Assembly: GCA_945787015.1 (NCBI GenBank)
Contig: CALZGM010000033.1
Coordinates: 1-34,129, forward strand
Reading direction: 5' to 3'
DNA: 34,129 bases
DNA from: an uncultured Roseburia sp.
GTDB lineage: Bacteria > Bacillota > Clostridia > Lachnospirales > Lachnospiraceae
Below are positions 1 through 34,129 of this stretch, one piece after another. Under the pieces are notes generated by a model. That model made no database searches. It saw only the letters and a program-made list of their open reading frames with translations, and was not told where the DNA came from. Position numbers and translations under genes: made by a program. Position 1 is the first letter of the stretch, and the number at the start of each line of letters is the position of its first letter.

Positions 1-101
1 GGATAAAGAACTTCTAATATGCTTCCAAACGAACAGAAAAAATCCAGTCTCTTTCTCTCTTCAATATACGTAACGATAAATTAAATTCTGTAGCTAAATA
101 T

Positions 102-1391
102 CTATTTACTCCCCAACCTCATCTTAAAATCTTCATATCCAAAATCAGTCAGTCTTGTAAGCGTGCCATTCACACCATGCTTCCATATATTCGGCAGCGG
201 CATTCCATTAAAGGTATTATTCTTGCAGGTGGTATAGATTGCCATATCTCCAAAGAGAAGCATATCTCCCACATGGAGTTCTTCCAGAAAGCAATAATCG
301 CCAATCACATCTCCTGCAAGGCAAGTTGGTCCTGCTAGACGATAAATTTGATTGTTACCGGTCACCTGTCCAGAGAGCTGACTCGTATCGAAACCGCTCC
401 CCTGACCATCATCCTGCTCCTCACTCTGATGCACATCCTGCACTGCTTCCGCTAAATACACCGGCGGCAGATACGGCATTTCAATGACATCCGGCATATG
501 ACAGGCTGCACTTGCATCCAAAATCGCAATCCGGGTATCTCCATTCTGTACAACGTCCAGCACTCTGCTTACCAAAAAGCCTGCATTTAATGCTATGGCC
601 TCCCCCGGCTCTAAATACACCTGAACCTTCCACGTTTCTTTCGCCCGAAGCAGACAAGCATTAAGCTTCCTTACATCATATCCCGGTCTGGTAATATGAT
701 GACCGCCGCCCATATTGAGCCACTTCATTTTTGGGAGAATATCACCAAAACGCGTTTCTACTGCATCAAGCGTCACCTCTAATGCATCTGTATCCTGCTC
801 ACATAAAGTATGAAAATGAAGGCCATCAAGCAGCCCTAACAACTCCTCCGTCATCTGTGCATTCCACATATCTCTGGTTACGCCAAGGCGGCTGCCCGGG
901 GCACAAGGGTCATAGATTTCATGCCCCTCCTGTGTCGAGCATTCCGGATTGATGCGAAGTCCAAGACTTTTTCCTTTCGCTTTTGCCAGCTTACCAAATC
1001 GTTGCAACTGATGAACGGAGTTGAAAACGATGTGATCCGCATACTGCAGTAGTTCCTCAAATTCATCCTCACGATAGGCCGCGCAAAAAACATGAACCTC
1101 TTTCCCCTGCATCTTTTCGGCACCGAGTCTTGCTTCATAAAGCCCGCTTGCTTCTGTTCCGGCTAAATAAGGCCTCAAAACATCATACAGGTCATAGTTG
1201 GAAAACGCTTTCTGTGCAAGCAGGATTTTACAGCCGGTATGTTCCATAACCTCCGCCAACACTTTTGCATTCTTTAAAAGCTGTCCCTCCTCAATGACAT
1301 AACAGGGTGAGGGTAGCTTCGAAAAAAGCTTCTCCGGATGTTTGCCGCCAAGCGCCGCAAACGCCGGACGGTTTTCATCGCGCCGTTCCAT
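102..1391 (-). CDS. nspC: Carboxynorspermidine/carboxyspermidine decarboxylase
   Basis: PLP-dependent decarboxylase with an alanine-racemase fold that removes the carboxyl group from carboxy(nor)spermidine, the last step of the dcAdoMet-independent spermidine route. The PLP lysine is expected at K61 in LLAQKAF. The conserved GPTCLAGD segment near the C-terminus supplies the partner-subunit cysteine typical of the fold. At 429 aa it is longer than I expect for the family (about 380 aa). There are about 25 extra residues before the LPSPCYVIEE start of the usual domain, and a polar insert (QSEEQDDGQGSG and following) just before GPTC. The start codon overlaps the stop of the upstream dehydrogenase by one base (TAATG), so the two are translationally coupled. 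It is the last gene of the polyamine operon. A carboxyaminopropylagmatine decarboxylase role is the main alternative. Confidence 0.88.
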   Translation of the reverse strand: MERRDENRPAFAALGGKHPEKLFSKLPSPCYVIEEGQLLKNAKVLAEVMEHTGCKILLAQKAFSNYDLYDVLRPYLAGTEASGLYEARLGAEKMQGKEVHVFCAAYREDEFEELLQYADHIVFNSVHQLQRFGKLAKAKGKSLGLRINPECSTQEGHEIYDPCAPGSRLGVTRDMWNAQMTEELLGLLDGLHFHTLCEQDTDALEVTLDAVETRFGDILPKMKWLNMGGGHHITRPGYDVRKLNACLLRAKETWKVQVYLEPGEAIALNAGFLVSRVLDVVQNGDTRIAILDASAACHMPDVIEMPYLPPVYLAEAVQDVHQSEEQDDGQGSGFDTSQLSGQVTGNNQIYRLAGPTCLAGDVIGDYCFLEELHVGDMLLFGDMAIYTTCKNNTFNGMPLPNIWKHGVNGTLTRLTDFGYEDFKMRLGSK

Positions 1392-2650
1392 TAGTCCACC
1401 AAGGTCGGATTGTGGTTCTCTCTGCGAGGAAGACCATATTTATCCAACGCATCCAAAAATGGGTCCGGATTAAATTCTTCAACGGTGTAAACACCGGCTT
1501 TCTTCCACTCGCCGGTTAAAAGCATTAGTGCCCCACACATAGCCGGAACACCGGTTGTATAGCTGATTGCCTGGCTTTCCACCTCGCGGTAGCACTCCTG
1601 GTGGTCACAGACATTATAAATGTAGTAAGTTTTGTCCTTGCCGTCCTTTTTCCCGGTAAAAATACATCCAATATTTGTCTTTCCATGGGTACGAGGTCCA
1701 AGGCTTGCCGGGTCCGGAAGCAGCGCTTTCAAAAACTTAATCGGCACAATTTCTTTTCCTTCAAACAGAACCGGTGTCGTTGAAAGCATTCCCACGTTCT
1801 CAAGACATTTCATATGGGTAAGATAACTCTGCCCAAAGGTCATAAAGAAGCGGATTCTCTTTACCTCCGGAATATTGGCTGCCAAAGACTCAATTTCTTC
1901 GTGGTGAAGCAGATACATATCCTTCTCGCCTACGCAGTCAAAATTGTATTCTCGCTTAATGCTCATGGCTGGAATCTCTACCCAGTGACCGTCTTCCCAG
2001 TAGCTGCCCGGTGCAGACACCTCACGTAAGTTTACTTCCGGATTAAAATTGGTTGCAAACGGATAGCCATGGTCACCGCCGTTGCAGTCTAAAATATCAA
2101 TCGTATCAATCGTGTCAAACTCATGCTTCTTTGCGTAAGCACAGTATGCCTGGGTGACACCCGGGTCAAAGCCGCAGCCCAAAAGTGCAGTAAGTCCTGC
2201 CTCTTCAAACTTCTTGCGGTATGCCCACTGCCAGCTGTAATCAAAGTATGCAGAAAACCCCTGTTCCTTGCAGCGTTTTTCATAAATCTCACGCCACTTG
2301 GGATCATCCGTATCCTCCGGCTCATAGTTTGCGGTATCCATATAATTGACGCCACATGCCAGACATGCATCCATAATGGTAAGGTCCTGATACGGTAGTG
2401 CAATATTCATCACAAGGTCCGGCTTATATGCGTTAATTAAATCAATTACCTGATTCACATCATCTGCATCCACCTGGGCGGTTGTAATTTTTGTTGCTGT
2501 CTTTCCTTCCAAATCAGAAGCCAGCTTATCGCATTTTTCCTTTGTTCTGCTGGCAATACAAATTTCTGCAAAAACCTCACTCACCTGACAACATTTTCTA
2601 ATTGCAACGGAAGCAACACCGCCGCATCCAATCACTAGTACTCTACTCAT
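1391..2650 (-). CDS. Carboxynorspermidine dehydrogenase-like (saccharopine dehydrogenase family)
   Basis: NAD(P)H-dependent reductase that condenses aspartate semialdehyde with a diamine (putrescine) to give carboxyspermidine, the substrate for the adjacent NspC. The protein is 419 aa. It begins with a Rossmann dinucleotide-binding loop (VLVIGCGGVASVAI) and has the saccharopine-dehydrogenase layout with a long C-terminal substrate domain (GCGFDPGVTQAYCAY near residue 165). The start is supported by AAGGAG about 7-9 bases upstream. It lies 13 bp after speB and overlaps nspC by one base. The family also includes enzymes acting on agmatine (carboxyaminopropylagmatine dehydrogenase). Because the operon carries an arginine decarboxylase and a ureohydrolase, the true amine substrate could be agmatine; the sequence alone does not decide. 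Confidence 0.85.
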   Translation of the reverse strand: MSRVLVIGCGGVASVAIRKCCQVSEVFAEICIASRTKEKCDKLASDLEGKTATKITTAQVDADDVNQVIDLINAYKPDLVMNIALPYQDLTIMDACLACGVNYMDTANYEPEDTDDPKWREIYEKRCKEQGFSAYFDYSWQWAYRKKFEEAGLTALLGCGFDPGVTQAYCAYAKKHEFDTIDTIDILDCNGGDHGYPFATNFNPEVNLREVSAPGSYWEDGHWVEIPAMSIKREYNFDCVGEKDMYLLHHEEIESLAANIPEVKRIRFFMTFGQSYLTHMKCLENVGMLSTTPVLFEGKEIVPIKFLKALLPDPASLGPRTHGKTNIGCIFTGKKDGKDKTYYIYNVCDHQECYREVESQAISYTTGVPAMCGALMLLTGEWKKAGVYTVEEFNPDPFLDALDKYGLPRRENHNPTLVD

Positions 2651-2663
2651 TTTTTCATTCTCC

Positions 2664-3521
2664 TTATTTATTTAAAGCTAATAACAATTCTCTTACGACC
2701 TTACATGCCGTTGCCGTGGATACACCACTGCTGTCTAACGCCGGTGCCAGTTCATTGACATCGACACCAACCACATTCGTCACACACACCTTTAATATCG
2801 CATCCAGTAGCTGTAAAAAGGTAACTCCTCCGGCTTCCGGTGTTCCCGTCCCCGGAAAAGCAGATGGGTCCAGACAATCCAGGTCAATCGTGAAATATAC
2901 CGGAACCTGTGTATTCTTTAATTCTTCCACAAGTGCATCCAGACCATCAAAATTGAAAGGGTGCATATCCGTATGCTCTTTTGCAAAGGCAAATTCTGCT
3001 CTTTCACCACTTCGGATACAAAACTGATGAATTCGTCCGTCACCCAATAATTCATAAGAACGCCGCATCACTGCTGCATGACTTAAGCTCGCTCCTAAGT
3101 ACTCATCACGCAAATCGGCATGGGCATCAAAGTGAATGATGTGCAAATCCGGATATCGCTTTTGCACTGCACGAACGGCACCAAGCGTCACCAGATGTTC
3201 TCCTCCGATTAGAAAAGGCAGCTTGCCGTCTGATAAAATTTCTTCTGCCCGTGCCTCGATATCGGCAAGTGCCAGCTTGGCACTTCCAAAACAAAGTTCC
3301 AAATCGCCGCTGTCAAAAACCGCATAATCCGTCAAATCCTTATCCTGATAAGAACTGTAGGTTTCTAAACCAAAACTCTCGTGGCGAATGGCTGCAGAAC
3401 CAAATCTTGCTCCCGGGCGAAAGCTTGTGGTCGAATCAAAGGGAGCACCGAATAGAACAATCTTTGCCTCATCATATTCGCTATCGCAACCAATAAAGGT
3501 TTCTACATTTTTTCCAAGCAT
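2664..3521 (-). CDS. speB: Agmatinase / ureohydrolase
   Basis: Manganese ureohydrolase of the arginase family, 285 aa, close to the usual length. Metal-binding motifs are visible: the GGEH segment near residue 107, HFDAHADLRDEYLG near residue 130, and DLDCLDPSAFPGTGTPEAGG near residue 215. The expected reaction is agmatine to putrescine plus urea, directly after SpeA makes agmatine. The ATG lies one base after the speE stop and its ribosome-binding site (GAGGAGG) is inside the end of speE. Because speE precedes it and no speD is present, it could instead hydrolyse aminopropylagmatine to spermidine. Confidence 0.9.
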   Translation of the reverse strand: MLGKNVETFIGCDSEYDEAKIVLFGAPFDSTTSFRPGARFGSAAIRHESFGLETYSSYQDKDLTDYAVFDSGDLELCFGSAKLALADIEARAEEILSDGKLPFLIGGEHLVTLGAVRAVQKRYPDLHIIHFDAHADLRDEYLGASLSHAAVMRRSYELLGDGRIHQFCIRSGERAEFAFAKEHTDMHPFNFDGLDALVEELKNTQVPVYFTIDLDCLDPSAFPGTGTPEAGGVTFLQLLDAILKVCVTNVVGVDVNELAPALDSSGVSTATACKVVRELLLALNK

Positions 3522-3522
3522 C

Positions 3523-4374
3523 TTATTCTACCTCCTCAAGCATTTTTTCCAGATACGCAGGCAGGTAAAAGGCTCCCACATGCAGCTTTGTTGTATAATA
3601 CTTCGTTCCCAGATTCAGTTTCAGCCAACGTTCCGGGTCAAAGGCATCAATCGGGTGATATTTTTTACTGGCAAATCCAAACAACCAGTAACCCGCCGCA
3701 TAAGTAGGAATGTGTGCCTGATACACGCGGCTGATTGGAAACGTATTTACAATCCGCTTGTGGCTTCTTTGCATCGCTTCTGCATCATGCTTATAAAACG
3801 GACTTCCCTGCTGATTCACCATAATACCATCCTCATGCAGCGCATTGTAACAGATGCCATAAAACTCTCTTGTAAAATATCCCTCCGACGGTCCAAACGG
3901 GTCATTGGAATCCACGATAATCAAATCATATTCGTCCTTACACCGTCTAATAAAACGAAGTGCATTATCAAAATACATATGTACACGGCTGTCGTTTAAA
4001 CGGCTGGCATTTTCCGGCAGATAGGTGCGGCAGGCCTCCACAACCTCCGGGTCCATCTCTACCAGGTCAATCCGCTTGATACTTTCATAGCGGGCAAGCT
4101 CTTTTACCACTCCGCCATCTCCGGCGCCGATGACCAGCACATCCTGCACATGCGGGTGCACCGACATCGGTACATGCGTAATCATTTCATCATAAATAAA
4201 TTCATCGCGCTCCGTTAACATCACATTCCCATCCAGCGCCAATACACGTCCGAATTCCGGCGTTTCAAAAATATCAATCTGCTGGTACTCACTCTTTTTA
4301 GAATACAAATGGCGATTCACGCGCATGGTATGCTTTACATCCGGTGCATGAAACTCACTAAACCATAATTCCAT
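3523..4374 (-). CDS. speE: Spermidine synthase (polyamine aminopropyltransferase)
   Basis: Aminopropyltransferase with the class I methyltransferase-like fold. It has the nucleotide-binding core GAGDGGVVKELARY followed by the acidic VEMDPEVV strand, and the catalytic segment IIVDSNDPFGPSEGYF. It transfers aminopropyl from decarboxylated AdoMet to putrescine (or agmatine). I chose the ATG at 4374 (MELWFSEFH) because AGGAG lies 7 bases upstream. The longer frame starts inside speA. The speA stop is one base upstream. No AdoMet decarboxylase (speD) lies in the operon, so the donor must come from elsewhere in the genome. Confidence 0.92.
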   Translation of the reverse strand: MELWFSEFHAPDVKHTMRVNRHLYSKKSEYQQIDIFETPEFGRVLALDGNVMLTERDEFIYDEMITHVPMSVHPHVQDVLVIGAGDGGVVKELARYESIKRIDLVEMDPEVVEACRTYLPENASRLNDSRVHMYFDNALRFIRRCKDEYDLIIVDSNDPFGPSEGYFTREFYGICYNALHEDGIMVNQQGSPFYKHDAEAMQRSHKRIVNTFPISRVYQAHIPTYAAGYWLFGFASKKYHPIDAFDPERWLKLNLGTKYYTTKLHVGAFYLPAYLEKMLEEVE

Positions 4375-4375
4375 A

Positions 4376-5839
4376 TCAATTCTCCTGTAACACATTAAGA
4401 TGCTCTATCTGCGGGTCTTCCGGTCCCGTCATGGAACAGCCCTTGACTTTTGCATACGCAATATAATCCAGTATCTCCTCTGTAATCCGCTCGCCCGGTG
4501 CTAAAATCGGAATTCCCGGCGGATAACACATTACAAATTCACTGCAGACACAGCCTGCACTCTCTTTAAGCGGAAGGCTTTTTTTCTCTGCATAAAAAGC
4601 TTCCTGCGGACTAAGCACCACCTCAGGAGCAATGTATTCCTGACTTAGAAGTCCATTGCTGTCCGTCTGATAGCGGCGCCTGATTTCTGCCAGAGCACTC
4701 ACCAGTCGCTCCAGCTCCTGTCTTCTGTCACCAATGGATAGATAAGCAAGAATGTTTCCAATATCACCAAACTCAATCTGAATATCGTATTCATCCCTTA
4801 AAATATCATAAACTTCAATTCCTGCCAGACCGATATCCCTTGTATGAACGCTCAGCTTTGTCGGGTCAAAATCAAACACGGAATTTCCGTTTATCAATTC
4901 TTTTCCAAATGCATAGTAACCACCAATGGCATTGATTTCCTCGCGGGCGTATTCTGCCATGGAAACCACCTTCGCAAATACCTCTTTTCCACGCAAGGCA
5001 AGATTTCGCCTGCTGATATCAAGACTCGACATCAATAAATAACTGCCCGATGTGGTCTGGGTCAAATTAATAATCTGTCGCACATGCCCAACATTCATAC
5101 GCGGACCAACCAACAGAAGGGAAGACTGAGTCAGACTTCCGCCACTTTTATGCATCGACACTGCCGCCATATCTGCCCCTGCTGCCATGGCAGAAACCGG
5201 CATATCTTCACCAAAATAAAAATGCGTCCCATGCGCTTCATCCGCCAGGCAATACATTCCTGCCTGATGCGCCATCTCTACAATTGCTTTAATATCACTA
5301 CAGATTCCGTAGTAAGTCGGGTTATTCACTAGTACTGCTACTGCATCCGGATTCTCCGCAATCGCCTTCGCCACCTGTTCCCGCTGCATTCCAAGTGAGA
5401 TTCCAAGTCTGCGGTCCACCTCCGGATTCACATATACCGGAATCGCTCCGCAAAGCACCAGTGCATTAATCACACTCCGGTGCACATTTCGTGGCAAAAT
5501 AATTTTATCCCCACGCTTACAGGTTGATAGCACCATACTCTGTACGGCACTGGTGGTGCCGCCTACCATCAAAAAGGCATGAGCAGCACCAAAAGCCTCC
5601 GCTGCAAGTACCTCTGCTTCGTGAATCACAGAAACCGGGTGGCAAAGATTATCCAATGGCTTCATACTGTTTACATCAATACTGACACACTGCTCTCCCA
5701 AAAAAGCCGTCAGCTCCGGATTTCCTCTCCCATGCTTATGCCCCGGCACATCAAACGGAACCACCCGCATCTGACGGAAGGTCTGTAATGCCTCATAAAT
5801 CGGAGCTCTATTTTGATCTATTTTCTTTGTTTCCTCCAT
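4376..5839 (-). CDS. speA: Arginine (Orn/Lys/Arg) decarboxylase, fold-type I PLP
   Basis: PLP decarboxylase of the Orn/Lys/Arg group, 487 aa from the chosen start, matching the Bacillus-type SpeA/Cad size of about 480-490. It shows DVPGHKHGRGNPEL near the N-terminus, the PLP aspartate region LADEAHGTHFYFG, the Schiff-base lysine in SMHKSGGSLTQSS, and the C-terminal PPGIPILAPGE. Substrate specificity cannot be read with certainty. The agmatinase two genes downstream makes arginine the most likely substrate. The ATG at 5839 (MEETKK) has GAGG six bases upstream. The longer frame to 5893 would run through a terminator-like stem and is rejected. It is the first gene of the operon, with about 40 bases between terminator and start. 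Confidence 0.88.
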   Translation of the reverse strand: MEETKKIDQNRAPIYEALQTFRQMRVVPFDVPGHKHGRGNPELTAFLGEQCVSIDVNSMKPLDNLCHPVSVIHEAEVLAAEAFGAAHAFLMVGGTTSAVQSMVLSTCKRGDKIILPRNVHRSVINALVLCGAIPVYVNPEVDRRLGISLGMQREQVAKAIAENPDAVAVLVNNPTYYGICSDIKAIVEMAHQAGMYCLADEAHGTHFYFGEDMPVSAMAAGADMAAVSMHKSGGSLTQSSLLLVGPRMNVGHVRQIINLTQTTSGSYLLMSSLDISRRNLALRGKEVFAKVVSMAEYAREEINAIGGYYAFGKELINGNSVFDFDPTKLSVHTRDIGLAGIEVYDILRDEYDIQIEFGDIGNILAYLSIGDRRQELERLVSALAEIRRRYQTDSNGLLSQEYIAPEVVLSPQEAFYAEKKSLPLKESAGCVCSEFVMCYPPGIPILAPGERITEEILDYIAYAKVKGCSMTGPEDPQIEHLNVLQEN

Positions 5840-5881
5840 CGTTACACCTCGTACCTTTAAAAATCGCCTATCCATGCACGC

Positions 5882-5915
5882 AAAAAAACGCAAGCTGTTT
5901 ACACAACTTGCGTTT
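5882..5915 (-). terminator. Rho-independent terminator just upstream of speA
   Basis: A 9-bp perfect stem pairs 5907-5915 with 5886-5894, with a 12-base loop. On the minus strand it runs straight into seven T residues. It lies about 40 bases before the speA start, so it can only act on transcripts entering the operon from the leader RNA. That fits either the end of a separate small RNA or an attenuator. Confidence 0.72.
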
Positions 5916-5936
5916 CAAACATCGTCTTTATCCCTC

Positions 5937-5960
5937 AAAAACTGCCCTCATGCAGTTTTT
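5937..5960 (-). terminator. Second terminator-like hairpin in the speA leader
   Basis: A 9-bp perfect stem (AAAAACTGC pairing with GCAGTTTTT) with a 6-base loop. It is A/T-flanked on both sides and so could work in both directions. It lies directly after the 3' closing arm of the structured leader RNA and 21 bases before the stronger terminator at 5882-5915. Confidence 0.6.
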
Positions 5961-5985
5961 CTGCTAAATTATTATGTAGGATTTA

Positions 5986-6221
5986 CAGAGTCTATATAGC
6001 AACAATACTTTTACTACTCTTATTGACCGTTTCACAAGTCTGCGCAAACACGCATTTCGGTTATAAAGTAACCAACTTATAAAATTTGAGCTTCTAACTC
6101 AATCAATAAGGCGGCAAGCCGCCAATCGGCAGTGGACCCGGCTGTCCGTATGGCCTAAACTCCTATCGGAGTGGTCCGTAAAATTGCTTTGGAAAGACTC
6201 TGCTTTCACAATTCATTTCAA
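5986..6221 (-). ncRNA. Structured leader or small RNA, about 235 nt, upstream of speA
   Basis: On the minus strand the 5' arm at 6202-6195 (CAGAGTCT) pairs perfectly with the 3' arm at 5993-5986 (AGACTCTG), closing a domain of about 200 nt. Inside are further stems: 6168-6172 with 6159-6163 (GATA loop), 6119-6123 with 6110-6114 (CTTG loop), 6098-6102 with 6086-6090, and 6069-6073 with 6059-6063. A sigma-A promoter lies just upstream and terminator-like hairpins just downstream. The family is not identified. The size, closing helix and Firmicute context make the raiA motif a low-certainty guess, and a riboswitch controlling the polyamine operon is the alternative. The T-box signature is absent. 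Confidence 0.6.
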
Positions 6222-6227
6222 TAAAGA

Positions 6228-6256
6228 GTTATATCCTTTTTTCCATCATTTGTCAA
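6228..6256 (-). promoter_or_regulatory. Sigma-A promoter of the speA leader RNA
   Basis: Minus strand: a perfect -35 TTGACA (6256-6251), a 17-base spacer and -10 TATAAC (6233-6228). The predicted transcript start is near 6221, about 20 bases before the 5' closing arm of the structured RNA. It is one of the best promoter matches in the window. Confidence 0.8.
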
Positions 6257-6280
6257 TCCCTTTTTACACCTTCGTTATTT

Positions 6281-7123
6281 TTATACCTTCGGCTTATACT
6301 GAATCTCCTTTACCGTATAGATTGTCATAAAGGCATCCGGATCCGCCTCATTCATATACGCCATCAGTTTCTGGTACTCGTTCTTATCTACAATTGTAAT
6401 AATCTCATGATGCATGTCCATATTGTAAGCCCCATATGCCTCGTAAATTGTCGCACCGCTGTGCAGCGTATGCAGGATAAAATCCCGGACCTCTTCTTCT
6501 TTTTTCGTGATAATGCAGACACGTTTTTTCTCCGTCTGCCCGAAAATAAAGTAGTCTAAGATCAGACCATTTACATAAGTTCCCAGCACACTAAGCACCA
6601 CCACCTTTTTATCATAAAACAAAGCTGATGATAATGCCACACACATTCCGGCTAGCGACATCGCCTTTCCCAACTCAATATGCAAAAACTTATTCATGAT
6701 TTTTGCCACAATATCCAGTCCGCCCGAAGATGCATTACGGTTAAATAAAATACTAAGCCCCACACTCACCAGAAACACATACGCCACCACATCTAATGTC
6801 GCATCCCCGGTCATCGACTGATTATCCGGCCAGATAACCTCAAAAAGCTTCATGAATGCAGGTAGCATAATGGAGGTATATACTGTCTTTACGCCAAATT
6901 CTTTCCCACACAATAAAAAACCGATTACCAGCAATACCACATTTAAAATAAATGTAATCTCTGAGACCGTAAGCGGTATCACATTTGACAAAACAATCGC
7001 CAAACCGGAAATACTGCTTACCGCAGCATGGCTCGGTATCAAAAAGAAAAAGACTGCTGCCGCGATAATAGCTACGGCAGCGGTTAAAATGATGATTTCT
7101 TTTACTAATTCACGTTTCTTCAA
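6281..7123 (-). CDS. YitT-family membrane protein (DUF2179 C-terminal domain)
   Basis: A 280-aa integral membrane protein of the YitT/YebE type. Several hydrophobic segments span residues 8-200 (for example IIILTAAVAIIAAAVFFFLI near the N-terminus, and SEITFILNVVLLVIGFLLCG). A soluble C-terminal DUF2179 domain follows (VCIITKKEEEVRDFILHTL; DPDAFMTIYTVKEIQYKP). The molecular function of the family is unknown. The frame opens with TTG, which overlaps the stop of the upstream rpn gene by four bases (TTGA); an AAGGGA run lies about 8 bases upstream. The gene therefore probably depends on the rpn promoter. Confidence 0.82.
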   Translation of the reverse strand: MKKRELVKEIIILTAAVAIIAAAVFFFLIPSHAAVSSISGLAIVLSNVIPLTVSEITFILNVVLLVIGFLLCGKEFGVKTVYTSIMLPAFMKLFEVIWPDNQSMTGDATLDVVAYVFLVSVGLSILFNRNASSGGLDIVAKIMNKFLHIELGKAMSLAGMCVALSSALFYDKKVVVLSVLGTYVNGLILDYFIFGQTEKKRVCIITKKEEEVRDFILHTLHSGATIYEAYGAYNMDMHHEIITIVDKNEYQKLMAYMNEADPDAFMTIYTVKEIQYKPKV

Positions 7124-8037
7124 AGTTCTAGTCCCTTCCTGATAGCTTCTACATAAGTGCTGTCACACCCCAAAAGATCACAAATTTCCTCTATTGTTTT
7201 GTTTTTCCTAAGCATATTTATAACTATACCTCTAAGCAATTCTTCTCTTCCTTCTTCTCTTCCTTCTTCTTTACTATCGTCAATCAAATCCCTAAGTCCT
7301 TTGCACATATTGATTCCTCCATTCTCTCCCTTATATTTTTCCATTTCAATGACTCCTTCACCCAAATTTGCATACTTTGTAATTACATCATAGGTATCTT
7401 GGGAAATATTTTTAAAATACTCATCTTCACTTACCAGTTCCAAAAGTGCTTTTTTATCTTCTGCACATCGAATAAAATCAAACACTTGACGTAAATCTGT
7501 CTTAAATACACTCGTATCTTTAAACCTTCGAATATCAATCAGATGAATCCGATAATCTGCAACCAGATTTCTTAATTCTTCCGGAATATCAGTAAAATCA
7601 ATGATGTCATGCAGGCTTAATGGCCCATCCCATTTTTTTGCGCCTGAATACAAAGCAAATGTCACAACCGGATGTAATCTGCTGTCTTTTTTAAAGCCAT
7701 ACAAAAACTCTCCCGGATTTAACTTTTCCTTTTGTTGCTTCAGTTGATTTCGGGTCCTTGTCACCTGCTTTTTGTAACGCTTTACATCATATTCCATAAT
7801 GCGTATAGGGAACTCATAATCCATCTCATCCTGATTCTCGATTCCAACTATAGCAAAGTTCACTCCCAGCGCTGTCTTACGAACCAAATCCCGTACTTTC
7901 TTACCTGCTCGCGTATCCAGTTCCGACAAATCAGCCTCAGAAACTACCTGCTTACCAGAAAATACAATTCCATTAATTGCATCTGCATACCGGCAGTCAT
8001 CTTCAAAAAATTCTACCCATTCTACGTCTTTTCCCAT
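7120..8037 (-). CDS. Rpn-family PD-(D/E)XK nuclease, type A copy 1
   Basis: Rpn (recombination-promoting nuclease, formerly transposase-like) protein of 305 aa. The N-terminal nuclease-like part (MGKDVEW to about residue 230) has the ADLSELDTRAGKK segment and a FAIVGIENQ strand, where an E-x-Q takes the place of E-x-K as in other Rpn proteins. A charged EEGR repeat and a short helical C-terminal domain (INMLRKNKTIEEICDLLGCD) follow. I chose the ATG at 8037, which has GGAGG directly upstream; the longer frame would use a GTG close to the promoter. It is nearly identical in layout to the copy at 12221-13168. Its stop overlaps the yitT start. Rpn proteins are DNA-cleaving and some act as phage defence. 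Confidence 0.85.
   Translation of the reverse strand: MGKDVEWVEFFEDDCRYADAINGIVFSGKQVVSEADLSELDTRAGKKVRDLVRKTALGVNFAIVGIENQDEMDYEFPIRIMEYDVKRYKKQVTRTRNQLKQQKEKLNPGEFLYGFKKDSRLHPVVTFALYSGAKKWDGPLSLHDIIDFTDIPEELRNLVADYRIHLIDIRRFKDTSVFKTDLRQVFDFIRCAEDKKALLELVSEDEYFKNISQDTYDVITKYANLGEGVIEMEKYKGENGGINMCKGLRDLIDDSKEEGREEGREELLRGIVINMLRKNKTIEEICDLLGCDSTYVEAIRKGLEL
7306..7320 (-). promoter_or_regulatory. Internal ribosome-binding site and ATG inside rpn type A copy 1
   Basis: GGAGG (7320-7316) lies 7 bases before an in-frame ATG (7308-7306). This would start a separate 62-residue protein (MCKGLRDLIDD...) consisting of the EEGR repeat and the C-terminal domain only. Some Rpn genes in Enterobacteria are known to make a small C-terminal protein from an internal start that inhibits the full-length nuclease. 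This site has the form expected for such an antitoxin. Confidence 0.55.
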
Positions 8038-8078
8038 GGTCCTCCTTTTGCAACCATATAGAAAGTTCACCTACAGAA

Positions 8079-8222
8079 ATTATACAAAAAAAAAACCTAT
8101 CAGGCAATTGTTACTTCATAATATTTGTTTATTCATTGGAATTCTCTCCCGGAACCGGGCAAGATTCGCCAGACAGTCCAACACTTAAGTTTTGAACCCA
8201 TAATGTAAAAACACATCGAAAA
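8079..8222 (-). repeat. Promoter module, copy 1 (upstream of rpn type A copy 1)
   Basis: Conserved upstream segment shared with 10578-10723 and 13210-13357. Minus strand: -35 TTGCCT (8107-8102), 17-base spacer containing a run of ten T, -10 TATAAT (8084-8079). Further upstream is a conserved block including GAATTCCAA, CCCGGTTCCGGG (palindromic arms in this copy) and GGTTCAAA. The three copies are clearly related but diverged. It drives the rpn gene starting at 8037. Confidence 0.75.
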
Positions 8223-8390
8223 ATCATATAATTTATGCAGGTGCTTTCTATACCTATCACCTGATGATAAAAGGATTGTAGCACTTAAGAATAAAATAAG
8301 CAAGGAAAACATTTAAAATATAATTTATCTCCCATCCAATCTATGTTAATATTATCATGAAAACAAAAAACACCTATAAGGAGGCCTCCC

Positions 8391-9458
8391 ATGGCAACCA
8401 TAAGTCTATGCATGATTGTAAAAAATGAAGAAGCGGTTCTTGCCCGGTGCTTGGATTCTGTCGCAGATTTAATGGACGAAATTATCATCGTCGATACCGG
8501 CTCCACAGACCGCACAAAAGAAATCGCCGCAAATTATACTTCCATGGTTTATGATTTCCCGTGGCAGGACGATTTTTCCGCGGCCAGAAATTTTTCTTTT
8601 TCAAAGGCTACCATGGACTATATTTATGCTCCGGATGCAGACGAATTACTAGACGAGGAAAATCGCAAACGTTTTTCTCATTTAAAACAGACGCTCCTTC
8701 CGGAAGTCGAAATCGTTCAAATGCTCTACCATACAATATCGGAATATAATACCGTGCTAAATGCACAAAAAGAATACCGTCCAAAATTATTCAAGCGGAT
8801 GCGCACCTTTCAGTGGATGGACCCCATTCATGAAACCGTCCGCACCTCACCGGTTGTCTATGACAGTGATATTGAAATCTTACATATGCCACAGACGTTT
8901 CATCACAAACGTGATTTTTCCATTTTCCTGAAAGCCTATCAGCGCGATGGTATGCTTTCTCAAAAAATCTGGCGCATGTATGCAAAAGAATTATTAAAGC
9001 TGGGAGATAACAAAGATTTTGCAGATGCCCTTCCGCTCTTTCTTTCTGTCTACGAGACTACGGAAGATGCTGATTTTAAAAAAGAAGCTGCCTGTGTCCT
9101 TGCCCGGGCTTATCGCTTTTCCGGTAATACCGATCGTTTTTTCTCACTGGCGCTAAAGGATATGATTACCACTCCCTGCTCTGAAATCTGCTATGAACTA
9201 GGTTGTTATTATAAAGAAAAGGGAAACTACGATGAGGCTGTCATGTGGTTTTACAATGCCGCTTTTGAAACGGAAAGTATCCTTGATATTCATACAAACG
9301 GTGATTTATCGCTTACCGAATTGGCTGACTGCTATGAAGCTCTTCTTGCACGCACGAGGGAACTGGAGCCTTGGGATGGCATGAAAATAAATTATTATGA
9401 AGAACAGGCTGATGCGTACCGCATACAGGCTAAGAAATGGAAAATGCCGGAGGTTTAA
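8391..9458 (+). CDS. GT2 glycosyltransferase with C-terminal TPR region
   Basis: A 355-aa glycosyltransferase of the family that includes SunS-like enzymes. The GT-A N-terminus has SLCMIVKNEE (residues 5-14), the nucleotide-binding DTGSTDRTKEIA (35-46) and the metal motif DADE (82-85). Residues from about 190 on are helical and repeat-like (ELLKLGDNKDFADALPLF; ELGCYYKEKGNYDEAVMWF), which is TPR-type. Soluble; no membrane segment is seen. AAGGAGG is 6 bases before the ATG and lies inside the palindrome GGAGGCCTCC. It is the only plus-strand gene here apart from the transposase. Its acceptor is unknown; flagellin or another protein is possible given the flagellar sugar cluster 8 kb away. Confidence 0.85.
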   Translation: MATISLCMIVKNEEAVLARCLDSVADLMDEIIIVDTGSTDRTKEIAANYTSMVYDFPWQDDFSAARNFSFSKATMDYIYAPDADELLDEENRKRFSHLKQTLLPEVEIVQMLYHTISEYNTVLNAQKEYRPKLFKRMRTFQWMDPIHETVRTSPVVYDSDIEILHMPQTFHHKRDFSIFLKAYQRDGMLSQKIWRMYAKELLKLGDNKDFADALPLFLSVYETTEDADFKKEAACVLARAYRFSGNTDRFFSLALKDMITTPCSEICYELGCYYKEKGNYDEAVMWFYNAAFETESILDIHTNGDLSLTELADCYEALLARTRELEPWDGMKINYYEEQADAYRIQAKKWKMPEV

Positions 9459-9474
9459 CCCCCGGCTTTCTTTT
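9446..9474. terminator. Bidirectional terminator between glycosyltransferase and coiled-coil gene
   Basis: GCCGGAGG pairs with CCCCCGGC around a TTTAA loop (one mismatch), followed by TTTCTTTT on the plus strand and by ATTTT on the minus strand. It overlaps the 3' ends of both convergent genes, so each stop codon lies within or beside the stem. Confidence 0.7.
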
Positions 9475-9754
9475 AAGCTGTATGGACTGATTTATCAGCT
9501 TGATGCCGCATTAGTATGTGATGAACACGTTCCACTTCATCAAGTATCGCTCTATCCATAGATTTTAGCTCTCGGAAGTGATTGTCTACCTTTTTGTTCA
9601 GAGCAGTTACTTTGTTGTCTAGAGCATCTACTTTGTTATCTAGAGCATCTACTCTGCCTTCCAGTGTTGTCAGACGATTATCAATCGATCCCATCTGCCC
9701 ACTCATTACATCAAACTTCTCAAGCAATAAATCCAGTTTCTGATCCTGCGTCAT
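9473..9754 (-). CDS. Small coiled-coil protein with heptad repeats
   Basis: A 93-aa soluble protein that is almost entirely coiled coil. Heptads run from about residue 20 to 60 (LTTLEGRVDALDNKVDALDN, then VTALNKKVDNH), and a 21-bp DNA unit (VDALDNK) is repeated in tandem. I chose the ATG at 9754 (MTQDQKLDLLLEKFD) because GGAGG lies 7 bases upstream. A candidate promoter on the minus strand has TAGACA (9829-9824), a 17-base spacer and TAATAT (9806-9801). Similar small proteins are widespread in Lachnospiraceae accessory regions; I know no assigned function. The repeats suggest oligomerisation. Confidence 0.72.
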   Translation of the reverse strand: MTQDQKLDLLLEKFDVMSGQMGSIDNRLTTLEGRVDALDNKVDALDNKVTALNKKVDNHFRELKSMDRAILDEVERVHHILMRHQADKSVHTA

Positions 9755-9849
9755 AAGCTTGCCTCCTTTCTCATACAACCTCTCCCCGTAAAGTAAATTT
9801 ATATTAGCATGGAAATTTGGTGATGTCTATTAGGCAAAATCACGAATGC

Positions 9850-10263
9850 TCAATCCACATTTTGCTGATAGTACTCCGCTGCTTTCCTCATAAAGTCATC
9901 CATCAACTGATAATACTTTAACGTAATGTCTTGGAAATATTTGAGAGCCAGTTCTCCATCATAATCATGCGCAAGATTATTTCTGGTTCGTAGCATTTCC
10001 ATCCATGTATCATCCTCAATAAGTCCAACACTATGAGCCATACGAAGCGTCTCCCGCGGTGACCCGGTAGGATATTCCAATGCTCCATGGTATTCTGTAA
10101 TAACATCCTTCATGACTTTCCAGGATAAATCAAAAGACAAATTGAACATTTGTGCTGTACCGCTAAGAATAAATATGTCTTCCGGATCTCTTCCTTTCGC
10201 TTCTGACAAATTATTCAAACTCTTACAAAAGCTATGATAACGATTAATAGATTTTCTCTCCAT
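9850..10263 (-). CDS. HEPN-domain protein (HI0074/HepT-like), toxin half of MNT/HEPN pair
   Basis: A 137-aa all-helical protein of the nucleotidyltransferase substrate-binding (HI0074) family. Residues 94-101 (RNNLAHDY) give an exact R-X4-H-X-Y motif, the RNase motif of HepT toxins. Its tyrosine is the residue AMPylated by MntA-type partners in characterised systems. The start lies 20 bases inside the end of the MNT gene, so the two are co-translated. Toxin activity is inferred from the motif and pairing, not shown. Confidence 0.85.
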   Translation of the reverse strand: MERKSINRYHSFCKSLNNLSEAKGRDPEDIFILSGTAQMFNLSFDLSWKVMKDVITEYHGALEYPTGSPRETLRMAHSVGLIEDDTWMEMLRTRNNLAHDYDGELALKYFQDITLKYYQLMDDFMRKAAEYYQQNVD

Positions 10264-10516
10264 ATCTATCCATATCCTCCTTCAGATACTGATTCTGACA
10301 TAAATCATATTCAAACAAATCAATTTTTTTCAATGTCATGATTTCATTAATCTGCTCCTGCAACTGCGCCATGTTTACTTTGCCATATATAATAAAATCA
10401 AGGTCACTATATTTTGTTGCCGTACCTTTTGCATGCGAACCAAAAAGTGCCAAATGCTCCACATTATTATTTTTGCAAATGGCTGTAACTTGTTCAATAA
10501 TATCTTCAACTGTCAT
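10244..10516 (-). CDS. MNT-type minimal nucleotidyltransferase (MntA-like antitoxin)
   Basis: A 90-aa minimal nucleotidyltransferase. Residues 26-40 (GSHAKGTATKYSDLD) fit the GS-X10-D-X-D active site exactly, as in MntA antitoxins that AMPylate the HEPN toxin. I chose the ATG at 10516 (MTVEDIIEQ), which has GCGAGG upstream. A longer frame exists, but its upstream starts lie on or before the conserved -10 element at 10583-10578. It overlaps the HEPN gene by 20 bases. Transcription comes from copy 2 of the promoter module shared with the rpn genes. Confidence 0.85.
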   Translation of the reverse strand: MTVEDIIEQVTAICKNNNVEHLALFGSHAKGTATKYSDLDFIIYGKVNMAQLQEQINEIMTLKKIDLFEYDLCQNQYLKEDMDRYGEKIY

Positions 10517-10577
10517 ATACAAATCCTCGCTTTCTATGTCAGTTTTCACATTTCTTACCGAAAATCCACCCATAAAA

Positions 10578-10723
10578 ATTATACGAAAAAAGCACCTGCC
10601 AGGCAATCGTTACTTTAAAAATATTCTCTTCTATACTTGGAATTCTTTCCAAGAACCGGGATAAGATTCTCCGGATAGTTCATCACCAAAGCTTTGAATC
10701 AGCGATGCTAGCACGCATCGAAA
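10578..10723 (-). repeat. Promoter module, copy 2 (upstream of MNT/HEPN)
   Basis: Related to 8079-8222 and 13210-13357. Minus strand: -35 TTGCCT (10606-10601), 17-base spacer with six T, -10 TATAAT (10583-10578). The upstream block holds a 7-bp hairpin CTTGGAA/TTCCAAG, then the TTCAAAGCTTTGG block, then a 6-bp stem CGATGC/GCATCG at 10703-10720. Its far edge abuts the end of a decayed type-B rpn gene. Confidence 0.75.
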
Positions 10724-10724
10724 T

Positions 10725-11409
10725 TTACATCTCAGACAATGCTTTCTCTACAAGCGAATCACTAATCTCGGCACATTTCTGCGCTAATTCCTTTGATATA
10801 CCATTCTCTATCATATTTTTAAATACCTGAATTCCTTTATTATTGGTTCCATTATCAAATCCATTATCAAATCCATTATTAAATGCCTCATCAATCTCTG
10901 GTTTCATAATCTCTGCTAACGCTTTGCACATATTCTCATCCTCCCTTACCTTCTGAATCGTTTGCTTATTTACAGATGCTACTATTTCCCATAAAGAATC
11001 CGCATAATTTTTCTCATCTAAATTTACTAATTTCTGTGTCGTTTCTATTAATTCTGTTGCCTGTTCCACGTTTACTAATATAATAAATGCCTCGCCATTT
11101 TTCTTCAATATAAAAATTTTCTCTTTTTAACTTTTTAAATAATTTTAGGGGTTTTCTTTCTCGGATAAAGGATAATGTCATATCCTCTAACAGAATCTCA
11201 TCTACATAGGGCTCATTTGACTTGTAAAAATATGCATAGGCAATTCCTTTTAGAAACACATCATAATTTATGATAATAGAAAGTGCGCAAAGCGTACTTT
11301 CTATTATATAAAGAATCGTCCGGCGATTTATATTCTAACAAATTATGTTTACCGAATATCCGACCGATTTCGTTTTGGATTGTGCCTGGGTTTCTTTTGT
11401 CTTTTCCAT
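10725..11409 (-). pseudogene. Decayed Rpn type B gene
   Basis: Remnant of a gene homologous to the intact copy at 13519-14376. Compared with that copy, it has lost one base right after the start codon (ATGGAAAAG for ATGGGAAAAG). It lacks about 45 codons covering the residues between GKDKRN and IQNEIGRIFGKHN. It also has a 40-bp palindromic insertion at 11266-11312 and an 89-bp deletion near 11070. The C-terminal part (VNVEQATELIETTQKLVNLD to VEKALSEM) is still open. It carries two NGFD units where the intact copy has fewer. The internal ribosome-binding site and ATG (GGGAGG...ATGTGCAAAGCG) are preserved, so the short C-terminal protein could still be made. Confidence 0.82.
11266..11312. repeat. 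Palindromic insert splitting the decayed rpn type B gene
   Basis: About 40 net extra bases relative to the intact gene at the same point. The core is ATAATAGAAAGT (11273-11284) and its perfect reverse complement (11296-11307); the inner GCGC/GCGT also nearly pair. The same 12-bp arms form the hairpin at 14496-14530 upstream of the intact type-B gene. This looks like a very small mobile palindrome. Confidence 0.65.
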
Positions 11410-11640
11410 AGGCAGTTTTTCCTTTCAGTATAAAATTCTTGATTACTTGGAGTTTTGGACGAAATGTCAGAATTGCCAAGTAGATGTCGCAAAAAGCGGC
11501 AATTGGCTGTCTATAGATAACAGCCGAATGATAGAAAATGTGCTCTGTAAACTTTCTATTATCATGAAATCAAAAAGAGTGAATGCTTTCTGAATGGTAA
11601 CAGTATAGCACTCACTCTTTGTTTTTACAATAATTATTTA
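11410..11640. repeat. Hairpin-rich upstream region of decayed type B gene
   Basis: Homologous to the region from about 14380 to 14620. It contains, in order, a GTCGC/GCGGC stem, the GGCTGT/ACAGCC stem near 11508-11525, a diverged ATAGAAA/TTTCTAT hairpin (11531-11560), and an imperfect 11-bp terminator-like stem (GAGTGAATGCT with AGCACTCACTC) around 11578-11622. No coding capacity is seen. Confidence 0.6.
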
Positions 11641-11747
11641 AGGCATATCTTTTTGTTTTCTCCGGACTCTCTGTCCGACATCGAAACAAAAGAGCCGTTC
11701 CTAATAATACTTACTACCTTTAATAATATTATAGTAAAAATCACTAT

Positions 11748-12216
11748 CTACATTAACTGCGATTTTACTATCTGTTGGTGCTGTCGCAACGCATCCTCTT
11801 CGTATTCCTTCAGCATCTCCTTAATATCAAATACGAAAAAACTCATATCAATATTAAATGCCACCGCAATATTCCATGGACTATTGTACTAATGCTCATC
11901 CTCCGAACGAACCCACAATTTCAGGTTTTTAATATCATGCACTCCCGTAAGAATAACCGAGCGAAAAGTAGGTCTCTCCTCACGCCTTAAATTCTTGTCA
12001 TGCAGCATCCCCAGAAATTTTAAAAATATATCAAAACCGCTTACCCGATCTACCTCATCAATCATCAGCACAGCAGACTTATCCATCGAACTGCACAGGG
12101 CAGAAATAAAAATACCCAAGCTCTGGAAATCCTTCTTTCCTTATGTTTTCGCACTCCTTAATTTTAATTCCTCTTCTATCTTCTGTGGTACTCCCTGCAC
12201 TTTTCTATAAAAGCTT
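11748..12216 (-). pseudogene. Remnant of AAA-ATPase-like protein (PD-(D/E)XK-associated)
   Basis: One continuous minus-strand frame, interrupted by stops at 12143-12141 and 11891-11889, reads as the middle of an AAA-ATPase_like (DUF1703-associated) protein. It contains SFYRKVQGVPQKIEEELK, then the Walker B region VLMIDEVDRVSGFDIF, the ILTGVHDIKNLKLWVRS sensor strand, and after the second stop YNSPWNIAVAFNIDMSFFV. The N-terminal Walker A and the C-terminal nuclease domain are missing. Full-length relatives in this family carry both. It lies between two rpn loci and is non-functional as written. Confidence 0.72.
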
Positions 12217-12220
12217 TCTT

Positions 12221-13168
12221 TCACAGTTCACTCTTAATGCGCTCCACATACTCCCTGTCGCAGCCAATTATATCACATATATCCTCTAGCGTTTTGTTTT
12301 TCTTTAACATGTTTATTATAATGGTTCTGCGTTCCGACTCTGCGCCGATGCTTACCCCTTCTTCTCTTCCTTCTTCTCTTCCTTCTTCTCTTCCTTCTTC
12401 TCTGCTATCAGCTATTAAATCCCTAATTCCTTTACACACGTCAATTCCACCATCCTCTCCCTTATATTTTTCCAAATCAATGACTCCTTTTTTTATATTT
12501 GCATACTTTGTAATCACTTCATAGGTATCTTTCGGTATATTTTTAAAATAATGATCGCCAGTGACCAAATCTAACAACGCCTTTTTATCTTCAGCACACC
12601 GAATAAACTCAAATGCCTGACGCACATCTGTATGAAACACACTTGTGTCACTTAGCCTTCGAATATCAATTAATTGTATTCGATAATTCTCAACCATTCT
12701 TTGCAATTCCTCAGGAATGTCCGTAAAATCAATGATATCATGAAGGCACACCGGTCCATCCCATTTTTCTACACCTGAATACAGCGCAAATGTCACCACC
12801 GGATACAACCTGCTGCTCTGCCTAAATCCATACAAAAATTCTCCTGGCTTTTGCTTTTCCCCTCGCCTTTTCATGCGTCTTCGAATCGCAGCTACCTGTT
12901 TTTTGTACTGTTTCAAATCATACTCCATGATACGCACTGGAAATTCATAATCCACTTCATCCTGATTCTCAATTCCAACAATCGCAAAATTCATTCCTAG
13001 CGCTGTCTTCCGAATCAAATCCCTTGCTTTCTTTCCTGCTCGCGTATCCAGTTCCGACAAATCGGCCTCAGTAATTACCTGCCTGCCTTCAAACACAAGT
13101 CCATTAATTACATCCGCATACCGACAGTCATCCTCAAAAAACTCTACCCACACTTCGTCTTTTCCCAT
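12221..13168 (-). CDS. Rpn-family PD-(D/E)XK nuclease, type A copy 2
   Basis: A 315-aa paralogue of the gene at 7120-8037, with the same MGKD start, ADLSELDTRAGKK segment and FAIVGIENQ (E-x-Q) strand. The linker carries four EEG-type units (EEGREEGREEGREEGVS) plus extra residues, longer than in copy 1. The C-terminal domain (IINMLKKNKTLEDICDIIGCD) is conserved. GGAGG lies just before the ATG. It is expressed from promoter module copy 3. The repeat-length difference between copies comes from a 12-bp unit. Confidence 0.85.
   Translation of the reverse strand: MGKDEVWVEFFEDDCRYADVINGLVFEGRQVITEADLSELDTRAGKKARDLIRKTALGMNFAIVGIENQDEVDYEFPVRIMEYDLKQYKKQVAAIRRRMKRRGEKQKPGEFLYGFRQSSRLYPVVTFALYSGVEKWDGPVCLHDIIDFTDIPEELQRMVENYRIQLIDIRRLSDTSVFHTDVRQAFEFIRCAEDKKALLDLVTGDHYFKNIPKDTYEVITKYANIKKGVIDLEKYKGEDGGIDVCKGIRDLIADSREEGREEGREEGREEGVSIGAESERRTIIINMLKKNKTLEDICDIIGCDREYVERIKSEL
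12357..12404 (-). repeat. 12-bp tandem repeat inside rpn type A copy 2
   Basis: About four units of a 12-bp CT-rich sequence (plus strand CCTTCTTCTCTT) code for EEGR repeats. Copy 1 has about two to three units at the matching place (7245-7270). Being a multiple of three, gain or loss changes linker length without breaking the frame. Confidence 0.85.
12437..12451 (-). promoter_or_regulatory. Internal ribosome-binding site and GTG inside rpn type A copy 2
   Basis: GGTGG (12451-12447) precedes an in-frame GTG (12439-12437) at exactly the position of the internal ATG in copy 1. It would start a 72-residue C-terminal protein (VCKGIRDLIADS...). It is weaker than copy 1 but conserved in place. Confidence 0.45.
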
Positions 13169-13209
13169 GGTCCTCCTTCTGTAACCATATAGAAAATCCG
13201 CCTATAAAA

Positions 13210-13357
13210 ATTATACAAAAAAAACAACTATCAGACAATCATTACTTTCAATTATATCATTTATACTACTTGGAATTCTTTCCCGGAATCGGGTAAGATT
13301 ATCCTGACAGTCCATAGCCAAAGCTTTGAACCAAAGATGCTAGCACGCATCGAAAAA
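13210..13357 (-). repeat. Promoter module, copy 3 (upstream of rpn type A copy 2)
   Basis: Minus strand: -35 TTGTCT (13238-13233), 17-base spacer with eight T, -10 TATAAT (13215-13210). The upstream block matches copies 1 and 2 (GAATTCCAAG, CCGATTCCGGG, TTCAAAGCTTTGG, and the GATGC/GCATC stem around 13337-13353). Confidence 0.75.
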
Positions 13358-13429
13358 TCTTTTTTACAGGCATTTTCTATATTCCTCGCCTAATAGTAAG
13401 GAAATTCTATCACTCGTATAGGAAATTTG

Positions 13430-13451
13430 CAAGGGGATTTTATTCCCCTTG
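13430..13451. terminator. Hairpin downstream of rpn type B
   Basis: An 8-bp perfect stem CAAGGGGA/TCCCCTTG with a 6-base loop lies 68 bases after the type-B stop codon. No clean T-run follows, so it may be a weak terminator or simply a stable 3' hairpin. Confidence 0.45.
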
Positions 13452-13518
13452 TACAATGATTGCTTTTCTAGGTACTGATAACACTCTCTAGATACTCCAG
13501 TAACCTTTTCTAATCCTG

Positions 13519-14376
13519 TTACATCTCAGACAGTGCCTTCTCCACAAGCGAATCGCTTATCTCGGCATATTTCTGTGCTAATTCCTTTGATATACCATTC
13601 GTTATCATATTTTTAAATACCTGAATTCCTTTGTTATTGGTTCCATCATCAAAACCATTATTAAATGCCTCATCAATCTCTGGTTTCATAATTTCTGCTA
13701 ACGCTTTACACATCTTCTCATCCTCCCTTACCTTCTGAATGGTTTGCTTATTTACTGATGCTACTATTTCCCATAAAGAATCCGCATAATTTTTCTCATC
13801 TAAATTCACTAATTTCTGTGTCGTTTCTATTAATTCTGTTGCCTGCTCTACGTTCACTTTAGCAGACAGAGAATTTAGCCAGATATGATTTTCTGTGCTT
13901 AGTTCTCCTGATACAATGATTTGAATTTTTATGTATCCTTCCTTACTAATATAATAAATGCCGGGCCATTTTTCTTCAATATGAAATTTTTCTTTTTGTA
14001 ACTTTTTTAGTAATTTTATGGGTTTTCTTTCTCGGATAAAGGATAAGGTCATATCCTCTAATAGAATCTCATCTACATGAGGCTCATTTGACTTATACAG
14101 ATAGGCGTATGCAATTCCTTTTAGAAATACATCATAGTTAAGAGAATCGTCCGGCGACTTATACTCTAGCAAATTATGTTTACCGAATATCCGACCGATT
14201 TCGTTTTGGATTATACATGACTTTCGCTTCTTAATGATTAACAAATCCGACCGAAGCGGCAACGTATTCAAAATCTTCTCCTCAGTAAACTCCAAATCTT
14301 CCTTGTTATCCTTTAGTTCTAAGTGCATTGCACCATAGAATGCAGGATGCCACTGATTTCTTTTGTCTTTTCCCAT
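13519..14376 (-). CDS. Rpn-family PD-(D/E)XK nuclease, type B
   Basis: A 285-aa Rpn-like protein, a different lineage from type A. A candidate nuclease core includes RSDLLIIKKRKSCIIQNEIG and the E-x-K motif in HNLLEYKSPDD near residue 77. A linker with an NGFDDGTNNKG repeat precedes a C-terminal helical domain (IQVFKNMITNGISKELAQKY). I chose the ATG at 14376 (MGKDKRNQW), preceded by AAGGGA. A longer frame to 14460 lacks a ribosome-binding site. The MGKD start is shared with type A. A decayed relative lies at 10725-11409. Confidence 0.8.
   Translation of the reverse strand: MGKDKRNQWHPAFYGAMHLELKDNKEDLEFTEEKILNTLPLRSDLLIIKKRKSCIIQNEIGRIFGKHNLLEYKSPDDSLNYDVFLKGIAYAYLYKSNEPHVDEILLEDMTLSFIRERKPIKLLKKLQKEKFHIEEKWPGIYYISKEGYIKIQIIVSGELSTENHIWLNSLSAKVNVEQATELIETTQKLVNLDEKNYADSLWEIVASVNKQTIQKVREDEKMCKALAEIMKPEIDEAFNNGFDDGTNNKGIQVFKNMITNGISKELAQKYAEISDSLVEKALSEM
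13711..13727 (-). promoter_or_regulatory. Internal ribosome-binding site and ATG inside rpn type B
   Basis: GGGAGG (13727-13722), then 8 bases, then an in-frame ATG (13713-13711). It would give a 64-residue protein (MCKALAEIMKPEI...) holding the NGFD linker and the C-terminal domain. The same site is retained in the decayed copy. The small protein begins MCK in both type A copy 1 and type B. Confidence 0.55.
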
Positions 14377-14451
14377 AGGCACTTTTTCCCTTCCTGTATA
14401 AAATTTTTGATTACTTGGAGTTTTTGACGAGATGTCAGAATTGCCAAGTAG

Positions 14452-14584
14452 ATGTCGCAAAAAGCGACAATTGGCTGCCTATAGATAACAGCCGAATAAT
14501 AGAAAGTGTGCTCTGCAAACTTTCTATTATCATGAATTCAAAAAAGTGAATGCTTTCTGAATGGTATCAGTATAGCACTCACTC
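14452..14584. repeat. Array of four hairpins upstream of rpn type B
   Basis: Four successive stems lie within 133 bp: TGTCGC/GCGACA (about 14453-14469), GGCTG/CAGCC (14473-14493), a perfect 12-bp ATAATAGAAAGT/ACTTTCTATTAT (14496-14530), and an imperfect AGTGAATGCT/AGCACTCACT stem (about 14546-14583). The last is followed by six T on the minus strand and probably once terminated the leg operon. The decayed copy (11410-11640) keeps the same order. Confidence 0.62.
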
Positions 14585-14647
14585 TCTATTTTTACAACGA
14601 ATATTTAGGGAACTTATTCCATCATGTACTTCATTGCACTTTCTGCC
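14569..14647. repeat. 79-bp direct repeat, left of IS1634-family element
   Basis: Identical base for base to 16637-16715. It contains the last eleven codons and the stop of legF on the minus strand, plus half of the upstream terminator hairpin. Because it flanks the insertion sequence exactly, it is best read as a long target-site duplication. Confidence 0.88.
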
Positions 14648-14791
14648 GGGTCTTTGACACTTGCATTTTTAAAATATTATAGAGAATCCTTTAATTAAGC
14701 CATTCACGGCTTATTTTTTTGTCAAATTTTACATTTTCTTATGTACTTGTTTGTACTAGTGTGTTATAATAGAACTAGGAGGGATGTTTTT

Positions 14792-16546
14792 ATGTATGTA
14801 AATATCACTGGTAGTTCAAACAACAAAGATGTATATATTTATCAATCTTACAGAAAAGAGAATGGGAAGTCTTCTTCTCGCATTTACAAAAAACTCGGGA
14901 AATATAATGAACTCCTAAAACAGTTCTCTGGCGACGAAGAAAAAATGATGGCTTGGGCCAAAGCAGAAGCTGATAAAGAAACCGCTCTTTATAATCAACA
15001 AAGAGAGCAAGTTTCTGTCACTTTCTCTCAAACAGCTCGCATTCCATTGGAAGAAGAACGTTTTTTCAATGTAGGCTATCTTTTTTTACAGCAATTATGT
15101 TCTGAATTAAGATTGGATAACATTTGCAGGAACATTCGTAACCGTCACAAATTCACTTATGACTTTCACGCGATTCTCACAGATTTAATCTATGCAAGAA
15201 TCCTATCACCTTCCAGCAAGATGAGCAGCTATTCGTTCTGTCATTCTCTTTTGGAACCACCTAAATATTCTTTGCAGAATGTTTATCGTGCTCTTTCGGT
15301 TATGGCGGAGGAATCGGATTACATCCAAGAAGAACTTTATCGTAATTCTAACTTTGTACATCATCGCAACTCAAGAATCCTGTATTACGATTGCACGAAT
15401 TACTATTTCGAAATCGAAGAAGAAAGTGGTGATAAAAAATACGGCAAAAACAAAGAACATAGACCAAATCCGATTGTTACCATGGGACTTTTTATGGATG
15501 CTGATGGTATTCCTCTGGCTTTTGATATTTTCCCCGGAAACCAAAACGAGCAGCTTACCTTAAAACCTTTGGAAACCAAGGTTATCAAAGATTTTGATTG
15601 CAGCGAATTCATCTTCTGTTCGGACGCTGGTTTAGGAAGCATAAAAAACCGCTTTCTAAACAGTTTTGGTAATCGTTCTTATGTGATTACTTACTCATTG
15701 AAAAAAATGAAACAGGAAGATCGTGAAATAGCCTTGAATCCATCTCAATTTAAGATTCCCGGTTCCAATAAGATGATTGATTTAAGAACGCTTGACGAAA
15801 CAGACCCTGAAATATTTAATACGGTTTACTACAAGGAAGTACCTCTTGTAACCGGAGATATGGATGAAACGATTATTGTAACGTACTCACCTAAATATAA
15901 AGCTTACCAGCAAAAAATTCGCGGCCGTCAGATTGAACGTGCACTGAAAATGATACAGGCTCCAGGAAAATGCAGACGAGGAAAGAACCAAAACGATCCT
16001 GCGCGATTCATTCAAAAAACCACCCTTACATCAGATGGTGAAATCGCAGACAAGTCTGTTTATGAATTGGATGTGGAACGCATTAATGAAGAAGCCATGT
16101 ATGATGGTTTCTATGCTGTCATAACAAACCTTGAGGATAATCCCTCGGAAATCATTAAGATTAACAAACAACGTTGGGAAATCGAAGAAAACTTTCGAAT
16201 CATGAAATCTGATTTTGAAGCCAGACCAGTTTATGTGCAGAGAGATGACCGTATCAAGGCACATTTTCTAACATGCTATATCAGTCTATTAGTATATAGA
16301 TTACTAGAAAAGAAACTTGGGGAAGAATTCACATGCAGTCAGATTTTAGAAACGTTGCGAGGTATGAATGTAACACTGTTAAGCAAGGACAGCGGTTATA
16401 TACCATCTTACAAACGCACAAAACTGACCGATGCGCTTCACCGCACATTTAAATTTAGAACAGACTTTGAATTTATAACCAAAAGTTCTATGCGAAGTAT
16501 CATCTCAAATACGAAAAAGGCGAATAGCACAAAAACAAAAATATAG
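14792..16546 (+). CDS. IS1634-family (IS4-type DDE) transposase
   Basis: A 584-aa DDE transposase, uninterrupted. Likely catalytic residues are the aspartate in YYDCTNYYFEIEE (about residue 210), the aspartate in FCSDAGLGS (about 280), and the glutamate in WEIEENFRIMKSDF (about 465) with the Y/R-x-K/R signature of IS4-like enzymes. I chose the ATG at 14792 (MYVNITGSS), with AGGAGGG 8 bases upstream. A TATAAT with an upstream TG lies at about 14764. It appears intact and potentially active. Confidence 0.9.
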   Translation: MYVNITGSSNNKDVYIYQSYRKENGKSSSRIYKKLGKYNELLKQFSGDEEKMMAWAKAEADKETALYNQQREQVSVTFSQTARIPLEEERFFNVGYLFLQQLCSELRLDNICRNIRNRHKFTYDFHAILTDLIYARILSPSSKMSSYSFCHSLLEPPKYSLQNVYRALSVMAEESDYIQEELYRNSNFVHHRNSRILYYDCTNYYFEIEEESGDKKYGKNKEHRPNPIVTMGLFMDADGIPLAFDIFPGNQNEQLTLKPLETKVIKDFDCSEFIFCSDAGLGSIKNRFLNSFGNRSYVITYSLKKMKQEDREIALNPSQFKIPGSNKMIDLRTLDETDPEIFNTVYYKEVPLVTGDMDETIIVTYSPKYKAYQQKIRGRQIERALKMIQAPGKCRRGKNQNDPARFIQKTTLTSDGEIADKSVYELDVERINEEAMYDGFYAVITNLEDNPSEIIKINKQRWEIEENFRIMKSDFEARPVYVQRDDRIKAHFLTCYISLLVYRLLEKKLGEEFTCSQILETLRGMNVTLLSKDSGYIPSYKRTKLTDALHRTFKFRTDFEFITKSSMRSIISNTKKANSTKTKI

Positions 16547-16571
16547 TACATATCGATGCAAAAACAAAAAC

Positions 16572-16616
16572 AGCCACAGTGCCCGTAATTACAGGCATTG
16601 TGGCTACTTATTTTTC
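16572..16616. terminator. Bidirectional terminator at right end of the IS
   Basis: A 12-bp stem AGCCACAGTGCC/GGCATTGTGGCT (one G-T pair) with a 10-base loop, followed by TTATTTTT on the plus strand and by TTTTTG on the minus strand. It serves the transposase and, on the other strand, now stops transcription leaving legF. Confidence 0.78.
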
Positions 16617-16636
16617 TTTTAAGTGTCAAAGATGGG

Positions 16637-16715
16637 AGTATAGCACTCACTCTCTATTTTTACAACGAATATTTAGGGAACTTATTCCATCATGTACTTC
16701 ATTGCACTTTCTGCC
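16637..16715. repeat. 79-bp direct repeat, right of IS1634-family element
   Basis: Identical to 14569-14647. On this side the repeat is continuous with intact legF, so this copy keeps the gene's true 3' end. It keeps only one arm of the AGTGAATGCT/AGCACTCACT hairpin. Confidence 0.88.
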
Positions 16716-17371
16716 ACCATAAAGTCGAATGCGTCATCAATATCCACAGAATGCATCTTACTCATGACATACGCATATGCCTTTGGTCCATACAGATTTT
16801 CGCCATTCATCAATACACTCGCCTTCTGTATATAAATGGCTCCATTGATGCGATAATAAATACCCAGGTCCTGTCGTCTACCGACGGCAGAAGTATCAAT
16901 AAATCCTTCCATTGAATTTCCTTCCCCTAATACATTGCAAATCTTAGGAGAATGGTCTACCTCGCATACACTAACGACGGAATCAGCTTTCTTTTCATTA
17001 AAAACTGCAAATGCATTCTTAATATCCTCTGCATCCCGTAGCGGAGAAGTTGGTTGCAATAAAGTAACCGTATCAAACTCCTTGCCTAATTCCATATACT
17101 TTTTCACTACATAACGTAATGTATCATTAGAGCCTGCATGATCTGATGCCAATTCTTTGTTTCGCAAAAAGGGAACATCCGCTCCATATTGTCTGGCAAT
17201 ATCTGCGTAATGCTCATCATCTGTTGAGACATGTACACAATCGAATATCTCTGATCTAATTGCTGCTTCTATTGTATACGCTAGCATTGGTTTACCATTT
17301 AACAACTTGATATTTTTATTTTTCAGTCCTTTCGAGCCACTTCTAGCCGTAATAATAGCTATGTTTTTCAT
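16682..17371 (-). CDS. legF: CMP-legionaminic acid synthetase
   Basis: CMP-sugar synthetase of the NeuA/LegF type, 229 aa. The CTP-binding N-terminus IAIITARSGSKGLKNKNI and the TVTLLQPTSPLRDAEDI strand are clear. It activates the nonulosonic acid with CTP for transfer to flagellin. The ATG at 17371 (MKNIAIITARS) has GGAG six bases upstream. The stop of the deacetylase gene is two bases before it. It is the last gene of the operon, and its end lies in the target duplication of the IS but is not altered. LegF rather than NeuA or PseF is inferred from its neighbours. Confidence 0.85.
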   Translation of the reverse strand: MKNIAIITARSGSKGLKNKNIKLLNGKPMLAYTIEAAIRSEIFDCVHVSTDDEHYADIARQYGADVPFLRNKELASDHAGSNDTLRYVVKKYMELGKEFDTVTLLQPTSPLRDAEDIKNAFAVFNEKKADSVVSVCEVDHSPKICNVLGEGNSMEGFIDTSAVGRRQDLGIYYRINGAIYIQKASVLMNGENLYGPKAYAYVMSKMHSVDIDDAFDFMVAESAMKYMME

Positions 17372-17373
17372 CA

Positions 17374-18036
17374 CTATCTCCATATTGCCTTTATTAATTT
17401 AAAAGCTTCTGCATATCTGCATCCTGAACTGCAACCACGATATGTAGCCAGACTTTTTATATTCTCTACGTTTCTAGGAAATGGCAGTTCTCCTATCTCG
17501 CTCTCATATATCTGCATAATTTCTATTTTCTTGTCGATAAATTCTTCCACGTCCACATAAACATCCGGAATAAAGCCATGTTCCGGATTTGCGAAATCAG
17601 TTTCAGATAAAATTTCCATAGCTAAAATTGCTTTGATAGACGAATTTCGAAATGCTTTCGTACAGCTATATGATGCTTCAAAAACAATTCCATGATCCGA
17701 ATGAGGGTCTTTTTCATATGGCAAAAAAATAATTTCCGGATTTACTTCTTTAAAAACAGCACTAATTTCTGTTACAAGTTCCTGCTTTTCCAATTTATCT
17801 AAACCTGCTGGTTCTAGTTGCAAATTATATACCCCGTCAAAATCATATGCTTGTGCAACCTTATCAAGCTGCTCTTTTCTTTTGGCTGAGAAATCTTTGC
17901 TATATCCATTACTTTCATTTGCCATTGTAACATTTAAAAAATAAACCTGATTTCCTTGTTTTTTTAGTTTTAATAATGTTCCTCCTGCACCAAGCGTTTC
18001 ATCATCTGAATGAGGTGCAACAACTAAAGCTCTCAT
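17374..18036 (-). CDS. PIG-L/LmbE-family N-deacetylase
   Basis: A 220-aa zinc-dependent N-deacetylase. The zinc motif is APHSDDETLGAGG (residues 7-19), and a second metal site is DPHSDHG near residue 115. These enzymes remove acetyl from GlcNAc-type sugars. Placed between the acyltransferase and legF in the operon, it probably acts on the nucleotide sugar or the nonulosonic acid. It is not part of the standard legionaminate pathway. The ATG follows AGGAGGCGGAAG closely. Confidence 0.8.
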   Translation of the reverse strand: MRALVVAPHSDDETLGAGGTLLKLKKQGNQVYFLNVTMANESNGYSKDFSAKRKEQLDKVAQAYDFDGVYNLQLEPAGLDKLEKQELVTEISAVFKEVNPEIIFLPYEKDPHSDHGIVFEASYSCTKAFRNSSIKAILAMEILSETDFANPEHGFIPDVYVDVEEFIDKKIEIMQIYESEIGELPFPRNVENIKSLATYRGCSSGCRYAEAFKLIKAIWR

Positions 18037-18046
18037 CTTCCGCCTC

Positions 18047-18934
18047 CTATTTTGCTGGATTTCCTTTCACAATCGCATTTGCTTCTACATCCCTTACTAC
18101 AACTGCACCCATTCCAACTATTGCCTTTTCACCTATTCTAATACCATTTCTTATTGTAGCGTTTCCTGAAATAAAGGCATTATCTTCTATCCGAGTACTG
18201 CCAAAAAGAATCGTTTCTCCTACAATAAACACCCTTTTTCCAATTTGTGCATTATGTGAAACAAAAACGCAATTGTCTATTGACGTTTCTTCATCAATAA
18301 AAGTATTATCTATTGCCCCTCGTGCAATAACTGTATTTGCACCAATAGAAACATTATTTCTTATTTCCACTCCACCAAACTGTGGCATTCTAACCGGCTT
18401 TCCACTCTTATTTCTATCTGTTGTCAACCCGTCGGCTCCAATTACGGTATTTTCGCGTATAATGACATTTTGTCCTATTGTTACTTCTCCCATAATCTTG
18501 ACACCGCACCCAATATAACAATTGTCTCCTATTTTAGTTTCTCCACTAATATACACTCCCGGTTGAATTACTACGTTATTTCCAATTTGAGCACCTGTCG
18601 CTATATATGCACCATTCACTAACTGAACATCCTCTTTTTGTGGAACATTATCAATGCTATTTTCCTCAAAGAATTCGCAAAACCTCAAATGTGGATTTTC
18701 GCACACTACAATTGCATGTCCCATTTTTTGAATTTCCTGCGGGATTTTTTTTCCCTCCGGCCAAAAAATGAGGCACTGTGTACATTTTTCGAATACACGA
18801 TATTGCTCATAGTGCCCACTTGTTAGAAAAGTCACTGCATGATTTTTAGGCAGTTCCAATGAAGATGGATAATATACTTCAAAATCACATTCCTTTACAT
18901 ATTTATTCACATTAACGCAGAACTTCTTTTTCAT
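18047..18934 (-). CDS. LpxD-like left-handed beta-helix acyltransferase
   Basis: A 295-aa protein with an N-terminal alpha/beta domain (about 1-100) and a long hexapeptide-repeat beta-helix (about 105-295; IGNNVVIQPGVYISGETKIG and onwards, ending AIVKGNPAK). It resembles LpxD or FdtC-like N-acyltransferases but lies in a sugar operon of an organism without lipid A. A role in acylating an amino group of the legionaminate precursor is likely, perhaps the one freed by the adjacent PIG-L enzyme. The acyl donor is unknown. It is 11 bases from legG. Confidence 0.75.
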   Translation of the reverse strand: MKKKFCVNVNKYVKECDFEVYYPSSLELPKNHAVTFLTSGHYEQYRVFEKCTQCLIFWPEGKKIPQEIQKMGHAIVVCENPHLRFCEFFEENSIDNVPQKEDVQLVNGAYIATGAQIGNNVVIQPGVYISGETKIGDNCYIGCGVKIMGEVTIGQNVIIRENTVIGADGLTTDRNKSGKPVRMPQFGGVEIRNNVSIGANTVIARGAIDNTFIDEETSIDNCVFVSHNAQIGKRVFIVGETILFGSTRIEDNAFISGNATIRNGIRIGEKAIVGMGAVVVRDVEANAIVKGNPAK

Positions 18935-18945
18935 TATATATTCCT

Positions 18946-20118
18946 CTATTTAATGATAAATTTTTTAAATAATCTTTCTTTTCTATCTTTTTTTAAAATT
19001 TCTACAATAAAATCTTTTGCTTTTATCGCCGCATTTCCATCTCCAAATACAAACTTACTAACAGAATAGCTTTCCTTTTCCTTCGAATAATTTGTAACTA
19101 TATCATCAATGCTTTTCTTTATCGCAGAATAATCAACCCCTACATCCTTTACATTGCATCCTCTTATTCGTTCTGCCTGTCGTTCTCCAATATTCACAAC
19201 AGGAACGCAATATAGAGTCGTTTCTAATAGTCCACTGCTTGAGTTTCCTGCAATGATGACATTAAAATTTTTCATTAATGATAAATAATTATATGTTCCC
19301 AATGAATTAACTGGAATAATTTTTTCGTCTTCTTTAAGCTGTTGAATATACGCAAGAATCAATTCATATCCAGGGTCATTATTAGGGTAGGTAACGATAA
19401 CTTTATCTGTTTTGCTATCAACAACTGCATCCAAGGAAAATTTAAATTCCTTAAAGTTATCCTCAGCGGATTTCATACTAGCCGGATGAAATGTAAAAAT
19501 GGTAATTATATCATCTCCTGAAATATCATACATCATCTTTAGCTGCTGCGGTTCTGTTAATAATCCCATCCTATCATAATCAAAACTTGGATTTCCAATA
19601 TTACATACTCGTTCTTTTTCTTCCCCCATCTGTAATAAAACTCGTCTGCTCTGTTCGCTTGTTACAAAATGATAATTTGCTAATTTCGATATGCTATGGC
19701 GTACATTTGTATCATAATTGGCAACATTTACAACATCTCCTCCGCACACATGAATCAGTGGAACTTGACTGTAAAATGTAGCTAATGCAAAAGCAAATGA
19801 TTCTATACGGTCCCCCAATACAATTCCCAGTGAAATATCTCTCATCTGCTCATAGTATTCTATTACCTTTTCATATATTTCACTCAGACAATGAGTATAT
19901 GTTTTTTCATTATCTTCGATTTCTATCTCTGTAACCTTACATTTTACTTGATGTTTCTTCAGCTGATTTTTTACTTCTTCACGCGTATTCCATTTTTTTA
20001 GCACATGGGCACCTGAAAGAATGATTTCTACCTCAAAATCTTCACTGAGCTGTTGAATAATAGGAAAAAGAATTCCAAATTCTGCCCGATTGCCACTAAA
20101 AATTGTTATTCTGTCCAT
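18946..20118 (-). CDS. legG: Hydrolysing NDP-sugar 2-epimerase (NeuC/LegG type)
   Basis: A 390-aa GT-B-fold hydrolysing 2-epimerase. The N-terminus RITIFSGNRAEFGILFPII is the NeuC/LegG signature, and NVIIAGNSSSGLLETTLYC is the nucleotide-binding segment near residue 290. It releases the NDP group and inverts C2 to yield the free 2,4-diacetamido-trideoxymannose used by LegI. With PtmE present, the nucleotide is expected to be GDP rather than UDP. It starts 10 bases after legI. Confidence 0.85.
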   Translation of the reverse strand: MDRITIFSGNRAEFGILFPIIQQLSEDFEVEIILSGAHVLKKWNTREEVKNQLKKHQVKCKVTEIEIEDNEKTYTHCLSEIYEKVIEYYEQMRDISLGIVLGDRIESFAFALATFYSQVPLIHVCGGDVVNVANYDTNVRHSISKLANYHFVTSEQSRRVLLQMGEEKERVCNIGNPSFDYDRMGLLTEPQQLKMMYDISGDDIITIFTFHPASMKSAEDNFKEFKFSLDAVVDSKTDKVIVTYPNNDPGYELILAYIQQLKEDEKIIPVNSLGTYNYLSLMKNFNVIIAGNSSSGLLETTLYCVPVVNIGERQAERIRGCNVKDVGVDYSAIKKSIDDIVTNYSKEKESYSVSKFVFGDGNAAIKAKDFIVEILKKDRKERLFKKFIIK

Positions 20119-20127
20119 ACATACCTC

Positions 20128-21117
20128 TTAAATTAACTCATCTGTTTCATAATTCCTTTTTGCACATGTTCCAATAATATCGTGCCATCTCATAGGACTA
20201 ATACCATTTCCCGGACGTTTCACCGTAAGATTTTCTTCCGAAAATACTTCCCCTTTATGAATTGTCCTTGCAGCAACAATACTCTTTCGTGCCACCTTAC
20301 AATTCTTTTCTTCTGATGCAGTCCGATGTTTCTTTCCATCCCCACGTGCAAGCTCGATATTTCGAATCGCCTTTACCATTTCAGTCAGCTCGTTTGGTTC
20401 CAGGCTTGCTCTGTGATCCGGTCCTTCCATCGTTTTATCCAGTGTAAAATGCTTCTCGATTACAGTTGCACCCAATGCAGCTGCTGCAATCGGGACTTCA
20501 ATTCCAACGGTGTGATCTGAGTATCCAATCGGTTTTTTTAAGATTTCTTCCATTTCTTTCATCGCAAGCAGATTCACATCTGCAAATGGAGTTGGATACT
20601 CTGTGTTACAATGTAATACCGTAATATCTTTACTTCCATTTGCTTCCAATATCTTAATTGCGTCCTGAATTTCATCCATTTCACACATTCCGGTTGACAT
20701 AACAATCTTTCTTCCAGTTCGTGCAAGTTTTTCCAAATATGGCAAATTCGTTACCTCTCCGGAAGGAAGCTTCCAAAAATCCATATCTAATTTATCTAAA
20801 AAATCAATACTTTCTAAATCAAAAGGAGTCGATATAAACCCGATACCAACCTCTTTGCAATAAGCCTTTAATTCCACAAAATCCGGCTGTGTCAGTGCAA
20901 GCTTTTCCAGCATCTGAAGCTGAGACTGTTCTTCGCCGGTTGTTTTTTTCTGATATTCCGCTTTCTCTGCAAATCTGGATACCAGTTTTTTCGGAATAAA
21001 AGTCTGAAACTTAATATAGTCTGCGCCTGCTTCTTTTGCAGCCACAACCATTTTCTTTGCCAACTCCATGCTTCCATTATGATTTACACCGGCTTCTGCA
21101 ATTATTATTACTCTCAT
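20128..21117 (-). CDS. legI: Legionaminic acid synthase (NeuB family)
   Basis: A 329-aa PEP-dependent condensing enzyme. The TIM barrel starts IIIAEAGVNHNGSMELAKKM and contains YIKFQTF and GYSDHTVGIEVPIAAAALG. A C-terminal antifreeze-like SAF domain (VARKSIVAARTIHKGEVF) completes the family layout. It joins PEP to the trideoxymannose to form the nine-carbon acid. Legionaminate rather than sialate or pseudaminate is inferred from LegB, LegC and PtmE in the operon. Confidence 0.87.
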   Translation of the reverse strand: MRVIIIAEAGVNHNGSMELAKKMVVAAKEAGADYIKFQTFIPKKLVSRFAEKAEYQKKTTGEEQSQLQMLEKLALTQPDFVELKAYCKEVGIGFISTPFDLESIDFLDKLDMDFWKLPSGEVTNLPYLEKLARTGRKIVMSTGMCEMDEIQDAIKILEANGSKDITVLHCNTEYPTPFADVNLLAMKEMEEILKKPIGYSDHTVGIEVPIAAAALGATVIEKHFTLDKTMEGPDHRASLEPNELTEMVKAIRNIELARGDGKKHRTASEEKNCKVARKSIVAARTIHKGEVFSEENLTVKRPGNGISPMRWHDIIGTCAKRNYETDELI

Positions 21118-21120
21118 ATA

Positions 21121-21774
21121 CTATCCCTTTATCTTTCTGGCTGGAACACCAACAACCGTACAATTCGCTTCTATATCTCTTGCCACCACACTGCCTGCTC
21201 CAATCACAACATTCTCACCAATTGTGATTCCCTGAATGACCTTCGCACCAAGTCCAATCTCACTTTCTCTGCCAACCTTCACGTTTCCGGCCAATTTTAC
21301 CTCAGGGCTTAAGGTAGTAAAATCTCCGATACTTCCATCATGACAAATCATACTTCCTGTATTAAGAAAAACAAAGTTTCCAATTCTCGCGTTTGTAGAG
21401 ATTCGGCAGTCCATACTTACAATACAGCCTTCACCCATTTGCACATCGGCACAGATTCTTGTATTTCCAAGAACCATATTTGGGAAATGAATACAGTGGT
21501 TCTTTTTTAGTCCATGCACAATCTTTTTACGCAAGGCTGGACTTCCCACACAGACAGCAACATTCACCTGCTCCTGTACTGCCAGTAAATATTCATCCGT
21601 CCCTAAAAATGGAATGGTTTCAGTTCCTACAACACACACCTCTCCCTCTTTTGGAACCCTTGCATCCACATATCCATCAATCTGCCATGTGGGACATTCT
21701 TTATTCAATTCCTGAATCTGCCACACAAGTTCTCTCATGCAGCCGCCTGAACCAACTAATATAATATGCTCCAT
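21121..21774 (-). CDS. legH: Sugar O/N-acetyltransferase, NeuD/LegH type
   Basis: A 217-aa acetyltransferase with an N-terminal Rossmann-like domain (IILVGSGGCMRELVWQI) and a C-terminal hexapeptide beta-helix (ISTNARIGNFVFLNTGSM; VIGAGSVVARDIEANCTVVG). It is expected to acetylate the 4-amino group made by LegC. The start is one base after the legC stop. Distinguishing it from NeuD rests on gene order. Confidence 0.83.
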   Translation of the reverse strand: MEHIILVGSGGCMRELVWQIQELNKECPTWQIDGYVDARVPKEGEVCVVGTETIPFLGTDEYLLAVQEQVNVAVCVGSPALRKKIVHGLKKNHCIHFPNMVLGNTRICADVQMGEGCIVSMDCRISTNARIGNFVFLNTGSMICHDGSIGDFTTLSPEVKLAGNVKVGRESEIGLGAKVIQGITIGENVVIGAGSVVARDIEANCTVVGVPARKIKG

Positions 21775-21775
21775 T

Positions 21776-22960
21776 TTATTCCACCGACAATTCTGTCAAT
21801 ACTGCTTTTATCTGCTCTGCGGCATAGACAATCTCTTCCTCTGTAATCTGTGTACTGCAAGGAATATTCAAAATACAGTTACTATAATATGGTGCCCTTT
21901 CCATCTCATAAGCAATTGATTTTTGGTATGGAAGCTGTTCATGAATCAATCCCCAGATTGCTCTCGTCTGAACACCTCTCTCCTGCAGCTTTGTAATGAT
22001 TTCTCTCATAGAAGCGGCAACTTTTTCCCTGTCAATTTCCAGAGAATAAAACCATTGGTTTGAACTGGTTCCTTCACGGAAAGACAATAGTTTTCCTAAT
22101 GCAAATCCTTCAAACTCTCTTCTATACAAATCTAAATTTCTATGCTTTCTCGAAATAAATTCAGGCAGTTCTTCCATCTGTGCTACACCAAGTGCTGCCT
22201 GTAAATTGGTCATTCGGTAGTTATAGCCAATCTCATTATGAATATAATAATGTGGGTCATCCTTTGCCTGCGTAGAAAGATACTGCATATGTGCAACGCT
22301 TTCCGGATTACGCCCGGTCACGACACCACCGCCACCGGTTGTAATAATCTTATTTCCATTGAAAGAATATGCACCAAAATCTCCAATCGTTCCGGCAAAC
22401 TTTCCTGCATATCTTCCCGCAGTATAGCAGGTACCAAGTGCTTCCGTTGCATCCTCGATTACCTTTAGATGATACTGCGCTGCAATATCCATAATCGCTT
22501 CCATATCTGCCAGATTTCCAAATACATGCACTACAACAACAGCTTTTACCATTTTTCTGCTTGTATCATGAACCAAAACTGCTCCGTCAAACTCACATTC
22601 TTCTTCACAGAATTTTCTTAGTTTCACCGGATCCATGCAAAGGCTGTCATCGCAGTCCATAAATACAGGCTCTGCGAACTGGTAACGGACCGGATTTACT
22701 GCTGCAATAAATGTCAGTGTTGGAACTATTATCATATCACCAGGCATCACACCACATTCCAACAGCGCAAGATGCAAGCCCGCTGTTCCACTCTGGCATG
22801 CTGCCACGCGTTCCACCTTCAGGAACTTTGCCATCTGTTCTTCTAATTTTGAAATATATGCACCACCGGTAGATACCCAGCCCTGTTCCAATGCATCATC
22901 TACATATTTTTTTTCATTTCCTTCAAAATTCGGAATTGATAATGGAATCAATCGCCCCAT
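21776..22960 (-). CDS. legC: DegT/DnrJ-type aminotransferase
   Basis: A 394-aa PLP aminotransferase of the sugar aminotransferase group. The PLP lysine is in YSFNGNKIITTGGGG, with the acceptor motif DATEALGT upstream. It transaminates the 4-keto sugar made by LegB. I chose the ATG at 22960 (MGRLIPLSIPNF), with GAGG 8 bases upstream, over the GTG three codons earlier. Confidence 0.87.
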   Translation of the reverse strand: MGRLIPLSIPNFEGNEKKYVDDALEQGWVSTGGAYISKLEEQMAKFLKVERVAACQSGTAGLHLALLECGVMPGDMIIVPTLTFIAAVNPVRYQFAEPVFMDCDDSLCMDPVKLRKFCEEECEFDGAVLVHDTSRKMVKAVVVVHVFGNLADMEAIMDIAAQYHLKVIEDATEALGTCYTAGRYAGKFAGTIGDFGAYSFNGNKIITTGGGGVVTGRNPESVAHMQYLSTQAKDDPHYYIHNEIGYNYRMTNLQAALGVAQMEELPEFISRKHRNLDLYRREFEGFALGKLLSFREGTSSNQWFYSLEIDREKVAASMREIITKLQERGVQTRAIWGLIHEQLPYQKSIAYEMERAPYYSNCILNIPCSTQITEEEIVYAAEQIKAVLTELSVE

Positions 22961-22975
22961 CTCTGTCACCTCGGT

Positions 22976-23956
22976 CTATACGTTATAAATATCTGTCTTA
23001 TATGCCCCCATATTGTGACGCATCCATTCAATCGTCTCTGCAATTCCCTGTGCAAATGTATACTGCTGCTTCCAGTCTGTTAATTCCTTAATCTTTGCAT
23101 TGGAACCTAATAATCTGTTTACTTCACTCTTTTCCGGGCGCAAACGCTGTTCGTCGCAAATAATTCTGGCATTCGGATTAATCTGGGAAATAATCTCCTC
23201 GGCAAGCTGCCCGATTGAAATCTCCTGCTGTGTTGCAATATTAATTTCCTGTCCGATAGTCTTATCAGACTCCGCAATCGCTATAAACCCGGCTGCTGTA
23301 TCCTTAACATAATTAAAATCTCTTGTCGGAGTTAAGGAACCCAGTTTTATTTCATCTTTCCCTGCTAAAAGCTGTGAAATAATCGTTGGAATTACGGCTC
23401 TTGCAGACTGTCTCGGTCCAAAGGTATTAAACGGGCGCACAATTGACACCGGTAGATTAAAGCTACGGTAAAAACTTTCTGCCAGGCGGTCTGCCCCTAT
23501 TTTGGTTGCAGAATAAGGAGACTGTCCCTGATACGGATGCTTCTCATCAATCGGAACATACTGTGCAGTTCCATAGACCTCTGAAGTCGATGTTACCATA
23601 ATACGTTCTGTCCCCAACTCTCTTGCTGCCTGAAGTACATTTAACGTTCCCTTAATATTCGTATCTACATAAGAGTCCGGAGAATGATAACTAAACGGGA
23701 TTGCAATCAACGCTGCCAGATGGAATACCCCATCTACTCCCTTCATCGCTTCGCGAACACCATTCGGGTCTCTGATATCACCGGTAAATACTTCAATCTG
23801 ATCCAGTTTTTCCTTTGGGAGTGTATCTAACCATCCCCATGTATTAAATGAATTGTAATAAGCAAATGCTTTTACATCATAGCCCTTTTCTAATAAACTT
23901 TCTGTTAAGTGGCTTCCTATAAAGCCGTCCGCACCTGTTACAAGTACTTTTTTCAT
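22976..23956 (-). CDS. legB: NAD-dependent 4,6-dehydratase
   Basis: A 326-aa SDR epimerase/dehydratase. It has the NAD loop VLVTGADGFIGSHLTESL and the catalytic Y-x3-K in SPYSATKIGADRLAESF near residue 145. It is expected to convert GDP-GlcNAc to the 4-keto-6-deoxy sugar, the first committed step. The ATG at 23956 (MKKVLVTG) has GGAG nine bases upstream. The ATG five codons earlier has none. Confidence 0.87.
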   Translation of the reverse strand: MKKVLVTGADGFIGSHLTESLLEKGYDVKAFAYYNSFNTWGWLDTLPKEKLDQIEVFTGDIRDPNGVREAMKGVDGVFHLAALIAIPFSYHSPDSYVDTNIKGTLNVLQAARELGTERIMVTSTSEVYGTAQYVPIDEKHPYQGQSPYSATKIGADRLAESFYRSFNLPVSIVRPFNTFGPRQSARAVIPTIISQLLAGKDEIKLGSLTPTRDFNYVKDTAAGFIAIAESDKTIGQEINIATQQEISIGQLAEEIISQINPNARIICDEQRLRPEKSEVNRLLGSNAKIKELTDWKQQYTFAQGIAETIEWMRHNMGAYKTDIYNV

Positions 23957-23974
23957 TCTGCCAGTCTCCATTCA

Positions 23975-25048
23975 TCACTCAGATTTTAAATTCAGTTTTG
24001 TCTCCATACGACGCATTTCTTCAAATTCACCCATATCAAGGAACGAATCCTCACTGATTGGATACATGCCGACCTTTCTTCCCTCTGCAAGCAATTTGTT
24101 CGCCAAGTCGGTCATATGGAAAAAGGTATCTTCCGGTATCTTCTTTAAAAGCTCTGGATTTAATATGTACATCCCAGTATTTACAAAGTAGGAAAGTTTT
24201 GGCTTTTCCTCCATGGAATTAATGGCTCCATTTTCACTGGAATGAACCACACCATAGGGTACCACAATATTTTTCAATGCTGTTACAATGGTCAGTTCAT
24301 TTCCGCTTTCCTGATGATAATTGTAAATATCCTCATAATTTGCATGAATTAAAATATCACAATTCGTCACGATAAAAGGCTGCTTGAACTCTTCTTCTAT
24401 TAAGCTTAAGCTTCCCGCTGTTCCTAATGGCTTGTCCTCTTCGACATATTTGATATCACAATCCATCAACGCCTCTGAAAAATAAGACTTAATCATATTT
24501 TTCCGATAATTTACCGTCGCATAAAACTGTTCCACACCATAGTCACGGAACTTATCAATGATACGCTCCATAATTGGAATATCCCCTATCGGAATCAGAG
24601 GTTTCGGTAATACCTTGGTATAAGGATAGAGTCTGGTTCCCTTCCCACCTGCCATGACCACAACCGGAACATCTGCCAAAGAGCGATTCGGCTCTATCTC
24701 CTGCTCCTCAATTGTCCCACGAAACAGGATATCCGAAATAATTCCTTTTGCATTCACCACCGGAAGAGCAGTTATCGCATGCTTAATCATAAATTCTTTT
24801 GCAAGCGCAACTTCTTTTCGATAAATCACTTTCGGATTTTTATTCATGATATGTTCTACGGTTCCCTGCAATTCGCCCGTCTTAATTAACCAACGACGAA
24901 TATCGCCATCGGTGATAACACCAACCAATTTGCGGTTCTTATCTGCTACAAATAGGATTCCCTTAGCATTAGCGTCAATTTTTTGCATTGCCTCGACCAC
25001 TGTAGATTCTGGAAATATAAGAAATGGTATTAGTTGCTCTGTCTTCAT
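23975..25048 (-). CDS. ptmE: Glucosamine-1-phosphate guanylyltransferase with CBS pair
   Basis: A 357-aa fusion: two CBS domains (about 1-120; GVITDGDIRRWL, ITALPVVNAKGIISD) and a nucleotidyltransferase domain (PVVVMAGGKGTRLYPYTKVL, then LPKPLIPIGDIPIMERII). This is the layout of PtmE of Campylobacter jejuni, which makes GDP-glucosamine for legionaminate. It is the first gene of the nine-gene operon. The ATG at 25048 has GGAGG 7 bases upstream. A perfect sigma-D -10 lies about 50 bases before the start. Confidence 0.85.
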   Translation of the reverse strand: MKTEQLIPFLIFPESTVVEAMQKIDANAKGILFVADKNRKLVGVITDGDIRRWLIKTGELQGTVEHIMNKNPKVIYRKEVALAKEFMIKHAITALPVVNAKGIISDILFRGTIEEQEIEPNRSLADVPVVVMAGGKGTRLYPYTKVLPKPLIPIGDIPIMERIIDKFRDYGVEQFYATVNYRKNMIKSYFSEALMDCDIKYVEEDKPLGTAGSLSLIEEEFKQPFIVTNCDILIHANYEDIYNYHQESGNELTIVTALKNIVVPYGVVHSSENGAINSMEEKPKLSYFVNTGMYILNPELLKKIPEDTFFHMTDLANKLLAEGRKVGMYPISEDSFLDMGEFEEMRRMETKLNLKSE

Positions 25049-25098
25049 CGACAACCTCCTGTTTCGTGACTTATCGTCCATGATAAGTTATAGAATAT

Positions 25099-25106
25099 AT
25101 ATCGGC
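25099..25106 (-). promoter_or_regulatory. Candidate sigma-D -10 element of the legionaminate operon
   Basis: The minus strand reads GCCGATAT, identical to the sigma-D -10 consensus, 51 bases before the ptmE start and after the upstream terminator. No clear TAAA -35 lies 15 bases further up, so the promoter is incomplete by eye. Confidence 0.5.
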
Positions 25107-25130
25107 TTTTAATATACTTTTCATAATAAT

Positions 25131-25179
25131 AAAAAGAGTTTGCAATTGATATTATTATATCACATTGCAAACTCTTTTT
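25131..25179. terminator. Terminator between DUF2920 gene and legionaminate operon
   Basis: A perfect 16-bp stem (25131-25146 with 25164-25179), extended inside by TGATA/TATCA. Five T follow on each strand. It ends the maf transcript and isolates the leg operon. Confidence 0.85.
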
Positions 25180-25208
25180 CTATTGGTCAATAATGTTTTG
25201 TTAGTTTA

Positions 25209-26312
25209 TCAATCTTTTGGGAAACGATATAAAAATGGAATTCCATCTTCCCATTTTATCTCATACCAAAATAATTCTGTTTCATATCTTACATCTTCAA
25301 ATGAGATGTGATGTTTTTCCTTACTTTTCTTCTTTGCCTCTTCTTTGGGCTTAAAATATGATTTATATGCTAAATTAAACAATTCAATAAAGTCTGCTCC
25401 TACTCCATGGTCAGTACTATTAAAAATCACACGATCTATACGATATTTTGTAATTGTCTCCACTCTAGAATGTTCTACTTGATTTAAAAATGCTTTTTTT
25501 TGTTCCAGAGATGTCATATCGTCAGTTTCTCCAGCAAAGCACAAAATTTCTGCTTGATTATCAAATTTTTTGTAAAGATACGGTAAACATAAAATTTCTT
25601 TATCTCCAACAAATTCTGCTGCCTTGTAATTTATAATCTGCCTCACCTGTATACCATCTACAAATTCATCTAGCCCTCTAGATCTTTTCCAGAAAAAAGG
25701 TTCTAAATAAGCACTGTTATCTATCATGCCGGTAAATAATCCTGGGCAGAAAGCATTACATAAGTATTCTAAATAACTGCCATGTAAAAATCCATATGCA
25801 TAAATTCGATTTTCATTTATATCATACTTATTATCCTTTATGATATCTAAAACTACTTTAACTGCCCGCAAATTGTCAATTGCCTGCATCAAACCCATGT
25901 CATTAAAATATTCCGGTGTTTCCTGCAAGTCAATATTTTGTTTAAAAATTTTACCCTGTAATATATGTGCATATTTATCATAATCTCTATTGAGAAGTTC
26001 CAACTCTGCATCCGACAACGACTGCATCAGCATCTCATCATCTATTTCCACTGGCAATTCGTTTTGCATATATTCAAAACCAAAGTAATCACATTGTATC
26101 GCAACAACATTGTATTCATCCGCAAAAAGTTTTCTCATTTTTGCAAATACATGAGAGGTTGCTGTTCCCCCATACCCTGCCAAAAGCAGTAAAATACCAG
26201 TTTCTTTATTAATACCATTTTCCGGCTCAGCAAAATAGATACTCATTCTTCTGTCCTTTGGTTTGTAAATGCTTGGCTGCGCTTCTACTTCTAATTGATA
26301 TAAAGTTGCCAT
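25209..26312 (-). CDS. DUF2920 alpha/beta-hydrolase-like protein
   Basis: A 367-aa protein resembling DUF2920, a family known from Campylobacter flagellin-modification loci. It has a hydrolase-like oxyanion strand LLLLAGYGGTATSHVF near residue 42, a nucleophile-elbow-like YAYGFLHGSYLEYLC near residue 170 (GFLHGS in place of GxSxG), and a possible catalytic DH in NSTDHGVG near the C-terminus. The reaction is unknown; deacylation of the flagellar sugar is a guess. It starts 4 bases after maf. Confidence 0.68.
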   Translation of the reverse strand: MATLYQLEVEAQPSIYKPKDRRMSIYFAEPENGINKETGILLLLAGYGGTATSHVFAKMRKLFADEYNVVAIQCDYFGFEYMQNELPVEIDDEMLMQSLSDAELELLNRDYDKYAHILQGKIFKQNIDLQETPEYFNDMGLMQAIDNLRAVKVVLDIIKDNKYDINENRIYAYGFLHGSYLEYLCNAFCPGLFTGMIDNSAYLEPFFWKRSRGLDEFVDGIQVRQIINYKAAEFVGDKEILCLPYLYKKFDNQAEILCFAGETDDMTSLEQKKAFLNQVEHSRVETITKYRIDRVIFNSTDHGVGADFIELFNLAYKSYFKPKEEAKKKSKEKHHISFEDVRYETELFWYEIKWEDGIPFLYRFPKD

Positions 26313-26315
26313 TTG

Positions 26316-28223
26316 CTATCTCTCTTTCTTCACATTCTTTTCTCTCTGTTTTTTAGTAAAAGGTACAATTGTCCTCTCCGATAGCTCCAATAATTCGTCT
26401 GTTGCAATCTGCATCGCCTGTAACATAAGTTTTCCATTTTGAGCAATATCACTCATCTCATCTCTTGCCTCTTCCTTCTTATCATAAATCGAAGTTCTTA
26501 ATGCAGCTTCTATTCCTTTTAAACTATCATTTACCATGCAAGCCATGTAATCTTCTTCCATATACTTATTGGTTTTACCAATTTGTTTTAGCAATTTCTC
26601 TATCTCACGTTGTGTATACTGCTTCTTTTTAGATATTTTCTCTAACTTTTCATATTGATGAATTCCTATTTCAGCCTTTTTTCTGACTTCTATTAATTTT
26701 CCCGGTATCTTTTCTAATATATTCAGGAACTCTTCCTTTCCTTTTTCTCCAAACATCTGTGGCATTCTTGACACCTTATAACGTACATTAAATTTCTTTT
26801 TACAATTTTTTTCTATTGCTTCTTTTAATGTCATTATTTCTGCGCCATGAATTTTTGCCCCACCTTCCGTTGCATCAATCACGCGAATCCAGCTTTGAGC
26901 CTTTATCTGTTCTTCAAACCAATCTAAGTAAAGTTTGAAGTCCATTCGTGTAAGAACCTTTCCTCCATCAATTGCCTCTATCTCAAAATATTCTCTGCTC
27001 TTTGTATCAATTTCATCCATTTTGTCCTTAAACGTTCCATCTGCATGTGTTCGGTTTCCTGTCATCGCTAAATCCTGGCCAACCAATATGATAGTTCTGG
27101 ATCCCATATATATTCCAAGGGAATAGGCAGAAGTAGCTACTGATCCTCCACTGGCTAAATCTGGTACATCTATAGAACTCGTATCTTTCTCTAATGCTTT
27201 CTTTATTATCTCCATTTCTAATGCTGAACCACTTCTATAATAAAATTTCTTTCCATTATGTAATTGCATTGGCTCTATTGAAATGGCATTCATAGTAACC
27301 ATTGGTACTCTTGAGATATCTTTATGTTGAAATAAATCTCCAGGTTTTAATCCATCCACAACCACAAAAAAATCAGGGATAATTCCGGCATTAAGCAAAG
27401 GCTTCATCGCTGTGTCTGTTGCAATTATATTTGCTCTTCCCATAGCCAATTTTAAATCTTCAATATTCTTAGTTAAAGATGGGCCTGCTGATACTACAAT
27501 TGTCGGAATATCTGAAGGAAGCATATGTTCCAAGGACTGAATACTATATCCCTCATACATATATTTGCAGTTATGAAATATATTATTTGCATTCACACTA
27601 GTATAACGCACCACTGTATTCCAGTTCTTTTGAATTTCAACAACATGTTTTTTTAATTCATCCACAAAGGGACTCACTTTATCAGGAAATAATTTATCAT
27701 AATTTCCTGACAAATATACCTTTAACATTGTTAATGTGTCATAGCTTATCATATTATAAAAAAAGAGTTTTTCTTCTTTTTCATTTATTCCTTCAACAAC
27801 AATTCCTATTGGTATATTTTCTGTAAATAAAAACGTCAAATCTACTTCCTCTAATGCCTTAAGGAAGACTTCTATAGAGGGTTCATATATCAAAATATTT
27901 GTAGTGGGCTTTACTGTCTTTAAGATATTGCGAATATGGATAGCATCGTGAATTCCAATAATAACGACAGTAGCAAAGTCTTCAATCTGTTTTATAGAAT
28001 TTAACCAGTCTATTGCTGCATATGAAGGATTATACTTTCCATTTAGATATAATATTTTCCCCTTATTAGAAACCCTAAAAATTATTTCTCCTGTTTTAGC
28101 GTAGTCTATATCTACTCGAATATGTGGATGAAAACTATATTCCTTTTCTTCAATAAACGTTGCCCAATTCGGATATTTTTTTCGAATGCTTTCAATATTT
28201 TTAGCATAAATCTCTCTATTCAT
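26316..28223 (-). CDS. maf: Maf flagellin nonulosonic acid transferase (DUF115)
   Basis: A 635-aa motility-associated factor. The central DUF115 domain is plain: IPTIVVSAGPSLTKNIEDLK near residue 245, then DTAMKPLLNAGIIPDFFVVV, and ASGGSVATSAYSLGIYMGSR with ILVGQDLAM further on. Maf enzymes transfer CMP-activated Leg or Pse to Ser/Thr of flagellin. Its neighbours, flagellin and the CMP-Leg operon, supply acceptor and donor. The start overlaps the small gene upstream by 8 bases. It acts in the cytoplasm before secretion of flagellin. Confidence 0.88.
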   Translation of the reverse strand: MNREIYAKNIESIRKKYPNWATFIEEKEYSFHPHIRVDIDYAKTGEIIFRVSNKGKILYLNGKYNPSYAAIDWLNSIKQIEDFATVVIIGIHDAIHIRNILKTVKPTTNILIYEPSIEVFLKALEEVDLTFLFTENIPIGIVVEGINEKEEKLFFYNMISYDTLTMLKVYLSGNYDKLFPDKVSPFVDELKKHVVEIQKNWNTVVRYTSVNANNIFHNCKYMYEGYSIQSLEHMLPSDIPTIVVSAGPSLTKNIEDLKLAMGRANIIATDTAMKPLLNAGIIPDFFVVVDGLKPGDLFQHKDISRVPMVTMNAISIEPMQLHNGKKFYYRSGSALEMEIIKKALEKDTSSIDVPDLASGGSVATSAYSLGIYMGSRTIILVGQDLAMTGNRTHADGTFKDKMDEIDTKSREYFEIEAIDGGKVLTRMDFKLYLDWFEEQIKAQSWIRVIDATEGGAKIHGAEIMTLKEAIEKNCKKKFNVRYKVSRMPQMFGEKGKEEFLNILEKIPGKLIEVRKKAEIGIHQYEKLEKISKKKQYTQREIEKLLKQIGKTNKYMEEDYMACMVNDSLKGIEAALRTSIYDKKEEARDEMSDIAQNGKLMLQAMQIATDELLELSERTIVPFTKKQREKNVKKER

Positions 28224-28530
28224 AAATACCCTCCGGCTTATTATCTTCTTTATCTAAATCTAAGTTTATTTTTATTTTCTCTTTTACTCCAAATCTTAAC
28301 ACATCCAGCAAGAAAACCTCATCCTGTTGTGTCATACCATACATCATATCTTCCAGTAACGGAACTATTTCTATATCTGCCTGATTATTCTCTAATATAA
28401 TTAAGCAGGCATGATTTACAGCCTGCACACATGTTGGCATCTCTGTTAAATAATTTTCTTTCTTTATAATTCTTTCACAAATAATATCAATTTTGTCAAT
28501 TGCATCTTGCAATATTTTTTTTTCTTCCAT
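28216..28530 (-). CDS. Small helical protein between flagellin and maf, unknown
   Basis: A 104-aa acidic helical protein (MEEKKILQDAIDKIDIICER and on to DKEDNKPEGIYE). I do not recognise a family. I chose the ATG at 28530, with GGAG 7 bases upstream. A longer frame extends back through the flagellin terminator and is rejected. It overlaps maf by 8 bases, so the two are translationally coupled. The position suggests a helper for flagellin glycosylation or export, but this is inference only. Confidence 0.72.
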   Translation of the reverse strand: MEEKKILQDAIDKIDIICERIIKKENYLTEMPTCVQAVNHACLIILENNQADIEIVPLLEDMMYGMTQQDEVFLLDVLRFGVKEKIKINLDLDKEDNKPEGIYE

Positions 28531-28551
28531 CAAACTTCTCCAACCCTTATG

Positions 28552-28582
28552 AAAAAAGGGACTGACTTTAGCCAATCCCTTT
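28552..28582 (-). terminator. Flagellin terminator
   Basis: A 12-bp stem (28571-28582 with 28555-28566, including G-U pairs) with a 4-base loop, then six T on the minus strand. It lies 22 bases after the flagellin stop and 22 before the next ATG, so maf expression needs read-through or an unseen promoter. Confidence 0.82.
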
Positions 28583-28603
28583 CTCGTTATTTTACTGACT
28601 GAA

Positions 28604-29737
28604 TTACTGCAATAATGATAATACACCCTGAGTAGACTGATTAGCCTGTGCAAGCATAGACTGTCCTGCCTGAGCAAGAATATTATTCTTACTGTACTCA
28701 ACCATCTCAGAAGCCATATCTGTATCACGGATACGTGATTCTGCTGCCTGTGTATTTTCAGCTACGTTGTCAAGGTTTGCAATTGTATGCTCTAATCTGT
28801 TCTGTAATGCACCGAGTGCAGAACGCTGACTAGATACATTATTGATTGCTTCCTGAACTTTCGTAATGGTTGCATTAGCAATTTCATAAGTATCAACTCT
28901 CGCTCCCATAAATGAATTAGTCGGAACAGAAGCTTTCAAAGTAATTTTTGCTCCTTGAGCATATAAACAACCAATTTTTGTTTTTAAATTAGCTGATGTA
29001 AATATATTATTTGCAGAGGTTGTTGTAGCGCTTACTGTATACTCTATTCCACCAATTGCAATTTTCTTGCCTACGGTTGCGCCAGCAAGTGCTGCACTTG
29101 CAACTTTTCCACCAACAGCTGCAGCACTTGTCTTGATTGTAGTAGAATTTGCATACTTTGAAGTTGCAAGACTTACTCCCATTGCTTTATAGTATCCACT
29201 CTGTTTTGGTACAATCGTCTTACTCAATCCAATTGCTTTTGCGTTCATGGAACCAATTGTAATTTCAATCTTCTGTCCAGCATTTGCCCCAACCTGTAAT
29301 TTTTTGTCAACAAATGTACCATCTAAAAGGTTCTGTTTATTGAACTGAGTTGTCTCAGAAATTCTATCAAGTTCTGCTGTCAGTGCTGTTAATTCCTGAT
29401 TGATAGCATCACGGTCGATAGTCTGGTTAGTATCGTTTGCACCCTGAACTGCCAATTCATTCATTCTCTGTAAGATGCTGTGAGCTTCATTTAAAGCACC
29501 TTCAGCTGTCTGAATTAATGATACACCGTCCTGTGCATTTGTAGATGCGCGGTTCAAACCACGAACCTGGCTTCTCATCTTTTCAGAAATCTTTAAGCCT
29601 GCTGCATCATCGCCTGCGCGATTGATTCTGTAACCTGAAGATAACTTTTCAGAAGATTTTGCCTGAGAACTTGTTGTTACGCCTAACTGACGGTTAGCGT
29701 TCATTGCCGTAAGATTGTGCTGTACTACCATTGCCAT
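28604..29737 (-). CDS. fliC: Flagellin
   Basis: A 377-aa flagellin. The conserved D0/D1 N-terminus (MVVQHNLTAMNANRQLG; SSGYRINRAGDDAAGLKISE) and C-terminus (NRLEHTIANLDNVAENTQAA; AQANQSTQGVLSLLQ) frame a variable centre of about residues 165-290, rich in Ser, Thr and Ala. That centre is the likely O-glycosylation region. The LQRMNELAVQGAND segment matches the D1 region seen by TLR5. A cysteine is present at residue 257, which is unusual for a flagellin. Expression is from a sigma-D promoter at 29867-29893, with a hairpin in the leader. GGAGG is 8 bases before the ATG. Confidence 0.95.
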   Translation of the reverse strand: MAMVVQHNLTAMNANRQLGVTTSSQAKSSEKLSSGYRINRAGDDAAGLKISEKMRSQVRGLNRASTNAQDGVSLIQTAEGALNEAHSILQRMNELAVQGANDTNQTIDRDAINQELTALTAELDRISETTQFNKQNLLDGTFVDKKLQVGANAGQKIEITIGSMNAKAIGLSKTIVPKQSGYYKAMGVSLATSKYANSTTIKTSAAAVGGKVASAALAGATVGKKIAIGGIEYTVSATTTSANNIFTSANLKTKIGCLYAQGAKITLKASVPTNSFMGARVDTYEIANATITKVQEAINNVSSQRSALGALQNRLEHTIANLDNVAENTQAAESRIRDTDMASEMVEYSKNNILAQAGQSMLAQANQSTQGVLSLLQ

Positions 29738-29760
29738 AAATTTTTCCTCCTTGAATTAAG

Positions 29761-29780
29761 TTGCAGCGTCCATGCTGCAA
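29761..29780 (-). promoter_or_regulatory. Leader hairpin with GGA loop upstream of flagellin (CsrA-like site)
   Basis: The minus strand reads TTGCAGC-ATGGAC-GCTGCAA: a 7-bp perfect stem with GGA in the loop, 24 bases before the start codon. A second GGA site overlaps the ribosome-binding site (AAGGAGGAAAA). This two-site layout resembles CsrA control of hag in Bacillus subtilis. Confidence 0.55.
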
Positions 29781-29866
29781 TAGATTTGTTTTTGATAGTT
29801 CTCCATCTGGCCGTACGCTCCTTTTAGAGTCCCATCATAAGTAGCTATCTTGCTTACTTGTAATAT

Positions 29867-29893
29867 ATATCGGAAAGTTCTTTTGATACTTTA
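29867..29893 (-). promoter_or_regulatory. Sigma-D promoter of flagellin
   Basis: Minus strand: TAAA (29893-29890), exactly 15 bases, then TCCGATAT (29874-29867). This matches the TAAA-N15-GCCGATAT consensus with one difference. It leaves an untranslated leader of about 120 bases. Confidence 0.85.
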
Positions 29894-29950
29894 TACTTAG
29901 TTTAATCAAAATATTGCACAAATTTTTCTTATAATATTAGTATTTTTTAA

Positions 29951-29987
29951 CAAAAATGAAGTGATACCAACTTTCATTGATATCACT
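29951..29987 (-). terminator. Terminator of the flaG-fliD-fliS operon
   Basis: A 9-bp stem (29979-29987 with 29960-29968, with one G-U) is followed on the minus strand by TTCATTTTTG. It lies about 20 bases after the fliS stop. Confidence 0.72.
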
Positions 29988-30006
29988 CCCTCTCATCACT
30001 TACTTT

Positions 30007-30402
30007 TTATGCGTTCTTCTTCACACCCTCTTTTACCGCCAATGTCATGACTTCTTTCCATGTATCACGCATTGTGCGAAGGTGTTTTAATACTTCTTCT
30101 AAAATTTCCTTGTCTTTTTTGATATTTGCCTCTAATAATCTTTGCAATAAATAAGTATAAACATTATCAAAATCCTTGGAAACCTCATATTTTGGGTTCA
30201 GCGTTGCTTGAAACTCTTCAATAATCCGCTGTACCTTCACAATATTATTATGTGCTTTTTCGATATCTTTCTGCTCAATACCGACAATTGCAATGTTGCA
30301 AAACTTAATTGCCCCATCGTATAGCATCAGTGTCAGTTCTGCCGGTGAAGCAGTCAAAATTTTGTTGTTTGCATAAGCACCATAACCCTGTTGTGCAATC
30401 AT
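30007..30402 (-). CDS. fliS: Flagellar secretion chaperone FliS
   Basis: A 131-aa helical chaperone that binds the C-terminus of newly made flagellin and holds it for export. The family N-terminus is clear (GYGAYANNKILTASPAELTL, then MLYDGAIKFCNIAI). Length is typical. It lies 36 bases after fliD and just ahead of the flagellin gene it serves. Confidence 0.92.
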   Translation of the reverse strand: MIAQQGYGAYANNKILTASPAELTLMLYDGAIKFCNIAIVGIEQKDIEKAHNNIVKVQRIIEEFQATLNPKYEVSKDFDNVYTYLLQRLLEANIKKDKEILEEVLKHLRTMRDTWKEVMTLAVKEGVKKNA

Positions 30403-30438
30403 GATAGAACCTCCTGTAGCCTCTCTCTATTTTACTCA

Positions 30439-31944
30439 TTACATACTGCCAAATAAACCGCTTAGAGAAGAGGTCTGGCTGTTAAGCTTTGCTAATGCAG
30501 TTTCCATTGCAGAGAATTTTTTATAGTAGTAGTCTTCCTGATCTTTTAGTTTTTCTTCCCATTTTGAAATTAAGGTCGTATAATCGCTGTACTCGGAAGC
30601 CATCTCTTTATCATTATATACGGTATAGATACTGCTCAGTGTAGTAGACTTCATCTTCTGGTCTACTGCTTCGTACAGATTCTTTGATAACCCCTGCATA
30701 AATTCGATTACCTTATCCGGATCCTCTGCAATCGCAGCCATCAGTTTATCGGTATTGCCAGAGGTATTGGCATCATCCTCATCACCGTCGATATGATATG
30801 CATTATGCTCGTTCTTTGCTGCATTCAGATAGCCCATGGTCTTAATGCCAAAATCAGAAAGGTATAATCGCTCACCATTAACTTCTACCCCTTGTGACAT
30901 TGCCTGCGTCATGACGCTCATAACACCTGATAAAGTATTGTCTCTTCTTAATAGGGAAGCTTTTATCTTCTCTTCCCACTTTTCCACTTCCGTATCAGAC
31001 ATCTGATCTTTTTCTTCATCTGTTAATGGTTCATACCCTTTTGCTGAATCCGCATTATAAAGGGAGGTCATTTCATTTATCAATGAATTGTACTGTGATA
31101 AGAAATCCTTGACTTTATCATAGATTCCCTGCGCATCGACACCAACCGTTGTGCTGACTGCATTTGATTCTGTCGGGTCATAAGTAGTTCCGGTGATTGC
31201 ATTTGCAGTAATCGTCATACCATTGATTGCAAACGTATTTGATTCGCTGGTAAACTGTGCACCATTTACCCAGATTTCCGCGTCAGAACCATCGATACGT
31301 TTTGCACCATTTGCAGTATCAAGTCCTAAAGCTGCCAGCGCTTTTGCGCTGTCTAAGCCGTCTGTTGTGATAGTAAAATCATTCGCTGCACCGCTTTTCT
31401 TTGCGCTAACAAAGATACGTCCATTTTTCTCGTCAAAACTAGCATTTACGCCCGCTTCTTTCATTCTATTGACCACATCGGATATCTTGCTATTTGCTGA
31501 GATTTCAATATCTTCACCATTTATGGTAATTTTACTACTACCGCCATCATAGCCCAGTTCTCCAAGCGTGGTATCTGATTTTACAGCAGTACCATCTGTC
31601 TTTTCAAGTTTTGCACTCGTTAAATATCCTGCTTTTGCAAGACTTGTTACCTGAATACTATAAGAACCATTTACTGCATTTCCGCCTGCCGTAACAGATA
31701 TTTTTGTACTATCTGATACACTTGCAGTTTTCATGCTATATGCACTAGTGTAGCGCATATTTCCCACATTTTTATAGAGACTGTAAATCTTTGTATTTAA
31801 AGATTTCCATGCATCCTGCTTCCATGACAACTTTGTCTGCGCTTTCTTGTATTTATTGGTTTTGTAACTGTAGCTGGATACCAATGCCGAAATGATGGAC
31901 TCTGTATCCAAGCCGGAATTTAATCCCGTTATACGAATTGGCAT
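30439..31944 (-). CDS. fliD: Flagellar cap protein FliD
   Basis: A 501-aa filament cap (hook-associated protein 2). The N-terminus RITGLNSGLDTESIISALVS is diagnostic, and the FliD C-terminal region runs from about 270 to the end, closing with helical SAMETALAKLNSQTSSLSGL. The middle domain (about 80-270) is Ser/Thr/Ala/Gly-rich and exposed. It lies 19 bases after flaG in one operon with fliS. Confidence 0.93.
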   Translation of the reverse strand: MPIRITGLNSGLDTESIISALVSSYSYKTNKYKKAQTKLSWKQDAWKSLNTKIYSLYKNVGNMRYTSAYSMKTASVSDSTKISVTAGGNAVNGSYSIQVTSLAKAGYLTSAKLEKTDGTAVKSDTTLGELGYDGGSSKITINGEDIEISANSKISDVVNRMKEAGVNASFDEKNGRIFVSAKKSGAANDFTITTDGLDSAKALAALGLDTANGAKRIDGSDAEIWVNGAQFTSESNTFAINGMTITANAITGTTYDPTESNAVSTTVGVDAQGIYDKVKDFLSQYNSLINEMTSLYNADSAKGYEPLTDEEKDQMSDTEVEKWEEKIKASLLRRDNTLSGVMSVMTQAMSQGVEVNGERLYLSDFGIKTMGYLNAAKNEHNAYHIDGDEDDANTSGNTDKLMAAIAEDPDKVIEFMQGLSKNLYEAVDQKMKSTTLSSIYTVYNDKEMASEYSDYTTLISKWEEKLKDQEDYYYKKFSAMETALAKLNSQTSSLSGLFGSM

Positions 31945-31963
31945 ATGTTCACCCTACCTTTCT

Positions 31964-32389
31964 CTAACGTTTTTCATCTACCATGAGGCCCGCCATTTCC
32001 CAAACCTTGGCGATCATGTCTAAGGTTTTTTCCGGTGGGAACTCTTTGATAACTTCTTTGCTTTCTTTATCAATAATCTTAATCGTTACACGATTTGTTT
32101 CCTCGTGAATGCCAAAGACAGCTTCAGAATTATTAGCTTTTTTATTGATTTCTTCTACTGCTTTTTTCAGTTGTGCGTTGGTCGGCTGCTGCTGATTTGC
32201 TCCACCATTACCGGAGCCATCGCTGCTTGTCTCTTTTGTTGAAATGGTACTTGTCTGCTGTGCCAGCATATCAGATGCCGATGCATTTGATGCGCTCTCT
32301 ACCTTCGGAGCACTTTCCGTTTTTACTGCTGCAGTTGACGTACTTCCCTGAAACGACATCCCTGCGCCTTTAATAGCTTCTATTGCCAT
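31964..32389 (-). CDS. flaG: FlaG-family flagellar protein
   Basis: A 141-aa FlaG protein. The first 75 residues are low-complexity Ser/Thr/Ala/Gly/Gln. The conserved domain follows at about 76-141 (QLKKAVEEINKKANNSEAV; VTIKIIDKESKEVIKEFPPE). In other bacteria it influences filament length. It is the first gene of flaG-fliD-fliS, with GGAGG 9 bases before the ATG and a sigma-D-like promoter upstream. Confidence 0.88.
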   Translation of the reverse strand: MAIEAIKGAGMSFQGSTSTAAVKTESAPKVESASNASASDMLAQQTSTISTKETSSDGSGNGGANQQQPTNAQLKKAVEEINKKANNSEAVFGIHEETNRVTIKIIDKESKEVIKEFPPEKTLDMIAKVWEMAGLMVDEKR

Positions 32390-32461
32390 TGTGATACACC
32401 TCCATGTGTTTTTGTTTGTTGGATTGTAATCCTTGGTTACCTGTCTATACTCTTAGTCTTT

Positions 32462-32489
32462 ATATCGGTGGGTTTGGCTGGAAAATTTA
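32462..32489 (-). promoter_or_regulatory. Sigma-D-like promoter of flaG-fliD-fliS
   Basis: Minus strand: TAAA (32489-32486), 16 bases, ACCGATAT (32469-32462). The spacing is one base longer than at the flagellin promoter. It lies 73 bases before the flaG start. Confidence 0.68.
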
Positions 32490-32500
32490 GAGTGGAAATG

Positions 32501-32547
32501 AAAAAAGTGGTAACACACGGACTTAGCCCATATGTTACCACTTTTTT
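32501..32547. terminator. Bidirectional terminator after rpn type C copy 1
   Basis: A perfect 15-bp stem (32501-32515 with 32533-32547) flanked by A6 and T6, working on both strands. It shares its GTGGTA-ACA/TGT-TACCAC design with the hairpin at 33800-33837, where a base pair has changed on both sides (AT to TA), supporting the stem. Confidence 0.85.
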
Positions 32548-32555
32548 ATTTTCTC

Positions 32556-33497
32556 TTATTTGTTACCATTCATCTGCTCGCGCACCTGTGCTACAAACTT
32601 TTCGTCACATCCTGCAATGGCACAGATTTCCACTAATGGCATCTTACGTTTTAACATCCTTAATACAGCATCCTTTTTTTCTTGATTGATTCCTTGATGG
32701 ATTCCTTTGTCGTATCCAAGCTTCTCACCGGCTTTTCTTTCTTCTCTCAACTTATCTGACGGTAGTGGTAATACTTTTCCTCCCATAACATCTTCCATCC
32801 TTTCCCTTAGTTTTTTCTCTTTTCTAAGTAAATGTTGCATAATGCGCTGCATCATTCTTAATAAATCATGGAAAAGTCCTGTCTCATCCTCTTTTGTAAT
32901 CTTTTCCAGATGTTCAATTATTTTTCTGTATTCTGCCAACAGCTGATTGGTTTTTTCACTATTACTTGCTATTTTTGAAAGGTCCTTCTCATAATTCATG
33001 ATATAATACGGCAGTAAAATCAGCAAGTTCTTTTGAAAAATTTCCTCGATTTTGTAATCTTTTAGTTTCAAAACCGGAACCCGGTATGTAACACACTGTC
33101 CATCAGAAAAGATAACTTCCATGGATTCTTCTGATAACGTATTCTTTGTAGTACGAAGATAAATGATACTCGAACGTGGAAAATATATTTTTTCCTTATT
33201 TCCTGTTCTTATGCTTTCCGATAAGGCAATCATGAAATCATACTCTATCATTCTAATTACCATATTTCCATCCCTGGTGCTTTGGCACTCAAAATGATAC
33301 GTTTTCCCATCTACTTCATTGCAGCTGTCTGCGATTACTTTTGCAAGCAGCTTTTGATGCTCCTCAGGCAAGCGGTTCACTCTTGTTTCCAATGGATAAG
33401 AAGTCTGAAACACTTCATTGATAAGTGGAATCAAAAGTTCCGGACGCCGCTCCTGGATTGTCCTTAGAACATCGTCAAAAATCGTTGTGTTTCCCAT
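32556..33497 (-). CDS. Rpn-family PD-(D/E)XK nuclease, type C copy 1
   Basis: A 313-aa Rpn protein of a third lineage. The N-terminal nuclease domain (MGNTTIFDDVLRTIQERRPE) has the aspartate region NEVDGKTYHFECQSTRDGN, where E-x-Q forms the active site, followed by VIRMIEYDFMIALSE. A long helical linker with GYDKGIHQGINQEKKD repeats leads to a C-terminal domain (LRMLKRKMPLVEICAIAGCD). AGGAGG is 6 bases before the ATG. It lies divergently in function but on the same strand as the flagellar genes, separated by a terminator. Confidence 0.86.
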   Translation of the reverse strand: MGNTTIFDDVLRTIQERRPELLIPLINEVFQTSYPLETRVNRLPEEHQKLLAKVIADSCNEVDGKTYHFECQSTRDGNMVIRMIEYDFMIALSESIRTGNKEKIYFPRSSIIYLRTTKNTLSEESMEVIFSDGQCVTYRVPVLKLKDYKIEEIFQKNLLILLPYYIMNYEKDLSKIASNSEKTNQLLAEYRKIIEHLEKITKEDETGLFHDLLRMMQRIMQHLLRKEKKLRERMEDVMGGKVLPLPSDKLREERKAGEKLGYDKGIHQGINQEKKDAVLRMLKRKMPLVEICAIAGCDEKFVAQVREQMNGNK

Positions 33498-33799
33498 GTT
33501 TTCCTCCTGTTATGTAGTTGTAACTGTGATATAAAAAGCATGAATTTCCATCGCTCTTGTGAAATGTACCGTGCCTACTGATTTGGCACCAGAAGTGTAC
33601 TTTAGAAAGGGATTTTTACTTTATACCCTTTTGATATATGGCATCCACCTATTATGATATGCCATACTGTGAAAATTTGCTTTTTTTAATATTAGCACAA
33701 CCTTTGGTTATTTGCAATTCTAAGTTATTAACAAATGGAATTAAGCCAGCTTAAAATTGAAGTTTGTTCCTAAACATATGAAAGCATAGGTGATGTAAA
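33498..33799. other. Intergenic region upstream of rpn type C copy 1
   Basis: AT-rich and without coding capacity. A candidate minus-strand promoter has TTGCAA, 17 bases, TAATAT (within about 33690-33718). A perfect 8-bp stem TATGGCAT/ATGCCATA lies near 33637-33667. No sequence related to the type-A promoter module is seen. Confidence 0.45.
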
Positions 33800-33847
33800 A
33801 GTGGTATCACACAGGCACTTCCTCATGTGATACCACTGATTTTTTTT
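33800..33847. terminator. Bidirectional terminator after rpn type C copy 2
   Basis: A perfect 12-bp stem AGTGGTATCACA (33800-33811) with TGTGATACCACT (33826-33837), T-rich on the plus strand and TTTT on the minus strand. Confidence 0.8.
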
Positions 33848-33852
33848 ATTTT

Positions 33853-34129
33853 CTATTTATTGCCATTCATCTGCTCGCGTACCTGTGCTACAAAAGTCTC
33901 GTCGCACCTTGCTATGGTACAGATTTCATCTAGCGGCTTCTTAAGTTTTAACATACTTAAAACAGTATCCTTTTTTTCTTGATTGATTCCTTGATTAATT
34001 CCCTGATGGATCCCTTGATTGATTCCTTTATCGTACCCGATTTTTTCTCCGGCTTTTCTTTCTTCTCTTAACTGATCTGACGGTAGTGGTAATACTTTTC
34101 CTCCCATAACATCTTCCATCCTTTCCCTT
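33853..34129 (-). CDS. Rpn-family nuclease, type C copy 2 (partial, cut by window edge)
   Basis: The C-terminal 88 or more residues of a second type-C Rpn, in tandem with 32556-33497 and continuing past the end of the window. It shares MEDVMGGKVLPLPSD, then the repeat GYDKGINQGIHQGINQGINQ (two more four-residue units than copy 1), and the C-terminal domain (LSMLKLKKPLDEICTIARCD). It appears intact within the visible part. The nuclease domain is not in view. Confidence 0.8.
   Translation of the reverse strand, partial: RERMEDVMGGKVLPLPSDQLREERKAGEKIGYDKGINQGIHQGINQGINQEKKDTVLSMLKLKKPLDEICTIARCDETFVAQVREQMNGNK

Follow-up and report, generated by a model that had tools for sequence, protein, structure and literature searches.

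Putative internal starts in three nuclease lineages on one contig

The closest described systems are the RpnL/RpnS genes within genes, published for E. coli (RpnA-E and RpnP2) and for one Clostridioides difficile gene (PMC10327210). In E. coli, RpnS proteins inhibit the long proteins with which they pair, and RpnS from the C. difficile gene has been expressed in E. coli (PMC10327210). Cas10d/Cas11d (cited in PMC10327210) offers a further likeness, as a defence gene with a small C-terminal product made from an internal start; Cas11d completes its complex, whereas the Rpn small protein would, by analogy, be expected to inhibit instead. Because RpnL/RpnS has been published for E. coli and one C. 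difficile gene, the basic gene-within-gene claim is not new. The first-pass annotation had presented internal starts in Lachnospiraceae as an extension of the Enterobacterial rule; the step beyond Enterobacteria had in fact been taken with C. difficile RpnS (PMC10327210), while the extension to Lachnospiraceae stands on the sequence test reported below, by which the published rule (E. coli, one cloned C. difficile gene) would reach many Lachnospiraceae genes.

The window analysed is a stretch of 34,129 nt from an uncultured Roseburia sp. (Lachnospiraceae), positions 1-34,129 of contig CALZGM010000033.1 (GCA_945787015.1), and all features described here lie on its reverse strand. Copy 1 of the type A rpn gene (7120..8037) encodes an RpnL-like nuclease of 305 aa, and copy 2 (12221..13168) a protein of 315 aa. 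The putative type B nuclease gene (13519..14376; 285 aa) is accompanied by a decayed type B copy (10725..11398), in which the nuclease part is split over three frames and the small-protein part is open. A type C rpn-like gene (32556..33497; 313 aa) represents a third lineage with the same internal-start feature, missed in the first-pass annotation.

In type A copy 1 (A1), a GGAGG Shine-Dalgarno sequence (7316..7320) lies seven nucleotides ahead of ATG 7308, which opens a predicted RpnS-like cistron of 62 aa (7120..7308; MCKGL...). Copy 2 (A2) has GGTGG (12447..12451) seven nucleotides before GTG 12439 and a predicted RpnS-like cistron of 72 aa (12221..12439; VCKGI...), and type B has GGGAGG (13722..13727) eight nucleotides before ATG 13713 and one of 64 aa (13519..13713; MCKAL...). 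The coordinates, spacings and MCK/VCK beginnings first annotated for these three sites are all correct, as is the claim that the B-type site is kept in the decayed copy, whose small cistron of 68 aa (10725..10931) retains the same Shine-Dalgarno sequence and an ATG at 10931. The type C gene carries a Shine-Dalgarno-like AAAGGATGG (32795..32803) ahead of ATG 32786, the start of a predicted cistron of 76 aa (32556..32786).

Duplex energies with a 16S-tail sequence are -12.6 (A1), -17.0 (A2), -13.8 (B), -13.8 (decayed B) and -12.6 kcal/mol (type C). These values lie far below the means for other in-frame Met codons in relatives (-5.1 in A, n = 966; -4.3 in B, n = 341; among the matches listed), which argues for more than chance. 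Full-length starts on the contig score -8.1 to -10.3 by a measure that ignores the four bases immediately ahead of the start and thereby truncates closer sites, and we therefore make no claim of greater strength for the internal sites.

We consider it probable (about 0.86) that the A, B and C genes are RpnL/RpnS-type genes within genes, in which the tail is also made alone and holds the nuclease inactive. The first start would yield a long PD-(D/E)XK nuclease whose C-terminal tail is variable, and the internal Shine-Dalgarno sequence and start would yield the tail alone (62-76 aa), in which a short helix at the head is followed by a repeat linker and then by a small helical domain. By pairing with the tail of its long partner, this small protein would keep the nuclease inactive until phage infection or another stress releases it. 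Judged from sequence, the internal initiation signal is conserved in three lineages and exceeds codon constraint in A and B; by analogy with the E. coli work and the expression of C. difficile RpnS, the small protein would be produced, would neutralise its long partner and, together with it, would limit phage. The resemblance to RpnL/RpnS extends to the order of elements (internal Shine-Dalgarno sequence and start, then the repeat linker, then a small C-terminal domain of helices), to four-residue repeat variation in the tail, and to solo small genes downstream, as in ypaA/rpnES (PMC10327210). Unlike in the published systems, three nuclease lineages here share a single contig, and tails are common across lineages (PMC10327210).

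Nuclease heads and family membership

Both type A copies exceed the PF04754 cut-off of 21 bits (29.7 and 24.8 bits), a likeness to the YhgA-like Transposase_31 (PF04754)/TIGR01784 proteins (PMC5350276), and both stay under the TIGR01784 cut-off of 52.1 (16.5 and 19.4 bits). Types C and B depart from these proteins: type C reaches E 6.1e-6 with TIGR01784 yet only 26.3 bits, under the same cut-off, and does not match PF04754, and the contig's type B protein matches no nuclease-family model (Pfam including PF04754; TIGR01784). Across a 29-member type B alignment, no Pfam model is common to even two members, TIGR01784 is found at E<=0.01 in eight of the 29 (matched region not given), and E33, D44, E71 and K73 are invariant.

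Type B differs from RpnA in carrying E-x-K rather than E-x-Q and in lacking a Pfam nuclease match; as a nuclease lineage without such a match, it would add to the known kind. Types A and C both conserve an E-x-Q pair, which resembles RpnA E82/Q84 as matched by eye, without alignment. An upstream R-D pair is also conserved in type A (D in 110/116); for type C, no catalytic Asp was located. PADLOC left A and C unmatched and gave only weak matches for B. Foldseek with the type B model returned no PDB match at E<=1e-3, the top rows being adenosylhomocysteinases and others, and PDB sequence searches with the type B alignment and with the A1 protein were uninformative.

Shared C-terminal tails

The three lineages have C-terminal tails in common but heads that do not align, and the junctions lie within the repeat linker; all 11 tail clusters (11/11) hold more than one nuclease lineage. 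The description of A and B as otherwise dissimilar holds for the nuclease heads (hhalign 0.1%) and fails for the parts after the internal start, which are related (97.9%). With 60 residues before the start added to the profiles, A-B stood at 97.3%, the match reaching about 20 columns upstream of the start, and A-C and B-C went down to 83.0% and 91.9%. Among cross-type DNA matches, 69 of 73 start at least 23 nt downstream of the internal start; given the upstream reach of the former match and the mostly downstream position of the latter, an exchange junction exactly at the start codon was dropped.

Tail pairing was random for B heads (chi-square p 0.94) and for C heads (p 0.39) and not random for A heads, for which the best partner was also A in 78 of 96 (p 2e-7); partners with heads more than 45% identical were excluded, and 12 of 179 tails were partnerless. 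Sixteen pairs of close relatives were inspected for tail replacement; most proved to have similar tails in shifted register, and only L295/L303 and L020/L075 were accepted. Differences in tail length were a multiple of four residues in 51 of 74 unequal-length close pairs, which are not independent; 53 of 145 close pairs were excluded from this length test for differing tails. On the contig, the decayed B tail is longer than the intact one by one NGFD unit.

We give about even odds to the antitoxin tail being an exchangeable cassette that moves between nuclease lineages whose origins are independent or very ancient. Because the tail would form part of the long toxin as well as of the antitoxin started inside the gene, a single recombination in the repeat linker could supply a new nuclease tail and the matching antidote at once. 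In a single step, tail exchange might then create toxin-antitoxin pairs that are new and insulated, also within one genome. This suggests a possible reason for nesting an antitoxin in its toxin, in that swapping or lengthening the common tail would re-specify both partners together.

The small protein could also be made and act as a positive subunit, in the way that Cas11d complements Cas10d (cited in PMC10327210), or as a DNA-binding regulator, a role that would fit the weak, sub-cut-off helix-turn-helix matches of the A1 tail and the tail profile. We regard either role as improbable, since in E. coli the RpnS protein inhibits its long counterpart (PMC10327210) and solo extra copies suit an inhibitor better. 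Five such solo small cistrons, intact and with ATG and Shine-Dalgarno sequence, lie downstream of cognate genes. A profile of 34 tails matched the three-helix RpnA-S structure (7th0) weakly (E 0.017), amid other proteins; 7th0 was not listed when the A2 tail was the lone query.

Conservation of the internal start in relatives

Sets A and B comprised relatives among the matches listed, to which 80 regions were added for A and 40 for B, and set A was non-redundant. Among the matches listed, the type A start column held 86 ATG and 13 GTG (99/99 non-redundant relatives), and the type B column 45 ATG, 2 GTG and 2 TTG (49/49), one of the TTG rows (L061) being doubtful as it stops just past the start column. 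Five of 75 type B rows, gapped at this column, were uncounted: L184 and L188, which have an ATG with adjoining Shine-Dalgarno sequence, two second ORFs or fragments, and one broken frame of the decayed copy. A second type B set, in which at least 8 of 80 loci are genes of the first, gave 75 ATG and 5 GTG (80/80). For type C, an unbiased column scan to which the position was not supplied chose the column of ATG 32786, with 33 ATG, 1 TTG, 1 ATA and 1 GCG among 36 ungapped rows (1/37 gapped; rows not thinned). Homologues thus conserve the internal site in A, B, the second B set and the type C scan, so the lack of conservation that the first-pass annotation had named as a refutation did not appear.

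Mean Shine-Dalgarno energy was -13.6 in type A against -10.0 for the synonymous null (z -13.0) and -12.8 in type B against -8.0 (z -11.4), and the start column ranked best of 305 in A and tied best of 277 in B, all among the matches listed. When E. coli rpnA was scored in the same way, the proven RpnA start M244 was the best ATG; a TTG at codon 121 outscored it (-10.4 vs -8.5), so the energy measure alone can miss a true start. No single start column stood out in a mixed TIGR01784 set (4/50 loci gave no 200-aa ORF), its best column, at -8.9, consisting of Ala codons.

The start-like codon and purine-rich stretch could in principle be a by-product of a conserved peptide, with a Gly/Glu-rich hinge and a Met-Cys heading a helix. 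The richness of the hinge in Gly/Glu codons does leave recoded sites fairly strong, as the null means show, and among the matches listed only 30/99 A and 18/49 B genes individually reach p<=0.05 against recoding (69 and 31 miss it), the excess sitting in the mean. We nevertheless find this explanation very unlikely, because the mean clearly beats the synonymous null in both types, because valine at the type A start column is encoded by GTG in 13/13 cases against 31% elsewhere (p 2.6e-7), and because the Shine-Dalgarno core occurs in every codon frame (A 46/44/6, B 32/10/5; both among the matches listed). In A and B, and again in the second, partly overlapping B set, conservation of the start codon and of Shine-Dalgarno strength therefore exceeds codon constraint, which bears out both the initial suggestion of selection on the shared internal start and the conservation proposed as its check.

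Ribosome slowing has been proposed for Shine-Dalgarno-like stretches within genes, yet a translational pause or coupling element in place of a start is scarcely credible here, since a start codon, GTG and TTG included, occupies the site in every A and B row among the matches listed and in 34/36 type C rows, and the five solo copies start at the same place.

Promoter-like signals upstream of the internal start

An internal promoter is present in E. coli rpn genes, whereas here no signal was found within 120 nt upstream: promoter-like signal from -120 to -20 showed no excess over synonymous recoding (z -1.2 in A, 0.6 in B). Farther upstream, from -220 to -120, z was 3.4 in A and 0.9 in B; 25 of 98 type A genes score >=9 in this interval, 13 of them in the -170 bin. 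On the contig, a promoter scan of the A1 upstream region gave 6 sites against 2.9 (sd 1.8) in shuffles, and one 9-of-12 promoter-like site is situated about 80 nt upstream of the A1 start.

Three nuclease-gene lineages and their probable internal starts

The window, which is one entire contig (34129 bases), carries nuclease genes of three lineages, types A, B and C, each combining an N-terminal nuclease part (head) with a tail that begins at an in-frame internal start and comprises a repeat linker and a small C-terminal domain. In type A, copy 1 (7120-8037) and copy 2 (12221-13168) both score above the threshold of PF04754, the family of YhgA-like proteins that includes the E. coli Rpn proteins. 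The protein of the type B gene (13519-14376) matched none of the nuclease family models searched, and no Pfam model was common to at least two of 29 aligned type B members; similar genes in named records come for the most part from Lachnospiraceae. A decayed type B copy occupies about 10725-11398, its nuclease part spread over three frames. The type C gene (32556-33497), absent from the first-pass annotation, represents the third lineage. Beyond it, 33853-34129 appears to hold the C-terminal end of a tandem copy, truncated by the contig end.

Re-reading bore out all the sequences, spacings and coordinates that the first-pass annotation had proposed for internal starts: GGAGG-N7-ATG at 7308 in type A copy 1 (predicted product 62 aa), GGTGG-N7-GTG at 12439 in copy 2 (72 aa), and GGGAGG-N8-ATG at 13713 in type B (64 aa). 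The type B site is also kept in the decayed copy, at 10931 (68 aa). Type C has its own ATG at 32786 (76 aa). Duplex energies with the 16S-tail sequence ranged from -12.6 to -17.0 kcal/mol across these five sites; the full-length starts gave -8.1 to -10.3 kcal/mol, values that are not comparable because the measure, which excludes the last four bases before a start, clips their closer sites.

In types A and B the internal start signal is conserved beyond codon constraint

One search per type, across 299 genomes (A, B) or 150 (C) of nearly all different genera, returned matches in 115/299 (A), 49/299 (B) and 27/150 (C) genomes, and the aligned rows were drawn from part of the matches listed. Among these, the type A set (116 rows, 99 once near-duplicates were removed) showed 86 ATG and 13 GTG at the start column and no other codon. 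Valine at this column was thus encoded by GTG in 13/13 genes, versus 31% GTG elsewhere in the genes (p = 2.6e-7). The type B set from the matches listed (75 rows, 70 ungapped, 49 non-redundant) showed 45 ATG, 2 GTG and 2 TTG.

The proposal that the internal Shine-Dalgarno is conserved beyond codon constraint held for both types. Mean energies were -13.6 versus -10.0 kcal/mol for synonymous recodings of the same peptides in type A (z = -13.0) and -12.8 versus -8.0 in type B (z = -11.4); other internal Met codons averaged -5.1 (A) and -4.3 (B), and p <= 0.05 against recoding was reached by 30/99 and 18/49 single genes. Ranked by upstream site strength, the start column came first of 305 columns in type A and tied for first of 277 in type B. 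In genes with an identified core, that core fell in codon frames 0/1/2 in 46/44/6 type A and 32/10/5 type B genes, with a spacing to the start of 7-8 nt in 56/96 and 33/47. A second type B set (best 80 of 329 named loci), sharing at least 8 genes with the first, gave 75 ATG and 5 GTG, its start column ranking second of 287 and adjoining the top column.

For type C, a blind column scan placed first a column with 33 ATG and 1 TTG among 36 ungapped rows, at -14.3 kcal/mol. Wider checks gave mixed results. A phylum search of 299 genomes supplied a TIGR01784 set (50 loci, 46 with an ORF, seven genes from the window's own genome), in which the best Shine-Dalgarno-preceded start lay 40-130 codons before the end in 98% of ORFs, versus 51% after recoding (maximum 70% over 20 rounds); no single outstanding start column was seen in its diverse alignment. 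For rpnA of E. coli, M244, known to be a true start (PMC10327210), was the top ATG at -8.5 kcal/mol, with a TTG at codon 121 scoring higher (-10.4). The claim therefore rests on the family-wide alignment and not on single-gene energy. Overall, these internal starts are very probably genuine.

Promoter-like sites are weakly over-represented in type A relatives some 170 nt ahead of the internal start (z = 3.4; 25/98 genes scoring >= 9, 13 of them in one bin), which could reflect an internal promoter like that of E. coli rpn genes.

Tails are shared among heads of different types

No cross-type BLAST pair linked the nuclease parts at E <= 1e-3, and profile comparison gave 0.1% (AB), 4.1% (AC) and 0.2% (BC). 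Tails produced 250 (AB), 113 (AC) and 37 (BC) cross-type BLAST pairs, zero once shuffled, and profile values of 97.9%, 94.4% and 95.0%; with the 60 residues before the start included, these were 97.3%, 83.0% and 91.9%. All 11 clusters of at least four members formed by 179 tails mixed nuclease types, 5/11 containing all three, and the window's type A copy 2 and type C tails fell together. The type of the best-matching tail fitted random pairing for B (p = 0.94) and C heads (p = 0.39); A heads departed from it, with 78/96 best tails also of type A.

Within one genome, a type A locus (L020) and a type B locus share 161 nt of tail at 79.5%, and a type A relative of L020 (head 75% identical) carries a different tail from about +60 nt. 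Two type B loci of one assembly, with heads 84% identical, have tails diverging from about +50 nt. Among 73 cross-type DNA matches, some of them repeats, none was confined to the region before the internal start and 69 began at least 23 nt past it; hence exchange probably took place within the repeat linker, downstream of that start.

Signs that the small cistron is a separate gene

Of 138 type A and B genes that were non-redundant and had 350 nt or more of downstream sequence, 6 are followed by a second copy of their own tail. In five of the six, the ATG and its Shine-Dalgarno are retained and the frame, preceded by an in-frame stop 22-35 codons upstream, stays open for 64-85 aa. This layout is that of E. 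coli rpnE-ypaA (PMC10327210), and the copies could be leftovers of tandem duplications. The decayed type B copy resembles them: its nuclease part is disrupted, but the small cistron (10725-10931) has kept both an open frame and its start signal. This cistron, possibly a solo antitoxin, has one NGFD unit more than the intact copy.

Among 92 pairs with similar tails and a head identity of 75% or more, 74 were unequal in tail length; in 51 of these 74 (pairs not independent) the difference was a multiple of four residues, the published hallmark of RpnS (PMC10327210).

Relation to known systems

Internally started RpnS antitoxins have been demonstrated in E. coli, a C. difficile gene has been shown to express RpnS, and rpn genes occur across 34 bacterial phyla (PMC10327210); a reach into Lachnospiraceae is therefore expected. 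By analogy, the small products are likely RpnS-like antitoxins. The original finding is sound and the kind of system already known; the novelty lies in the type B head and in the apparent reassortment of heads and tails. In open-licence PMC, we found no paper naming both "recombination-promoting nuclease" and "Lachnospiraceae", and among the results listed by a limited search there, none dealt in its title or abstract with Rpn nuclease lineages exchanging tails.

Neighbouring features

Judged by their motifs, two adjoining ORFs between the rpn genes (9850-10606) are a putative toxin-antitoxin pair of HEPN and nucleotidyltransferase (MNT), and the 601-aa ORF adjoining the type B gene (14741-16546) resembles an IS transposase and may be one. 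By eye, 8139-8210, 10643-10710 and 13272-13350 hold a similar sequence, some 70-90 bases long (ggaattct... onward); it precedes each type A gene, recurs near 10650, and may be a shared leader or a duplicated segment.
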